From positions 2,316,501 through 2,380,500 of the forward strand of contig NZ_CP077091.1 in NCBI RefSeq assembly GCF_014268595.2: a stretch of DNA of 64,000 nt. The letters are read 5' to 3'. The DNA comes from Pseudomonas hamedanensis. GTDB lineage: Bacteria; Pseudomonadota; Gammaproteobacteria; Pseudomonadales; Pseudomonadaceae. A model generated the notes under the pieces. The model saw only the letters and a list, made by a program, of their open reading frames with translations. It was not told the origin of the DNA and searched no databases. A program made the translations under genes and the position numbers. This document shows, one piece after another, positions 1 through 64,000 of the stretch (position 1 is the first letter of the stretch; the number at the start of each line of letters is the position of its first letter).

Positions 1-892
1 TTTTCTTCAGCGTGTTATAGGAATCGATGAAGGTCTGCAGCGATGTCTGGATCCCGGCGGTATTAGTCGCGACCGACACAGTCGCCGGCGTTGGCACGCC
101 GCCGACGACGGGACTCGCGGTGACCAGATTCAGGGTCATGCCGCTGATTGCACCGGTCACGGTATTGGTCTTGCTCGTAACGGCCAGGCCGTCGATGGTC
201 AGGCTAGCATCCATGGCCAGGTTACCGACGGCTCCGGACGCGCTGGGCGCCGGGCTGTCGCCCATCTTCTGGGTGCCGTCGATTTCCAGGCCGGCGATGC
301 CGCTGACCTTCAAATCCATGCCGGCGCCCGTCTTGTTCGAGCTCAGCACCAGACGCGAAGACCCGGTACTGTCAGTCACGATGTTCGCGGAAATACCGTT
401 GCTGGCCTGTGCGGTGTTGATCGCATCACGCGTGGACTGCAACGTTGCATTGGCCGGAATCTCGACATTGTAATCAGTGCCATTCTGACTGATTTTCAGA
501 GTACCACTCGGAATGGCACTGGCGGCCCCGCCGGCAAAGGCGGCACTGGCAACTTTCGAGCCGGTGGCCAGGTTTTTCACGACGACGCTGTAAGTACCCG
601 GTACGGCGGTTTTATCCGAGGTAGCACCGACCACCGTTGGCGTGTCAGACGTTGCGGTAAAACCGGCAAACGCCGGGCTTGAGGCCTTGTTCAGATCGGC
701 CATAGCCTTTTGATAAGCCGCCAGCGCGCTTTTCAGCGAACCGACGCCGGAAATTTTCAGGCTGTTGGTTTTGGTCGCGGTATCGATCTGCGTCTGCTTG
801 GCAGACTTGTCGGCGTTGACCAGCGCGGTCACGATCGCGCCGATGTCCAGGCCGGAACCCAGTCCGGAACCCGGTAGAATTGGACTTGCCAT
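1..892 (-). CDS. fliD: Flagellar hook-associated protein 2 (filament cap), partial
   Basis: FliD forms the cap at the filament tip and guides flagellin polymerisation. The visible N-terminal 297 residues begin MASPILPGSGLGSGLDI, the typical FliD start, followed by a LVNADK segment and a long stretch rich in Ser/Thr/Ala/Gly as expected for the hypervariable D2-D3 region. Two in-frame ATGs exist (898 and 892); 892 is chosen because AAGGGAG lies about six bases upstream of it and abuts the other. The C-terminal part lies outside the window. It follows flaG on the same strand by about 80 bases, the usual Pseudomonas order fliC-flaG-fliD. Identification is by motif and context; confident. Confidence 0.93.
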   Translation of the reverse strand, partial: MASPILPGSGLGSGLDIGAIVTALVNADKSAKQTQIDTATKTNSLKISGVGSLKSALAAYQKAMADLNKASSPAFAGFTATSDTPTVVGATSDKTAVPGTYSVVVKNLATGSKVASAAFAGGAASAIPSGTLKISQNGTDYNVEIPANATLQSTRDAINTAQASNGISANIVTDSTGSSRLVLSSNKTGAGMDLKVSGIAGLEIDGTQKMGDSPAPSASGAVGNLAMDASLTIDGLAVTSKTNTVTGAISGMTLNLVTASPVVGGVPTPATVSVATNTAGIQTSLQTFIDSYNTLKK

Positions 893-974
893 GTGCATCT
901 CCCTTCAGATTGTTGCCATTCTTTTGACCGTTACAGGCGTCTTGGGAACGAGCAAACACTATTCATGCCATTTA

Positions 975-1334
975 TCAGACTTTGGCGTCGAACAACACGT
1001 GGCTTGCATTGGCAAGACTGTCTGCCAGTTTGAGGGCTTCGGCGGAGGGAATCTGCCGAACGACCTCACCCGTCTCGCTTGCGATCACCTTGACGATGAC
1101 CTTTCCGGAGTGCTCATCGATAGAGAACTCCAGGTTGCGCTTGATCGATTGGACGAACTTCTCGATCTCCTGCACAGCCAGTTTCAACTTGGCGTCATCC
1201 GTACCCTGACGTTTACGGTCAGCGACCGGAGCATCGGCCTGCGCAACTTTTGGCGTCTCTGACGGCTTGTCAGCAACCGGTATCGCTGCCTTGGGAGCCG
1301 GATAAGACACGTTAAGCTTTACGCTCATGTCCAT
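975..1334 (-). CDS. flaG: FlaG family flagellar protein
   Basis: FlaG is a small protein encoded next to flagellin and associated with filament length control. The 119-residue product has a variable Pro/Ala-rich N-terminus and a conserved C-terminal half with LEFSIDEHSGKVIVKVI and TGEVVRQIPSAE, the family signature. Several in-frame starts (GTG 1343, ATG 1340, 1334, 1328) compete; AGGAGG at 1343-1348 places ATG 1334 at an eight-base spacing, so that start is used. It lies 72 bases after fliC, behind the fliC terminator, and before fliD. Confidence 0.92.
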   Translation of the reverse strand: MDMSVKLNVSYPAPKAAIPVADKPSETPKVAQADAPVADRKRQGTDDAKLKLAVQEIEKFVQSIKRNLEFSIDEHSGKVIVKVIASETGEVVRQIPSAEALKLADSLANASHVLFDAKV

Positions 1335-1353
1335 GCCCATCACCTCCTAACGT

Positions 1354-1390
1354 AAAAAAGCGAGAGAGCACGACAAGCGCACTCCCCCGC
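1354..1390 (-). terminator. Rho-independent terminator after fliC
   Basis: On the minus strand a GC-rich stem of about 12 pairs (some G-T) is followed by six T, directly after the fliC stop. It would uncouple the very abundant fliC message from flaG-fliD while allowing some readthrough. Confidence 0.7.
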
Positions 1391-1406
1391 TCAAACTCAT
1401 TCCGAA

Positions 1407-2258
1407 TTACTGAAGCAGCTTCAGTACAGCGGAAGGCAGTTGGTTGGCTTGAGCCAGAACCGAAGTGGAAGCTTGCTGCAGGGTTTGCTGCTTGGTCAGG
1501 TTGGCAGTTTCTGCGGCGAAGTCGGTGTCCTGTACACGACCCTGAGCAGCGGTGGTGTTTTCAGTGATGTTCTGCAGGTTGGAGATGGTGCTGGTCAGAC
1601 GGTTTTGCGAAGCACCCAGGCTGGCGCGGGTTGCACCGATGTTAGCGATAGCTGCGTCGATTGCAGTGATCGCGCTGTCGATGGCAACAGCAGCGTCAGA
1701 AGGGCTGGCACCGGTCAGAGCCAGAGTGCCGCTACCTACCGACAGGCTTACTGCGTCGAACTTGCCGCTCAGTACCAGGTCGATGTGGTTAGCCGAACCG
1801 GTGTTTGCACCCACTTGCAGGGTCACAGTACCAGCCGAACCGTCCAGCAGGTTTTTGCCGTTCAGGTTGGTCGAAGCCGAGATACGGGTGATCTCGTCGG
1901 ACATCTGAGCGAATTCAGCGTTGGTAGCGGTCTGGTCAGCAGTGCCGTTGGTACCGTTACGGGCTTTAACAGCCAGTTCACGCATACGCTGCAGGATGTC
2001 GGTAGTAGCTTGCAGAGCGCCTTCAGCGGTCTGGGCAACGGAGATACCGTCGTTGGCGTTCTGGATGGCCTGGGTGTTACCGCGGATCTGCGAAGACATA
2101 CGGTTGGAGATCTGCAGGCCAGCGGCGTCGTCTTTGGCGCTGTTGATTTTCAGGCCGGAAGACAGGCGCTGCATCGAAGTGGACAGAGCGTCGGAAGCGC
2201 GGTTCAGGTTCTTCTGAACGTTCAACGATGTGGTGTTGGTGTTTACTGTTAAAGCCAT
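1407..2258 (-). CDS. fliC: Flagellin
   Basis: Flagellin is the filament subunit. The 283-residue product has the conserved N-terminal D0/D1 region (MALTVNTNTTSLNVQKNL, LSSGLKINSAKDDAAGLQI, then QRMRELAVKARNGT) and the conserved C-terminal helix ending PSAVLKLLQ. Only about 80-90 residues separate the conserved ends, so this is the short flagellin type found in several fluorescent pseudomonads. The central part is rich in Ser/Thr, which fits O-glycosylation by the neighbouring glycosyltransferase and Maf genes (inference). GAGGAA precedes the ATG. A FliA-type promoter lies about 80 bases upstream and a terminator follows, so it is probably a single-gene transcript. Confidence 0.98.
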   Translation of the reverse strand: MALTVNTNTTSLNVQKNLNRASDALSTSMQRLSSGLKINSAKDDAAGLQISNRMSSQIRGNTQAIQNANDGISVAQTAEGALQATTDILQRMRELAVKARNGTNGTADQTATNAEFAQMSDEITRISASTNLNGKNLLDGSAGTVTLQVGANTGSANHIDLVLSGKFDAVSLSVGSGTLALTGASPSDAAVAIDSAITAIDAAIANIGATRASLGASQNRLTSTISNLQNITENTTAAQGRVQDTDFAAETANLTKQQTLQQASTSVLAQANQLPSAVLKLLQ

Positions 2259-2338
2259 GACGAATTCCTCGTTGGTTGGGTACTGCGGCTTCCGGCCCTG
2301 GCAACCGCCGGGTATGGCCTAGAGAACCTTCGTAATAG

Positions 2339-2365
2339 TTATCGTCGGGTTTGCAGGTTGCTTGA
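2339..2365 (-). promoter_or_regulatory. FliA (sigma-28) promoter of fliC
   Basis: Read on the minus strand: TCAAG, 14 bases, GACGATAA. This is very close to the Pseudomonas FliA consensus (TCAAG, spacer, GCCGATAA) and ends about 80 bases before the fliC ATG. Confidence 0.85.
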
Positions 2366-2500
2366 GGGCTTTTTGAAAAAAATTTGCCATCACCCTGCCA
2401 CCCCCGAGAAAACAAAGACTTAGCAGCACGTCCACCGTGAAAAAATGACGTCATAAAACCGGCTGTAGCGCGAAGCCGCGGGCCAGCGCCATGGAGCGCC

Positions 2501-2767
2501 TCAGCTCTGCACGCTTTCCAGCAATTCAACCAGCTCGTATTCCATAGAATCGGCCAGACTCAACCAGTCCTGACGCTCCTGACATTCGAGCATTTGCATC
2601 AGCACCTGCGCCCATGCCTGCTGAACATCTACAGATGAAGAGGACAGACATTGCTGGGCCTGTTCGAACACATCGACCATCGTCAGTGCCGCTTCGACGT
2701 CACGCCCCAGGCGAAACAAAGCCGCGCATTGGCGGCACTGATCCTGACTCTGCCTCAGCGCACTCAT
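2501..2767 (-). CDS. Small protein of unknown function, coupled to maf
   Basis: An 88-residue ORF starting MSALRQSQDQCRQCAAL and ending ELVELLESVQS. Its ATG overlaps the stop codon of the preceding Maf-like gene (ATGA), which argues for translational coupling and for a real gene. The product is acidic and probably all-helical, with Cys-x-x-Cys near residue 11-14 and many Gln/Leu; there is no signal peptide or membrane segment. Its place between the Maf-like protein and flagellin suggests an accessory or chaperone role in flagellin modification or export (FliT/FliS-like size and helicity), but I do not recognise the family and the role is inference only. Confidence 0.72.
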   Translation of the reverse strand: MSALRQSQDQCRQCAALFRLGRDVEAALTMVDVFEQAQQCLSSSSVDVQQAWAQVLMQMLECQERQDWLSLADSMEYELVELLESVQS

Positions 2768-4053
2768 TGCATGAACTCCGGATTGAAGGAAGCCCCGGCG
2801 ATCAACGCACCGGCGCGGCTGCTGTTGAAAAATTCGACATGGGGATTCGCGGCAATATAACGCTCCAGTACGCACAGATAACCGCGAAAATTCAGCTGAG
2901 TGCTGACCCGCTGGCCATGGCCGTCACGCACCCACTGCCGCGCCTGATTCACCGGCGGCCCCAGATCGCCATCGTCCCAGCCGGCGTGGGTCTTGTTCAT
3001 CGGGAAGGCAAAGTCAGCACCAAACAGGGTGATGCGCGCGGCACCCATTTTTACCGCCAGATCCACCGCCGGGTGAATCACGCTGCCGCCGACGTGCAAC
3101 TGGCCTCGCGGACATTGCTCGCGCAAGTGCGCGTAGATCGGGCTTGCGGAATAGCCGCCGTAGCGTTTGCCTTTCCACGCGTTCAATACCGTCGGATCAC
3201 TCATCGGCAGATACACCAGCGGGATGCCGTCGGACTCTTCAAAAGGCAGATGACGGAAACTGATGCGCTGGTCGATGCTCACCACCAGGTCCGGCGCAAT
3301 ACCGTGTTCGCGCAAGGGGCGATAAGCGGTGTCCACGCAAATGAACAACGGTCGCTCCGCCCGCTGGCGGATCGCTGCCAGACGTTCGAAATGTTGCTCC
3401 AGGCTCGGCCCGGTCGCAATCACATAGACCTCCCGGCCGGTGCAAGTGCCGAACAGCTGCGCCACATCTGCATCGCCGAGCAACACCGGCAGGCATTCCT
3501 GCAAACGCTGCTGAATGGCCGGTGACTGCGCATCGAATTCGCGGTTATTGAAAGTGAGGTGGATTTCATTGACCAGCCGATCACGGACCTTCGCATTGAA
3601 GTCGTCGGCCAGCAGCAGCTCGGCGGGCAAAGCAAAAAACGGCGTGAACAGGTCCGGGTGATCACCGGCATAGAACAACTCGACGCGCGGATCGTCCAGC
3701 CACTGGCGCTGATCGAGCAGCTGCAGCACCAGCGCGAACAACGCGCCGTTGAGGATGTGCACGTACAGCCGTTGCAGTCCTGCGCGCTCCAGAAGCAGGC
3801 CGGGCAAATCGCCGAGGCCGGTGCCATAGACGTGCAGTTGCGCTTTATCGGGCAGGCTCGCCGCCTGAATTTGCGCTTCATGAAGACGGTCGTGGCGGCT
3901 GGTGAGTTGAATGCCGCCAACGCTCAGCGTCGAGCCCAGCCCTTGCACCAGTTCGGCCTGGACGGCCGCGCTGTCTTCAGCCATCAGTCGCTCGAACAGC
4001 GCAGGCCAGCGCCGTTGCAACACCTCGGCATTGGCTTGGAAAAACTCGCTCAT
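2764..4053 (-). CDS. Maf-like motility accessory factor (DUF115 / MptE-like)
   Basis: A 429-residue cytosolic protein with the DUF115 core, including VIATGPSLEQHF near residue 214-225, a CVDTAYRPL segment, and VHPAVDLA-type and FGADFAFP motifs. Proteins of this family (Maf in Campylobacter, Helicobacter and Aeromonas) are thought to transfer nonulosonic acids such as pseudaminic acid to flagellin. Its position three genes from pseI and directly upstream of fliC supports that role here. It is shorter than many Maf proteins and seems to lack some flanking sequence. AAAGGAG precedes the ATG. A strong inverted-repeat terminator lies just upstream (4079-4116), so it may be expressed separately or by readthrough from the KAS III gene. 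Confidence 0.85.
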   Translation of the reverse strand: MSEFFQANAEVLQRRWPALFERLMAEDSAAVQAELVQGLGSTLSVGGIQLTSRHDRLHEAQIQAASLPDKAQLHVYGTGLGDLPGLLLERAGLQRLYVHILNGALFALVLQLLDQRQWLDDPRVELFYAGDHPDLFTPFFALPAELLLADDFNAKVRDRLVNEIHLTFNNREFDAQSPAIQQRLQECLPVLLGDADVAQLFGTCTGREVYVIATGPSLEQHFERLAAIRQRAERPLFICVDTAYRPLREHGIAPDLVVSIDQRISFRHLPFEESDGIPLVYLPMSDPTVLNAWKGKRYGGYSASPIYAHLREQCPRGQLHVGGSVIHPAVDLAVKMGAARITLFGADFAFPMNKTHAGWDDGDLGPPVNQARQWVRDGHGQRVSTQLNFRGYLCVLERYIAANPHVEFFNSSRAGALIAGASFNPEFMQ

Positions 4054-4078
4054 GGCGCCCCGCGCTCCTTTCAGGCAA

Positions 4079-4116
4079 AAAAATAGCGTTCAAGGTTAAC
4101 CTTGAACGCTATTTTT
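4079..4116. terminator. Perfect inverted-repeat terminator, bidirectional type
   Basis: A 17-bp perfect inverted repeat with a TTAA loop; it begins with an A-run and ends with a T-run, so it can act on either strand. It sits between the KAS III-like gene and the maf-like gene, ending the upstream operon on the minus strand. Confidence 0.85.
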
Positions 4117-4139
4117 GTATCCGTGGTTTTTAATCCGGC

Positions 4140-5066
4140 TTACGGACGATAGATGATCGCCGAGCCCCACGACAGACCGACGCCGAAACCGCTCAGCGCA
4201 ATGCGCTGCCAGTCGGAGTCGAGCACGTGTTTTTCCAGCAGCAGCGGGATGCTCGACGACACGGTATTGCCGGTCTCGACCATGTCCTTGATGAACTTCT
4301 CCGGCTCGCCTTCGAAGCGCCGCGCCACGGCATCGACAATTGCCGCGCTGCCCTGGTGGATGCAGAACGCGTCGATGTCATCGGCCTTGAGGCCGGAATC
4401 ATCGAGCAACTCGTGCAAGTGCGCCGGGACTTTCAGCAAAGCGAAGTTGAAGACCTGACGACCGTTCATGAAGAACACGCCGTTGCTGACCTTCAAGTGC
4501 GGCGCGCCGGAGCCGTCAGTGCCGAACTTGGCCTTGCCCAGCGCCCACGTCGGATTTTCGCCCATCCACGTTGCGGTGGCGGCATCGCCGAACAGCATGG
4601 TGGTGTTGCGGTCTTCCGGGTCAACGATTTTCGAGTACGGATCAGCGGTGATCAGCAGGCCGTTCTTCAGGCCGGCGGCTTCCATGAAGCCCTTGATCGC
4701 GTAGATGCCGTAGACATAACCGGAGCAGCCCAGGGAAATGTCGAACGCTGCAACGTTGGTCGGCAGGCCGAGTTTGTCCTGAACGATGGCTGCGGTGTGC
4801 GGCAGGCCTTCTTCGTCACCGTTCTGGGTGACGACGATCAGCGCGTCGATCGATTCACGTTTCAGTTCAGGGTTGCTGGCAAACAGCGCATTGGCCGCTT
4901 CCACGCACAGATCGGAGGTTTCCTGCTCAGCGTCTTTGCGCGGCAGGAACGCCGAACCGATCTTGCCAAGGATGAATTCTTCATCCTTCTCGAATTTTGC
5001 ACCTTGTGCGTAATTGTCCACGCCGGCTACAGGAACGTAGCTCGCAATGCTTTTTATGCCAATCAT
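4140..5066 (-). CDS. 3-oxoacyl-ACP synthase III-like protein (KAS III / FabH-like)
   Basis: A 308-residue thiolase-fold protein with the KAS III triad: Cys114 in DISLGCSGYVYG, His237 in FCIHQGS and Asn267 in ETGNTVSSS. The family condenses an acyl-CoA with malonyl-ACP or transfers acyl groups. A KAS III gene (orf3) is also part of the flagellin glycosylation island of P. syringae, so here it most likely supplies or transfers a short acyl group for the flagellar glycan rather than serving bulk fatty acid synthesis (inference). The start MIGIKSIASYVP (5066) is chosen over an upstream in-frame codon because homologues start there and GGGAAG precedes it. 226 bases separate it from pseI, so it may have its own promoter, though none is clear. 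Confidence 0.9.
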   Translation of the reverse strand: MIGIKSIASYVPVAGVDNYAQGAKFEKDEEFILGKIGSAFLPRKDAEQETSDLCVEAANALFASNPELKRESIDALIVVTQNGDEEGLPHTAAIVQDKLGLPTNVAAFDISLGCSGYVYGIYAIKGFMEAAGLKNGLLITADPYSKIVDPEDRNTTMLFGDAATATWMGENPTWALGKAKFGTDGSGAPHLKVSNGVFFMNGRQVFNFALLKVPAHLHELLDDSGLKADDIDAFCIHQGSAAIVDAVARRFEGEPEKFIKDMVETGNTVSSSIPLLLEKHVLDSDWQRIALSGFGVGLSWGSAIIYRP

Positions 5067-5292
5067 TACGGCTTCCCAATAAAAAACAGCCCAAAACCAC
5101 CGCTCGCAAGGATTCGAGGGGCGCCGACAACAGAAAACGGCCGCCACAACGGGCAGCCACGGGAAGCGCAAAGGGCTATCACTGGAACCGCAAAACGGGC
5201 CAGGCGCCATCTCCCCGGTCAATACAATACAGTGAAGATGCGCGTTATGACTCGCAGGTCACGCTATTTTGCCGAATCGATGGCAGATTGGC

Positions 5293-6345
5293 CTATTCGA
5301 CCAGCGACCAGTCCAGCGGCGTGCCGCGCTTGATCGCGGTGCGTGCATGGCGACCGAGGACAGCTTCGGCGTGCTTGGGCGGCAGGCCGAGACCGGGGCG
5401 GATGGCGCGCAGATTGTCTGCGGTGAAGGGCTCACCGGCCGCCATATCAGCGGTGACGTACAGCGAGCGGCGATAGACCAGCGACTTGCGCTCGGCCTCG
5501 GTGACACCGTAATGCACCTGCCCGAGCGCCTGCCAGGCACGCTCGGTTTCGACGACCAGACTGGCCATTTCCGCAGGTTCCAGGGAAAAGCTGGCATCCA
5601 CGCCACCGGCCGAACGGTCGAGGGTGAAGTGCTTTTCCACGACTGTCGCCCCCAGCGCCACCGCCGCCACCGACACGCCAACGCCCATTGAGTGATCTGA
5701 GAGCCCCACCTCGCAGCCAAACAGCTCGCGCAGATGCGGAATCGTGCGCACGTTGCTGTTGAGCGGAGTCGCCGGATAGGTGCTGGTGCACTTGAGCAGA
5801 ACCAGATCCTTGCACCCGGCCTCGCGGGCGGCGCGCACGGTTTCATCGAGTTCGGCGATGCTGGCCATGCCGGTGGAAATGATCAGCGGTTTGCCAGTAG
5901 CCGCCACACGACGTATCAGCGGCAGATCGGTGTTTTCAAAACTGGCGATCTTGTACGCCGGCACATCGAGGCTTTCGAGAAAATCCACTGCGCTGTCATC
6001 GAACGGCGTCGAGAACGCGAGCATCCCCAACTCTTTGGCCCGGGCGAAAATCGGCGCGTGCCACTCCCACGGCGTGTGGGCTTTTTCATAGAGATCGTAG
6101 AGCGAAGTCCCGGCCCACAGACTGCCCGGATCCTTGATGAAAAACTCACCTTCGGCCAGATCCAGGGTCATGGTCTCGGCGGTGTAGGTCTGCAATTTCA
6201 AGGCATGCGCCCCGGCCTTCGCGGCAGCCTCAACGATTTGCAGAGCGACGTCGAGCGACTGGTTATGATTGCCACTCATCTCGGCAATGATGAACGGCGG
6301 CGCATCGGCACCGATGGTGTGATGACCAATCTTGAAACTAGGCAT
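5293..6345 (-). CDS. pseI: Pseudaminic acid synthase
   Basis: Condenses phosphoenolpyruvate with the 6-deoxy-2,4-diacetamido-altrose released by PseG to form pseudaminic acid. The 350-residue product has the NeuB-type barrel (FIIAEMSGNHNQS near the N-terminus, LKLQTYTAETMT, KIASFENTDLPL, LKCTSTYP, GLSDHSMG, EKHFTLDRSAGGVD) and a C-terminal SAF domain at about residues 290-350. EMSGNHN and the GGVDASFS region are more PseI-like than NeuB/LegI-like. It overlaps the pseG-pseH gene by eight bases and closes the long operon. Confidence 0.95.
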   Translation of the reverse strand: MPSFKIGHHTIGADAPPFIIAEMSGNHNQSLDVALQIVEAAAKAGAHALKLQTYTAETMTLDLAEGEFFIKDPGSLWAGTSLYDLYEKAHTPWEWHAPIFARAKELGMLAFSTPFDDSAVDFLESLDVPAYKIASFENTDLPLIRRVAATGKPLIISTGMASIAELDETVRAAREAGCKDLVLLKCTSTYPATPLNSNVRTIPHLRELFGCEVGLSDHSMGVGVSVAAVALGATVVEKHFTLDRSAGGVDASFSLEPAEMASLVVETERAWQALGQVHYGVTEAERKSLVYRRSLYVTADMAAGEPFTADNLRAIRPGLGLPPKHAEAVLGRHARTAIKRGTPLDWSLVE

Positions 6346-7843
6346 GCGGCTGATCCTTCAAAACACGGGTGAACGCGCAGGCCTCTTGAGTAAACCCGGC
6401 GTCGCGAAAAACTTTCATTGAAGACTGATTGGCCGGCACGACCCGGGCGCTGATGAGCGTCAGTTGCGGCCAATGTCTAACCACGAACGCCTCGCCACGG
6501 CTCAGCAACGCCCGGCCCCAGCCGAGGCCGAAACGCCCTTGCAGCAGATAGATCGAAACTTCGGCTTCGAACCCGCGCAAGTCGTAGCGCAGCACCCCGA
6601 CCGGGCCGTCGTCCGCCTCGGCAATCAGCAGCAGCCGCTGCGGATTGCGCAGACTCGCCGTCAGCCAGTTCACGTGTTGCGGCCAGTCGATGACGCCGGT
6701 TTCCAGTGACCAACGTCGCACCGGCTCGGCATTGCGCCCATCGAACAACAACTGCGCATCGTCCAGCGTTGCCGGGCGCAGCTTGAGCACCGCGCCAGCC
6801 AGTGCCGCCGCCACGCGCTCGGCACCGCGTCCGTCGACCAATTGCCGCGAGCGTTCGGCCAGACTCTGGCGCAGATAAAAATTGTTGGCGACGAAGCCGA
6901 CCGCATCGCGCAACTGCGCAACGCTGACTTGCTCACGGGCGCCCAGAAAGACGTGCGCACCGGCGGCGGCCATGACTTCGCCGTTGGCCTGCTGGTTGTT
7001 CGACACAGCGATGCAAATCGTCGGCAAGCCCAGCGCCGCGCGCTCCCAACTGGTGCCGCCGCCGGCGCCGATAAACAGGTCCGCCTCAGCCATGCGCTGA
7101 CGGAAATCGCTGACAAAACTGTGCAGGCGCCAGTTCGGCCGCGTCTCGGCCAACGCCTGCATCTGCGCCCACGCCGGGTTGTCGGCGCCAGCGACGAAAT
7201 CAACCTGCAATTCAGTGAAATCAGACAGTGCCAACATCGCGTGATGGGTCTGCATCGCCGCATCGAACCCGCCGAAATTCACCAGTACCCGACGCGCCTT
7301 CGGCTTGATCTCGATGGCCGCGCAGTTGAACTCCTCACGCAGCATCGCGTAGCGCGGGCCGAGCAAGGTGCGACAGCCTTCGGGCAGCAGCGGCGCGTAG
7401 TGTTCGCTGAGACCGGACAGGTTCTGATTAAGCAGCAGATCAACGCTGTAGCGCCGGGTGGCCAGATCGTCCACCGCGGCAATTCGGTGCGCCCAGCGTC
7501 GCGCGGCGGTTTGCCAGAGGTGATCGAGGCCGTAGTGGTCGGCGATGATCCAGTCGAACATGGCCTGCCCGTCCAGCAGCAGGCCCAGGGCATCGATGTC
7601 GAACTGCCACGGCAACATCGATTCAATGGCCTGCAGCGGGTCCTCATCGCGATAGCGCTCGGGCAGCGCAAAGGTCTCGAAGCCCTCGGCATTCAAGGCT
7701 TCGAGTCGATGCCCCGGCAAACGCCGACAGGCAAACGCTACATGACTGCCCTGCCTGCGCAGCACCCGCGCCAGGGTCAGGCAGCGGGCAATGTGGCCGC
7801 TGCCAATGGTCGGCGAAGCGTCGGCGCGAATCAGCACCCTCAT
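6338..7843 (-). CDS. pseG: Fused UDP-sugar hydrolase PseG and N-acetyltransferase PseH
   Basis: A 501-residue two-domain protein. Residues 1 to about 345 are a PseG-type GT-B hydrolase that removes UDP from UDP-2,4-diacetamido-2,4,6-trideoxy-altropyranose: GSGHIARC contains the catalytic His17, and IGAGGGTSWERAALGLP is the nucleotide-binding loop. Residues about 350-501 form a GNAT domain (LKLRPATLDDAQLLFDGRN at its start, LGWGRALLSRGE acetyl-CoA loop, NQSSMKVFRDAGF near the end), matching PseH, which acetylates the 4-amino group before hydrolysis. No separate pseH exists in the cluster, so the fusion supplies both steps. It overlaps pseF by four and pseI by eight bases. Confidence 0.94.
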   Translation of the reverse strand: MRVLIRADASPTIGSGHIARCLTLARVLRRQGSHVAFACRRLPGHRLEALNAEGFETFALPERYRDEDPLQAIESMLPWQFDIDALGLLLDGQAMFDWIIADHYGLDHLWQTAARRWAHRIAAVDDLATRRYSVDLLLNQNLSGLSEHYAPLLPEGCRTLLGPRYAMLREEFNCAAIEIKPKARRVLVNFGGFDAAMQTHHAMLALSDFTELQVDFVAGADNPAWAQMQALAETRPNWRLHSFVSDFRQRMAEADLFIGAGGGTSWERAALGLPTICIAVSNNQQANGEVMAAAGAHVFLGAREQVSVAQLRDAVGFVANNFYLRQSLAERSRQLVDGRGAERVAAALAGAVLKLRPATLDDAQLLFDGRNAEPVRRWSLETGVIDWPQHVNWLTASLRNPQRLLLIAEADDGPVGVLRYDLRGFEAEVSIYLLQGRFGLGWGRALLSRGEAFVVRHWPQLTLISARVVPANQSSMKVFRDAGFTQEACAFTRVLKDQPHA

Positions 7844-8535
7844 TGCAGTTCTCCGCCGGCCTTGAGCGCGGCGTACAGGTATTCGGCGCGCTTCCAGTCT
7901 TGCGGCGTGTCGATGTCTTGCACCAGATACCGCGGCAGAATCACCGGCAGGCTGGCGGGCGAATACAGCACATCACCGCGCAGCCACGCCTCGCTGCGCC
8001 CCCAATAAAACTGCCCGGCGTCCTGAAACGCCTCGGGCAAGTCCTGCGAGCGAGTGTTGCGAAACTCGGGATACAACGCGTGCAAGGCGCCCTGCCCGTC
8101 CAGGGTCAACGCCCGTTGCACCGGAAAAGCGAAATCGCAAACGGAGAAGGCAAATGATCGATCCGGATGTTGCTCCAGCAATTCGAAACCCTGACGCAGA
8201 TAGCGCGCCTGCAACAGCGGTGCAGTGGCGTAAATGCAGCAAGCGAAATCGAAGGACGGCAACTGTTGCAGTGCGTGCACGATGACCGCCGCAGTGCCGG
8301 TGAAGTCATCGGCCAGTGCTGCCGGACGCAAAAACGGCACCTGGGCACCGTGGGCTCGCGCAACGTCGGCAATCTCGACATCGTCGGTGCTGACCACGAC
8401 TTGTTCGAACAAGCCCGAATCCAGCGCGGTGCGGATCGAGCGGACAATCATCGGCACGCCGTCGAACGGCAACAGATTCTTGCGCGGGATGCGTTTGCTG
8501 CCCCCGCGTGCCGGAATGATGGCGACGTTGCTCAA
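7840..8535 (-). CDS. pseF: Pseudaminic acid cytidylyltransferase
   Basis: Activates pseudaminic acid as CMP-Pse. The 231-residue protein has the CMP-sugar synthetase signature IPARGGSKRIPRKNLLPFDG at its N-terminus, STDDVEIADVARAHGA, and a C-terminal DIDTPQDWKRAE segment. Both ends overlap neighbours by four bases, indicating tight coupling in the operon. The pathway assignment (PseF rather than NeuA) rests on the surrounding pseBCGI genes. Confidence 0.93.
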   Translation of the reverse strand: MSNVAIIPARGGSKRIPRKNLLPFDGVPMIVRSIRTALDSGLFEQVVVSTDDVEIADVARAHGAQVPFLRPAALADDFTGTAAVIVHALQQLPSFDFACCIYATAPLLQARYLRQGFELLEQHPDRSFAFSVCDFAFPVQRALTLDGQGALHALYPEFRNTRSQDLPEAFQDAGQFYWGRSEAWLRGDVLYSPASLPVILPRYLVQDIDTPQDWKRAEYLYAALKAGGELQ

Positions 8536-9181
8536 GGACGTTTTTCCAGCAGAAACCAGGTGACATCATCCGCCGGGAATTGCCCGTCGCGGTGATAAAC
8601 GAAGCCATAGTCGAGCAGTTGCAGATCGGCGTAGCGATCAAGCATTTCCCCGGCAAAATCGCGCTTGAACAGCTTGCCGCTGTTGCCCCGATAGGACACC
8701 TCAACCGGTGCCGGATTGTAGTACTCGGCGATCAGAATATAGCGCTGACTTAGCTCGTAAAGCTGCGCATAGGCGCTCGGCAACAACCCCGGGGCCAGAT
8801 GGATCAGCACGCCTTTGCTCAAGGTCAGGTCATAGCGGCGCTCGCGAGGAAAATCCAACAGCGAACCGTGCCAGATCTGTGCAATGTCGAGCGCCCGAGC
8901 CTGCGCACAGGCGCTTTCATTGATCTCCACACCGAACAGCTCACAGCGCGGCAGCAACTGATGCAGCGCCTGCAAATTGTTGCCGGCGTTGGTGCCCAGT
9001 TCCACCAGACTGTCGATGCGCCCGACGCGGCTCAGCGCTTTGGCAAACAGCGCCAGATTGGCGGCCACCAGCGGTTGGCCGACGTTACGCTCGACGTACT
9101 GGTTGCCGAACTCACCCTGCCAGAATTTTTCCTGCTCGCTCAGTTCACGCATCACAGTCTCATTCATCGCCGCAGCGGTGG

Positions 9182-9185
<4 letters not shown>
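8532..9185 (-). CDS. Pseudaminic acid biosynthesis-associated methylase
   Basis: A 217-residue class I SAM-dependent methyltransferase: LVELGTNAGNNLQALHQLLP is motif I, followed by FGVEINESACAQAR. It resembles the family of methylases regularly found inside pse gene clusters. The target is unknown; methylation of pseudaminic acid, its precursor or a linked sugar are the obvious options (inference). It is joined to pseC and pseF by four-base overlaps. The motif-I variant GTNAGN instead of GxGxG is noted but is normal for this group. Confidence 0.85.
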
Positions 9186-14267
<5,082 letters not shown>

Positions 14268-14321
14268 AACTTCTCTCCACAACCGGCGACTCGCCGAAAC
14301 AACGCTGGGTAATGTTGCGAA

Positions 14322-15059
14322 TTAACGGACGCGACGCAGGTAGCCGTCGGGCGCCACGGTGATCAGCAGTTTGTTCTGCATCTGCCGATCGATTTCAAAG
14401 TCGTTGTTCTCTTCCAGGTATTTCCACACGGCGGTTTTCGGGTTATCGCCGTGGCCCCACGGGCGATCCGGAAAAAAGTCCGCCGGCATGTCTTCAACCA
14501 CGGTGTCCATCACCACGCAGTAGCTGCCCACCGAAACCAGCGGCGCATACAGACGCAGCTCTTCGAGTACGTGGTCGTGGGTATGATTGGAATCGAGCAC
14601 CAGAATCACTTTCTTGCCTTCGGCAATGGCGCGGACTTGCTGCGCGGTCGCCTCGTCAATGCTCGAGCCTTCGATCATCTGGATGCGCTTGGCCATCGGG
14701 TGGCTTTCGATCGCTTCGCGGTTGTGCGGACGAATGTCAAGGTCGATGCCCAGCACTTCACCGTGGCCTTGCAGCTCCAGCAACGAGGCGTAGTAGATGA
14801 TCGAACCGCCGTGGGCGATGCCGCACTCGATGACCAGGTCCGGTTTGACCTGCCACATGATCTCCTGCATGGCCATCATGTCTTGTGGCAGCTGGATGAT
14901 CGGGCGGCCCATCCACGAGAAGTGGTAGCTGTATTTATGGCGCGCCGACTCGTTGAAGAACTCCCGGGCCAGACCTACCACTTTCTGGTCGTCACCCTGA
15001 CGCGCGATCTCTTGCTGGCATTCGTTTTCGAAGGCTTGATGGATGCTGTTTTCGGTCAT
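14322..15059 (-). CDS. CmcI-like SAM-dependent protein ('cephalosporin hydroxylase' family)
   Basis: A 245-residue protein of the CmcI/rhamnosyl O-methyltransferase family: WMGRPIIQLPQDMMAMQEI, LVIECGIAHGGSIIYYAS (SAM-binding motif I), LGIDLDIRPHNREAI, and LVLDSNHTHDHVLEEL. Despite the family name, members in sugar operons are mostly expected to be O-methyltransferases. Here it probably methylates the sugar made by the preceding CDP-deoxysugar genes or the finished glycan (inference). A GTG at 15080 overlaps the previous stop, but ATG 15059 (MTENSIHQAF) has the better upstream signal; the start remains uncertain. Confidence 0.82.
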   Translation of the reverse strand: MTENSIHQAFENECQQEIARQGDDQKVVGLAREFFNESARHKYSYHFSWMGRPIIQLPQDMMAMQEIMWQVKPDLVIECGIAHGGSIIYYASLLELQGHGEVLGIDLDIRPHNREAIESHPMAKRIQMIEGSSIDEATAQQVRAIAEGKKVILVLDSNHTHDHVLEELRLYAPLVSVGSYCVVMDTVVEDMPADFFPDRPWGHGDNPKTAVWKYLEENNDFEIDRQMQNKLLITVAPDGYLRRVR

Positions 15060-15076
15060 CTTGATAGTCTCAGGGG

Positions 15077-16147
15077 TCACTGGAACGAAGCGCTGTCGAC
15101 GGCGTGATAGACGAAGCGTGCGTCGGTCATCCGCTTGATCTCTTCGAGGTAATTGGAATTCATCACAAACAGGTTGGCGCCGTCCGGCAAGGCATCCATG
15201 GCTTCCTGCGGCGAGGACACCCGCGCACCGCTGAGCGGCAGGTAACGCCCCTGTTTGGCCGGGTTGATGTCGACGACGCGATCAACCGCCACACCGGCGC
15301 GCTGCAAGGCCAGCGAATAGATCACGCCTTTGGACGACGCGCCCCAGATGGCCGAGCCCTGTGCCGGCGCGGCCCGAATGATCTGCACGGCACGCTCGAG
15401 ACTAGCGGTGAAGGTGTTCGCCAGCGTCAGCAAGGACGGTGTCTCGACCGGCGCCGGTTGCAACGTCGACAGATCGGCGACGATGTACAGGTATTGACCG
15501 CCAAACAGATGTCCAGCCTCCAGCACGTTGCCAAACATGGCGCGCAGGTCGGCGAGGCGGAAGTAATTGACGTGCTCATAGAACACGTCGAACCAGGCGT
15601 TGTGCTCGACAATCCAGTCGAAACACGGCACTTCGATGTAGATCTGTCCGCCCTGATTGGCTGCCGCCATTTGCGCCAGAAACGCCAGCGGATCGCTGAT
15701 GTGTTCCAGCACATGACGCAACACGATCGCGTCCGCCGCCAACCCCAGCTCGCGGGTGAACGGTGCCTTGATCACGTCAGGGTTATCACCTTCATAAGAG
15801 GGGTCGATCCCGGTAATGGCGTAGCCCTTCTCCCGCAACATCTCGAGGAAATAGCCTTTGCCGCAGCCGACTTCAATCAGGTTCCGGCCTTTAAAGTGTC
15901 GGGCCAGGATCGCTTCAACATCATTGAGGTGCTGCTGAAACTGCGCCGAGTGCGCCTGCTCGTTTTGATAGTCGGCGTCATAGCTCAGCTTGTCGGCATC
16001 GAAGGCCTGGTTGAAGATCAATCCGCTCTGGCTGTCCTGCACAAGAACAATGTCTGCCGACGCTGAGGCTCGTGCTTCTTCGGCACTGGCGAACGTGCGG
16101 TTCTGCAGCACCGGCAAGCCGGTCGCGCGATAAAGCTCATGCAACAT
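15077..16147 (-). CDS. Sugar C-methyltransferase-like SAM protein
   Basis: A 356-residue protein. Residues about 80-200 are a class I methyltransferase domain (LIEVGCGKGYFLEMLREKG; IVLRHVLEHISDPLAF). Residues about 260-350 look like the C-terminal domain of NDP-sugar C-methyltransferases (IWGASSKGVIYSLALQRAGV; VVDINPAKQGRYLPL). TylC3/EryBIII-type enzymes with this layout add a methyl branch to a 4-keto-6-deoxyhexose; their N-terminal zinc-binding Cys motif is not apparent here. With rfbF/rfbG upstream this suggests a branched CDP-6-deoxyhexose (inference). It overlaps the epimerase gene by 11 bases. Confidence 0.83.
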   Translation of the reverse strand: MLHELYRATGLPVLQNRTFASAEEARASASADIVLVQDSQSGLIFNQAFDADKLSYDADYQNEQAHSAQFQQHLNDVEAILARHFKGRNLIEVGCGKGYFLEMLREKGYAITGIDPSYEGDNPDVIKAPFTRELGLAADAIVLRHVLEHISDPLAFLAQMAAANQGGQIYIEVPCFDWIVEHNAWFDVFYEHVNYFRLADLRAMFGNVLEAGHLFGGQYLYIVADLSTLQPAPVETPSLLTLANTFTASLERAVQIIRAAPAQGSAIWGASSKGVIYSLALQRAGVAVDRVVDINPAKQGRYLPLSGARVSSPQEAMDALPDGANLFVMNSNYLEEIKRMTDARFVYHAVDSASFQ

Positions 16148-17009
16148 GTTCTTGCCCCTTCAGTTGGGAGATTCGCCGGGCATCGCCCCAGAACGCCATG
16201 GGCTCATGGGCGGAATAACCGTAATGACCCAGATTCAATTCGATCGTGGACTGGCGTTCGCGGACTCGTTGCTCAACCAGCGCCCGTACGGAAATCGGCC
16301 GGCCACTGCAGCAGTTGATGACGCCATCGACATCTGGCCGGCCGATCAGCGAGGCCAGTTGTGAGGCCGCCTCGGTAATTTCCAGATAATCCCGGAGCTG
16401 GTCGCCCATCGACATATTGAACTGTGCTTCACCGCCATCGATGGCTCGGTCCAGGCTGGCCAACAAACTGTTGGCGTTCTGGCCTTCGCCATGGAGGTAG
16501 AACAACCGCGCCCATTGCAGGCAGAACGCATGCTCATGCTGCAAGGCTTGAAGAAACAGGCGCAAGGTGTGCTTGGCCAGGCCGTACGGTGTGCAGGGCT
16601 GGGGCGAGACTGACTCGGCCAACGGGCCGCTTTGCAAGCCGTATTCAAAACATGTGCCCGTGACCAGCACTTGGCTCACACCGGCAGCGACCGCGCGTTT
16701 GAGAAATGCGTAATCCGCCGGCAGGTTGCGTTCGAAATGGAACAGCGCCTGATAGTTTGGCAAGCCGCTCCAGGCCAAGTGCGCGACGACATCCACGCCT
16801 TCAACCAAACGCTCGACATCAAGGTCCGGCGCGTGCAGATCGGCGGCGACAAATTCCACCTGCGCAAACCACGGCAAACTGCGGGCCGAGTCGAGGTCGC
16901 GCGCAACCGCACGCACCTTGAAGCTTCTGCAAAGCAAAGCGCTGACCAAGTGGCGACCGACGAAACCGGTGGCGCCAGTGACCAGCACAGTGGTGGTGGC
17001 CGCCGTCAA
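16137..17009 (-). CDS. NAD-dependent epimerase/reductase (extended SDR)
   Basis: A 290-residue extended short-chain dehydrogenase: TVLVTGATGFVGRHLVSAL at the N-terminus and TPYGLAKHTLR with the Tyr-x-x-x-Lys pair; VVAHLAWSGLPNYQ lies in between. It is the likely 4-keto reductase finishing the CDP-deoxysugar (inference). The start is unusual: TTG at 17009 overlaps the stop of the preceding epimerase gene (TTGA) and has GGGAG seven bases upstream; no ATG precedes the Rossmann motif. Confidence 0.85.
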   Translation of the reverse strand: MTAATTTVLVTGATGFVGRHLVSALLCRSFKVRAVARDLDSARSLPWFAQVEFVAADLHAPDLDVERLVEGVDVVAHLAWSGLPNYQALFHFERNLPADYAFLKRAVAAGVSQVLVTGTCFEYGLQSGPLAESVSPQPCTPYGLAKHTLRLFLQALQHEHAFCLQWARLFYLHGEGQNANSLLASLDRAIDGGEAQFNMSMGDQLRDYLEITEAASQLASLIGRPDVDGVINCCSGRPISVRALVEQRVRERQSTIELNLGHYGYSAHEPMAFWGDARRISQLKGQEHVA

Positions 17010-17566
17010 AGCTCGACTCCCTGAAAATGCTCGTCGAGCAGCGGATGACTGGCATCCTTGGCTGACAAATTCTTGACGGGCAGCGGCCATGAGATCGCAA
17101 GTGCCGGATCAAGGGCCGACAACCCCGCTTCATGCTCCGGTGTGTAATCCGCATCGGTGAGGTACAACACTTCCGATTCGTCAGTCAACGATTGGAAGCC
17201 GTGGGCAAAACCGGCAGGAATCAAAAAACTTCGGCCATCGTCAGCGCGCAGCTCTTGCGCATGCCATTGCAGATACGTCGGCGATTGCGGCCGCAGGTCG
17301 ACCGCCACATCCCAGACCGCGCCGCGCAAGCAAGTGATCAGCTTGGATTCGGCGTAACCGGCTTTCTGATAATGCAGACCGCGTACGCTGCCCTGCCCGA
17401 CCGTGCGCGAATGATTGATCTGGCGGATCGCAAAAGGACGACCCTGGGCGGTCAGACGGCTCTGGCAGAACAGTCGGGCGAAACGGCCGCGCTCATCGCA
17501 GAACACTTTCTGCTGGATGAGGTACAGGCCCTCCAGTGGCGTTTTCTGCAAGGTGTAATCGGTCAT
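17006..17566 (-). CDS. rfbC: dTDP-4-dehydrorhamnose 3,5-epimerase-like protein
   Basis: A 186-residue cupin enzyme of the RmlC/RfbC family: FARLFCQSRL, QINHSRTVGQGSVRGLHYQ with the catalytic His, and FLIPAGFAHGFQSL. It epimerises C3 and/or C5 of a 4-keto-6-deoxyhexose. Since the neighbouring nucleotidyltransferase and dehydratase are CDP-type, the substrate is probably CDP-4-keto-6-deoxyglucose or its methylated form, not the dTDP sugar (inference from operon). Overlaps rfbG by four bases. Confidence 0.9.
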   Translation of the reverse strand: MTDYTLQKTPLEGLYLIQQKVFCDERGRFARLFCQSRLTAQGRPFAIRQINHSRTVGQGSVRGLHYQKAGYAESKLITCLRGAVWDVAVDLRPQSPTYLQWHAQELRADDGRSFLIPAGFAHGFQSLTDESEVLYLTDADYTPEHEAGLSALDPALAISWPLPVKNLSAKDASHPLLDEHFQGVEL

Positions 17567-18645
17567 GAACGCTCTCTGTACAGATTCAATTGGTTCAAGG
17601 TCACGGCGCGCATGTCATCGCCGTTCTGCCAGGCCAAGTGCCAATCCAGCGTTTGCGTCAGGCAGGCCTGTAACGACCAGCGTGGTTGCCAGCCGAGCAC
17701 CTGACGCGCGCGGCTGCTGTCCAGACGCAGCAGACCGGCTTCGTGCAGTTCACTCGGTTCGATGCGCAAACCACGGGCTTGCGGCCAGCGGTTGGCGAGT
17801 AATTCGACCACTTCGCCGACGCTGCACATGTCTGCCTCGCCAGGGCCGAAGTTCCACGCACCAGCATATTCCGCGCCGTATTCGTAGAGGGCGGCAGCCA
17901 GTTGGAGATAACCGGCCAGAGGTTCCAGCGCGTGCTGCCAGGGGCGCACGGCTTGTGGGTAACGCAAGGTCACCGGCTCGTCGGCGGTCCAGGCTTTCAG
18001 CACATCGGGAATCAGTCGCTCCGGAGCAAAGTCACCGCCGCCCAGCACATTGCCGGCACGCGCGGTGGCTAGCGCGAGACCGTGCTCAGAGTGCTTGTCC
18101 GCCGGGAAAAACGACGCGGCATACGACTGCGCGAGCAATTCGCAGCAAGCCTTGCTGCTGCTGTAAGGGTCGTGACCACCGAGGGCTTCGTCTTCGCGGT
18201 ACGGCCACAGCCATTCCTTGTTGGCGTAGACCTTGTCGGTGGTGACCAGCACGCAGGCGCGCACGCCACCAACCTGACGAATCGCCTCAAGCAGGTTCAG
18301 CGTGCCCATGACGTTGCTGGAGTACGTACCGAGCGGGTCGCGATAGCCCTCGCGCACCAAGGGTTGGGCGGCCAGATGCAGAACGATCTCGGGCTCGGTC
18401 TCGGCGATGATTTCCAGCAAGGCGCCGAGGTCACGCAGATCGCCGCGCTGGTCGTTGATACCCTCGCTGACCCGCGCCAGTTGAAACAGGCTCGGCTCGG
18501 TCGACGGGTCCAGCGAAAAACCGCTGACTTGCGCACCGAGGCTTTGCAGCCACAGGGTCAGCCAACCGCCCTTGAAACCGGTGTGCCCGGTGACCAGAAC
18601 GCGTTTGCCACGCCAGAACTCCGCACTCAGGCCCATTGCTTCCAT
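17563..18645 (-). CDS. rfbG: CDP-glucose 4,6-dehydratase
   Basis: Converts CDP-glucose to CDP-4-keto-6-deoxyglucose. The 360-residue SDR has [35 protein letters not shown], and [13 protein letters not shown] with the Tyr-x-x-x-Lys pair, all typical of RfbG. ATG 18645 ([14 protein letters not shown]) follows GGGGAGG at short spacing and lies inside the end of rfbF (19-base overlap). Confidence 0.95.
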
Positions 18646-19400
18646 GGGGCCTCCCCGCTCTGCCACAACGCTTCAAGATGGTTCTTGTCGCGCAAGGTGT
18701 CCATCGGTTGCCAGAAGCCCGAATGCTCATAGGCATGCAGTTGTTCCAGCTCGGCCAGTTGCATCAGCGGTTCGGCTTCCCAACTGGTTGCGTCACCCGC
18801 GATATACGGCAAGACCTGCGGAGAGAGCACGAAGAAACCGCCATTGATCCAGCCGCCATCACCACGCGGTTTTTCGGTAAAGCCCATGACCTGATTGCCA
18901 GTGCGTTGCAACGCGCCGTAGCGGCCGGGAGGCTGCACAGCTGTGACGGTCGCCAACTTGCCGTGCGCTTCATGGAAGCGGATCAGCGCGCCAATATCGA
19001 TATCCGAAACGCCGTCGCCGTAAGTAAAGCAAAAGGCCTTTTCATCTTTGAGGTAAGGCGCAGTGCGCAACAGTCGGCCACCGGTCATGGTCTCCTCGCC
19101 GGTGTCGACAAGCGTGACGCTCCACGGCTCACTGTAATTCTGGTGCACCTCCATGCGGTTCTCGCGCATGTTGAAGGTGACGTCGGAGGTGTGCAGGAAG
19201 TAGTTGGCGAAGAAGTCCTTGATGGCGTAGCCCTTGTAGCCGAGGCAGATGACGAAGTCGTGAATTCCGTGCGCGGAATACTGCTTCATGATGTGCCAGA
19301 GAATTGGCTTGCCGCCGATCTCGATCATCGGCTTGGGCTTGAGGTGCGACTCTTCACTGATGCGCGTGCCGAGGCCACCCGCCAAAATAACTGCCTTCAT
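18627..19400 (-). CDS. rfbF: Glucose-1-phosphate cytidylyltransferase
   Basis: Makes CDP-glucose from CTP and glucose-1-phosphate, the entry step to CDP-deoxysugars. The 257-residue protein begins [18 protein letters not shown] (nucleotidyltransferase signature), then [19 protein letters not shown] and [12 protein letters not shown], close to known RfbF. GGGGAG precedes the ATG. It is the first gene of the long minus-strand operon; an RpoN-like element lies about 140 bases upstream. Confidence 0.95.
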
Positions 19401-19536
19401 CGTCTCCCCTCTTGTTCTTCACCGGGCTGCGCATGGCTTTGTTGAGCGTTGCGAGCCTTCTGGCTAACCCTTTTGCCGCCTGCGGCGCCGCTGCGATGAC
19501 GGCAAGCGCTCGTTTTATGGCGATTTGCGGGGCACT

Positions 19537-19552
19537 TGCAGGAAACGCGCCA
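19537..19552 (-). promoter_or_regulatory. RpoN (sigma-54)-like promoter upstream of rfbF
   Basis: On the minus strand TGGCGCGTTTCCTGCA matches the consensus TGGCACG-N4-TTGCA at all but two fixed positions and keeps the GG/GC spacing. It lies about 137 bases before rfbF. Many Pseudomonas flagellar operons are RpoN/FleQ-dependent, so this fits the context; not proven. Confidence 0.5.
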
Positions 19553-19716
19553 GCTCATGATGGGGCGGCGGCGGGAGGTGGGTTGATCGGGGTTACCTTG
19601 CGAGTCATGCAGATGCTCAAAAGCCGGAGCAAAAGCCAGATCAAGAGCGAGATCAAAAGATCGCAGCCTTCGGCAGCTCCTACCGTTGGATCGTTTGTAT
19701 CTGGTAGAAATTTGTT

Positions 19717-19825
19717 GGCCGGCAGGCCGTCATCGCGAGCAGGCTCACTCCTACAGTTGAATCGAGTACATCAGCGAGAACAGGTCGGCTGTCAGGCCGC
19801 CTTCGCGAGCAGGCTCGCTCCTACA
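19717..19825. repeat. Two direct copies of an extragenic palindrome (REP-like)
   Basis: Two half-elements in the same orientation (about 19717-19754 and 19787-19825), each with GGC-AGGCCG followed by CGCGAGCAGGCTC-CTCCTAC. The same core recurs as head-to-head pairs elsewhere in the window. They lie in the 910-base gene-free gap 19401-20310. Confidence 0.8.
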
Positions 19826-19938
19826 AAAGCAAAAGCAAGCAGCGCAGCTGCCCGCGGCGAAGCCGCCCCACTCAACAATGAGCGTTAGCTCGAGTGCTCT
19901 TGATCCACGGGCGACTTCGGGAGGCTGAGTGGAGGGAT

Positions 19939-20098
19939 GGATCCGGGCGTGGGAGCGCAGCGACCGTTTGGCGCAGCCAGACACAGCGGAAGGAGGTGCA
20001 GCGAAGCAAACCGGAAACGCTGCGCCCGGATCAATCCCGCAGCGAAGGAACCCGAGCCTGCGAGGGCCGAACGCAGGAGCAAGCCTTTTTGGGTACTT
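19939..20098 (+). repeat. Dispersed intergenic repeat, copy A
   Basis: About 160 bases from GGATCCGGGCGTGGGAGCGC to AAGCCTTTTTGGGTACTTTT. A closely similar copy is found in opposite orientation at about 53146-53302. It contains short ORFs on both strands, but none has a ribosome-binding site or convincing composition. With the REP elements it fills the gap between the RTX gene and rfbF. Confidence 0.85.
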
Positions 20099-20238
20099 TT
20101 TTCTGGGCCGGCATTCCGGGCGCCTGGAAAAAGTGCCTCGCCGTAAGGGCGAAACCGCCAGCAGCAGCCCCCGAAAAAACGGATACTCACCCAAAACCCC
20201 AAGAGCATGGCCGGCCCAAAAGCCGCCAGGTCAAACAC

Positions 20239-20270
20239 AAAAAAGGGATGAATCAACCACGATTCATCCC
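20239..20270 (-). terminator. Terminator of the RTX gene
   Basis: Perfect 10-bp stem (GGGATGAATC) with a six-base loop and six T on the minus strand, 40 bases after the RTX stop codon. Confidence 0.85.
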
Positions 20271-20310
20271 TCCTTCAGATCAAGTCAGGCCAGACCAACG
20301 ACCCGACCAA

Positions 20311-22251
20311 TCACCCGAACATCGCAAACCCATCACGACCAACAGGCAGCTCAAAGACATGGCCATCTGCAGTCTGCAGATGCTCGATGGTGTTCCCCCC
20401 CGCGTACCAACCCAAAAGTTTCACGCCGTTGTCCGGCACACCACTACCTCCGCCGTTGGCGTTGTGCAGATAAGCGTCGTCACCGACACGGGCCACATTC
20501 AATTGGCTGACGTTGGCGATCGCATTAAGAATCAGCGTGTCGTTGAGATCCAGCCCCTCATCCTTGATCGTTACCAGCCCGGACGTGTTGACGATATAGG
20601 TGTCATCGCCCTGCCCACCATATGCTGTACCGCCGGCATTCGACTGCCCGGTGAGGTTAAGGATCAGCACATCGTTGCCTTCGTCACCAAATAACGTGTA
20701 ATGGCTGCCCGCACCGGTAAGCACATCATTGCCCTCGCCGCCGCTCGCGCGGGTGAACAGGCTGTCACGCGCATCGACGATGACATCGTCACCCGCGCCG
20801 CCGGACAAGGTGTCGGACTGCCCGGCGGCATCAAGGCCGGACGCCAGGCCCCCATAGATGTAATCGTTGCCGTCGTCACCGTAAATCCGGTCATCGCCCG
20901 CCCCGCCCTCCAGAACGTTATTGCCCCACTCGCCTTCCAGAACATCGTCGTACTGGCTACCGCGCAGGCCTTCAATATCGATGTAGGTGTCATAAAGCGC
21001 GATGCCACTTTGCAGGCCCCACTTCAGCGAGGCGCTCAAGCCCTCCGTGCTGTCGCCGTAGCTGACGATATCGATGCCCGCACCACCCTCAAAGCGATCG
21101 CCACCGGCTCCACCCGATAACACATCGTTCCCGGCACCCGAGACGATGGTGTTGCCCTCGTCATTGCCGTACCCGGTGAAGTCACCCGTCCCGGTATAGG
21201 TCAGGTTTTCAACAAACGCACTGAGTTTCAATTCAGACAGACTGGTGTACACGTGATCAGTACCGCCCATGAAGTCGGCGTCCTCCTCCACCGTCACGTC
21301 GGTGCTGTCGATCGTATAGACGTCGTCGCCGCCACCGCCCGCAACCGTCACACCGCTGGCATTGACGGTGAAACGATCTGCGCTGCTGGAGCCGATAACC
21401 TTTTCCACGTCCAGCAGCGTGTCGCCTGCCGCATTGACGCCTTGGCCGACCAGGACGTTGACCGGATCGAAGGCATAGCGATAAACCACAGTGTCGTAAC
21501 CGTCGGCACCGTCTATGACCATCGAATCATGATGGCGATAAATCACATCATCGAACCCTGATCCCTTAATCGCCTCGATGCCGGTGAACATGTCGCCATA
21601 GGCAATGGTCAGTCCGTCGTAGTTGGTAAAGTCTTCGACTCGCACCCCTTCCAGGCTGTCGCTGTAGCTGACGGTATCGTAACCCTCGCCACCAACGAAG
21701 TGATCGGCACCATCACCACCCCACAGCCAGTCGTTGCCGGCACCACCGATGATTTCGTTGTCACTGGCATTGCCATAAGCCTTGAAATCGCCGGTGCCGG
21801 TGAAAGTCAGCTTCTCAATGAACGGGTCCATCTTCATGGTGTTGAGGCTGGTGCGTAGCTCGTCATAACCCAAATAATCTTCTTCGATGATCGTCACACC
21901 TTCACTGTCGACGATGTACAGGTCGTCCCCGGCGCTACCCTCCAGCGTCACCCCGCCAACCGAACTGGCAAACGTATCGTTGTGGAAAGTCCCGAAAATT
22001 TTTTCCACACCGATGAGCGTATCCACCTTGCCTTCAGGTCCTGAGGCCGTCGTCCCGGCATTGCCCAACTCGACATTGATGCCCGAAGACATCGCGTAAT
22101 ACGTCGCCGTATCAAAGCCTTCACCGCCATCCAGGACATCATTCCCTGCACTGCCGATCAGGACATCATCCGACTCCAGTCCATAGAGTTGGTCATTGCT
22201 GTCGGTGCCGGACAGGACGTCCGCTTCGCGCGTTCCATTCACTACTGACAT
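20311..22251 (-). CDS. RTX-type calcium-binding repeat protein
   Basis: A 646-residue, very acidic protein built largely of hemolysin-type nonapeptide repeats (GGxGxDxLx): for example IGSAGNDVLDGGEGFD near residue 32-47, IGGAGNDWLWGGDGADHF near 168, VSGAGNDVLSGGAGGDRFEG near 375, LEGGAGDDRIYGDDGNDYIYGG near 450, and more to about residue 570. These form Ca2+-dependent beta-rolls. There is no signal peptide; the C-terminus (NTIEHLQTADGHVFELPVG) is like that of type I secreted RTX proteins. No type I secretion genes lie nearby. A catalytic domain is not visible. It is a single-gene transcript (own terminator, FliA-like promoter) placed between two glycosylation units; a link to motility or surface attachment is inference. 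Confidence 0.85.
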   Translation of the reverse strand: MSVVNGTREADVLSGTDSNDQLYGLESDDVLIGSAGNDVLDGGEGFDTATYYAMSSGINVELGNAGTTASGPEGKVDTLIGVEKIFGTFHNDTFASSVGGVTLEGSAGDDLYIVDSEGVTIIEEDYLGYDELRTSLNTMKMDPFIEKLTFTGTGDFKAYGNASDNEIIGGAGNDWLWGGDGADHFVGGEGYDTVSYSDSLEGVRVEDFTNYDGLTIAYGDMFTGIEAIKGSGFDDVIYRHHDSMVIDGADGYDTVVYRYAFDPVNVLVGQGVNAAGDTLLDVEKVIGSSSADRFTVNASGVTVAGGGGDDVYTIDSTDVTVEEDADFMGGTDHVYTSLSELKLSAFVENLTYTGTGDFTGYGNDEGNTIVSGAGNDVLSGGAGGDRFEGGAGIDIVSYGDSTEGLSASLKWGLQSGIALYDTYIDIEGLRGSQYDDVLEGEWGNNVLEGGAGDDRIYGDDGNDYIYGGLASGLDAAGQSDTLSGGAGDDVIVDARDSLFTRASGGEGNDVLTGAGSHYTLFGDEGNDVLILNLTGQSNAGGTAYGGQGDDTYIVNTSGLVTIKDEGLDLNDTLILNAIANVSQLNVARVGDDAYLHNANGGGSGVPDNGVKLLGWYAGGNTIEHLQTADGHVFELPVGRDGFAMFG

Positions 22252-22333
22252 TTGTGTCTTCCTTGCGTTGTTGTTGAAAGCGGATCTCGATCGGGGGGCC
22301 TGCGCTCCGACGGATGAACAAACGAATGTAGAA

Positions 22334-22361
22334 ATATCGACAGCGTCAGAGCAAACCTTGA
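22334..22361 (-). promoter_or_regulatory. Possible FliA promoter of the RTX gene
   Basis: Minus strand: TCAAG, 15 bases, GTCGATAT. Compared with the fliC promoter the spacer is one base longer and the -10 deviates at two positions, but the distance to the start codon (about 80 bases) is nearly the same as for fliC. Confidence 0.4.
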
Positions 22362-22410
22362 GGTGCCAGGCAAGTTTTCAGCTGAATTGAGCGAGTGCTG
22401 ATTCCAGGCA

Positions 22411-22440
22411 AAAAAAAGGCGACCGAAAGGTCGCCTCTTT
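22411..22440 (-). terminator. Terminator after the large glycosyltransferase gene
   Basis: Stem AGGCGACC with a GAAA (TTTC on the minus strand) loop, followed on the minus strand by a seven-T run, 20-50 bases past the stop codon at 22463. Confidence 0.85.
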
Positions 22441-22462
22441 AATGCTGTTCAAACCCAAGCGA

Positions 22463-25400
22463 TCAATCCGCCAACCAGCCATATTCCCAATACCGCAGGT
22501 TATCCCCGCGCAAGACGTAGTCTCGCAGCACCACCTCACGCAATTCATCGCCCATGCGATAACTCGCATCCGGGTCGGCCAAGTGCATGCGAATCGCTTG
22601 CAGCCATTCATCGGTGCTGTTGGTCTTGACCCGCGTGCACGGCAAATAACCACGATAAGCCTCGGTATCGGTGCAGACCACCGGGAAGCCGCAAGCTCCG
22701 TACTCAAGCAGCCGCAGGTTGCTCTTGCAGTCGTTGAAGATGTGGAACTCCAACGGCGCCAAAGCAAGATCAAGATTCAGGCTGGCCAGTTTGGCCGGAT
22801 AGACATCCAGCGGAATCACACCGTGGAATTCATGCATGTATGGCCGCAGATCGTCCGGGCACATGCCGAAGAACACCCAGTCCACTTCGTTGGCCAGCTC
22901 ACGTACCACGTCGGCGATTACCGCCAGGTCGCCGTGGTGACTGGTGCCACCGCCCCAGCCGACACGCGGTTTTTTCGAGGTGCGGCGCTGGCTGCGCAGA
23001 TGCCCCCACAGATCCTTGGCCAACATGTTCGGCACCACGCGAATGTCGTGATGCATGTCCGACAGCGCGTTGGCCAGCGGCGCGGTCGAGACCACCACGC
23101 GATCGCACAAGCCGATCGCGCGGCGCACCATGCGCTCCATGTCCTGCTTTCCCGGCATGTTGCGGATGTGGGCATTGCGATGGGGAACGTCGATCACGTA
23201 GTCGTCGAGTTCAAAAATCCGTCTGGCGTGGAAGAACTTCTTCAGCGGCGGGATTTCATCAATGGTGTGCTCCGAGTAGCGCCCTTGCAGGACGATCACA
23301 TCGGGGGACTGACGCTCGATATCGATGATCGACGGCAAACCATAGCAGACCCGCCCCTCCACCCGGTTGGCCGCTTCCAGCTCGATCATTGGCTGGCTCA
23401 TGCGGTAGTGGCCGATTGCAGAGGCGTTGATCGGTACCGCCAGTACATTCGGCAGTTGCGCCTTGGAGAAGGCGCTCCAGCCGGTGCGCAGGCCCGGCTC
23501 AAGACTGAAGTTGGTGGCGCCCACGCCCTGCAGCGTCAGGTTGACGTTGTACGCTGAATCGCGCGCAACCAATGGTAGCCAGCGCTGATAAAACGTGTCC
23601 TTTTCCTCGGCGTGCTGCGCTTCCTCTTCCGGCGTCGTCGCCGTACTTGGCCGCGCGCCCAGCGCCAGCACGGCGTGCGGATTCATCACCACCAGATAAC
23701 CGTCGCGGCCGACGCGCAGACACAGGTCCACGACATTGAGCGTTTGCTTGAGATCCTGCTCATCAAGGCCACCAGCGCTGTCAAAGACTGACTTGCGGAT
23801 CATCAGGCAGTCACTGCCCACGGCGCTCAGGTCATGCACCGCCTGCAAGCGGTACATATAACCTTCCGACTGCATCGGCTGGCCATAGAACGGCAGCCCG
23901 ACCGGCCCGTTCAAGCCGAGAATCAGGCCGGCGTGCAGCACGCCGCCATCCGGGTTGAATAGCTTGGCACCGACCACACCGACTTCCGGCCGCTGCGCAT
24001 GATTGAGCAATTCGTCGAGCCAGTCGGCCTGAGTGATCACGGCAAACGCATTGAGCATCAGCACGTACTCGCCGCGCGCCTGCTGCACGGCGAAGTTATG
24101 CACGGCGGCGGCATTGCCTTTCTGCGGGTACTTCAGCACGCGAATCCGGTCGCTGCCCAGTTGCGCCATGCCATCCAGCCACGCCAGCGCCTCGGCGCTT
24201 TCGCTGCCGTTATCGACCAAAAGCAATTCGTACTCGCCGTAGGCGGTCTTTTCCAGCAGTGTCTCGACACAGCGTTGCAAGGCTGCTGTCTGGTCCTGCG
24301 TGACGATGATCACCGAGACCAAGGGACGCTGGTTGTAGTGATAGTCGACACGATTGAGCAATTCGCGACTGCCGCGCCTGATGTCGTGAGCGATACCAAG
24401 GCGTTGCAGGTGCGCTTCAAGAATGCGCGGGCTTTGCTCGACGACGCCCGGTGCAGTCAGCCACTGCGACAGATCGAATTTCGATTCCAGCAACACCTCA
24501 GCGATGTGGCCGACGATCTGCAGGCCGTCGCTTTCGACCATCCGCCAGAGCATGTCGTGGGGCGCCAGTTCGGCGAACGCCGGGGCGAAACCGCCGAGCG
24601 CCAGAAAGCGCTCGCGCTGAAACGCCAGCGCCCGGCCGACATACGGATAACTGCGCATGAGGTCGAGGTTGAAATCCGGTTTGAATGCCGGCTCCGCCGA
24701 TTCGCCGTCGCGCAGACTGCCCTCATCGCTATACAGACAACTCAGCGACCGCGAATGCGCGATGCGATCGGCCATCACCAGCAACGCCGGCGCCACCGGG
24801 CAGTCACCCGGTTGCAGCAGATAGAACCAATCGGCGCCTTCCAGTTGCGGCAGTAGCGTGTTGATCTGCTCCAGGCCGTCATCCTGCAACGGCATGTGAA
24901 ACACCCGATCCTGCAACTGCGCTTCGGTACACGCCGTAGACAGCACCAGTACCAGTTCTGGCGGATAATCCTGGGCTGCGAGCGCAGCAAGGGTGCGTTC
25001 CAGACCATCGCGACTGCCCTGCGCGTCGATGATGATCGGTACGATTCTCGGCTGATGCGACCAGCCCGCGAGCGTTTCCGGCAGCCACTTGCGCTGCGCC
25101 TCGGTGAGTACCCGACATGCCAGCCACTGCGCATACAGCTCACCAAAACTGAAGCTGTCGACGCCCACGCCCAGTTCCTGACGGCTCTGCTTGGTGCCTA
25201 GAGTGCGACTCAGCGGCAGCTCTTCCCAAACCCGAGGCGACGTATCCGCCTTGGTCAGTTGCACATAGCGAACCCAGCCTTGTGCCGGTGCCGACTCGCC
25301 GCTGCGGGCTTTGAGCATTTGCAAGATCCACTCGCGCTCAACCTCGGCGGCATCTTTCATCGGCTGCTGCGCGCTCAGACGTTCAGGGTAAAGTCGCTCG

Positions 25401-26056
25401 GCGCTCAGTACATTGTTGGATGTCACCATGTTGCCGCGCCGCAGCAGGCAGACATACAAGGCAAAATCCAGGGTCGCGACGAAGCACGCGCCCTCTTCGG
25501 TCAGGGCCGGCAACAATTCGGCGACATCGGCGCGCCGGAACAACGCGCTGCTGAAGCCGCCGAGTACGTTGACCGGGAATTTTTCGAAAATACTGAGAAC
25601 ATCGTCGCCTTTGAGCAAGGCGTTCACGGGCGACAACGGGCTGTTTTCCAGACGCGCCGGCAAGATGATGTCGTTGGCATCCCACAGCAGCCGCTGCGCG
25701 ACCACCAGACTGACCTCTTCGCGCTGCAACTCATGGGCTTGCTGTTCGATACAAGCCGAGTAGAGCAAGTCATCGTCACACAGGAACTTGATGAACTCGC
25801 CGCGCGCCTGTTCGAGGCAGGCCTTCAGATTACCCACCAGCCCCAAAGTCTTTGGATTGCGTACGTAGCGCACCAGCACACCCGTCTGTTCCGTGACTGA
25901 GCTGACGATATCCTTGATCTCGCTGCCACGACTGTCATCGCACACGACGATGTCGAGATTGCTGTAAGTCTGGCTGACAGCACTGTTCAGCGTCCGCTCG
26001 AAAAAACGCGGATTGAACGCGGGAATGGCAATGCTGACGAGGGGAAGTGAATTCAC
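22463..26056 (-). CDS. Giant multi-module glycosyltransferase (GT2-GT2-GT2-GT-B), FgtA/Fgt-like
   Basis: A 1197-residue cytosolic protein. Residues 1 to about 240: a GT2 domain (LVSIAIPAFNPRFFERTLNS; FIKFLCDDDLLY giving a clear DxD). About 330-580: a degenerate GT2-like module without an obvious DxD. About 590-810: a further GT2-like module (LVSVIIVTQDQTAALQRCVE; YVLMLNAFAVI where DxD would be, so also possibly inactive). About 870-1190: a GT-B-like domain (RVVVSTAPLANALSDMH; VGWGGGTSHHGDL; LRLLEYGACGFPVVCTDT). Several transfers could be done by one polypeptide. The gene follows flgL, the position of fgt genes in other pseudomonads, so flagellin is the likely acceptor. The GTG start at 26056 lacks a good ribosome-binding site and is uncertain. 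Confidence 0.85.
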   Translation of the reverse strand: MNSLPLVSIAIPAFNPRFFERTLNSAVSQTYSNLDIVVCDDSRGSEIKDIVSSVTEQTGVLVRYVRNPKTLGLVGNLKACLEQARGEFIKFLCDDDLLYSACIEQQAHELQREEVSLVVAQRLLWDANDIILPARLENSPLSPVNALLKGDDVLSIFEKFPVNVLGGFSSALFRRADVAELLPALTEEGACFVATLDFALYVCLLRRGNMVTSNNVLSAERLYPERLSAQQPMKDAAEVEREWILQMLKARSGESAPAQGWVRYVQLTKADTSPRVWEELPLSRTLGTKQSRQELGVGVDSFSFGELYAQWLACRVLTEAQRKWLPETLAGWSHQPRIVPIIIDAQGSRDGLERTLAALAAQDYPPELVLVLSTACTEAQLQDRVFHMPLQDDGLEQINTLLPQLEGADWFYLLQPGDCPVAPALLVMADRIAHSRSLSCLYSDEGSLRDGESAEPAFKPDFNLDLMRSYPYVGRALAFQRERFLALGGFAPAFAELAPHDMLWRMVESDGLQIVGHIAEVLLESKFDLSQWLTAPGVVEQSPRILEAHLQRLGIAHDIRRGSRELLNRVDYHYNQRPLVSVIIVTQDQTAALQRCVETLLEKTAYGEYELLLVDNGSESAEALAWLDGMAQLGSDRIRVLKYPQKGNAAAVHNFAVQQARGEYVLMLNAFAVITQADWLDELLNHAQRPEVGVVGAKLFNPDGGVLHAGLILGLNGPVGLPFYGQPMQSEGYMYRLQAVHDLSAVGSDCLMIRKSVFDSAGGLDEQDLKQTLNVVDLCLRVGRDGYLVVMNPHAVLALGARPSTATTPEEEAQHAEEKDTFYQRWLPLVARDSAYNVNLTLQGVGATNFSLEPGLRTGWSAFSKAQLPNVLAVPINASAIGHYRMSQPMIELEAANRVEGRVCYGLPSIIDIERQSPDVIVLQGRYSEHTIDEIPPLKKFFHARRIFELDDYVIDVPHRNAHIRNMPGKQDMERMVRRAIGLCDRVVVSTAPLANALSDMHHDIRVVPNMLAKDLWGHLRSQRRTSKKPRVGWGGGTSHHGDLAVIADVVRELANEVDWVFFGMCPDDLRPYMHEFHGVIPLDVYPAKLASLNLDLALAPLEFHIFNDCKSNLRLLEYGACGFPVVCTDTEAYRGYLPCTRVKTNSTDEWLQAIRMHLADPDASYRMGDELREVVLRDYVLRGDNLRYWEYGWLAD

Positions 26057-26141
26057 GGCGGGCTCACAGGCGGTACGAGCCCGCTCGGAAAAGCGAGCCC
26101 TGATTATCGCGAAAAAACATTGACTGAGGGACAGCGCAAAC

Positions 26142-26157
26142 GGGCGCTGATGCGCCC
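26142..26157 (-). terminator. Possible terminator after flgL
   Basis: Stem GGGCGC/GCGCCC with a four-base loop, nine bases after the flgL stop, followed on the minus strand only by GTTTG. A weak terminator; readthrough into the glycosyltransferase gene is possible. Confidence 0.4.
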
Positions 26158-26165
26158 GCCCGCCA

Positions 26166-27734
26166 TCAGATCTTGTTGAACAGACCCAACTGGCTGATCT
26201 TGCTGAACGCCAGTTGTGCGGCTTGCAGCATGGTTTGCTGCAAGGTCAGGCGGGTCATGACTTCGGCCGGATCGGAATCGCGGATCGAGCCCTGAGTCGT
26301 GGTGTTCGCCATGCTCAGGCTGTCGTTGGTGGTGGCCTGCATGTCCAGCGCCTGGCCGCGGGCACCAATGGTGGTGACCGAGGCGCCGATCTGATTGGCG
26401 GCGGCGTCGATGTTGCCCAGACCCGCCTCCATCGCGCCTTGCAGCTTCTGCTTGGCGACCGGATCGCCATCGACCGGGATGTTCAATGCAGTGATCATCT
26501 GGCCCAGGGTGTCGAGCACGTTCTGGGTCTGGTGGTTGTTCGGCTGGATCGAGAACTGATCGCCAGTCGCCGGTGTACCGCCCAGCGCGAAGGTCACACC
26601 CGCCGCGGTCGCGTTGCCACCGACCACGGTGCCCGAGGACACCGGCTTGCTGTCAGCCGTCACTGGCGCTGCGTACAGATCGAAATCGGTGGCGCTGGTG
26701 AATTTGAGGACTGCGCCACCCTGCGGGAATGCTGCGGTGTAGGCGGCCTGGTCAGTAATGGTCGAGCCGGTAATTACCGAGGCCGAGGTATTGCCAGGGC
26801 TGCGCGTGGTGGTGAACGAGTCAGGCGTGCTCGACAGCTGGAAGCTGTGCCCGGCAATGACCGCATCCGGGTTGGTGTCACCGGCCTTCAGGTTGATGTT
26901 CAACTTAAGGTCAACGCCACGGAAGCTGACAGTCTGGTTGGCGCCGCTGCTGTTGCTGACCAGGCCGTTCTGACTGGCCTCGGCGGTCACATCGTTGCCC
27001 AACGCATCGGTGATTTTCAGCTGGGTGCTGCTGACGAAATCGATGGTATACGGCTGCCCGGCCGTGAACTTGGCGTCATAAGTGGCGGCAGTGCCGACAG
27101 TGCCGTTGGACAGCACGACACGCCCGTCATCCACAGCTGGAGCGGTCATTTTGGTGTTGGTGCGACCGGTATTGATGGTCTGCTGGAAGGCATCCCAACC
27201 GGTGGTATTGGTGCCGACGGTCATGCCATCGCCAATGCCCAGATTGATGGTGGTCTGGTCGCCGTTGTAAGTGAAAGTACCGTCGGCATTTTTCGAGTAC
27301 GGTGCGGTATCGGTTTTCGAACCTGAGAACAGGTAATTGCCGTTCGCATCCTTGGCGTTCATCAGGCCCAGCACTTGTTGCTGGATCTCGCCCATTTCCG
27401 AAGCGTAAGCCTGGCGATCCTTGTCGGTGATCGTGCCGTTGTTGGCGGCCAGGGCCAGCTCTTTGGCTCGCGCCAATGCGGTGGTGATCGAGTCCAAAGT
27501 GGACTCCTGCACGTTCAACGCACTCTTGGTGGTATCGACGTTAGTCTTGTACTGATCGAGCATCGCCGCCTGCTGACCCAGCTGCAGCAAACGTCCGGCA
27601 CCGATCGGATCATCCGCCGCGGTGTTGATACGCTGCAGGCTGCTCGCCTCGCTGGCGGTGGCAACGGCCTTGTTGAAGTTACGCTGATAATCCGAAGCTT
27701 GCGTTCCGTAATACTGGGCGGTGGAAATGCGCAT
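26166..27734 (-). CDS. flgL: Flagellar hook-associated protein 3 (HAP3, FlgL)
   Basis: FlgL links the hook-FlgK junction to the filament. The 522-residue product has flagellin-like conserved ends: MRISTAQYYGTQASDYQRNF and LQRINTAADDPIGAGRLLQL at the N-terminus, LTLQQTMLQAAQLAFSKISQ at the C-terminus. The centre is a long Thr/Ser/Ala-rich insert, as in other Pseudomonas FlgL. It follows flgK by 13 bases and is last in the flgFGHIJKL series. Confidence 0.96.
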   Translation of the reverse strand: MRISTAQYYGTQASDYQRNFNKAVATASEASSLQRINTAADDPIGAGRLLQLGQQAAMLDQYKTNVDTTKSALNVQESTLDSITTALARAKELALAANNGTITDKDRQAYASEMGEIQQQVLGLMNAKDANGNYLFSGSKTDTAPYSKNADGTFTYNGDQTTINLGIGDGMTVGTNTTGWDAFQQTINTGRTNTKMTAPAVDDGRVVLSNGTVGTAATYDAKFTAGQPYTIDFVSSTQLKITDALGNDVTAEASQNGLVSNSSGANQTVSFRGVDLKLNINLKAGDTNPDAVIAGHSFQLSSTPDSFTTTRSPGNTSASVITGSTITDQAAYTAAFPQGGAVLKFTSATDFDLYAAPVTADSKPVSSGTVVGGNATAAGVTFALGGTPATGDQFSIQPNNHQTQNVLDTLGQMITALNIPVDGDPVAKQKLQGAMEAGLGNIDAAANQIGASVTTIGARGQALDMQATTNDSLSMANTTTQGSIRDSDPAEVMTRLTLQQTMLQAAQLAFSKISQLGLFNKI

Positions 27735-27747
27735 GAATTACGACTCC

Positions 27748-29793
27748 TTAAAGGCTGTTGATCAGCGTGGCGAAAGTTTCCTGCGCAGCTTTGATGATCT
27801 GCGAAGACGCTGTGTAGTACTGCTGGTATTTGACCAGGTTGCCGGTTTCCTCATCCAGGTTGACCCCGGACAGCGAATCGCGCGCGCCTTTGGCGTTATC
27901 CAGAATCGCTGTGGTCGCAGCGCTGTCGGATTTGCCCTGGGCGGTCTTGGTACCGACGTTGGTCACCAATTTGTTGTAGGCGTCGGTCAGGCTGATGCCC
28001 TTGCTCGCCGAACCGGTATCGACTGTCTGCCTGGTCTGCAGGCCGACCAGCGCCTGGGCGTTGCGGTTGTCCGAAGACGCCGCGCCGGTCAGGTTCATGG
28101 TGAAGGTTTCGCCCGTCTTCGGCGTGCCGCCGACGGTGGTCTGCACGCTGAAGGTTTTCTGCACGTTCGGCGTGACGCTGGTGTCCAGCACCGGGTTGCC
28201 GTTGGCATCGACGATGCCGACTTTCAGGTCCAGGGTATTCGATTGGCCAGGCACGATGGTGCCGGTGCCCAGCGTCCCGCCCTTGGCGTCGACCAGGGTG
28301 TACGACTGGCTGCCGCCGCTGGCCGCGCCGAACACCAGTTTGACCGGCGTCGAATTCTTCAGCGCCGCCTGCATGTCAGCCTGGGCGGTCGGGTTGTAGA
28401 TGTCGATCTTGTCGCTGAGCGTCGGCTGGGTGTAAGTGCCCAGACCGTTAGCGCTGGCGACACCGGTCAACGGACCTGCGGCAGCGATTTTCTTCGGATC
28501 GGTGAGTACCGTCTGGATGCTCGCGGCCGCATTGCGGGTCGGAGTGACCTTGAAGGTGTCACCGGCGCTCAAGGCGCCACCCTTGAGGGCCAGGGTGAAA
28601 CCGTCGATCACCGGCGGCGGATTGGTCGTGGTGCTGAAAGTGCCGAGGTCGGTGCCGTCGGAGCGCTTGACGGTGTAGTCGGTGGCGCTGGTGAACGTGA
28701 CCTGATAATCGCTGGTGGTCAGCTTGCCGGTGTCCTTGATGGTCACATCGAGGTTGCCGGAGCCGGCGCTGTTGCCATCCTGGGCAATGCTGCGCTGACT
28801 GATCAGCGCGGCACTGTTGATGTTGTTGAAAATCGCCGCGCCGAAGTCACCGTTCTTGTCGATGCCCTGGGCTTGCTGGCTGTTGATCTGATCGGCAATC
28901 ACCAAGGCCACACGGCCCAGCTCATTGAGCGACGGGTCGAGGACTTCCTTGCGATAGGTCAGCAGACCGCCGATTTCGCCACCGTTGATTACCGAGGTGA
29001 TATCGATAGTGCTCGAACCGCGATCCATCTGGATCGACATGCGCGACGGGTCGGTTTTGCTGGCGACCATGCTCAGGCTGTTGGTGGTGTTGCCAATCAC
29101 CAATGGCTGTCCGCTGCCGACATAAATGTCGAAGCTGGTGCCACGCTCCACGACCTGGGCACCGGTCAGCTCCGAGAGCTGGCGCACGGCTTCGTTACGG
29201 CTGTCGAGCAGGTCGTTCGGCGCCCCACCGCTGGTGGAGATCTCGCCGATTTTCTGGTTCAGGTTGGCAATCGAAGTGGCGAGTTTGTTCACCTGGGCGG
29301 TCATGTCGCCGAGGCTGCCATTGATCGTGGTGTTCTGATCGTTCAACTGTTTGGCGAGGGTGTTGAAACGGCTGGTCAGCGCCTGCGCACCGGTCAGCAC
29401 CGATTGACGGGACGTGTCATCGGTGGCCGACGTCGAGACGCCCTGCATCGACGTGAAGAATTTCTGCAGCACACCGGTCAGGCCGGTGTTGGTGTCGGAC
29501 AATATGGCGTCCAGCGGCGTGGCCTGCGCCAGGTACGACGCCGCTTCGCTGTTGAGCGAGGTCGCCGTGTGCAGCTGGCTTTCCAGATACGAGTTGTACA
29601 CCCGGCGCACGTCAGCCAGGGTGGTGCCCGTACCGATGAAAACGCTGCCGTACTGCTGCGACGCTTTGGTGCCCTGTACGGTTTGCTGACGTGAATAACC
29701 GGCGGTGTCGACGTTGGCAATGTTGTTGCCTGTCGTAGCCAGAGAGGACTGGCTGGCCGACAGTCCCGACATCCCGATATTGAGCAAACTCAT
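27748..29793 (-). CDS. flgK: Flagellar hook-associated protein 1 (HAP1, FlgK)
   Basis: FlgK is the first hook-filament junction protein. The 681-residue product starts MSLLNIGMSGLSASQSSLAT with TGNNIANVDTAGYSRQQT, the rod/hook/HAP signature, and ends with a FlgK-type helix (LVKYQQYYTASSQIIKAAQE). It is secreted through the flagellar apparatus, so no Sec signal is expected. The gene starts 25 bases after flgJ and is followed after 13 bases by flgL. Confidence 0.97.
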   Translation of the reverse strand: MSLLNIGMSGLSASQSSLATTGNNIANVDTAGYSRQQTVQGTKASQQYGSVFIGTGTTLADVRRVYNSYLESQLHTATSLNSEAASYLAQATPLDAILSDTNTGLTGVLQKFFTSMQGVSTSATDDTSRQSVLTGAQALTSRFNTLAKQLNDQNTTINGSLGDMTAQVNKLATSIANLNQKIGEISTSGGAPNDLLDSRNEAVRQLSELTGAQVVERGTSFDIYVGSGQPLVIGNTTNSLSMVASKTDPSRMSIQMDRGSSTIDITSVINGGEIGGLLTYRKEVLDPSLNELGRVALVIADQINSQQAQGIDKNGDFGAAIFNNINSAALISQRSIAQDGNSAGSGNLDVTIKDTGKLTTSDYQVTFTSATDYTVKRSDGTDLGTFSTTTNPPPVIDGFTLALKGGALSAGDTFKVTPTRNAAASIQTVLTDPKKIAAAGPLTGVASANGLGTYTQPTLSDKIDIYNPTAQADMQAALKNSTPVKLVFGAASGGSQSYTLVDAKGGTLGTGTIVPGQSNTLDLKVGIVDANGNPVLDTSVTPNVQKTFSVQTTVGGTPKTGETFTMNLTGAASSDNRNAQALVGLQTRQTVDTGSASKGISLTDAYNKLVTNVGTKTAQGKSDSAATTAILDNAKGARDSLSGVNLDEETGNLVKYQQYYTASSQIIKAAQETFATLINSL

Positions 29794-29818
29794 GGTTCAG
29801 ACCTTATTACCTGGTGCC

Positions 29819-31123
29819 TTATAAAGGCGTGGTGGAGACACCCGCCGCAGCGTAGTTTTCAAAACTGTTCATCTGCTTGGCAATTTGCGAAATCTTCGTC
29901 GCGTAGTTCGGGTCGGTCGCGTAACCGGCCTTTTGCAATTCGCGTACAAACTGTTCTGGGTTATCGGCGGACTTCAGCACTTCTTGATAGCGATTGTTGC
30001 TCTGCAACAACGTCACCAGATCGTGGAAGCTGTCCTTGTACGAGGCGTAGGAGCGGAACTCGGCCGTCTCCTTGACCATCGCGCCATTGCGGAACTCGCT
30101 GGTGATCGCCCGCGCGGAATCGCCCTTCCAGTTGCTGCTGGCCTTGATGCCGAACAGGTTGTGACTGCTGCTGCCGTCCTGGGCGCGCATGACCGATTTG
30201 CCCCAGCCGGTTTCCAGCGCGGCCTGGGCCACCAGATAACGCGGGTCGACACCGATACGCTCGGCGGCTTCCTTGGCCATCGGCAGCATGGTGTTGACGA
30301 ATTGGTCGGCGGAACTGAACGCCTTCTTCGCTGGCGCCAGCGGAATCTGCGCCATGGCGCGACCGTAAACCTGCATCTGCCCGCCCGCAGCTTTCTGCTC
30401 TTCGGCGCGGGCCAGCCAGTCGCCGTTGTACAGCGGTCCGGTGCCGGGTACGGCACTGGTCGCGGCGCGCGAAGGCAGCGCGTTGGTCGGCGCCGTGGTG
30501 GCGGTCGTCGGTGCCGACGGCACCAGTCCGGCAAGCAAGCGATCGGCCAGTTTCGGCGGCAGCGCCAGGCGCCGCTGATTGATCAGCGCCATATCATTGC
30601 GATGAGAAATATCGGTGTTCGGCGCATTCACCGAGCGTGACGCCCACAATGGACGTTCGCCATTGAGGCGCGACAACGGACCGTTGGTGGCGACGGTGCC
30701 AGCGGCAATCGGTGTTGGCACGGCCGCAGCCTTGGCTTTGGCTTCTTCCTGCTTGGCAGCAGAAGCGGCAGCGGCTTCACCCGGCGCCATGGGTTTGTTC
30801 TTCGACATCTGGCGCATCAGCACGTCGGCCAGGCCGATACCACCGCCCTCGCGGGACATGGAAACCGCCAGTTGCTGGTCGTACATTTCCTGATACTGCT
30901 TGGCCGCCGGGGTGTTGAGCGGATTGTCCTGACCGAGCGCATCGGTGGCCGAACGCATCGACTTGAGCATCTCACCGAGGAACAGCGATTCGAATTCCTG
31001 CGCCACTTTGCGCATGTTCGCTTCGCTGTTCTTGTCGCCGACCTTGAGCTGGCTCAGACGATTGAGATCCGAGTAAGACCCCGAATCGCTGCTGCTGACC
31101 AGACCGCTTTTACGTATATCCAT
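29819..31123 (-). CDS. flgJ: Peptidoglycan hydrolase / rod-capping protein FlgJ
   Basis: FlgJ caps the growing rod and opens a hole in peptidoglycan. The 434-residue protein has an N-terminal rod-binding domain (about 30-110; VAQEFESLFLGEMLKSMR), a Pro/Ala-rich linker (about 115-240) and a C-terminal glucosaminidase-type domain (about 265-420) with AQAALETGWGKSVMR carrying the catalytic Glu and SHNLFGIKASSNW. The linker is long compared with enteric FlgJ. It lies 11 bases after flgI. Confidence 0.96.
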   Translation of the reverse strand: MDIRKSGLVSSSDSGSYSDLNRLSQLKVGDKNSEANMRKVAQEFESLFLGEMLKSMRSATDALGQDNPLNTPAAKQYQEMYDQQLAVSMSREGGGIGLADVLMRQMSKNKPMAPGEAAAASAAKQEEAKAKAAAVPTPIAAGTVATNGPLSRLNGERPLWASRSVNAPNTDISHRNDMALINQRRLALPPKLADRLLAGLVPSAPTTATTAPTNALPSRAATSAVPGTGPLYNGDWLARAEEQKAAGGQMQVYGRAMAQIPLAPAKKAFSSADQFVNTMLPMAKEAAERIGVDPRYLVAQAALETGWGKSVMRAQDGSSSHNLFGIKASSNWKGDSARAITSEFRNGAMVKETAEFRSYASYKDSFHDLVTLLQSNNRYQEVLKSADNPEQFVRELQKAGYATDPNYATKISQIAKQMNSFENYAAAGVSTTPL

Positions 31124-31134
31124 GGTGAGCGACC

Positions 31135-32244
31135 TCAGATCACGATCAGATCGGCTTGCAACGCGCCGGCCTGTTTCAGTGCTTCGAGAATTGCCATCAA
31201 GTCGCCTGGCGCTGCGCCGACCTGGTTCACCGCCCGGACGATTTCATCCAGCGTGGTGCCCGGGCCGAACTTGAACATCGGCTTGGCTTCCTGTTCGGCA
31301 TTCACCCGCGAACGCGGCACGACGGCAGTCTGGCCGTTGGACAGCGGGCCCGGCTGGCTGACAATCGGGTCTTCGGTGATGGTCACGGTCAGGCTGCCGT
31401 GGGTGACGGCGGCCGGCGAGACTTTCACGTTCTGGCCGATGACGATGGTGCCGGTGCGCGAGTTGATGATGACTTTCGCCACCGCCTGCCCCGGATCGAC
31501 TTCGAGGTTTTCCAGGATCGACAGGTAGTCGACGCGCTGGCTCGGATCGAGCGGTGCGGTGACACGGATCGAACCGCCGTCGATGGCTTGCGCGACACCC
31601 GGGCCGAGCATGTCGTTGATCTTGTCGACGATGCGCTTGGCAGTGGTGAAGTCGGAACGGTTTAGGTTCAGCGTCAGGCTGTTGCCCTGGTTGAAACCGC
31701 TCGGCACCGAGCGCTCCACCGACGCACCGCCGGGAATGCGACCGGCCGACGGAACGTTGACGGTGATCTTCGAACCGTCACGGCCCTCAGCGTCGAAACC
31801 ACCGACCACCAGGTTGCCCTGGGCCACGGCATAGACGTTGCCGTCGATGCCCTTGAGCGGGGTCAGCAACAGGGTGCCGCCGCGCAGGCTCTTGGAGTTA
31901 CCGATCGAGGACACAGTGATGTCGACCTGTTGACCCGGCTTGGCGAACGCCGGCAGATCGGCACTGATCGACACCGCCGCGACGTTCTTCAATTGCACGT
32001 TGCCCGATCCCGGCGGCACCTTGATGCCGAACTGCGAGAGCATGTTATTGAAGGTCTGCAGGGTGAACGGGGTCTGCGTCGTCTGGTCACCGGTGCCGTT
32101 AAGCCCGACCACCAGGCCATAGCCGATCAACTGGTTGGAGCGCACGCCGGAAATGCTGGCAATGTCTTTCAGCCGCTCGGCGTGGGCGTTGAAGGCCGCC
32201 GACAAAAACAGCGCAGCGACCATAAGGCTTTTCAGATTCAACGT
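31135..32244 (-). CDS. flgI: Flagellar P-ring protein FlgI
   Basis: Periplasmic P-ring subunit. The product has a Sec signal peptide ([19 protein letters not shown], cleavage before ERLKDI) followed by [20 protein letters not shown] and LNGTGDQT, the FlgI signature. A TTG start at 32244 is preferred: it has TAGGTGG at suitable spacing and gives 369 residues, the length of P. aeruginosa FlgI. A GTG at 32250 is the alternative. The ribosome-binding site overlaps the flgH stop codon. Confidence 0.95.
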
Positions 32245-32250
32245 AGCCAC

Positions 32251-32946
32251 CTAGAAAGGGAACAGCGGGCTGAGGAAGAAACGGTCGAACCAGCCTGGCT
32301 GACTCGCATCGGCAAACGCGCCAGTGCCCGAGTAGGTGATGCGTGCATCGGCGACACGGGTCGACGACACGGTGTTGTCGGTGGCGATGTCATCGGCGCG
32401 GACCAGACCGGCGATGCGCACCAGTTCGTCACCGGTATTGAGCGTCAACCACTTCTCGCCACGCACGGCGATGATGCCGTTGGGCAAAACGTCGGCCACG
32501 GTCACGGTGATCGAACCGGTCAGGCTGTTGCTCTGTCCGGACTTGGCGTCGCCCTTGGTCGAGCGGTCGGCGCTATAGCCGGCGTTCAGGCTCAAGTCAC
32601 CGCCACCAATCGGGTTGTTGGTGGTCAGGCTGGAGCCGAACAACGAGGTCAGGCCGACCGAGTTATCGCTGTTCTTGTCCATCTGCGAGTTGGCGTTCTT
32701 GCTCGCCTGGGTGCGCTCGTTCAGGGTGATGGTGATGATGTCACCGACGCGGAACGCCTTGCGGTCGCTGTACAGGTTCTGCTCGAAACCGGCCTGATAG
32801 ATCGAGCCATTGTTGGCCGCCGCCGGCAACGGCGTGCGCGGCAACACCGGCGCGTAGTAAGGGTCATTGGGCTTGGGCGTCGGAGCGACGCAGCCCGCGA
32901 GCGAGACGACCCCACTCAATGCCAGAACAGATACAAAGCGATTCAT
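32251..32946 (-). CDS. flgH: Flagellar L-ring lipoprotein FlgH
   Basis: Outer membrane L-ring subunit. The 231-residue protein has a lipoprotein signal with lipobox VSLAGC (Cys19), then [36 protein letters not shown] and [19 protein letters not shown], typical of FlgH. It lies between flgG and flgI with six bases to the chosen flgI start. Confidence 0.97.
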
Positions 32947-32998
32947 GACCCTACCTCACGGTGTTGCCGGCGACCCTGCGGTCGCCCCAAAGACTTGA

Positions 32999-33784
32999 TT
33001 ACAGATTCTGCGTTACGAACGAGAGCATCTGGTCGGCGGTGGAGATCACCTTGGAGTTCATCTCGTAAGCGCGTTGCGTGGTGATCATGTTGACCATCTC
33101 TTCCACGGTGCTGACGTTGGAGGTTTCCAGGGTGTTCTGCAGCGTGGTACCGAAACCGGCCAGGCCAGGCGTGCCGACTTGCGGTGCGCCGGAAGCCGCG
33201 GTTTCGAGGAACAGGTTGTTGCCCACTGCTTGCAGACCGGCCGGGTTGATGAAATCGGCGGTTTGCAGGTTGCCGATCACTTGCGACGCCGGGTTGCCGG
33301 CGATGGTGACGGAAACGGTGCCGTCGCGGCCGACGGTGAAGGTCTGCGCGTCGTTCGGGATAACAATCGCCGGCTCCAGAGCGAAACCGCTGGCGTTGAC
33401 GATCTGACCATTGGAGTCGAGGTGGAAAGTACCGTCACGGGTGTAGGACGTGGTGCCGTCCGGTTGCAGAATCTGGAAGAAACCGCGACCGTCGATGGCC
33501 ATGTCCAACGGCTGCTCGGTGGTTTGCAGGCTGCCGGCAGTGAAGTTTTTCTGCGTGCCGACAATGCGCACGCCGGTACCCACTTGCAGACCCGACGGCA
33601 ATTCGCTGTCCTGGGTCGACTGGGCGCCTGGCTGACGCTTGATCTGATAGAGCAGGTCCTGGAACTCGGCGCGGTCACGTTTGAAACCCGTGGTCGAGAC
33701 GTTCGCCAGGTTGTTGGAAATGGTGGTCAGGTTGGTGTCCTGGGCGGACAGACCGGTTTTGGCAACCCATAGAGCCGGAAGCAT
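32999..33784 (-). CDS. flgG: Flagellar distal rod protein FlgG
   Basis: Distal rod subunit, 261 residues. It starts MLPALWVAKTGLSAQDTNLT with ISNNLANVSTTGFKRDRAEF, the rod-protein motif, has PLDMAIDGRGFFQI in the centre and the C-terminal helix EEMVNMITTQRAYEMNSKV. All are standard FlgG features and the length is normal. Confidence 0.97.
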   Translation of the reverse strand: MLPALWVAKTGLSAQDTNLTTISNNLANVSTTGFKRDRAEFQDLLYQIKRQPGAQSTQDSELPSGLQVGTGVRIVGTQKNFTAGSLQTTEQPLDMAIDGRGFFQILQPDGTTSYTRDGTFHLDSNGQIVNASGFALEPAIVIPNDAQTFTVGRDGTVSVTIAGNPASQVIGNLQTADFINPAGLQAVGNNLFLETAASGAPQVGTPGLAGFGTTLQNTLETSNVSTVEEMVNMITTQRAYEMNSKVISTADQMLSFVTQNL

Positions 33785-33829
33785 TCGATTCTCCTCGTGC
33801 GCCTGTTTTACGGCGCGACGTTCTGATAA

Positions 33830-34570
33830 TTAGCTGATCTGCAAGACCCGAGCCATGGCCTGGTCGTCGTCTTTGGCGGTGTTCATCATCTTGACGTGCA
33901 ACTCGAACTGCTTGGCCAGGGCCAGCACCGAGGTCATTTCTTCCACGGCATTGACGTTGCTCGACTCAAGGAAACCCGAAACCAGTTTGACGTTGGCATC
34001 GGCCTGGGCCGGCTGGCCGTCCTTGGTGTAAATCGAACCGTCGAGGCCTTTGTTCATGTTCTTGATGTCCGGGTTGACCAGCTTGATGCGGTCGACTTCG
34101 GCCATGACGCGCGGGCCTTCGCCCATCGCCCGGATGCTGATGGTGCCGTCTTCGCCGACTTCGACCTGCTGCTCCGGCGGCACGGCAATCGGTCCGCCAT
34201 TGCCGATCACCGGCATGCCGTTGCCGGCGCGCAAGACGCCAAGGGCATCAATGTTGAGACTGCCGGTGCGCACGTAGCTTTCGCCACCGTTGGGGTTCTG
34301 CACGGCGATAAAACCGTTGCCGGTCACGGCGACATCGAGGTCGCGACCGGTTTCCACCAGCGAGCCTGGCGAGAAGTCAGTGGCCGGCCGTTCGCTCATG
34401 GCAAACGCGCGCGCCGGAAAGCTGTCACCAAATACCGGCATCGAACGCGCCTGCTCCAGGTCGCGCTGAAAACCGTTGGTGGAGATGTTCGCCAGGTTGT
34501 TGGCATGCGCCCGCTGCGCCAGCGCGTTCTGGCTGGCGCCGGTCATTGCCACATAAAGGTACTTGTCCAC
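33830..34570 (-). CDS. flgF: Flagellar proximal rod protein FlgF
   Basis: Proximal rod subunit, 246 residues, starting with GTG (MDKYLYVAMTGASQNALAQR) preceded by GAGGA. HANNLANISTNGFQRDLEQA is the rod motif, RDLDVAVTGNGFIAVQ the central one and NAVEEMTSVLALAKQFELHV the C-terminal helix. It is the first gene of the flgFGHIJKL run; an RpoN-type promoter lies about 60-70 bases upstream. Confidence 0.96.
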   Translation of the reverse strand: MDKYLYVAMTGASQNALAQRAHANNLANISTNGFQRDLEQARSMPVFGDSFPARAFAMSERPATDFSPGSLVETGRDLDVAVTGNGFIAVQNPNGGESYVRTGSLNIDALGVLRAGNGMPVIGNGGPIAVPPEQQVEVGEDGTISIRAMGEGPRVMAEVDRIKLVNPDIKNMNKGLDGSIYTKDGQPAQADANVKLVSGFLESSNVNAVEEMTSVLALAKQFELHVKMMNTAKDDDQAMARVLQIS

Positions 34571-34626
34571 GCTCTTTCCTCTGCATGCCGGACGTTTGCC
34601 GCCCACTGCTGTACTGCTGAGCCATA

Positions 34627-34642
34627 AGCAATTTGCAGACCA
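34627..34642 (-). promoter_or_regulatory. RpoN (sigma-54) promoter of the flgF operon
   Basis: Minus strand TGGTCTGCAAATTGCT: GG and GC are ten bases apart and the TTGC(T) -12 box is perfect. It sits 57 bases before the flgF GTG, where a class II flagellar promoter is expected in Pseudomonas. Confidence 0.65.
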
Positions 34643-34782
34643 ACTTTTTATTGGCGGACGAAGGCCCGGTAAACAGGGGACTTGAGGGACTTAGAGGGGA
34701 AATTTGAAATGTGTCGAAGACGAAAAACCGGCGGTGTCATGCCGCTTCGCGGCAATCCCGGGTTTGGCGGGTGACGGAGATT

Positions 34783-34905
34783 TGTGGCGAGGGGATTTAT
34801 CCCCGATGGGTGGCGAAGCCGCCCCGTTTTTCCTTCAGGACAACCTCATCTGCAGGCTTTGCGACTGCTGCGCAGCCGATCGGGGATAAATCCCCTCACC
34901 ACAAA
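34783..34905. repeat. Extragenic inverted repeat (GGGGATTTATCCCC type)
   Basis: Two outer arms TTGTGGCGAGGGGATTTATC and its near-complement GATAAATCCCCTCACCACAA flank GC-rich inner sequences. The same type recurs at 39316-39481. It fills most of the 343-base gap between flgF and phhR. Confidence 0.85.
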
Positions 34906-34913
34906 AGCTCTGC

Positions 34914-36476
34914 TTAGCTTTCGGGGTTCTTGCCCACTTCATACTCACGCAGCTTGTTGGCAATGGTGGTATGCGAAACGCCGAGCCGCTTACCCAACTG
35001 CCGACTGCTCGGATGCTCGGAATACAGGCGCTCCAGCACCGCTTTCTCGAAACGCCCGACGATCTCGTCCAAGCCACCCTCCAGCGAAAAATCGCCAAGC
35101 GGCTGACGCACGCCGTAATCCGGCAGACGAATATGCTCGGCCTTGACCGTACCGCCCTCGCACAGCGACACCGCTTGAAACAGCACGTTCTCCAATTGGC
35201 GCACGTTGCCCGGCCAGTGGTAATAGCTAAGGCGATCCATCGCCGCCGGGGCCAGTTTCGGCAACGGACAACCGATCTGCCGGCTGGCCTGATCAAGAAA
35301 GTGTTCGACCAGCGGCGTCAATCCGTCGAGGCACTCGCGCAGCGGCGGGATGTGCAGCGACAAGACGTTCAGGCGGTGGTACAGGTCCTGGCGAAACTCG
35401 CCGCGCGCGCACAATTCAGACAAATCCACCTGGGTCGCGCAGATCACCCGCACATCCAGATAAACCTCTTCGTCGCTGCCGACGCGGCGGAAGCAACCGT
35501 CCTGCAGAAAGCGCAGCAGTTTGACCTGCAAGCGCGGGCTCATCTCGCCGACACCGTCGAGAAACAGCGTGCCGCCCGCGGTCAATTCCAGCAGGCCAAG
35601 TTTGCCTTCGGCACGCGCGCCTTCGAAAGCCCCGGGGCCGTAGCCGAACAATTCGGTCTCGGCCATCGATTCCGGCAGCCCTGCACAGTTGAGCGCCATC
35701 AACGGCGACTGCCCGCGCGGACTCGCCAGGTGACAGGCGCGCGCCAGCAATTCCTTGCCGGTGCCGGTTTCGCCTTCAATCAATAACGGCGCATCCAGCG
35801 GTGCCATGCGCCGCGCTTCACGGACCACGGCAGCCATGACTTTGGAACTCTGAAAGATGCTGTCGAAGCCACGCAGTTCCTGCTTGCGCACGTTATAGAT
35901 GCGCTCGCCGACGCGGTCGGCGCGGTGCAGTGTCAGAACGGCTCCGGCCATGGCCTCGCTGTCGTCATGCTCCGATTGCAACGGCGCGATGTCGGCGAGA
36001 AAGACGTCGCCCTTGACCTTGACTCGCATGCCGTTGATCCGCGACTTGTTCGCGCGCACCAACTCCGGCAAGTCGAAATCCTCGGCGTAGCGCGACAGCG
36101 GAATCCCCGGCACCTCATCGACGCGTACTCCAAGCAACTGCGCCGCGGCACGGTTGGCCGCGACAATCGAGCCGCCCATGTCGATCGACAGCACCGGAAA
36201 CTCCAGCGCCCCAAGCAACGCGTTCAACTCCATGTGCCGACGCTCGCTGGGCATCAGCCCGACGCGCTTGACGCCAAACACCCCGGCAATCGCCTCGAAC
36301 TTGGGGCGCAAGGCCTGGAACTGAATGTTGATCAGGTTCGGGCAATGCAGATAGATCGCGTTGCCATGCTCGCCGCCAACCTCACCGCGCGCGACGTTGA
36401 TGCCGTACGCCACCAGCAAATTGAGGATGTCGCGCAGGATGCCGATGCGGTTCTGGCAGTGGACTTTGATGCGCAT
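34914..36476 (-). CDS. phhR: TyrR/PhhR-type transcriptional regulator of aromatic amino acid metabolism
   Basis: A 520-residue regulator with an ACT domain (1 to about 75), a PAS domain (about 80-190), an AAA+ domain (about 205-440; Walker A GETGTGKE at 235-242, Walker B FLDGVGE at 305-311) and a C-terminal Fis-like HTH (LGKRLGVSHTTIANKLREYE). At the place of the sigma-54-contact loop GAFTGA it has GAFEGA (about 282-287), as expected for TyrR-like proteins that act with sigma-70. It is divergent from phhA, the known PhhR target, with a TyrR-type box between them. ACT and PAS domains probably sense phenylalanine/tyrosine. Confidence 0.95.
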   Translation of the reverse strand: MRIKVHCQNRIGILRDILNLLVAYGINVARGEVGGEHGNAIYLHCPNLINIQFQALRPKFEAIAGVFGVKRVGLMPSERRHMELNALLGALEFPVLSIDMGGSIVAANRAAAQLLGVRVDEVPGIPLSRYAEDFDLPELVRANKSRINGMRVKVKGDVFLADIAPLQSEHDDSEAMAGAVLTLHRADRVGERIYNVRKQELRGFDSIFQSSKVMAAVVREARRMAPLDAPLLIEGETGTGKELLARACHLASPRGQSPLMALNCAGLPESMAETELFGYGPGAFEGARAEGKLGLLELTAGGTLFLDGVGEMSPRLQVKLLRFLQDGCFRRVGSDEEVYLDVRVICATQVDLSELCARGEFRQDLYHRLNVLSLHIPPLRECLDGLTPLVEHFLDQASRQIGCPLPKLAPAAMDRLSYYHWPGNVRQLENVLFQAVSLCEGGTVKAEHIRLPDYGVRQPLGDFSLEGGLDEIVGRFEKAVLERLYSEHPSSRQLGKRLGVSHTTIANKLREYEVGKNPES

Positions 36477-36505
36477 AAAAACACCTGAATGAACGACGGA
36501 GAACC

Positions 36506-36595
36506 TGTAGGAGTGAGCCTGCTCGCGATAGCGGCATATCAGTCACATCATTTTTAGCTGGCCCACCGCTATCGCGAGCAGGCTCACTCCTACAA
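36506..36595. repeat. REP-type inverted pair (BIME)
   Basis: TGTAGGAGTGAGCCTGCTCG and its inverted partner about 50 bases apart, between phhR and phhA. Same family as at 41801, 47254, 54770 and 56236. Confidence 0.9.
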
Positions 36596-36708
36596 GGGAT
36601 TGGTGCCCGACTTTCTGTCGAGGCACGCAGATAGTTGTCAAGATTATGTGACAGCACTGGCCCTTTTCAAACCCGCCAATCACTGCAAATGCGCATTAGC
36701 CGACAAAG

Positions 36709-36726
36709 CGTAACGATAACTTTACG
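36709..36726 (+). promoter_or_regulatory. Candidate PhhR/TyrR box upstream of phhA
   Basis: CGTAAC-GATAAC-TTTACG compared with the TyrR box TGTAAA-N6-TTTACA: nine of twelve fixed positions match. It lies about 120 bases before phhA in the phhR-phhA intergenic region. Confidence 0.55.
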
Positions 36727-36847
36727 AAATTAGCCGAAATTTCCTACATGACTGCGTTTAAACGTGCTGCATCTCCGGCCACTCTCGGGTAATCCTTGAG
36801 CCATCGCTGGACATAACAAAAACGAATTCCCCTAGCAGGAGAGCAGC

Positions 36848-37639
36848 ATGAAGCAGACGCAATACGTGGCCCGCGAGCCCGATGCGCAAGGTTTTATCGA
36901 CTACCCCGCCGAAGAACACGCGGTGTGGAACACGCTGATCACTCGCCAGTTGAAAGTGATCGAGGGCCGTGCGTGCCAGGAATACCTGGACGGTATCGAA
37001 AAACTCGGTCTGCCCCACGACCGCATCCCGCAGCTCGGCGAGATCAATAAAGTGCTCGGCGAGACCACCGGCTGGCAGGTCGCCCGGGTGCCGGCGCTGA
37101 TTCCCTTCCAGACCTTTTTTGAACTGCTCGCCAGCAAGCAATTTCCGGTGGCGACTTTCATTCGCACCCGCGAAGAACTGGACTATCTGCAAGAGCCGGA
37201 TATTTTCCACGAGATCTTCGGCCACTGCCCGCTGCTGACCAACCCGTGGTTCGCTGAATTCACCCACACCTACGGCAAACTCGGCCTGCAAGCGACCAAG
37301 GAAGAGCGCGTGTACCTGGCGCGGCTGTACTGGATGACCATCGAATTCGGCTTGGTCGACACCCCGCAAGGCAAGCGCATTTACGGTGGCGGAATTCTGT
37401 CCTCGCCGAAAGAAACCGTTTATTGCCTGTCGGACGAGCCTGAGCATCAAGCCTTCGATCCGCTGGAAGCCATGCGCACGCCCTATCGCATCGACATCCT
37501 GCAACCGCTGTACTTTGTCCTGCCGAACCTCAAGCGCCTGTTCGACGTCGCTCATGAAGACATCATGGCCATGGTCCGCCAGGGCATGCAGCTGGGCTTG
37601 CACGCGCCGAAGTTTCCGCCAAAACCCAAAGCCGCCTGA
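36848..37639 (+). CDS. phhA: Phenylalanine-4-hydroxylase
   Basis: Iron- and tetrahydropterin-dependent conversion of phenylalanine to tyrosine. The 263-residue protein has the single catalytic domain of bacterial PAH: iron ligands His121 and His126 in DIFHEIFGHCPLL and Glu166 in WMTIEFGLV; IPFQTFFELLASKQFPVATF contributes to the pterin site. AGGAG precedes the ATG. It is followed by phhB and an aromatic aminotransferase. Confidence 0.97.
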   Translation: MKQTQYVAREPDAQGFIDYPAEEHAVWNTLITRQLKVIEGRACQEYLDGIEKLGLPHDRIPQLGEINKVLGETTGWQVARVPALIPFQTFFELLASKQFPVATFIRTREELDYLQEPDIFHEIFGHCPLLTNPWFAEFTHTYGKLGLQATKEERVYLARLYWMTIEFGLVDTPQGKRIYGGGILSSPKETVYCLSDEPEHQAFDPLEAMRTPYRIDILQPLYFVLPNLKRLFDVAHEDIMAMVRQGMQLGLHAPKFPPKPKAA

Positions 37640-37674
37640 ACCGCGACTTTTGCTGACAATTGCGTCTGTCAGTC

Positions 37675-37701
37675 GCCGTCACTTTGCTTTAGCGTGACGG
37701 C
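37675..37701. repeat. Hairpin between phhA and phhB
   Basis: GCCGTCAC and GTGACGGC separated by an 11-base loop. No T-run follows on the plus strand, so it is more likely an mRNA stability or processing hairpin than a terminator. Confidence 0.6.
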
Positions 37702-37747
37702 ATATACGCTTTAATAAAAAAAACACACTCGATTTCAGGAATACACC

Positions 37748-38104
37748 ATGTCCACTTTGAACCAAGCCCACTGCGAAGCCTGCCGCGCCGATGCGCCACA
37801 AGTCAGCGACGAAGAACTGCCGATCCTGATCAAGCAGATCCCTGACTGGAACATCGAAGTGCGCGACAGCATCATGCAGCTGGAAAAAGTCTTCCTGTTC
37901 AAGAATTTCAAACACGCACTGGCTTTCACCAATGCCGTCGGCGAGATTTCCGAGGCCGAAGGCCACCACCCAGGCCTGCTGACCGAATGGGGCAAAGTCA
38001 CCGTGACCTGGTGGAGCCATTCGATCAAAGGCCTGCACCGCAACGACTTCATCATGGCCGCGCGCACTGACGAAGTGGCCAAGACCGCAGAAGGACGCAA
38101 GTAA
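37748..38104 (+). CDS. phhB: Pterin-4a-carbinolamine dehydratase
   Basis: Recycles the pterin cofactor of phenylalanine hydroxylase. The 118-residue protein has [20 protein letters not shown] with active-site His73/His74 and [10 protein letters not shown] with His91, as in PhhB/DCoH. It lies 108 bases after phhA and its stop codon overlaps the next start (TAATG). Confidence 0.96.
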
Positions 38105-39297
38105 TGCACTTCGACGCCATCGCCCGGGTGCCCGGCGACCCGATCCTCGGCTTGATGGAGGCGTATGCGCAGGACAGCAATCCGCGCAAGTTCGACCTCG
38201 GCGTTGGCGTCTACAAGGATGCCCAGGGCCTGACGCCGATCCCTGAAGCGGTGAAAATCGCCGAAGCGCGGCTGGTCGAAAGCCAGGACACCAAAACCTA
38301 CATCGGTGGCCACGGCAACCCATTGTTCGGCAAGGTCATCAACGAGCTGGTGCTGGGCGCCGACTCGCCAGTGATCAGCGAACAACGCGCCGGCGTCACA
38401 CAGACCCCGGGCGGCACCGGTGCGTTGCGTCTGGCGGCAGATTTCATCGCCCAATGCCTGCCGGGCAAAGGCGTGTGGTTGAGCAACCCGACCTGGCCTA
38501 TCCACGAAACCATTTTTGCTGCCGCCGAGGTCAAGGTCAGTCACTACCCGTACGTGGGCAGCGACAACCGCCTCGATGTCGAAGCCATGCTCGCCGTGCT
38601 CAAGGAAGTGCCCAAGGGTGACGTGGCGCTGCTACATGCCTGCTGCCACAACCCGACCGGTTTTGACCTGAGCCATGACGACTGGAAGCGGGTGCTCGAA
38701 GTGGTGCGCAGCCGTAATCTGCTGCCGCTGATCGACTTTGCCTATCAGGGCTTTGGCGATGGCCTGGAGCAGGACGCGTGGTCGACACGCTTGTTTGCCG
38801 CCGAAATTCCGGAGGTGCTGATCACCAGTTCCTGCTCGAAGAACTTCGGCCTCTATCGCGACCGAACCGGTGCGCTGATCGTCTGCGCAAAAAGCGCCGA
38901 CAAGCTCATCGACATCCGCAGCCAACTGGCCAATATCGCCCGCAACCTGTGGTCGACGCCGCCGGATCACGGCGCGGCTGTTGTTGCCACTATCCTTGCC
39001 GATCCAGAGCTGAAAGCGCGCTGGGCCGATGAGGTGGAAGCCATGCGCTTGCGTATCGCGCAATTGCGCAGCGGTCTGGTCGAAGCGCTGGAACCGCATG
39101 GTTTGCGTGAACGCTTTGCGCACATTGGTGTGCAGCGCGGAATGTTCTCCTACACCGGTCTGTCGCCGGCGCAGGTGAAGACTCTGCGTGAGCGGCACAG
39201 CGTTTACATGGTCAGCTCGGGCCGGGCAAACGTCGCCGGCATCGACGCCACCCGCCTCGCATTACTGGCCGACGCCATCGCTGACGCCTGTAAATAG
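38104..39297 (+). CDS. phhC: Aromatic amino acid aminotransferase (class I/II, PLP)
   Basis: A 397-residue aspartate/aromatic aminotransferase: LGVGVYKDAQGLTPIPEAV, ACCHNPTGFDLSHDDW, FAYQGFGDGLEQDAW, and the PLP lysine in SSCSKNFGLYRDRTG. In Pseudomonas the third gene of the phh cluster encodes this enzyme, which transaminates tyrosine to 4-hydroxyphenylpyruvate. The start overlaps the phhB stop. Confidence 0.93.
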   Translation: MHFDAIARVPGDPILGLMEAYAQDSNPRKFDLGVGVYKDAQGLTPIPEAVKIAEARLVESQDTKTYIGGHGNPLFGKVINELVLGADSPVISEQRAGVTQTPGGTGALRLAADFIAQCLPGKGVWLSNPTWPIHETIFAAAEVKVSHYPYVGSDNRLDVEAMLAVLKEVPKGDVALLHACCHNPTGFDLSHDDWKRVLEVVRSRNLLPLIDFAYQGFGDGLEQDAWSTRLFAAEIPEVLITSSCSKNFGLYRDRTGALIVCAKSADKLIDIRSQLANIARNLWSTPPDHGAAVVATILADPELKARWADEVEAMRLRIAQLRSGLVEALEPHGLRERFAHIGVQRGMFSYTGLSPAQVKTLRERHSVYMVSSGRANVAGIDATRLALLADAIADACK

Positions 39298-39315
39298 TTT
39301 CTGCAATACACAACC

Positions 39316-39481
39316 CTGTGGGAGCGGGCCCTGTGGTGAGGGGATTTATCCCCGACCGGCTGCGCAGCAGTCGTAAACCGTTGCTCGCGGAGTGTCAGAC
39401 ATTCCGCGAATGCAGGGTCTGGGGCCGCTTCGCAGCCCATCGGGGATAAATCCCCTCGCCACAAAAGCCCGCTCCCACATT
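39316..39481. repeat. Composite extragenic repeat
   Basis: Outer arms TGTGGGAGCGGGC and GCCCGCTCCCACA enclose inner arms with GGGGATTTATCCCC and its complement (type seen at 34783). It explains most of the 336-base gap 39298-39633; nothing else was seen there. Confidence 0.85.
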
Positions 39482-39633
39482 TGTTTTTTGCGGTGGCCTC
39501 TGTGTCCTGCGGCCATCTGTCGCATTATTTTGAATTAAAAGTCTGATTGTCATTTTTCCTGCTGTATCCTGCGCAGGCTTTGTAAAAGCGCGGAGCACCT
39601 GATCTATCAACAGACTTAGCGAGGAGCGCGAAC

Positions 39634-39765
39634 ATGCACGAGATTCCTAATCTCCCCTTCCCAAGCCTGCACGTACCTGAGCAGACGACCCCGCAACACG
39701 CCGGCGCCCAACAGCCCGAGCCGCAAGAAGCCGCTGACAGCCGCAACGCCGACAGCGAAGAGTAA
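39634..39765 (+). CDS. Small Pro/Gln/Glu-rich protein of unknown function
   Basis: A 43-residue ORF starting MHEIPNLPFPSLHVPEQTTP and ending with Asp-Ser-Glu-Glu, preceded by GAGGAG at good spacing (GAGGAGCGCGAACATG). It is acidic, likely disordered and too polar for a membrane peptide. Codon use is like its neighbours. No function can be given. The next gene on the same strand starts 71 bases later, and the two may be co-transcribed. Confidence 0.6.
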   Translation: MHEIPNLPFPSLHVPEQTTPQHAGAQQPEPQEAADSRNADSEE

Positions 39766-39836
39766 AGTCCCCGCCGTACAGACCGTGTGGAAAGCGCTAA
39801 GATGCGCTTTCCACACTGCCTGAAGCCGAGCCCGCC

Positions 39837-40019
39837 ATGACCGATGAATTTTCTGCAAGCCAAGCTGCCGTGCTGATCGGCGCCACCGAGAAAATGATCG
39901 AGATCTGGAATCGCCTTCCCCCTGAGAAACAGGCCGCCCTGCTCGAACGTTTCGGCAGCGAAGAAAACGCCCTCGCCGCTCTCGTCACCACGCAATTGGT
40001 CGCCCCGGCGAAATCCTGA
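39837..40019 (+). CDS. Small conserved-looking helical protein
   Basis: A 60-residue ORF, MTDEFSASQAAVLIGATEKM at the start and LPPEKQAALLERFGSEENAL in the middle. It is helical and lacks signal peptide or membrane segment. The upstream palindrome GTGTGGAAAGCGC/GCGCTTTCCACAC (about 39785-39813) could be a terminator of the preceding gene or an operator. I do not recognise the family. Confidence 0.65.
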   Translation: MTDEFSASQAAVLIGATEKMIEIWNRLPPEKQAALLERFGSEENALAALVTTQLVAPAKS

Positions 40020-40122
40020 AACGGCCGCCCCGGCAAATAGTTTTACTTTTCCCCGCCCCTGATCGTTTCACGCCGGTATCATGAGCAGCCTATCTAATCT
40101 GCTGCTCCGTGGATCGTTACCC

Positions 40123-41322
40123 ATGTCGCCCTCTATATCCGAACCCCAGCGCCCCTTCGCGGTTACGCTGCAAGTGGTTTCCATCGTCCTCTTCACCTTT
40201 ATCGGTTACCTGAACATCGGCATTCCGCTCGCCGTGTTGCCGGGCTATGTGCACAGCGACCTGGGCTTTGGCGCAGTGATCGCCGGGCTGGTGATCAGCG
40301 TGCAATACCTCGCCACCCTGCTCAGCCGTCCGTATGCCGGCAAGATCATCGACAATCAGGGCAGTAAACGGGCGGTGATGATCGGCCTCGCCGGATGCGG
40401 CTTGAGCGGTGTGTTCATGCTGATTTCGGCGTGGACGCACAGTCTGCCGATGCTCAGCCTGATCAGCTTGCTGATCGGCCGGCTGGTGCTGGGCAGCGCG
40501 GAAAGTCTGGTCGGTTCCGGCTCGATTGGCTGGGGCATCGGCCGTGTCGGCGCGGCGAACACGGCCAAGGTGATTTCCTGGAACGGCATCGCCAGTTATG
40601 GCGCGCTGGCGATCGGCGCGCCGTTTGGCGTGTGGCTGGTCAGCCGGCTGGGCCTGTGGAGCATGGGCGTGAGCATCATCCTCCTCGCCCTGCTCGGCCT
40701 GGCGCTGGCGTGGCCGAAGATCGCAGCGCCGATCGTCTCCGGTGAACGCCTGCCCTTCATGCATGTGCTCGGCAAAGTCTTTCCCCACGGCTGCGGACTG
40801 GCGCTGGGCTCGATCGGTTTCGGCACCATCGCCACCTTCATCACCCTGTATTACGCCACGCAGCATTGGGACAACGCGGTGCTGTGCCTGAGCCTGTTCG
40901 GCGCCAGCTTCATCGGTGCACGGCTGTTGTTCGGCAACCTGATCAACCGCCTCGGCGGCTTTCGCGTGGCGATCGCTTGCCTGTCGGTGGAAACCCTGGG
41001 CCTGTTGCTGCTGTGGATTGCACCGGACGCTAATTGGGCCTTGGCCGGCGCGGCGCTGAGTGGCTTCGGTTTCTCGCTGGTGTTTCCTGCGCTGGGCGTT
41101 GAAGCGGTAAATCTGGTGCCTGCTTCCAGCCGCGGTGCGGCGGTCGGTGCCTATTCACTGTTCATTGATTTGTCGCTGGGGATCACCGGGCCGTTGGCCG
41201 GGGCGATTGCGGGGGGGTTCGGTTTCGCCTCGATCTTTCTGTTTGCCGCTCTTGCGGCCCTGAGCGGTCTGGCGTTGAGCGTGTATCTGTACAAGCACAC
41301 GGCGAAGTATCGCGAGGATTAG
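40123..41322 (+). CDS. MFS transporter, YhhS family
   Basis: A 399-residue inner membrane transporter with about 12 membrane helices. LTIG-like [40 protein letters not shown] (the MFS loop 2-3 motif), GTGSTLWG-like [13 protein letters not shown], and [20 protein letters not shown] align well with E. coli YhhS. The substrate is unknown. An ATG at 40081 is in frame, but ATG 40123 ([12 protein letters not shown]) matches the family start. The 3' end overlaps the convergent arfB gene by four bases. Confidence 0.88.
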
Positions 41323-41732
41323 AAGTCGACCTTGCCGCGTCCGGCCTTGATACTGCCGCGCTTGGTCTTCGACTCGAGGCGGCGCTTCTTCGAGCCGAGG
41401 GTCGGCTTGGTCGGGCGGCGCTTCTTTTCCACTTTGGTGGCGCTTTGAATCAACTCGACCAACCGCTCCAGCGCATCGGCACGATTGGCTTCCTGCGTGC
41501 GGTATTGCTGGGCCTTGATGATCAGCACGCCGTCGCTGGTGATGCGACTGTCACGTAGCGCCAGCAGGCGCTCCTTGTAGAACTCCGGCAACGAGGAGTT
41601 GGGAATGTCGAAGCGCAGGTGCACGGCGCTGGAGACCTTGTTGACGTTCTGCCCGCCAGCGCCCTGGGCGCGGATGGCCGTCAGTTCGATCTCGGCATCG
41701 GGCAGATGCACATTGTTGGAAATCACCAGCAT
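41319..41732 (-). CDS. arfB: Alternative ribosome-rescue factor / peptidyl-tRNA hydrolase ArfB
   Basis: Rescues stalled ribosomes by hydrolysing peptidyl-tRNA. The 137-residue protein has the class I release-factor motif [20 protein letters not shown] (GGQ) and a basic C-terminal tail ([19 protein letters not shown]) that reaches the empty mRNA channel. ATG 41732 ([17 protein letters not shown]) is the family start; longer in-frame sequence upstream is only REP-derived. Confidence 0.95.
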
Positions 41733-41800
41733 GAAAAAGCGTCCGTATTCAGAGGGTGCAGGATAACGCGAAAACCATTGCAAGCCTGCTGGAGTTCCCC

Positions 41801-41890
41801 TGTAGGAGTGAGCCTGCTCGCGATAGCGGTATATCAGGTTCATATTTATTGACTGACACACCGCTATCGCGAGCAGGCTCACTCCTACAG
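41801..41890. repeat. REP-type inverted pair (BIME)
   Basis: TGTAGGAGTGAGCCTGCTCG with its inverted partner, CGATAGCGGT/ACCGCTATCG inner arms, upstream of arfB and downstream of aroP. Confidence 0.9.
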
Positions 41891-41914
41891 TGGATTTGTG
41901 TGAGGCTCAGAAAT

Positions 41915-41944
41915 GACAAACCCGGCACGCTGGCCGGGTTTGTC
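41915..41944 (-). terminator. Terminator of aroP
   Basis: Perfect 12-bp stem (GACAAACCCGGC) with six-base loop, 17 bases after the aroP stop on the minus strand. Confidence 0.75.
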
Positions 41945-41960
41945 CTTTCTGCCTGCGAGG

Positions 41961-43373
41961 TTATTTCGCCGTCGCAGCCACCACCGGCTGCACACTGCGT
42001 TTGTTCTTGACCACGTAGCACACCCACATGAACACGACCCACACCGGAATCGCGTACACCGAGATCTGAATCCCCGGGATCAGCAACATTACGCCGAGGA
42101 TGAACGCAACGAACGCCAGGCAGATGTAGTTGCCGTACGGGTACCACAGCGCCTTGAACAGCGGCGTCTGCTTCGTCTTGTTCATGTGCTGGCGGAACTT
42201 GAAGTGCGAATAGCTGATCATCGCCCAGTTGATCACCAGCGTTGCAACCACCAGCGACATCAGCAATTCCAGTGCATGCTGCGGGATCAGGTAGTTGAGC
42301 AGCACCGCCACCAGCGTCACCGCCGCCGAAGCCAGGATCGACCGCACCGGCACGCCGCGCTTGTCGATCTTCGCCAGGCCTTTCGGCGCGTCACCCTGCT
42401 CGGCCATGCCCAGCAGCATGCGGCTGTTGCAGTAGGTGCCGCTGTTGTACACCGACAGCGCCGCGGTCAACACGACGAAATTGAGGATGTGCGCGGCGGT
42501 GTTGCTGCCGAGCATTGAGAACACCTGCACGAACGGGCTGCCGCTATAGGAGTCGCCGGACGCATTGAGGGTTTCCAGCAGGCTGTCCCACGGGGTCAGC
42601 GACAGCAGGATTACCAGCGCGCCAATGTAGAAAATCAGGATGCGGTAGATCACCTGATTGATCGCTTTCGGGATTACGGTTTTCGGCTTGTCGGCTTCAG
42701 CCGCGGTGAAACCGAGCATTTCCAGGCCACCGAAGGAGAACATGATGATCGCCATGGCCATCACCAGACCGCTCACTCCGTTTGGGAAGAAACCGCCGTG
42801 GGACCACAGGTTGCTGACCGACGCTTGCGGGCCGCCGTGGCCGCTGACCAGCAAGTAGCTGCCCAGGGCAATCATGCCGACGATGGCGACGACCTTGATG
42901 ATCGCGAACCAGAATTCGGCTTCACCGAAGACTTTGACGTTGGCCAGGTTGATCGCGTTGATCAGCACGAAGAACGCCGCTGCGGAGGCCCAGGTCGGAA
43001 TGTCCGGTGCCCAGTAATGGATGTACTTGCCGACCGCGGTCAGCTCCGACATGCCCACCAGAATGTACAGAATCCAGCAGTTCCAGCCCGACAGGAAACC
43101 GGCGAAACCGCCCCAGTACTTGTGCGCGAAATGGCTGAAGGAGCCGGCCACCGGCTCTTCGACGATCATTTCGCCCAACTGGCGCATGATCATGAAGGCG
43201 ATGAAGCCGCAGATGGCGTAGCCAAGGATCATCGACGGACCGGCGGATTTCAGCACCCCGGCAGATCCCAGGAACAGGCCGGTACCGATCGCGCCACCAA
43301 GGGCGATCAGTTGAATGTGGCGATTTTTCAGGCCGCGCTTAAGCTCGCCTGATTGCGAGGGTTGTCCACTCAT
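41961..43373 (-). CDS. aroP: Aromatic amino acid permease AroP
   Basis: A 470-residue APC-family symporter with about 12 membrane helices, importing phenylalanine, tyrosine and tryptophan. LKRGLKNRHIQLIALGGAIG, GLFLGSAGVLKSAGPSMIL, IMRQLGEMIVEEPVAGSFSH and INAINLANVKVFGEAEFWFA are nearly the E. coli AroP sequence. ATG 43373 (MSGQPSQSGELKRG) is chosen by homology. Its closeness to the phh cluster suggests uptake feeding phenylalanine/tyrosine catabolism; PhhR control is possible but only a TTTACA half-site is visible upstream. Confidence 0.93.
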   Translation of the reverse strand: MSGQPSQSGELKRGLKNRHIQLIALGGAIGTGLFLGSAGVLKSAGPSMILGYAICGFIAFMIMRQLGEMIVEEPVAGSFSHFAHKYWGGFAGFLSGWNCWILYILVGMSELTAVGKYIHYWAPDIPTWASAAAFFVLINAINLANVKVFGEAEFWFAIIKVVAIVGMIALGSYLLVSGHGGPQASVSNLWSHGGFFPNGVSGLVMAMAIIMFSFGGLEMLGFTAAEADKPKTVIPKAINQVIYRILIFYIGALVILLSLTPWDSLLETLNASGDSYSGSPFVQVFSMLGSNTAAHILNFVVLTAALSVYNSGTYCNSRMLLGMAEQGDAPKGLAKIDKRGVPVRSILASAAVTLVAVLLNYLIPQHALELLMSLVVATLVINWAMISYSHFKFRQHMNKTKQTPLFKALWYPYGNYICLAFVAFILGVMLLIPGIQISVYAIPVWVVFMWVCYVVKNKRSVQPVVAATAK

Positions 43374-43663
43374 GAAAAAGGTCTCACGCAAGGTTTGATG
43401 ATGTTCAGTAGACGTTGCTGCAAGGTTGCGATTTCAGGCAGCCCCGATCAAACCCCAGCGCAGGCACCAGGAGTTCAGCTCATTTACAACGGTCATGCGT
43501 CACCTGTTTGTTTTTATCTGTGACGAAATCGAACCCGACACGCTTGTGGCGCGGCGGAGTGAACAAGGCGGATAGCCTTGAGATTGGCGCGATTACGCAG
43601 AGGGTCACAGTTAAAACGCGGCGCATTGTACACCGCTAACCCCCTGCTGCCAGACCCGCTGGA

Positions 43664-43810
43664 TCAGCGTGGCGGTTGCCGGGATTGCGTGTATCCGCCT
43701 CGAGACACTCGGGCGGCTGCAAAAATTGAGTCAGGCCTTTGCAGGCCATCGGCGTGGACGAGGAACAAACCGTCCCACGGGGAGAAGTGGAAATCAGTCG
43801 CGGCGTTCAT
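43664..43810 (-). CDS. Possible small protein or leader peptide upstream of aroP
   Basis: A 48-residue ORF, MNAATDFHFSPWDGLFLVHA at its start, with a near-perfect AAGGAGG four bases before the ATG. It contains Phe4, Trp1, Tyr1 and two His. It ends about 290 bases before aroP on the same strand, and a fair sigma-70 -10 (TGTACAAT on the minus strand, about 43626-43633) follows it. It may be a free-standing small gene or a leader; coding is not proven. Confidence 0.4.
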   Translation of the reverse strand: MNAATDFHFSPWDGLFLVHADGLQRPDSIFAAARVSRGGYTQSRQPPR

Positions 43811-44084
43811 TGCGCCTCCTTCTTGTTATGCGCCTGCACGACAGGCATGGGGCGCATATCACCGCGCAAACGCCGCTGAAACAAGCGCGCCAGAGCCACG
43901 CGCAGCCCCTGCCCGGCAGCGCTTCGGCAGTTTTTCCTTACAGCGGCCCGATGGCCCTCGATTGGCTCGGCTTCAGGCGCGTTTTCGTAAGGTTTTCTTG
44001 ACAGCGCGTAACGAAAAATTTCCGTTTCAGAATTTTCCGTAGGCCGTCTGCATATTGACGGTAGCTAGCTCACTAACGAAAGTA

Positions 44085-44190
44085 GGCGCTTAGTTTTATG
44101 TTTTTAAATAAGAAAAACGCCGGCCAAAAACAGAATAAAAAATCTATTTAAAAATTAAATAAACATTTTTTTGCATTCTAAAAGGCTCTG
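44085..44190. other. AT-rich stretch upstream of the peptide gene
   Basis: Runs of A and T (for example TTTAAAAATTAAATAAACAT) contrast sharply with the GC-rich surroundings. It lies 80-180 bases before the 45-residue peptide gene and probably holds its promoter; such tracts are typical binding sites of the xenogeneic silencers MvaT/MvaU. A short CCGGCC...CCGG hairpin lies between it and the ATG. The rest of the gap 43811-44084 shows nothing recognisable. Confidence 0.6.
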
Positions 44191-44266
44191 AACTAGGTTT
44201 TTCACGTCTCACCGGCCACCTCGACCGGTCAGTCATAAACCGTGAAAGTCATCTAGGAGATCGACC

Positions 44267-44404
44267 ATGCAAGCACTGGAAAAAGACTTGGATACCGAAC
44301 TGCAACTGGACGAATGGTTTGAAGCACCGACCCATGAGGCCGCCGTGGAAATGATGCAAGCCGACGCGGTGGTTCCGTTCGGCACGGCGATGTGGCCTCT
44401 GTAA
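44267..44404 (+). CDS. 45-residue peptide, candidate precursor of a modified peptide
   Basis: The ORF starts MQALEKDLDTELQLDEWFEA and ends DAVVPFGTAMWPL, preceded by TAGGAGATCGACC, a very good ribosome-binding site. The first 30 or so residues are strongly acidic and helical (leader-like); the last twelve are neutral and hydrophobic (core-like), ending Trp-Pro-Leu. A perfect stem-loop separates it from the next gene, a layout seen where a precursor peptide must be made in excess over its processing enzyme. Function unknown; the RiPP-type reading is inference. Another option is a small regulatory or structural partner of the downstream M29-like protein. Confidence 0.75.
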   Translation: MQALEKDLDTELQLDEWFEAPTHEAAVEMMQADAVVPFGTAMWPL

Positions 44405-44413
44405 CACATCCCG

Positions 44414-44444
44414 GGCAGGCACGGTCCGGCCGGTCGTGCCTGCC
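44414..44444 (+). terminator. Stem-loop between peptide gene and M29-like gene
   Basis: Perfect 10-bp stem GGCAGGCACG/CGTGCCTGCC with an 11-base GC-rich loop, ten bases after the peptide stop. The following GCTTTCG is a poor T-run, so it is probably a partial terminator or mRNA-stabilising hairpin. Confidence 0.65.
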
Positions 44445-44474
44445 GCTTTCGTCACGGTCAGTCAGGGAGGATTC

Positions 44475-45440
44475 ATGGATAAGTCCCGCGCGATCTCGCA
44501 TTTCCTTTACTACCTCGAACATCACCCCGCCCTTGCCGGCCTCGACTCGGCGAAGGTATTGCTCGGCCACACTGCCGACTACGAAGCCCTGACCGGCGCC
44601 ATCGCCGAACAGGCCGGCGAGCATCCGCGCTTTCGCTTCAGCGCGCGACGCCTGGACCTGGAGAGCACCGCAGCGCTGGCTACGGCAATTGCCGACAGCG
44701 ATCTGTACATTTTCTTCTACGACTCTTCCACCCTGCCCACCCCACGCCCCGACGGCCCGGAGTTTGTCCGTGCACTGCAAGCGGTGATGGCGGAAAACTG
44801 GAAGAAGTCGCTGCTGTTCAAGGATTACGGCGACTATTTCTACGACACTTTCAGCATCGCCCCGCAGCGCATCGCCGGACTCAATAGTCACCTGATCCAG
44901 CGCATGTCCCAGGCGACCACGCTGAGCTTCAAGGATGACCACGGCTCGTGGTTCGAAACACCGATGAGCAGCATCAAGAAGTGGACCGACATCAACGGCG
45001 TCGGCAACTTCGACCTCGCCCCCGGCGAAATCGCCACTCACAGCGAAGCCATTAACGGCCACGTTAAATTCAAGGGCACCTTTCTCAGTACCATTCCGTT
45101 TGCACGCAAATACGGCGTGCTGGAGTCACCACTGGAGTTGTGGATCGAAAATTCGACCATCAGCCGCATCGCCACCGACGTACCGGGGCTGGAACATGAT
45201 TTCAACAAATACCTGAACGCGAATCCGTCGAACCGGCGGATCGAAGAACTGGGGATTGGCACCAATGAAGGCGTGAAAGACCTGTATGCGCGCAATGCCG
45301 GGTTTGAAGAGCGGCATTGTGGCTTGCATCTCGGATTGGGCGGCGGCGCCAAGGGCAGCCATCACCTGGACCTGATCTTTTCTGGCGGGGTGTTGGCGCT
45401 GGATGACAAACCAGTCTTCGACGGACGGTTTGTGTTCTAG
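44475..45440 (+). CDS. M29 metallo-aminopeptidase-like protein
   Basis: A 321-residue cytosolic protein. The C-terminal half follows the thermophilic aminopeptidase (M29) pattern: FDLAPGEIATHSEAINGHVK (Glu185 at the first metal-ligand position), IEELGIGTNEGV (Glu258), GFEERHCGLHLGLGGGAKGS (His285) and HHLDLIFSGGVLALDDKPVF (His297, Asp299). The N-terminal 170 residues are less typical and the protein is shorter than the usual roughly 400-residue M29 enzymes. GGGAGG precedes ATG 44475. It lies 70 bases after the 45-residue peptide gene and probably acts on that peptide, either as a peptidase or as a modifying enzyme that reuses the fold (inference). Nothing else on this strand follows. Confidence 0.75.
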   Translation: MDKSRAISHFLYYLEHHPALAGLDSAKVLLGHTADYEALTGAIAEQAGEHPRFRFSARRLDLESTAALATAIADSDLYIFFYDSSTLPTPRPDGPEFVRALQAVMAENWKKSLLFKDYGDYFYDTFSIAPQRIAGLNSHLIQRMSQATTLSFKDDHGSWFETPMSSIKKWTDINGVGNFDLAPGEIATHSEAINGHVKFKGTFLSTIPFARKYGVLESPLELWIENSTISRIATDVPGLEHDFNKYLNANPSNRRIEELGIGTNEGVKDLYARNAGFEERHCGLHLGLGGGAKGSHHLDLIFSGGVLALDDKPVFDGRFVF

Positions 45441-45464
45441 CCTGAAGTTGATAGTGCGACTACT

Positions 45465-45567
45465 GGCCGCTTCGCGGGCAAGCCCGCTCCCACAGGTTTC
45501 ATTGGTGTACGTAATATCTTGAACAACTCAAAACCCTGTGGGAGCGGGCTTGCCCGCGAAGGGGCCG
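45465..45567. repeat. Extragenic inverted repeat (GGGAGCGGGCTTGCCCGCGAA type)
   Basis: GGCCGCTTCGCGGGCAAGCC and its inverted partner GGGCTTGCCCGCGAAGGGGC about 60 bases apart, between the M29-like gene and rluB. Confidence 0.88.
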
Positions 45568-45597
45568 GGTCAGGCAATGCAAATCTTTCGCCAGACG

Positions 45598-45631
45598 AAA
45601 AAAAACGCCAACCCTGAAGTTGGCGTTTTGT
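45598..45631. terminator. Bidirectional terminator after rluB
   Basis: AAAACGCCAAC / GTTGGCGTTTT stem with a six-base loop and A- and T-runs on both sides, between two convergent genes. Confidence 0.85.
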
Positions 45632-45669
45632 TTTAGCTTGAAGCTTGCCGCTAGAAGCTCACAGCTGCC

Positions 45670-46890
45670 TTATTCCGGCTTCTTGCGACCAAACCCCGGA
45701 CGCTGACCCGAGCCCGCTGGTGCGCCACGGCGCTTGCCCGAGGGCTTGTCACCGTCGACCAGTTTGATCCCCGGACGCTTCGGCGCCGGTTTGGCCGGAC
45801 GCTTGTTGGTGGTGTCCGCTGGACGATCGGCCACCGGCGTACCGCGACCGGCAGGCGCGCCACGTTCGCCACGCTCGGTACGGCCATTGGCTGGACGCGG
45901 TGCACGCTCGCCGTCACGGGCAACCGGCTTGCGACCTGGACGCTCGCCTTCGATCTGCGGCTCGCGGCCCGGACGTGGACCGGTCGGTGCGCCAGCGGCT
46001 GGGCGCAAGGTGCGCACGCGCTCGGTCTTGGCCATCGGCCGCGACGATTTACGCTGCATACGCTCCAGCTTGTCCTTGCTCTTGGCGTTCAGTTGCGGCA
46101 TGGCTACCGGCGTCAGGCCGACTTCAGCACTGAGGATGTCGACTTCGTACTGGCTCATTTCGCGCCAGCGGCCCATCGGCAAGTCGGAGTTGAGGAACAC
46201 CGGACCGAAGCGCACGCGCTTCAGACGGCTGACCACCAGACCCTGCGATTCCCACAGACGACGCACTTCACGGTTGCGGCCTTCCATTACCACGCAGTGA
46301 TACCAGTGGTTGAAGCCTTCGCCACCCGGCGCCTGCTTGATGTCGGTGAACTTGGCCGGACCGTCTTCCAGCACCACACCGGCCTTGAGGCGTTCAATCA
46401 TCTCGTCGTCAACTTCACCACGGACACGCACGGCGTACTCGCGGTCCATCTCGTAGGACGGGTGCATCAGGCGGTTGGCCAGTTCACCGTCGGTGGTGAA
46501 CATCAGCAGACCGGTGGTGTTGATGTCGAGACGACCGATGTTGATCCAGCGGCCTTCTTTCGGACGCGGCAGCTTGTCGAACACGGTCGGACGGCCTTCC
46601 GGGTCGTCACGGGTGCAAATTTCGCCGTCGGGCTTGTTGTACATGATCACGCGGCGCACCGACTCGGCAGCCTCTTCGCGTTTGATCACCTTGCCATCGA
46701 TAGTGATGGCGTCGTGCATGTCGACGCGCAGGCCGAGGGTGGCGTCTTTGCCATTGACCTTGATCCGGCCCTGGCTGATCCAGGCTTCGACGTCACGGCG
46801 CGAGCCGACGCCGATACGGGCGAGGACTTTCTGCAGTTTTTCGCCTGCTGGGCCGATTTCCTGGTCGTCTTTCTGATTGATGTCACTCAT
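45670..46890 (-). CDS. rluB: 23S rRNA pseudouridine(2605) synthase RluB
   Basis: A 406-residue protein with an S4 RNA-binding domain (about 18-75; LQKVLARIGVGSRRDVEAWI) and a RsuA-type pseudouridine synthase domain with the catalytic Asp in WINIGRLDINTTGLL and GRNREVRRLWESQGL. The last 120 residues are a low-complexity Arg/Pro/Gly/Lys tail, common in Pseudomonas RluB. ATG 46890 (MSDINQKDDQEIG) with GGGAGG seven bases upstream is chosen. Confidence 0.95.
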   Translation of the reverse strand: MSDINQKDDQEIGPAGEKLQKVLARIGVGSRRDVEAWISQGRIKVNGKDATLGLRVDMHDAITIDGKVIKREEAAESVRRVIMYNKPDGEICTRDDPEGRPTVFDKLPRPKEGRWINIGRLDINTTGLLMFTTDGELANRLMHPSYEMDREYAVRVRGEVDDEMIERLKAGVVLEDGPAKFTDIKQAPGGEGFNHWYHCVVMEGRNREVRRLWESQGLVVSRLKRVRFGPVFLNSDLPMGRWREMSQYEVDILSAEVGLTPVAMPQLNAKSKDKLERMQRKSSRPMAKTERVRTLRPAAGAPTGPRPGREPQIEGERPGRKPVARDGERAPRPANGRTERGERGAPAGRGTPVADRPADTTNKRPAKPAPKRPGIKLVDGDKPSGKRRGAPAGSGQRPGFGRKKPE

Positions 46891-47033
46891 CTGGGCACCT
46901 CCCGGTGTGGTCTGTTCAGGCGGCGCCTGAAGCATTGAAAACTGTGTTTTCGGGCGAAGGGATCGCCGAAGGGTCGCGAATCATACGCGGATGTGCGCCA
47001 TCGCGCATCAGAGACTAGCTGATCGATCGACAG

Positions 47034-47225
47034 TTATTTCTTTTTCCGCCGACCGGCACCGCCCAGTTTGATCAGGCGCAACGCGGCTTCAGCCAGCACC
47101 GTGCGCTTGTCGTCCTTGTCGAGCTTCTTCCAGGCCTTGATCTCGCGCTTGCTGCGGCCGCAACCGAGGCAAATGTCGTCGGAAAATTTGCAGAGACTGA
47201 TGCAGGGGTCTTTGGTTGAGCTCAT
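47034..47225 (-). CDS. DUF1289 family protein
   Basis: A 63-residue protein with four cysteines in DPCISLCKFSDDICLGCGRS, a likely metal-binding knuckle, and a basic C-terminal end (GGAGRRKKK). GGAG precedes ATG 47225. DUF1289 proteins are widespread in Proteobacteria and of unknown function. The longer in-frame extension upstream is REP sequence. Confidence 0.88.
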   Translation of the reverse strand: MSSTKDPCISLCKFSDDICLGCGRSKREIKAWKKLDKDDKRTVLAEAALRLIKLGGAGRRKKK

Positions 47226-47253
47226 CGCGTTCTCCAGAAAAACACAGATCCCT

Positions 47254-47343
47254 TGTAGGAGTGAGCCTGCTCGCGATTGCGGTGTGTCAGTCGACATCTT
47301 CTTGTCAGAGACACCGCTATCGCGAGCAGGCTCACTCCTACAA
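47254..47343. repeat. REP-type inverted pair (BIME)
   Basis: TGTAGGAGTGAGCCTGCTCG and inverted partner between the DUF1289 gene and scpB. Confidence 0.9.
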
Positions 47344-47369
47344 GGGATGGCGGTGTTCTTGTGATCGGG

Positions 47370-48320
47370 TCAGTCCTCGAATTCGCGCCGTTCGGCTTCG
47401 ATGGCTTCGGCCAGTGCGCGGGCTTCGGTTTCTTCTTCGCTGAGTTCGGGTTCTGGCTGTTCGAGGGCGGCAACGGCAGCCAGGAGTTTCTCGCGGGCCT
47501 CGGCGACACCGAGAATGTCTTCTTCCGGTTCGGCTTCAGGCGGTTCAACTTCTACCGCCGGCTCGGTGATCTCGGGCTCAGACACCGGCGCTTCGCCATC
47601 CGCCGCATCGCGCAGCAAATCGTCGAAATCGGTCTTGATCCCCTCTTCCATGCTGTCCAGTTCCAGCAGCAAACTGTGGAAACTGGTTTCTTCCTTCTCT
47701 TCCTCCGGCTCGGCGCTGGCATCGGCCAGTTCCTGCAGATTCTGCGGCACCGGCGCGTCGTCGAAATCCAGCACCGGCTCGGCTTCCATCTCACGCAGTT
47801 CGGCCAGCGGCGGCAGGTCCTCAAGGTTTTTCAGGTTGAAGTGATCGAGAAACGCCTTGGTCGTGGCAAACATCGCCGGTTTGCCCGGCACGTCGCGGTA
47901 GCCGACGACGCGAATCCACTCGCGCTCCAGCAAAGTCTTGACGATGTTGCTGTTGACCGCCACACCGCGCACGTCTTCGATTTCGCCACGGGTGATCGGC
48001 TGGCGGTAGGCGATCAGCGCAATGGTTTCCAGCAAGGCACGCGAGTAGCGTTGCGGGCGCTCTTCCCACAGTCGACCGACCCAGGGCGAGAACTTCTCGC
48101 GGATCTGCAGGCGATAGCCCGACGAGACTTCCTTGAGTTCGAAGGCGCGGCCCTCGCAGGACTTGCCGAGCAGGGTCAAAGCTTTCTTGAAGACCGCTGG
48201 CTCCGGCCGCTCGCCTTCTTCGAACAGTTCGAACAGGCGCTCAAGTGATTGCGGTTTTCCCGAGGCCAACAGAAAGGCTTCAAGCAGGGGCGCCAGCTCG
48301 CGGGGTTCAGTCAGGTTCAT
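47370..48320 (-). CDS. scpB: Segregation and condensation protein B
   Basis: ScpB with ScpA and SMC organises the chromosome. The 316-residue protein has two winged-helix domains (about 1-165; LEAFLLASGKPQSLERLFEL, YSRALLETIALIAYRQPITR, RGVAVNSNIVKTLLEREWI) and a very acidic Glu/Pro-rich tail (about 190-316), longer than in Firmicute ScpB but common in pseudomonads. It starts 11 bases after scpA. Confidence 0.95.
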   Translation of the reverse strand: MNLTEPRELAPLLEAFLLASGKPQSLERLFELFEEGERPEPAVFKKALTLLGKSCEGRAFELKEVSSGYRLQIREKFSPWVGRLWEERPQRYSRALLETIALIAYRQPITRGEIEDVRGVAVNSNIVKTLLEREWIRVVGYRDVPGKPAMFATTKAFLDHFNLKNLEDLPPLAELREMEAEPVLDFDDAPVPQNLQELADASAEPEEEKEETSFHSLLLELDSMEEGIKTDFDDLLRDAADGEAPVSEPEITEPAVEVEPPEAEPEEDILGVAEAREKLLAAVAALEQPEPELSEEETEARALAEAIEAERREFED

Positions 48321-48331
48321 GTTTGGACTCG

Positions 48332-49153
48332 TTATTCGGCTCGGGCTCGCACGTGGATCGCGGCGAACGGCTCATTCTGCACTAGCTCGACCAAGGATTC
48401 CTTGACCAGTTCAAGGATCGCCATAAAGGTCACTACCACACCGAGGCGGCCTTCTTCGGCGGTGAACAGTTCGACAAACGGCACAAAACCGCCGCCCTTG
48501 AGCCGTTCCAGCACATCGCTCATGCGCTCGCGCGTAGACAGCGCCTCGCGGCTGACCTGGTGACTTTCGAACATGTCGCCACGGCGCAGCACTTCGGCCA
48601 TGCACATCAGGATTTCTTCCAGCGCGACATCGGGCAACAGCTTGCGCGCCCGCGCTTCTGGCGCGTCGAGTCTGGGCACGATCACATCGCGGCCGACCCG
48701 GCTCAGGCCATCGATACCTTCGGCGGCCGCCTTGAAGCGTTCATATTCCTGCAAGCGGCGGATCAGTTCGGCGCGCGGGTCGTCCTCTTCGTCTTCGACG
48801 GTTTCGGCGCGAGGCAGGAGCATGCGCGACTTGATCTCGGCCAGCATCGCGGCCATGACCAGGTATTCGGCGGCCAGTTCCAGGCGCACCGACTGCATCA
48901 ACTCGACATAACCCATGTACTGGCGGGTGATCTCCGCCACCGGAATGTCGAGAATATTGATGTTCTGTTTGCGGATCAGGTACAGCAGCAAGTCGAGCGG
49001 GCCCTCGAACGCTTCAAGGAAGACTTCCAGCGCATCGGGCGGAATGTACAGGTCCAGCGGCATTTCCATGACCGCCTGGCCATAGACCATCGCAAACGGC
49101 AGTTCCTGCTGAGCGCCGGCCTGGGGATCGACCACGGTTTCCACTGCGGACAT
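48332..49153 (-). CDS. scpA: Segregation and condensation protein A
   Basis: The kleisin partner of SMC-ScpB. The 273-residue protein has the ScpA signature EAFEGPLDLLLYLIRKQNIN, ILDIPVAEITRQYMGYVELM, LAAEYLVMAAMLAEIKSRML and a C-terminal winged helix (FVELFTAEEGRLGVVVTFMA). It directly abuts the end of the YciO gene, in an operon with scpB. Confidence 0.95.
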   Translation of the reverse strand: MSAVETVVDPQAGAQQELPFAMVYGQAVMEMPLDLYIPPDALEVFLEAFEGPLDLLLYLIRKQNINILDIPVAEITRQYMGYVELMQSVRLELAAEYLVMAAMLAEIKSRMLLPRAETVEDEEDDPRAELIRRLQEYERFKAAAEGIDGLSRVGRDVIVPRLDAPEARARKLLPDVALEEILMCMAEVLRRGDMFESHQVSREALSTRERMSDVLERLKGGGFVPFVELFTAEEGRLGVVVTFMAILELVKESLVELVQNEPFAAIHVRARAE

Positions 49154-49783
49154 TCAGGCCTCGACCATGAACGGCGTCGGATCGCCGCAACCGACACGGA
49201 CCACTTCCGGGTCGTCGCCGGTCAGATCGATGACCGTCGAGGCCTTGATACCACCGAAGCCGCCGTCGACGATCAAGTCCACCTGATGCTCAAGCAACTG
49301 GCGCATTTCGTACGGATCGCTGAGCGGATCTTCGTCGCCGGGCATGATCAGGGTCACGCTCATCAGCGGCTCGCCGAGTTCGGCCAACAGCGCCAGGGCA
49401 ATCGGATGGCTTGGCACGCGCAGGCCGATCGTGCGTTTCTTCGGATGCAGCAACAGACGCGGCACTTCACGGGTAGCGTTGAGAATGAAGGTGTAAGGCC
49501 CCGGCAGATGCGCCTTCAGGATACGGAAGGTGCCGGTGTCGATCTTGGCGTAGTTACCCAGTTGCGACAGGTCGCTGCAGATCAGCGCGAAGTTGTGCTT
49601 TTCATCGAGCTGGCGCAGGCGGCGTACACGCTCGATGGCGGTCTTGTCGCCGATCTGGCAACCGATGGCGTAGGACGAGTCCGTGGGATAAACCACCACC
49701 CCGCCCTTGCGGATGATCTCTACCGCCTGTTTGATCAGGCGCGCTTGCGGGTTTTCCGGATGTATCTGGAAAAATTGACTCAC
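49154..49783 (-). CDS. YciO/Sua5 family L-threonylcarbamoyladenylate synthase-like protein
   Basis: A 209-residue protein of the YrdC/Sua5/YciO family: GGVVVYPTDSSYAIGCQIGD, HNFALICSDLSQLGNYAKI, HLPGPYTFILNATREVPRLL and KRTIGLRVPSHPIALALL. It is closer to YciO than to TsaC, so the function in tRNA t6A synthesis is uncertain. GTG 49783 (MSQFFQIHPENPQ) preceded by AGGTAGAG is chosen; the PHP gene lies 13 bases upstream. Confidence 0.9.
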   Translation of the reverse strand: MSQFFQIHPENPQARLIKQAVEIIRKGGVVVYPTDSSYAIGCQIGDKTAIERVRRLRQLDEKHNFALICSDLSQLGNYAKIDTGTFRILKAHLPGPYTFILNATREVPRLLLHPKKRTIGLRVPSHPIALALLAELGEPLMSVTLIMPGDEDPLSDPYEMRQLLEHQVDLIVDGGFGGIKASTVIDLTGDDPEVVRVGCGDPTPFMVEA

Positions 49784-49796
49784 GTTCTCTACCTGT

Positions 49797-50660
49797 TCAG
49801 ACGGCGGCAATATCTGTGTCATGTTTGAACCGACACCACAGGGGTGGAAGGTCCTCGGGAACCGGCCGGTACTGGCCGATCTCGGACCAGCCGCCAGGGC
49901 CATGGAAGTCACTGCCGGCGCTGACCAGCAGACCGAACTCACGGGCAAGGATCGCCAGGCTGCCCACCTGCTCCGCAGGCTGATGGCCGTTGACCACCTC
50001 GATTGCGTGCCCGCCTGCTTGAATATAGTCGGCAATCAGCTTCCGGCGCTTGCTGCGGGTGAAATCGTAGTGCCAGGGATGTGCCAAGCTGACCCAGGCG
50101 CCCGCGGCGCGCAGCGTGCCAACGGTGTCTTCCAGGGTCGGCCAATGCAGCTTGACGTCACCGAGCTTGCCGGCGCCGAGCCATTTGCGAAACGCCTCGG
50201 CGCGATCCTTTACGTAACCTTCACGCACCATCCAGTCGGCGAAATGCGGCCGGGCCGGCGCGTTGCCGCTGTCGCCCAGCTCCTGCTGGACCTGTCGGGC
50301 GCCCTCAAGGGCACCGGGCATGCCCTTGAGGGCGAGCTTGCGGCTTATTTCTTCCGACCGTAGCCAGCGGCCATCGTGCAATTTAGCGATGGCCTCGACC
50401 AGCGGTGCAGCGTTGACGTCGAAACCGTAGCCCAGCACATGAATGGTCGCCCCGCCCCAGGTGCAGGACAACTCGACGCCGTTGACCAGTTGCATGCCCA
50501 GCTCGTTGGCGGCCGAACGCGCTTCGGCGAGGCCTTCGAGGGTGTCATGGTCGGTCAGGGACAAGACTCGCACGCCGTTCTCGAACGCACGCGCAACCAG
50601 TACCGCGGGCGCCAGGGCGCCGTCGGAGGCCGTGCTGTGGCAGTGCAAATCAACATTCAC
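49797..50660 (-). CDS. rnm: PHP-domain phosphoesterase / 5'-3' exoribonuclease (RNase AM, YciV/TrpH)
   Basis: A 287-residue PHP-domain enzyme with the metal-binding motifs VDLHCHSTASDGAL, SLTDHDTLEG, NGVELSCTWGG, WVSLAHPWHY and SAGSDFHGPGGW. E. coli YciV (RNase AM) matures the 5' ends of rRNAs and degrades short oligonucleotides. GTG 50660 (MNVDLHCHST) is preferred over a TTG at 50678 because homologues start close to the first metal motif and a GAGGT lies upstream. It sits before yciO and diverges from yciB, as in other gamma-proteobacteria. Confidence 0.9.
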   Translation of the reverse strand: MNVDLHCHSTASDGALAPAVLVARAFENGVRVLSLTDHDTLEGLAEARSAANELGMQLVNGVELSCTWGGATIHVLGYGFDVNAAPLVEAIAKLHDGRWLRSEEISRKLALKGMPGALEGARQVQQELGDSGNAPARPHFADWMVREGYVKDRAEAFRKWLGAGKLGDVKLHWPTLEDTVGTLRAAGAWVSLAHPWHYDFTRSKRRKLIADYIQAGGHAIEVVNGHQPAEQVGSLAILAREFGLLVSAGSDFHGPGGWSEIGQYRPVPEDLPPLWCRFKHDTDIAAV

Positions 50661-50747
50661 GGGGAGTTGTAACCTCAAATCAGCCGGCGCTATCGCGCGC
50701 CCATATGTTTGTTATTATGCCGACACATCCAGCTTCTGGCTCTCACT

Positions 50748-51344
50748 GTGAAACAATTCATCGATTTCATCCCGCTTCTGCTGTTCTTCATTGTTTACAA
50801 ACTTGACCCTCGGGTCGTCGACATCGCCGGGCATGAAGTGACCGTAGGCGGAATCTACAGCGCTACGGCGATGCTGATCATCAGTTCTCTGGTGGTGTAC
50901 GGCGCCCTGTTCATCAAACAGCGCAAGCTGGAAAAGAGCCAATGGCTGACGCTGATTGCCTGCCTGGTGTTCGGCAGCCTGACGCTGGCCTTCCACAGCG
51001 AAACCTTCCTGAAATGGAAAGCGCCGGTGGTCAACTGGCTGTTCGCCGCGGCCTTCATCGGCAGCCACTTCATCGGTGACCGCCTGCTGATCAAGCGCAT
51101 CATGGGCCACGCGCTGACATTGCCGGACCCGGTGTGGACGCGCCTGAACATCGCCTGGATCGGCTTTTTCCTGTTCTGCGGCGCGGCCAACCTGTTCGTT
51201 GCCTTCACTTTCCAGAGCATCTGGGTCGACTTCAAGGTGTTCGGCAGCCTGGGCATGACGGTGCTGTTCCTGGTCGCGCAAGGCATCTACCTGTCTCGTC
51301 ACCTGCACGACGCCGATACCACAACACCAAAAACCGAGGACTGA
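50748..51344 (+). CDS. yciB: Inner membrane septation-associated protein YciB (IspZ)
   Basis: A 198-residue integral membrane protein with about five helices: [19 protein letters not shown] at the N-terminus, [20 protein letters not shown], and [20 protein letters not shown], clearly YciB. It affects cell envelope and division. The start is GTG (50748). It is divergent from the PHP gene and is followed two bases later by yciI. Confidence 0.94.
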
Positions 51345-51345
51345 C

Positions 51346-51645
51346 ATGCTCTACGCAATCATTGCCACAGACGTCGCCAACTCGCTCGAAGCACGCCTGG
51401 CTGCACGCCCGGCGCATCTGCAACGCCTGGAAGCGCTCAAGGGCGAAGGCCGCATCGTCCTGGCCGGCCCGCACCCGGCCGTCGACAGCAATGATCCGGG
51501 CGCAGCGGGATTCACCGGCAGCCTGATCGTTGCCGAATTCGATTCGCTGAACGCCGCACAAGCCTGGGCTGATGCCGATCCGTATATCGCCGCAGGCGTC
51601 TACGCCAACGTGATCGTCAAGCCTTTCAAACAAGTTCTGCCGTAA
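51346..51645 (+). CDS. yciI: YciI-like protein
   Basis: A 99-residue ferredoxin-like fold protein: [40 protein letters not shown] and [20 protein letters not shown] (Asp and His at the usual YciI pocket). Function unknown; yciB-yciI linkage is conserved. Confidence 0.92.
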
Positions 51646-51650
51646 TCCCC

Positions 51651-51779
51651 ACTGTGGCGAGGGAGCTTGTCGAATCGTCGCACCGTCCCGCTGGGGAGCG
51701 AAGCGCCCCCCGCTTTTTCAACTCAAAAGCAGTGGGACTGCTGCGCAGTCCCGCGGGAGCAAGCTCCCTCGCCACAGTT
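51651..51779. repeat. Extragenic inverted repeat (GGCGAGGGAGCTTG type)
   Basis: ACTGTGGCGAGGGAGCTTGT and its inverted partner with inner GGGACTGCTGCGCAGTCCC-type arms. It fills much of the 264-base gap 51646-51909; the remainder shows nothing. Confidence 0.85.
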
Positions 51780-51909
51780 TCATCATGCGCCATCCCTCTG
51801 CATTACTCGCAGCACTGAACCTTCTCGCTTCTCACCCATCTCAATCGCTCATTATTCTCGTTTGCCTGCCGACAACCTGCCCAATATCCATTTGGAAACA
51901 GGTGTCGCG

Positions 51910-52320
51910 ATGCGCAAGGGTCCGTTGTGTCTGATGTTGCTCACGTTGTCGATCATGGCGCCCGCCCATGGTGAGGAAACCACCGAGGGTGGCAGCTCCA
52001 CGCCATTGTCGCTGAGTGCCGGCAGTCAGATCACCGAGTTGCAGCAGCGCCTCAAGGCCAGCGAGCAGCAACGCGAAGAACTGAACAAACAACTGCAAAA
52101 TGCCGACAACACCCGCGAAAGCGCCCAACTCGCCCGGCTGCGCCAAGAGAATCAGCGCTTGAAGCTGCAACTCAAGGAAGCCCAGACGAGTCCGTTGCCG
52201 CGTCTGCTGACCGATCAACAGCAATGGTTCGTCACCGGCGCTGGAGTAGCGCTATTGGCGCTGCTCTGCGGTATCTTTGCCAGTGGTGCAAGCCGAAAAC
52301 GTCGGCAGTGGCTAAATTGA
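51910..52320 (+). CDS. Secreted/membrane coiled-coil protein (TIGR04211-like, C-terminal anchor)
   Basis: A 136-residue protein with a signal peptide (MRKGPLCLMLLTLSIMAPAH), a coiled coil at about 40-95 (ITELQQRLKASEQQREELNK and LARLRQENQRLKLQLKEAQT), a C-terminal membrane helix (FVTGAGVALLALLCGIFASG) and a basic end. Such proteins are sometimes labelled as translation-factor-like or SH3-containing; no SH3 part is visible here, so it may be a short version. Its stop lies seven bases before the CpxR-like gene, so it is probably in the same envelope-stress operon. Confidence 0.8.
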   Translation: MRKGPLCLMLLTLSIMAPAHGEETTEGGSSTPLSLSAGSQITELQQRLKASEQQREELNKQLQNADNTRESAQLARLRQENQRLKLQLKEAQTSPLPRLLTDQQQWFVTGAGVALLALLCGIFASGASRKRRQWLN

Positions 52321-52327
52321 GTGAGTC

Positions 52328-53005
52328 ATGAGCGAGCTGTTACTGATTGATGATGACCAGGAGTTGTGTGAACTCCTGAGTAGCTGGTTGAGCCAGGAAG
52401 GCTTCCAGGTGCGCGCCTGCCACGATGGCCAGAGCGCCCGCAAGGCCTTGGCCGAAACCGCCCCGGCGGCGGTGGTACTGGACGTGATGCTGCCCGACGG
52501 CAGCGGTCTGGAACTGCTCAAGCAATTGCGCAACGACCACGCCGACCTGCCGGTGCTGATGCTTTCAGCACGTGGCGAACCGCTGGACCGTATCCTCGGC
52601 CTCGAACTGGGCGCCGACGATTATCTGGCCAAACCCTGCGACCCACGCGAACTGACCGCCCGCCTGCGCGCCGTATTGCGCCGTAGCCACCCGGCCGCCG
52701 TGTCGACGCAGCTTGAGCTGGGTGATTTGAGTTTCAGCCCGGTGCGCGGCGTGGTCAGCATCGACGAAAAAGAACTGACCCTGACGGTATCCGAGAGCCG
52801 CCTGCTCGAAGCCCTGCTCAAGCAGCCCGGCGAGCCGCTGGACAAACAGGAACTGGCGCAACTGGCGCTCGGCCGCAAGCTGACCCTGTACGACCGCAGC
52901 CTCGACATGCACGTCAGCAACCTGCGCAAAAAAATCGGCCCCCACCCCGACGGCCGCCCGCGCATCGTTGCGCTGCGTAGTCGGGGTTACTACTACAGCC
53001 TTTGA
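52328..53005 (+). CDS. CpxR-like response regulator (OmpR family)
   Basis: A 225-residue regulator: receiver domain (1-115; LLLIDDDQELCELLSSWLSQ, VVLDVMLPDGSGLELL with the phospho-Asp, LGADDYLAKPCDPRELTARL) and OmpR-type winged helix (about 130-225; YDRSLDMHVSNLRKKIGPH). LDRILGLELGADDYLAKP and the C-terminal DRSLDMHVSNLRKK are close to CpxR. The kinase gene lies 1.9 kb further on, separated by a repeat, an opposite-strand gene and a Spy-like gene. Confidence 0.9.
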   Translation: MSELLLIDDDQELCELLSSWLSQEGFQVRACHDGQSARKALAETAPAAVVLDVMLPDGSGLELLKQLRNDHADLPVLMLSARGEPLDRILGLELGADDYLAKPCDPRELTARLRAVLRRSHPAAVSTQLELGDLSFSPVRGVVSIDEKELTLTVSESRLLEALLKQPGEPLDKQELAQLALGRKLTLYDRSLDMHVSNLRKKIGPHPDGRPRIVALRSRGYYYSL

Positions 53006-53145
53006 ACCAGCGCACTTCACTTGTGCGAGCCGGCTGGCGATGGGTTCGTTTGGTCGAGTTTTTTGCGTATATATCCGTTGCTGCGGTAACGGCTGCTTAA
53101 GGTTCCGCTCTTACAGCGGGTCACCTTTTTCAAACGCCAAAAAGG

Positions 53146-53302
53146 TAACCCAAAAGGCTTGCTCCTGCGTTCGGCCCTCGCAAGCTCGGGTTCCTTCGCT
53201 GCGGGACTGATCCGGGTGCAGCGTCTCCGGTTTGCTTCGCTGCACCTCCTCCCGCTGTGTTCGACTTCGTCGAACGGTCGCTGCGCTCCCACGCCCGGAT
53301 CA
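53146..53302 (-). repeat. Dispersed intergenic repeat, copy B (inverted relative to copy A)
   Basis: From AACCCAAAAGGCTTGCTCCT to CGCTCCCACGCCCGGATC, this is the reverse complement of the element at 19939-20098 with few differences. It lies in the 498-base gap 53006-53503; the rest of the gap includes a short CGTTCCCACACGCC element (about 53413-53470) and no gene. Confidence 0.85.
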
Positions 53303-53503
53303 ATCCCGCAACGAAGCCTTCCGACGTCGCTGGTGAAACAAGATCAACAGCGCGCGAGCTGGCGCTCACTGTGTGAGTGGTTAGATGCAGGCGGTTGGCT
53401 TTGGATTTTTCTGATCGTTCCCACACGCCGCAAAGGAGTGCAGCCGGGGACGCTCCGCGTTCCACAGCTTGAAGATCGCTGCCTTCGGTAGTTCTTCAGG
53501 GGG

Positions 53504-53977
53504 TCAGTCGGGCATCGAACGAATAATGTCGGCCAAATCGTCCTTGGTTATCTCATTAGCCTTGATGGCGGCAGCGATGTCTTTTTTGGAAAGTGGAAAA
53601 CGCTTGAAAATTTCTTTCAAAATATCCGCATCAACATTTGCCAGCCAGAGCGGACCAATGAACGAACCGCCATACTCAGGTTTCATGGGTACTTCTTCGT
53701 GAGCAATCGTACCTTTATGGTTGAGGTACACAACATAACGATCATGCCCTTCTGGAAAGCTTTTATCGTGATATAGCGTAGTACCCATCGGCAGTAAATA
53801 GTAATTCTCATCGCCATTTGGGCCTTCGATCAGCAATGGTTCTTTAGTTTTGATCATCTTCATGTCGTGCCCCTCCGAACTATGATCAAGAATCAGTAAA
53901 GCCAAAAAAATCGCATTGACCGATAGAGCTGCCACCAGCCATGGGCCGAGTTGCCTTGTAAACGTTTTATTTGTCAT
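53504..53977 (-). CDS. Membrane-anchored protein of unknown function
   Basis: A 157-residue protein with one N-terminal membrane helix (LGPWLVAALSVNAIFLALLI) and a periplasmic domain with LLPMGTTLYHDKSFPEGHDR, VVYLNHKGTIAHEEVPM and a lysine-rich helical C-terminus. Codon use is more AT-rich than in the neighbours, and it lies on the opposite strand between the CpxR-like regulator and its presumed target gene, both signs of insertion. No good ribosome-binding site is seen before ATG 53977. Family not recognised. Confidence 0.75.
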   Translation of the reverse strand: MTNKTFTRQLGPWLVAALSVNAIFLALLILDHSSEGHDMKMIKTKEPLLIEGPNGDENYYLLPMGTTLYHDKSFPEGHDRYVVYLNHKGTIAHEEVPMKPEYGGSFIGPLWLANVDADILKEIFKRFPLSKKDIAAAIKANEITKDDLADIIRSMPD

Positions 53978-54161
53978 AGGGAGTCTCGGTGCTCGCTGGT
54001 TTGAAGGCGGGGCAAAACGTGCTGACGACGCCTTTTTTGTTCTTCGTTGAGCGACGATGTTGTCGAAGAGCAATCACAATCTGTGTCTTTGCATTATCCA
54101 AAAGATCGCAGCGTTCGGCAGCTCCTGCACAGGATATGTGTAAGTTCGGGAACGAAGGGTC

Positions 54162-54177
54162 TTTACCGAAGCTTTAC
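54162..54177. promoter_or_regulatory. Candidate CpxR box
   Basis: TTTAC-N6-TTTAC (GTAAA-N6-GTAAA on the other strand), matching the CpxR consensus of two GTAAA repeats, about 80 bases before the Spy/CpxP-like gene. Confidence 0.6.
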
Positions 54178-54259
54178 CCAGCGCTGACCGCCGCTGACCT
54201 TGATCTGCGTAATCTGCACTCATCCGGAACGTACCGGGAACGAGACAAGGAGATACACC

Positions 54260-54712
54260 ATGCGCAAGACTCTTATCGCTCTGATGTTCGCTGCCGCTCT
54301 GCCAACCGTGGCCATGGCCATGCCGCAGGATGGCGGTCCGCTGGGTGGTCCGCTTGACGGCCCGCGCCACGGCGGTCAGATGCACGGCGGCATGCACGGC
54401 AAAGGCCCGTACAGCCAGCTCGACCTGTCCCGCGAACAACGCGAGCAGATTCGCAAGATCATGGGCGAGCAGATGCACGAGCGTAAGCAAGTGGTCGACA
54501 AGTACCTGGAAAAGCTCTCGCCGGCCGACCAGAAAGCCATGAAGGACGAGATCGCGGCCAACCACAAGAAAGCCGAGTCCGAGGTGCGTGGGCTGCTGAA
54601 GCCGGAGCAACAGAAGCAGTTCGACGAGATCCAGAAGAAACGCGCCGAACGCCGCGCCGAATGGGCCGAGTTCAAGGCCTGGAAAGCGCAGCAGGCCCAA
54701 AAGGCGCAATAA
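54260..54712 (+). CDS. Spy/CpxP-family periplasmic protein
   Basis: A 150-residue protein with a signal peptide (MRKTLIALMFAAALPTVAMA), a Gly/His/Met-rich stretch (GPRHGGQMHGGMHGKG; possible metal binding) and LTxxQ-like motifs (LDLSREQREQIRKIMGEQM; LSPADQKAMKDEI; LKPEQQKQFDEIQKKRAERR). The Spy/CpxP fold acts as an ATP-independent chaperone and, for CpxP, represses CpxA. AAGGAG precedes the ATG. A CpxR box upstream and the CpxA-like kinase downstream support this role. Confidence 0.9.
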   Translation: MRKTLIALMFAAALPTVAMAMPQDGGPLGGPLDGPRHGGQMHGGMHGKGPYSQLDLSREQREQIRKIMGEQMHERKQVVDKYLEKLSPADQKAMKDEIAANHKKAESEVRGLLKPEQQKQFDEIQKKRAERRAEWAEFKAWKAQQAQKAQ

Positions 54713-54724
54713 TGCGTTAACCCT

Positions 54725-54757
54725 AGGCCCGACGGCTCACCCCGTCGGGCCTGTTTC
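54725..54757 (+). terminator. Terminator of the Spy-like gene
   Basis: Perfect 11-bp stem AGGCCCGACGG/CCGTCGGGCCT with a six-base loop and GTTT after it, just past the stop codon. Confidence 0.8.
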
Positions 54758-54769
54758 CACCGATCCAGA

Positions 54770-54859
54770 TGTAGGAGTGAGCCTGCTCGCGATAGCGGTG
54801 TATCAGACAAGCATTAATTGACTGACCCACCGTTATCGCGAGCAGGCTCACTCCTACAA
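54770..54859. repeat. REP-type inverted pair (BIME)
   Basis: TGTAGGAGTGAGCCTGCTCG and inverted partner between the Spy-like gene and the kinase gene. Confidence 0.9.
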
Positions 54860-54887
54860 TGGTTTTTGTGTTGTCTGAGGAGTTTCT

Positions 54888-56240
54888 GTGCGTTCACTGT
54901 TCTGGCGAATTCTCGCAAGCTTCTGGCTGGCCATCGCTCTGGTAGCCGGGCTGTCGATTCTGCTCGGGCACATGCTCAACCAGGACGCGTGGATCCTCAG
55001 CCGCCATCCGGGCCTCAACACACTCGCCGCGCAGTGGACGCAGACCTACGAAACCCAGGGCGAAGACGCCGCGCAAGACATCCTCGAACAACGCAAACGC
55101 CAGTACCACATCGATGTTCAGGTGCTCAACGAAACCGGCGATCCGGTGGTCCGCGGTACCTTCCCGCGTCGCGCCGCTGCCTTCGAAGCGCGGCAGAATA
55201 ACGATGACCGTCGCCTGCCGTGGCGGCGTCTGACCGACGAGTTCACCAGTGCAAAAACCGGTGACACTTATTTGTTCATTTATCGCATCCCGCATCCGGA
55301 GCTTGATTCGTGGCACCGCGAAAGCCTGCTCTGGCCGCTGAGTGCACTCGGCATCGCCTTGGTGGTACTGACCTTGTTCAGCTTGCTGGTGACCCTATCC
55401 ATCACCCGCCCGCTCAGCCGTCTGCGCGGCGCGGTGCATGATCTGGGGCAAACCACGTATCAGCAGAACAGCCTGGCGAAACTGGCCAACCGCCGTGATG
55501 AGTTCGGCGTACTCGCTACCGACTTCAACCGCATGGGCGCGCGCTTGCAAAGCCTGATCAGCAGTCAGCGCCAGTTGCTGCGCGACGTGTCCCATGAATT
55601 GCGCTCACCACTGGCGCGCCTGCGCATTGCCTTGGCGTTGGCGGAACGGGCCAATCCTGAAGAACGCGAAAAGCTCTGGCCACGACTGACTCGCGAGTGT
55701 GATCGGCTTGAAGCGCTGATCAGTGAAATTCTGGTGCTGGCGCGGGTCGATGCCGACAATGCCAGCGCCGAAGACGTGGATTTGAACGCGCTCCTCGCCA
55801 CGCTGCAGAAGGACGCACAACTGGCGTCGCCGGAACAGGTCGTGCAACTCAATGCCGAGCCGCAACTGAACCTCAAGGGCTGGCCGACGATGATCGAACG
55901 CGCCGTCGACAACTTGCTGCGCAATGCCCAGCGTTTCAACCCGCCGGATCAACCGATTGAACTGCAGGCCTCACGCCAGGGCGAGCGGATGGTCATCAGC
56001 GTGCGCGACCACGGGCCCGGGGTGCAGGCCGAGCATCTGAGTCAGTTGGGCGAGCCGTTCTATCGGGCGCCGGGGCAAACGGCGGCCGGCCACGGGTTGG
56101 GACTGGCGATTGCCAAGCGGGCGGCGGAACGGCATGGCGGAACCCTGACGCTGGCCAATCATCCGCAGGGCGGGTTTGTGGCGAGTCTGGAATTGCCCTT
56201 GGTGCCGGGAGTTATCGTCCAGCCTGAGCAAGCCCTGTAG
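54888..56240 (+). CDS. CpxA-like sensor histidine kinase
   Basis: A 450-residue inner membrane kinase: membrane helix at about 7-28, periplasmic domain (about 30-140), second helix (about 147-170), HAMP (about 170-225; TRPLSRLRGAVHDLGQ), H-box LLRDVSHELRSPLARLRIAL with the phospho-His, and ATPase domain (DNLLRNAQRFNPPDQP, VRDHGPGVQAEHLSQLGEPF, GHGLGLAIAKRAAERHGG). The layout and H-box are CpxA-like. GTG start 54888 follows GAGGAG. Its partner is most likely the regulator at 52328. Confidence 0.92.
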   Translation: MRSLFWRILASFWLAIALVAGLSILLGHMLNQDAWILSRHPGLNTLAAQWTQTYETQGEDAAQDILEQRKRQYHIDVQVLNETGDPVVRGTFPRRAAAFEARQNNDDRRLPWRRLTDEFTSAKTGDTYLFIYRIPHPELDSWHRESLLWPLSALGIALVVLTLFSLLVTLSITRPLSRLRGAVHDLGQTTYQQNSLAKLANRRDEFGVLATDFNRMGARLQSLISSQRQLLRDVSHELRSPLARLRIALALAERANPEEREKLWPRLTRECDRLEALISEILVLARVDADNASAEDVDLNALLATLQKDAQLASPEQVVQLNAEPQLNLKGWPTMIERAVDNLLRNAQRFNPPDQPIELQASRQGERMVISVRDHGPGVQAEHLSQLGEPFYRAPGQTAAGHGLGLAIAKRAAERHGGTLTLANHPQGGFVASLELPLVPGVIVQPEQAL

Positions 56241-56325
56241 GAGTGAGCCTGCTCGCGATTGCGGAGTGTCAGTTGTTGAAGAAATGACTGACACACCGCA
56301 ATCGCGAGCAGGCTCACTCCTACAT
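56236..56325. repeat. REP-type inverted pair (BIME)
   Basis: TGTAGGAGTGAGCCTGCTCG and inverted partner; its first bases overlap the kinase stop codon. It separates two convergent genes. Confidence 0.9.
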
Positions 56326-56339
56326 TTGATCGGGGGGTA

Positions 56340-56906
56340 TCAGGCGTTACCGGGCCAGGCGCTGACGAATTGCGCCAGGTCGACCTTCTCCGCCACGCGC
56401 GGCTCCTTCTGCGGCGTGCCGAGGTACAGAAACGCAATCACCTCCTCGTCTGCTGCCAGCCCCAAACCATTGGCGACATGCTTCGAGTACGCCAGCTCGC
56501 CCGTACGCCACACCGCGCCAATCCCCTGCGCATACGCCGCCAGCAAGATCCCGTGCGCCGCGCACCCGGCGGCCAGCAATTGCTCAGCCTTCGGATATTT
56601 GACGTGTTCCTGCAATCTGGCGATCACCACGACCACCAGCGGCGCGCGCAACGGGCCGTTGCGGGCCTTGTCGATCATCGCTTCAGTGACTTCGCCTTCC
56701 TGCATTTGCGCCGCCTCGGCCAGCAACTCGCCCATCTGCTCACGCGCCGCACCTTCGACGGTCAGAAAGCGATACGGCTGCAGGTGCCCGTGATCTGGCG
56801 CGCGTAATGCCGCGCCAAACAATGCCTGGCGCTGCTCGGCAGTCGGGGCCGGTTCGACCAGTCGGGGAACGGAAACACGGTTGAGCAACGCGTCGAGAGC
56901 CTGCAT
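56340..56906 (-). CDS. Nitroreductase family protein (YdjA-like)
   Basis: A 188-residue FMN-dependent oxidoreductase: ALLNRVSVPRLVEPAPTAEQ, RAPDHGHLQPYRFLTVEGAA, LLAAGCAAHGILLAAYAQGI and GAVWRTGELAYSKHVANGLG. The short length and these motifs match YdjA (minimal nitroreductases). Physiological substrate unknown. Confidence 0.9.
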   Translation of the reverse strand: MQALDALLNRVSVPRLVEPAPTAEQRQALFGAALRAPDHGHLQPYRFLTVEGAAREQMGELLAEAAQMQEGEVTEAMIDKARNGPLRAPLVVVVIARLQEHVKYPKAEQLLAAGCAAHGILLAAYAQGIGAVWRTGELAYSKHVANGLGLAADEEVIAFLYLGTPQKEPRVAEKVDLAQFVSAWPGNA

Positions 56907-57027
56907 CGGCCACCTCCTGAAAAAAATGTGCGGCTATTCTAGCTTTAACTGCGCACCGCCTGCCGGTTTACATGCCCTGCCCCACAGGTAGAATGGCGCC
57001 CTTCCCACATCAGCCCGAGCGGACTCC

Positions 57028-58482
57028 ATGGCGTTGCCGACCTTACGGATCATTGGTTTTATCATCGGCATCTTCCTGATCACCCTGGCTGTCGCCATGG
57101 TCGTGCCGATGGCCACCCTGGTGATTTTCGAGCGCACCAGCGACCTGCCGTCGTTCCTCTGGGCGAGCATGATCACCTTCGTCGCCGGCCTGGCCCTGGT
57201 GATTCCCGGCAGACCCGAACACATCCACCTGCGCCCGCGGGACATGTATCTGCTGACCGTCAGCAGTTGGCTGGTGGTGTGTATCTTCGCCGCGCTGCCG
57301 TTTCTGCTGACCCAGCACATCAGCTACACCGACTCATTTTTCGAAAGCATGTCCGGCATCACCGCCACCGGGGCCACGGTGCTCAACGGCCTCGACAACA
57401 TGTCGCCCGGCATCCTGATGTGGCGCTCGCTGTTGCACTGGATCGGCGGCATCGGCTTTATCGGTATGGCGGTAGCGATTCTGCCGCTGTTGCGCATCGG
57501 GGGCATGCGCCTGTTCCAGACCGAATCCTCGGACCGCTCGGAAAAAGTCATGCCGCGCTCGCACATGGTGGCGCGGCTGATCGTGGCGGCATATGTCGGC
57601 ATTACCATTCTCGGCAGCCTGGCGTTCTGGTGGGCGGGGATGAGCCCGTTCGATGCTATCAACCACGCGATGTCAGCCATCTCCACGGGTGGGTTCTCGA
57701 CGTCCGACCAGTCGCTCGCCAAATGGACGCAACCGGCGGTGCACTGGGTGGCGATTGTCATCATGATCCTCGGCAGCCTGCCGTTCACGCTGTACGTGGC
57801 GACGCTGCGCGGCAACCGCAAGGCGCTGATCAGGGATCAACAGGTACAGGGTTTGCTGGCGATGCTGCTGGTGACCTGGCTGGTGCTCGGCACCTGGTAC
57901 TGGTGGACCACCCAACTGCATTGGCTGGAGGCGCTGCGGCATGTGGCGCTGAACGTGACCTCAGTAGTTACCACCACCGGGTTTGCCCTGGGCGATTACA
58001 GCCTGTGGGGCAATTTCTCGCTGATGCTGTTCTTCTATCTGGGCTTTGTCGGCGGCTGCTCGGGATCGACCGCGGGCGGGATCAAGATTTTCCGTTTCCA
58101 GGTCGCCTATATCCTGCTCAAGGCCAACCTTAACCAACTGATTCACCCCCGCGCGGTGATCAAGCAGAAGTACAACGGGCACCGCCTCGACGAAGAAATC
58201 GTGCGCTCGATTCTGACCTTTTCGTTTTTCTTCGCCATCACCATCTGCGTAATCGCCCTGCTGCTGTCGCTGCTCGGCGTGGACTGGATGACGGCATTGA
58301 CCGGCGCCGCCAGCACCGTCTCCGGCGTCGGCCCGGGTCTGGGCGAAACCATCGGCCCGGCGGGCAACTTCGCCACGCTGCCGGATGCGGCCAAGTGGAT
58401 CCTGTCGTTCGGCATGCTGCTCGGGCGACTGGAGATCATTACCGTGTTTGTGCTGTGTATTCCGGCGTTCTGGCGTCATTGA
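57028..58482 (+). CDS. trkH: Trk potassium uptake system membrane subunit TrkH
   Basis: A 484-residue potassium channel-like protein with four pore repeats: SGITATGATVL, ISTGGFSTSDQS, SVVTTTGFALGDY and TVSGVGPGLGET; the CSGSTAGGIKIFRFQ motif is also typical. It works with the cytosolic NAD-binding subunit TrkA, not encoded here. The 3' end overlaps the convergent AraC-type gene by 44 bases. Confidence 0.95.
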   Translation: MALPTLRIIGFIIGIFLITLAVAMVVPMATLVIFERTSDLPSFLWASMITFVAGLALVIPGRPEHIHLRPRDMYLLTVSSWLVVCIFAALPFLLTQHISYTDSFFESMSGITATGATVLNGLDNMSPGILMWRSLLHWIGGIGFIGMAVAILPLLRIGGMRLFQTESSDRSEKVMPRSHMVARLIVAAYVGITILGSLAFWWAGMSPFDAINHAMSAISTGGFSTSDQSLAKWTQPAVHWVAIVIMILGSLPFTLYVATLRGNRKALIRDQQVQGLLAMLLVTWLVLGTWYWWTTQLHWLEALRHVALNVTSVVTTTGFALGDYSLWGNFSLMLFFYLGFVGGCSGSTAGGIKIFRFQVAYILLKANLNQLIHPRAVIKQKYNGHRLDEEIVRSILTFSFFFAITICVIALLLSLLGVDWMTALTGAASTVSGVGPGLGETIGPAGNFATLPDAAKWILSFGMLLGRLEIITVFVLCIPAFWRH

Positions 58483-59500
58483 TCGTGCCCGGCGCCTGCA
58501 ACAGCCGCGTCCGGTAATCGCCGGGCGTGGTGTTGAACCAGCGGCGAAAGGCACGGAAGAAGTTGCTCGGATCGGCGAACCCCAGCAGGTAGGCGATTTC
58601 CAGCAAGGTCATGCCCGGCTGCGCCAGATACTGCTCGGCCAGTTCACGCCGGGTGTCGTCGAGCAACTGCTGAAAACTCGTGCCCTCCTCTTGCAAGCGT
58701 CGCTGCAGAGTGCGCTGGGACAGGTGCAAGGTCTGCGCCACGGTATCGCGCTTGGGTTCGCCCTGAGGCAGCAGCCGACAAAGCACCTGTCGCGCCTTGT
58801 GAGTCACGCGGCTTTCGGAAAACCGCGCGAGGTATTCCCCGGCAAAACGGTCATGCAACAGCGCCATCGCCTCATTGGCCGTAGGCAGCGGCGCCTCCAT
58901 GTCGGCCCGTTCGAAAATCAGCGCATCGTACGGCGCGCGGAAGGTCATCGGTGCATGAAAGGCTAGCTTGTAAGGTTCCAGGTCAGCCGGTTCATCGCCC
59001 TGCATCAAGACTTTCACCGGGTGCAGCGTGCGCCCGCTCAGCCAGCCGCAAAGCGCCAGGGCGCAGGCCAGTGACGCTTCGGCACTTTGCCGGGTCGGCG
59101 GCAGATGATCGCCGTGAACCGTCAGGATCAGGCCATACCCTTCATCGAGCAAACGAAAACTCAGGTCGGCACTTTCGGCGATGATGCGCTGATAACGCAC
59201 CAGCCGTTGAAAGCCTTCGGCCAGGGTGTTGCTCGACATGAGCGCATAGCCGGCGACATGAAACGAGGCCGGTCGCACCACCTTGCCCATGTTCAGGCCG
59301 ATCGCCGGGTTGCCGGACAAGTCGACCGCGCGTTGCCAGAGTCGGGTCATGGAGTCTTGCGGGAAGCGCGCGTCCGGATCATCCAGCGCTGCGTAATCGA
59401 GCCCCAGTTGCTTGAACAGAACCCGGCAATCCAGGCCGTCCATCTCCAGCGCTTTGACAATCCCCATCGCCCAGCTTGCAGAAGTCGTTCGTTCGCTCAT
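58439..59500 (-). CDS. AraC family transcriptional regulator
   Basis: A 353-residue regulator with an N-terminal arabinose-binding-like domain (about 20-210; FHVAGYALMSSNTLAEGFQR) and two C-terminal HTH motifs (about 245-335; VAQTLHLSQRTLQRRLQEEG; LLEIAYLLGFADPSNFFRAF). This layout is that of OruR/ArgR/MmsR-like Pseudomonas regulators. The target is unknown; no metabolic genes are adjacent. Confidence 0.9.
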   Translation of the reverse strand: MSERTTSASWAMGIVKALEMDGLDCRVLFKQLGLDYAALDDPDARFPQDSMTRLWQRAVDLSGNPAIGLNMGKVVRPASFHVAGYALMSSNTLAEGFQRLVRYQRIIAESADLSFRLLDEGYGLILTVHGDHLPPTRQSAEASLACALALCGWLSGRTLHPVKVLMQGDEPADLEPYKLAFHAPMTFRAPYDALIFERADMEAPLPTANEAMALLHDRFAGEYLARFSESRVTHKARQVLCRLLPQGEPKRDTVAQTLHLSQRTLQRRLQEEGTSFQQLLDDTRRELAEQYLAQPGMTLLEIAYLLGFADPSNFFRAFRRWFNTTPGDYRTRLLQAPGTINDARTPEYTAQTR

Positions 59501-59666
59501 GGCGTCTTATTCTTTTACATGATGGGCTGCATCTTGCGAGCCGATTTGCGAAGGATACTAAAGTGGCGCCGATTGTCACTGGCCCACCCCCATGATCACT
59601 CTAGACTCAAATAAGCTACCCGCCGCACAACTCGTCGCCAGAACAATAACCACAGAGATCGCAGTC

Positions 59667-59978
59667 GTGGAAAACGTAAAGCAATTCAACAGCTTCGCTG
59701 AGTTCTACCCGTATTACCTCAGCGAGCACAGCAACAGCACCTGTCGGCGCTTGCATTTCATCGGCACCAGCCTGGTGATTTTCATCCTCGCCCTGACCGT
59801 CGCCAAAGGTGCGTGGCTGCTGTTGCTGGCCTTGCCACTGGCCGGCTACAGCTTTGCCTGGATCGGGCATTTCTTCTTTGAAAAGAACCGACCGGCGACT
59901 TTCCAGCATCCGCTGTACAGCCTGCTCGGTGACTTTGTCATGTACCGCGACATGATTCTGGGTCGCGTAGCGTTCTGA
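59667..59978 (+). CDS. DUF962 / Mpo1-like membrane protein
   Basis: A 103-residue protein with two membrane helices. FAEFYPYYLSEHSNSTCRRL-HFIG and AWIGHFFFEKNRPATFQHPL-Y are the DUF962 signatures, including the His residues that in yeast Mpo1 bind iron for alpha-oxidation of 2-hydroxy fatty acids. GTG 59667 (MENVKQFNSF) is chosen by family length over an upstream ATG at 59592. The HD-domain gene follows after 14 bases. Confidence 0.87.
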   Translation: MENVKQFNSFAEFYPYYLSEHSNSTCRRLHFIGTSLVIFILALTVAKGAWLLLLALPLAGYSFAWIGHFFFEKNRPATFQHPLYSLLGDFVMYRDMILGRVAF

Positions 59979-59992
59979 AAGAGGCTCTGCCC

Positions 59993-60583
59993 GTGAATGC
60001 CACTGCCCGCTTTACCCACATGAAGGACGGCACCGAGGAAGACTGGGCGATCATCGCCGCCGACTTCAGCGCCTATGCCAGACAGCTGCCGACGCGGATC
60101 ATCACTCATTTGAAATTGCTCGAAGGCGACTTCGGTGGTTTCCCCGTGGATCGCCTGACCCACTCGTTGCAAACCGCGACCCGTGCCTTTCGTGATGGCC
60201 GCGACGAGGAGTATGTGGTTTGCGCGCTGCTGCACGACATCGGGGACACCCTCGGCTCCTACAACCACCCGGACATTGCTGCGGCGATTCTCAAGCCGTT
60301 TGTCAGCGCCGAAAATCTGTGGATGGTCGAGAAGCACGGAATCTTTCAGGGGTACTACTTCTTTCATCACCTGGGCATGGATCGGCACCTGCGCGAGCAG
60401 TTCAAGGACCATCCGCAGTTTCAAGCGACGGCCGAGTTTTGCGCCAAATACGATGCGGCGGCGTTTGATCCGGATTACGACAGCCTGCCGCTGAGCTTTT
60501 TCGAGCCGATGTTGGAGCGGCTGTTTGCGCAGCCGAAGAACTCGATTTACAAAGCGGCGATGGAGCAACACAGCCCGGCCTGA
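59993..60583 (+). CDS. HD-domain phosphohydrolase-like protein
   Basis: A 196-residue protein with an HD-type metal site (RLTHSLQTATRAFRDGRDEE and VVCALLHDIGDTLGSYNHPD; His, HD and further His residues in EKHGIFQGYYFFHH). It resembles small HD oxidases/phosphohydrolases of the MIOX/PhnZ-like group, but the substrate cannot be given. GTG start. Probably co-transcribed with the DUF962 gene. Confidence 0.85.
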   Translation: MNATARFTHMKDGTEEDWAIIAADFSAYARQLPTRIITHLKLLEGDFGGFPVDRLTHSLQTATRAFRDGRDEEYVVCALLHDIGDTLGSYNHPDIAAAILKPFVSAENLWMVEKHGIFQGYYFFHHLGMDRHLREQFKDHPQFQATAEFCAKYDAAAFDPDYDSLPLSFFEPMLERLFAQPKNSIYKAAMEQHSPA

Positions 60584-60603
60584 GCACACCGCAGATCAAA
60601 AAA

Positions 60604-60693
60604 AGTGGGAGCGGGCTTGCTCGCGAAAGCAGTGTGTCAGTTGATATTTGCTTGTCTGACACAGCGCATTCGCGAGCAAGCCCGCTCCCACAT
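60604..60693. repeat. Extragenic inverted pair (GTGGGAGCGGGCTTGCTCGCG type)
   Basis: GTGGGAGCGGGCTTGCTCGC and its inverted partner between two convergent genes; a variant of the REP family found elsewhere in the window. Confidence 0.9.
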
Positions 60694-60708
60694 CTGGATC
60701 TGTGTGGA

Positions 60709-61524
60709 TCAGGCGATTTCGGCAACCCTGGCCGCTTTCAACTGCGCCTCGCGCGCCTGCGCATCCGCCAGCCGATACAACTCGATCGTGCCATCCCAAT
60801 GCTCGATCAGCGCCGTGCACGACTCCACCCAGTCGCCGCAGTTGAGGTAATCGACCTCGCCCACCTTGCGAATCTCGGCATGGTGAATGTGTCCGCAAAC
60901 CACCCCATGCAGTCCACGCTTCACGCATTCATGGGCGATGGCTTCCTCAAAGTCGCTGATGAAACTCACCGCCGTCTTGACCTTGTGCTTGAGGTACGCC
61001 GACAACGACCAGTACCCGTAGCCATACCGCGCCCGCCAGTGATTGAGCCAGCGATTTAGGGTCAAGGTGAATTCATAGGCGGAGTCGCCGAGAAACGCCA
61101 GCCAGCGGTGATAACGGGTGATCACGTCGAACTGATCGCCGTGAATCACCAACAAATGACGGCCATCTGCCGTGACATGCACCGCCTCGTCGACCAACTG
61201 GATATTGCCCAGAATCAGCTTCGAATAGCGTCTTAGAAATTCATCGTGGTTGCCGGTGACGTAAATGACCTCGGTGCCGCGCTTGCTCATGGTCAGCAGA
61301 CGGCGGATGACATTGGTGTGTGCCTGCGGCCAGTACATGCCGCCGCGCAGTTTCCAGCCGTCGATGATGTCGCCGACCAGGTAGATCTTGTCGGCGTGGT
61401 AGCCCTTGAGAAACTGCGATAAATGCTCGGCCTGGCAATCGCGCGTGCCCAGGTGCACGTCGGAGATCCACAGGGTTCGCACCCGTTGTTTGCGGCTGGG
61501 TCTGGCGAGCTCGGCGCTGGTCAT
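60709..61524 (-). CDS. UDP-2,3-diacylglucosamine diphosphatase-like metallophosphoesterase
   Basis: A 271-residue calcineurin-like phosphoesterase: LWISDVHLGTRDCQAEHL, VGDIIDGWKLRGGMYW, YVTGNHDEFLRRYSK, LVIHGDQFDVITRYHRW and VVCGHIHHAEIRKVGEVDY are the metal-binding blocks. It is similar to LpxH/LpxG-type enzymes (lipid A pathway), but longer and more like the second Pseudomonas paralogue, so the substrate is uncertain. ATG 61524 (MTSAELARPSRK) is chosen; longer in-frame sequence upstream is a repeat region. Confidence 0.87.
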   Translation of the reverse strand: MTSAELARPSRKQRVRTLWISDVHLGTRDCQAEHLSQFLKGYHADKIYLVGDIIDGWKLRGGMYWPQAHTNVIRRLLTMSKRGTEVIYVTGNHDEFLRRYSKLILGNIQLVDEAVHVTADGRHLLVIHGDQFDVITRYHRWLAFLGDSAYEFTLTLNRWLNHWRARYGYGYWSLSAYLKHKVKTAVSFISDFEEAIAHECVKRGLHGVVCGHIHHAEIRKVGEVDYLNCGDWVESCTALIEHWDGTIELYRLADAQAREAQLKAARVAEIA

Positions 61525-61682
61525 GGGCAACCCTCTGCGATGTTTTCGCCAGCTTGCGCGCGTCCGGTTAATCGACCGTGACAGGCGTGCGTCAGTCGTG
61601 TGACAGCGCACATCATTCACAAATTGAGGATTCGGATGACAGACGCGACGGCGCCAGCGCTTTAGACTGGCGCTCTTTTGAT

Positions 61683-61768
61683 GATCGTTCCCATGCTCCC
61701 GCGTGGGAATGCAGCCCGTGAAGCTCTGCGTCACTGGAGGCATTCCTTTGCTGCGCGTGGGAACGATC
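61683..61768. repeat. Extragenic inverted repeat (GATCGTTCCC type)
   Basis: GATCGTTCCCATGCTCCCGC and GCGCGTGGGAACGATC about 50 bases apart. A partial element of the same kind lies at about 53413-53470. Confidence 0.8.
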
Positions 61769-61796
61769 AAGAACTGTGTCTGGATCAAGGATTGCA

Positions 61797-62690
61797 ATGA
61801 CTCCGCGTACCGCCCTTGGCGCCCTGCATATCGGCGCTTTGATGTTCGGCCTGACCGGTGTGTTCGGCAAACTCGCCGCCGCGTCGCCGGCAGTTATCGT
61901 CTTCGGCCGCGCCGCGTTTGCCGTGCTCGCGCTGGCTTTCTTCGCTCGTTTCGCCAGCCAGAACGGCTGGCAAAAACTGCATGCGGTGGACTGGCGGCGC
62001 CTGGCGCTCAGCGGCGTGTTGCTGGCCGGACACTGGGTGAGTTTTTTCGTTTCGGTGAAGATTGCCGGTGTCGCCATCGCCACGTTGGGCTTTGCCAGTT
62101 TCCCGGCCTTTACGGTGATTCTCGAAGGGCTGATTTTCCGTGAGCGCATCCGCGCCAATGAAATCGTGCTGGTGGTGCTGGTGAGCCTCGGGCTGGTGCT
62201 GGTGACGCCAGCGTTCGACCTGGGCAGTGGCGCGACCGTCGGTTTGCTCTGGGCGGTGCTGTCCGGCCTGCTGTTTTCCCTGCTGTCGCTGACCAATCGC
62301 GCCAGCTCAGGGCGCATCCCGGCGGTGCAGGCGGCGCTGTGCCAGAACGTGGTGGTCGCGTTGTGTCTGTTGCCATTCGCAGCGCCACAACTGAGTGAGG
62401 TCCGCGCATTGGACTGGCTGTGGATCGCCCTGCTCGGGGTGTTCTGCACGGGCGTGGCGCACAGTCTGTTCGTCGCCAGTCTCGCGGTGATCAAGGCGCG
62501 CACGGCGGCGGTGGTGTTCGCCATGGAGCCGGTCTACGGCATCACCATCGCCTGGTTGCTGTTCAGTGAAACCCCGACGCTGCGCATGCTCATCGGTGGC
62601 GCGTTGATCATCATCGCCATCGTGGTGTCGGCGCGGATGTCAGGCTCGGCCAACAAGAAAACCGTCGCTGCCGAAGCTGCATCTCACTGA
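61797..62690 (+). CDS. EamA/DMT family transporter
   Basis: A 297-residue inner membrane protein with about ten helices in two EamA repeats (LGALHIGALMFGLTGVFGKL at the start of the first; VGLLWAVLSGLLFSLLSLTN at the start of the second; VFAMEPVYGITIAWLLFSET). Likely a metabolite exporter; substrate unknown. AAGGA precedes ATG 61797. The 3' end overlaps the convergent SelT-like gene by seven bases. Confidence 0.9.
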   Translation: MTPRTALGALHIGALMFGLTGVFGKLAAASPAVIVFGRAAFAVLALAFFARFASQNGWQKLHAVDWRRLALSGVLLAGHWVSFFVSVKIAGVAIATLGFASFPAFTVILEGLIFRERIRANEIVLVVLVSLGLVLVTPAFDLGSGATVGLLWAVLSGLLFSLLSLTNRASSGRIPAVQAALCQNVVVALCLLPFAAPQLSEVRALDWLWIALLGVFCTGVAHSLFVASLAVIKARTAAVVFAMEPVYGITIAWLLFSETPTLRMLIGGALIIIAIVVSARMSGSANKKTVAAEAASH

Positions 62691-62971
62691 GCGCGGTCGT
62701 TGTGCCCAAGATCGCGTTCAGGATCAATCTGATCGCGAACCCGCTGTTTCAACACTTTGGCTTCGGGGAAACCGCCATCGGCCTTGCGTTCCCAGATCTG
62801 CACACCCGCGCAGGTGATGTGAAATACCCCGCCGGTGCCGGGCACCAGTGAGACTTTGCCGAGATCATCGGCAAACGTGCTGAGCAACTCCTGCGCCAGC
62901 CACGCGGCGCGCAGCAGCCACTGGCATTGGGTGCAATAGGTGATAACAACTTCTGCTTTGGCGACAGTCAT
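62684..62971 (-). CDS. SelT/SelW/SelH family (Rdx-type) thioredoxin-fold protein
   Basis: A 95-residue protein with VVITYCTQCQWLLRAAWLAQ, the redox Cys-x-x-Cys of the SelW/Rdx family, and GTGGVFHITCAGVQIWERKA. In selenoprotein members one Cys is Sec; here both are Cys. ATG 62971 (MTVAKAEVVITYC) is used; ATG 62986 is possible. It is divergent from the patatin gene. Confidence 0.88.
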   Translation of the reverse strand: MTVAKAEVVITYCTQCQWLLRAAWLAQELLSTFADDLGKVSLVPGTGGVFHITCAGVQIWERKADGGFPEAKVLKQRVRDQIDPERDLGHNDRAQ

Positions 62972-63003
62972 GTTCGCTGGACTCATGAGACGGAGGGCGC
63001 CGC

Positions 63004-63009
63004 TATAAT
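63004..63009 (+). promoter_or_regulatory. Possible sigma-70 -10 box of the patatin gene
   Basis: A perfect TATAAT 33 bases before the ATG; no clear -35 element at the right distance. Confidence 0.4.
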
Positions 63010-63041
63010 AGCCGGCTTTACCGCTTGCCCCGAGACTCACA

Positions 63042-64000
63042 ATGCGCCGTTTGCTGTTCTGCCTGCTGCTTGGTTTGCTTCCCGTGTTGGTTTACGCCAG
63101 CGAAACACCGCGACCGAAAGTCGGCCTGGTGTTGTCCGGTGGCGCGGCGCGCGGGCTGGCGCACATTGGCGTGCTCAAGGCCCTGGAAGAGCAAGGCATC
63201 AAGATCGATGCAATCGCCGGCACCAGCATGGGCGCGGTGGTCGGCGGACTGTACGCCTCGGGCTATCAGATCGATGAGCTGGAAAAACTCGCGTTGAACA
63301 TCGACTGGCAAGCCGCGTTGTCCGACGCTCCGCCCCGTGAAGACGTGCCGTTTCGACGCAAGCAGGACGACCGCGATTTTCTGGTCAAACAGAAACTCAG
63401 CTTTCGCGACGACGGCAGCCTCGGCCTGCCGTTGGGGGTGATTCAGGGCCAGAACCTGGCGCTGTTGCTTGAGAGCCTCTTGGCGCATACCAGCGACACC
63501 CGGGATTTCGACAAGCTGCCCATTCCGTTCCGCGCCGTGGCGACGGACATTGCCAACGGCGAAAAAGTGGTGTTTCGCAAAGGTCATCTGCCCCAGGTGA
63601 TCCGTGCCAGCATGTCGATCCCGGCAGTGTTCGCCCCAGTTGAACTCAACGGCCGCCTGCTGGTGGACGGCGGCATGACCGACAACATCCCTCTGGATGT
63701 CGCGCGGGAAATGGGCGTCGACATCGCCATCGTCGTCGACATCGGCACGCCGCTGCGCAACCGCAAACAATTGAGCACCGTGGTCGATGTGCTGAATCAG
63801 TCAATCACCCTGATGACCCGCAGCAACTCTGAAGAACAGTTGGCCACTCTTAAACCCACCGACGTGCTGATCCAGCCGGCGCTGGCAGCGTTTGGCGTGA
63901 CCGATTTCGGCAAAGCCCAGGAAATGATCGACGCCGGCTACCGCGCCACCCGAATCCTCGACGCACGCCTGGCTCAGCTCAAACCCGACGAATCCCAGGA
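63042..64000 (+). CDS. plpD: Patatin-like phospholipase with predicted type Vd autotransporter layout (PlpD-like), partial
   Basis: The visible 319 residues start with a signal peptide (MRRLLFCLLLGLLPVLVYAS) and continue with a patatin domain: VGLVLSGGAARGLAHIGVLK (oxyanion loop), AIAGTSMGAVVGGLYASGY with the nucleophile Ser in GxSxG, and NGRLLVDGGMTDNIP with the catalytic Asp. P. aeruginosa PlpD has this domain followed by a POTRA and a 16-strand barrel and is secreted as a phospholipase A1. The C-terminal part here lies outside the window, so the barrel is inferred. Confidence 0.87.
   Translation, partial: MRRLLFCLLLGLLPVLVYASETPRPKVGLVLSGGAARGLAHIGVLKALEEQGIKIDAIAGTSMGAVVGGLYASGYQIDELEKLALNIDWQAALSDAPPREDVPFRRKQDDRDFLVKQKLSFRDDGSLGLPLGVIQGQNLALLLESLLAHTSDTRDFDKLPIPFRAVATDIANGEKVVFRKGHLPQVIRASMSIPAVFAPVELNGRLLVDGGMTDNIPLDVAREMGVDIAIVVDIGTPLRNRKQLSTVVDVLNQSITLMTRSNSEEQLATLKPTDVLIQPALAAFGVTDFGKAQEMIDAGYRATRILDARLAQLKPDESQ

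Follow-up and report, generated by a model that had tools for sequence, protein, structure and literature searches.

The gene pair at positions 44267-45440 of the window, by which we mean the whole analyzed stretch of 64,000 nucleotides from Pseudomonas hamedanensis, is probably a minimal RiPP-type locus that combines a precursor peptide with a CgnB-like enzyme. The data suggest a small, unexplored pathway for a peptide-derived compound in many bacteria. A first-pass annotation of the bare DNA had already read the locus as precursor plus enzyme, and this reading survived the comparisons in which it could have failed, namely a peptide ORF that is not conserved or an M29-like gene that occurs widely without any adjacent peptide gene. 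In contrast, the meaning that the annotation had assigned to an AT-rich tract and its statement that no system of this kind has been described did not hold.

Organization of the gene pair

The first gene (44267..44404, + strand) is an ORF conserved in relatives and encodes an acidic, precursor-like peptide of 45 amino acids (10 D/E, 1 K/R), whose residues 35-45, VVPFGTAMWPL (44369..44401, +), are a conserved C-terminal segment and the presumed core. The second gene (44475..45440, +) follows head to tail and encodes a protein of 321 amino acids that appears to be M29-derived and CgnB-like. Ribosome-binding sites precede both ORFs, TAGGAG in the case of the peptide and AGGGAGG in the case of the 321-residue protein. 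The annotated short peptide gene with its good ribosome site was thus found as described, and the two-gene locus as a whole was confirmed, as both genes are genuine and have been conserved together. Upstream lies an amino-acid permease gene (PF00324; 41961..43391, -) and downstream an S4/pseudouridine synthase gene (45670..46935, -), which we take to be rluB. REP-like palindromes (GCGGGCAAGCCCGCTCCCACAGG and its complement) form an inverted pair at 45468-45565 just 3' of the enzyme gene, presumably similar to a REPIN.

Searches of Pfam and NCBIfam at E <= 1 assigned neither the peptide nor the 321-residue protein to a model, which may explain why any role of the pair has gone unnoticed, and the protein as a single sequence had no match in the PDB. 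A known defense system was dropped as a candidate, since PADLOC gave no match to the peptide or the enzyme at E <= 0.1. No other known RiPP maturase, protease, or exporter gene was recognized beside this type of pair (type 1), in agreement with the annotation, which had seen no known RiPP enzyme nearby.

A sigma70-like promoter, TTGCAT-17-TAGGTT (44171..44199, +), is present in 76 of 81 loci, and one of the five misses has only 76 bp of upstream sequence. The AT-rich tract (about 44097-44185, +) overlaps the -35 element of this promoter, and the mean AT content from -200 to -100 relative to the peptide start is 71% (79 loci). Between the two genes lies a terminator-like hairpin (44414..44444, +). 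Its annotation as a perfect 10-bp hairpin was correct: it has 10 uninterrupted Watson-Crick pairs, or 13 pairs if two G-U pairs are allowed. Of 73 distinct spacers from Pseudomonas, 61 have a stem of at least nine pairs, covariation was evident from two-sided changes at 7 of the 11 consensus pairs in 14 sequences, and stem-loops occurred in the gene spacers of all four other loci that were folded (L134, L154, L180, and L181). The simplest reading would be a leaky terminator that permits more peptide than enzyme to be produced.

The peptide tail is conserved and of the type AVxMM...AVVPFGTAxWP. Two forms occur, ..DAVVPFGTA(M/L)WP(x) and ..SAVIPFATALWA, and the peptide of the genome G1253 has the form ..AVVPVGTAMWPI. 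The two key Trp residues are spaced exactly 26 apart in each of the 81 Pseudomonas peptides (own copy and best 80 of 178 relatives), and the interval contains no gap in the wider peptide alignment A5.

As the last ~27 residues are conserved, with Trp-Pro just before the stop codon as in the arrest peptide TnaC and a terminator-like hairpin directly behind, the peptide could alternatively be a ribosome-arrest leader, in which case stalling would act on the hairpin and in this way regulate the enzyme gene. However, conservation extends back to residues 14-17, and the last Trp is followed by either Pro or Ala, with L, F, M, V, I, or nothing thereafter. Moreover, the peptide gene of G1253 lies 275 bp downstream of the very enzyme gene that it would have to control, which excludes an arrest leader as a general rule and makes this explanation very unlikely.

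Conservation and linkage in Pseudomonas

Relatives of the 321-residue protein were collected in a scan of one genome per species, and the best 80 of 178, all titled Pseudomonas, were kept; together with the own copy, these are the 81 loci. The peptide gene, which has 44-45 codons, adjoins the enzyme gene in all 81 loci, at a distance of 58-93 bp upstream, a constancy that is not due to chance. The co-occurrence across Pseudomonas genomes, which the annotation had proposed as a check, was clear: among 398 genomes, the protein was matched in 143, the peptide in 141, and both in 140. The three enzyme-only genomes (G034, G178, and G249) contain enzyme relics. In the sole peptide-only genome (G376), the enzyme was not matched at 1e-8, and the peptide lies just 264 bp from the rluB-type gene. 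In two of the 140 genomes with both matches (G215 and G305), the enzyme is split over two frames.

In 2,278 pairs of 68 loci, pN/pS was 0.094 for the peptide (pN 0.026, pS 0.277) and 0.141 for the enzyme (pN 0.066, pS 0.468); the other 13 of the 81 loci were excluded as the enzyme length differed or the aligned peptide start was not ATG. These ratios indicate purifying selection on both genes, and the gap between the two is only moderate. As the synonymous rate of the peptide gene is also low, part of the peptide's stability may reflect synonymous constraint and thus be related to expression.

Among the best 80 of 178 relatives, all 78 loci that include the upstream flank have the amino-acid permease gene there, and on the downstream side 74 of 75 loci have the rluB-type gene. 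As these flanks are nearly constant, the syntenic site speaks for an old vertical inheritance with losses. The annotation had taken the AT-rich tract as a sign of acquisition or silencing, which can be discarded because the tract overlaps the conserved promoter and the flanks are syntenic.

In the locus that lacks the rluB-type gene (L062:9070-10713), a groEL-like gene, recognized by eye, occupies the expected position, reflecting a rearrangement or an assembly join. In four further cases from Pseudomonas (L118, L121, L122, and L135), decayed or partial remains of the pair lie in the vicinity of these flanking genes, in line with repeated loss; the permease gene was not matched in L118.

Occurrence outside Pseudomonas

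The samples comprised 321 genomes class-wide, 378 phylum-wide, two families with 180 and 79 genomes, and 3 genomes of the family of G717. They contained 21 enzyme copies of the same subfamily in 19 genomes, and those that were aligned are 53-54% or 40-44% identical to the protein of the window. This count excludes matches that were weaker or more remote, namely G424, which is decayed and had no peptide match, as well as G478, G483, G448, G610, G722, G1060, G800, G872, and G990. The peptide adjoins the enzyme in 20 of the 21 copies, of which 17 belong to one genus (15 genomes, two of them with a second copy) and the others to G717, G1302, and G1253. In the exceptional G992, the enzyme is located at a contig end, and the whole genome gave no peptide match. 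Within the subfamily, the enzyme was therefore seen alone only as a relic or at a contig end, and a wide distribution of the M29-like gene without the peptide, which would have spoken against the pair, was not encountered.

The genus with 15 genomes is probably Burkholderia, as three records of named Burkholderia replicons carry the protein with 46-48% identity, and the one that was read, from B. arboris, also contains the peptide, ending with ..VVPFGTALWPV. The family of G992 and G1302 is presumably Enterobacteriaceae. The neighboring genes vary among the lineages that were read, and therefore the pair itself is the unit. Two genomes of the Burkholderia-like genus (L175 and L176) contain a type-1 pair and a second pair of type 2, whose peptide ends with WA.

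Some M29-like genes are more distantly related. At L111:4350-5746, in a Pseudomonas genome that also carries the main pair, a gene for a 394-residue M29-like protein (27% identity) has a 64-residue ORF directly upstream and lies near cupin and HMGL-like aldolase genes; no phage record matched this protein. At L140:3380-4777, a 59-residue ORF precedes an M29-like gene in two frames; the contig is viral and, by eye, contains P2-like tail genes. By its gene names, we take this contig to be P2-type prophage-like, and the cassette looks like an accessory, prophage-borne element. No precursor was recognizable by eye in the distant relatives L112, L137, and L155-L157. In one of them (L156:2898-4886, - strand), the M29-like gene is directly followed by a gene of the phytanoyl-CoA-dioxygenase family (PF05721, E 5.9e-46).

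M29 ancestry and putative metal site

None of the residues E185, E258, E279, H285, H297, and D299 varies among the aligned relatives, even where identity drops to about 20% (alignments A4 and A7). Five of them had been annotated as metal ligands, and E279 is a sixth likely ligand that was missing from that list. In the alignments, the putative metal site comprises the six di-zinc-type ligands E, E, E, H, H, and D in CgnB-like spacing, with E-6-H-12-H-2-D here and E-6-H-11-H-2-D in CgnB (PMC10070186). The annotated relationship to M29 proteins was also recovered by hhalign, which aligned the protein to the M29 protein L138 with a probability of 97.1 (E 7.6e-11, 190 columns) when the wide alignment A4 was used and with 65% (E 5.9e-5) when the narrower A3 was used. 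These alignments indicate that the 321-residue protein is M29-derived. A second, divergent M29 protein was not matched by hhalign, and the Pfam model PF02073 of the M29 family gave no match to the protein at E <= 1 and no matches in a search of the own genome.

M29 aminopeptidases have the catalytic set EEHYHD, with the Tyr 7 residues past the first His (PMC7023490). The 321-residue protein has Ala292 at this place and thus does not possess this set, and none of the eight rows of A7 contains the Tyr. The M29 homology as such would be compatible with an ordinary aminopeptidase that is preceded by a fortuitous ORF. The missing Tyr in all eight aligned members speaks against this, and the linkage data already contradict it, as purifying selection evidently acts on the peptide, which stays with the enzyme in several lineages; we therefore consider the chance of an ordinary aminopeptidase to be negligible.

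The structure model of the protein, which rests on close relatives only, was poor (mean pLDDT 54). Its best Foldseek match was NicX (7cn3, E 5.6e-5), followed by AmpT and AmpS, which is suggestive only, and no chain labeled CgnB or CgnE was among the matches listed in the structural searches with this model. The NicX match would fit a small-molecule enzyme with M29 fold, for instance an Fe(II) dioxygenase of the NicX kind, that the peptide only accompanies. The low-confidence model may indeed indicate a similar fold, but NicX, a 2,5-dihydroxypyridine dioxygenase, has a mononuclear site with a single Fe(II), a Ser, and another ligand spacing (PMC7910607), whereas the protein analyzed here retains three Glu residues that match di-zinc-site ligands, and its His-His spacing is 12 compared to 53 in NicX. 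A NicX-like function is accordingly highly improbable.

With the profile A1, the only PDB match was 6zsv, which was weak (E 0.23) and was not matched with the more diverse A4. The entry has the same C-terminal motif as the 321-residue protein and also no Tyr at the M29 place. As the ligand numbering fits with a constant offset of 8, we infer that 6zsv is CgnB.

Relation to crocagin biosynthesis

Crocagin stems from Chondromyces crocatus. CgnB and CgnE, which act in its biosynthesis from the precursor CgnA, are M29-derived RiPP proteins, and CgnB coordinates two zinc ions via E161, E252, E274, H280, H291, and D293, binds the precursor, and had no observed aminopeptidase activity (PMC10070186). 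A catalytic role of CgnB was proposed but is unsettled, because efficient formation of the crocagin core takes three proteins at once (PMC10070186). CgnB homologues were reported in about 100 genomes, including Gammaproteobacteria, and the metal site is always intact in genomes with a single CgnB-type copy; crocagin-like clusters combine CgnB/CgnE copies with the dioxygenase CgnC and, except in crocagin itself, a predicted glycosyltransferase (PMC10070186). The claim that no system of this composition has been described must therefore be corrected, as CgnB/CgnE represent a related one. The main text of this paper does not mention Pseudomonas, and its supplements may list such relatives. No paper joining M29, RiPP, and precursor peptide was found in our literature searches, three sequence strings of the peptide tail gave no match, and, judged by titles, PMC10070186 was the only one among the matches listed that used CgnB/CgnE in the crocagin sense.

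One relative with a crocagin-like gene set is the type-2 locus of G1302. Behind peptide and enzyme, it encodes a TPR protein, whose glycosyltransferase-9 match is weak and below the cut-off (E 0.098), and then a 2OG-Fe(II) oxygenase (PF13640, E 6.6e-5, 24.2 bits versus a cut-off of 27). The second copy of G1197 also has the TPR protein (57% identical), with no oxygenase next to it by eye and a 2OG match on another contig. A search of four Pseudomonas genomes gave no match for the TPR/glycosyltransferase-like relative. As both combine a CgnB-like protein, a 2OG dioxygenase, and a glycosyltransferase-like gene, the G1302 set by analogy ties the peptide family to a crocagin-like kind of pathway, of which type 1 in the window is a stripped-down form.

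Beside the window pair, no Fe/2OG dioxygenase of the CgnC type was recognized, and only type-2 G1302 has such a gene next to the pair; a remote 2OG relative (31%) is encoded elsewhere in the own genome, and its counterpart was missing in 5 of 11 genomes tried (G020, G717, G1019, G1079, and G1253). There is also no second, metal-free copy of the CgnE type, as the own genome gave a single match at E <= 0.001, and the peptide ends with Met/Leu-Trp-Pro/Ala instead of Tyr-Trp. By these comparisons, the protein is a candidate member of the CgnB family: it keeps the metal-site residues, its direct sequence match to CgnB is weak, and neither the gene cluster nor the precursor is of the crocagin type.

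Proposed function

A ribosomally made precursor peptide linked to an enzyme gene, as expected of a RiPP locus, is present. We propose that a presumably strong promoter and a leaky intercistronic terminator would yield much peptide and little enzyme. The peptide region LxxW...TH..AVEMM would dock on the M29-derived, CgnB-like metalloprotein and thereby place the C-terminal PFGTA(M/L)W(P/A) at the di-metal site, where this tail may be modified or excised. The chemistry would most likely be an elimination, cyclization, or hydrolysis near the Trp-Pro end, and a small product would then be released. Several observations argue against this proposal, namely that no other known RiPP maturase, protease, or exporter gene was recognized beside the type-1 pair and that a second M29 protein was not matched, as well as the weak direct match to CgnB, the poor structure model, the non-crocagin precursor end, the acidic leader, the moderate pN/pS contrast, and distant relatives without a recognizable precursor.

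The peptide could instead be a permanent small subunit, chaperone, or inhibitor that is never modified, and the pair an ordinary metabolic enzyme. Such a role would suit a peptide that hardly varies along most of its sequence and keeps its spacing constant, the housekeeping-like stable position in Pseudomonas, and the lack of modifying neighbors in type 1. On the other hand, the intergenic, terminator-like hairpin points to different doses of the two products, the type-2 operon brings tailoring-like genes, and the closest characterized proteins act in RiPP synthesis (PMC10070186), so that we regard an unmodified subunit as unlikely.

Returning to the preferred precursor-plus-enzyme reading, a more specific version, which we put forward only tentatively, is that the PFGTA(M/L)W(P/A) tail is turned into an ultra-conserved compound resembling a cofactor or a signal, for which one di-metal protein would suffice and no oxidase would be needed. 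If true, crocagin-family chemistry would have its smallest, housekeeping-type branch here, and an M29-fold protein alone would be able to modify a peptide. A natural two-gene system with a near-invariant substrate would let the chemistry of this M29-derived family be examined alone, and as the pair occurs frequently among the Pseudomonas genomes sampled (140 of 398), its product may be central to ecology or metabolism.

Comparison with known systems

In comparison to M29 aminopeptidases (AmpT, AmpS, and PepS), the 321-residue protein has C-terminal metal-binding motifs that align with an M29 protein, but it is shorter, as the annotation had stated, has no catalytic Tyr, and has a short His-to-His loop. 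PQQ and mycofactocin are made from conserved small precursors with radical SAM enzymes. The pair resembles these cofactor-type RiPPs in its very conserved small precursor and its chromosomal stability, whereas no radical SAM gene was recognized here. Crocagin differs in its precursor, which has a basic leader and a Tyr-Trp end (PMC10070186), whereas the leader is acidic here and the core ends with (M/L)WP(x); furthermore, the type-1 system has just two genes with a single CgnB-like copy and no recognized adjacent oxygenase, methyltransferase, or protease. What both share is a gene for a small precursor whose C-terminus has a Trp at or close to its end, reported gammaproteobacterial relatives (PMC10070186), an M29-derived protein of about the same size (about 320 residues) without the M29 Tyr and with residues matching the six CgnB ligands, and, in one type-2 relative, a 2OG oxygenase together with a glycosyltransferase-like gene.
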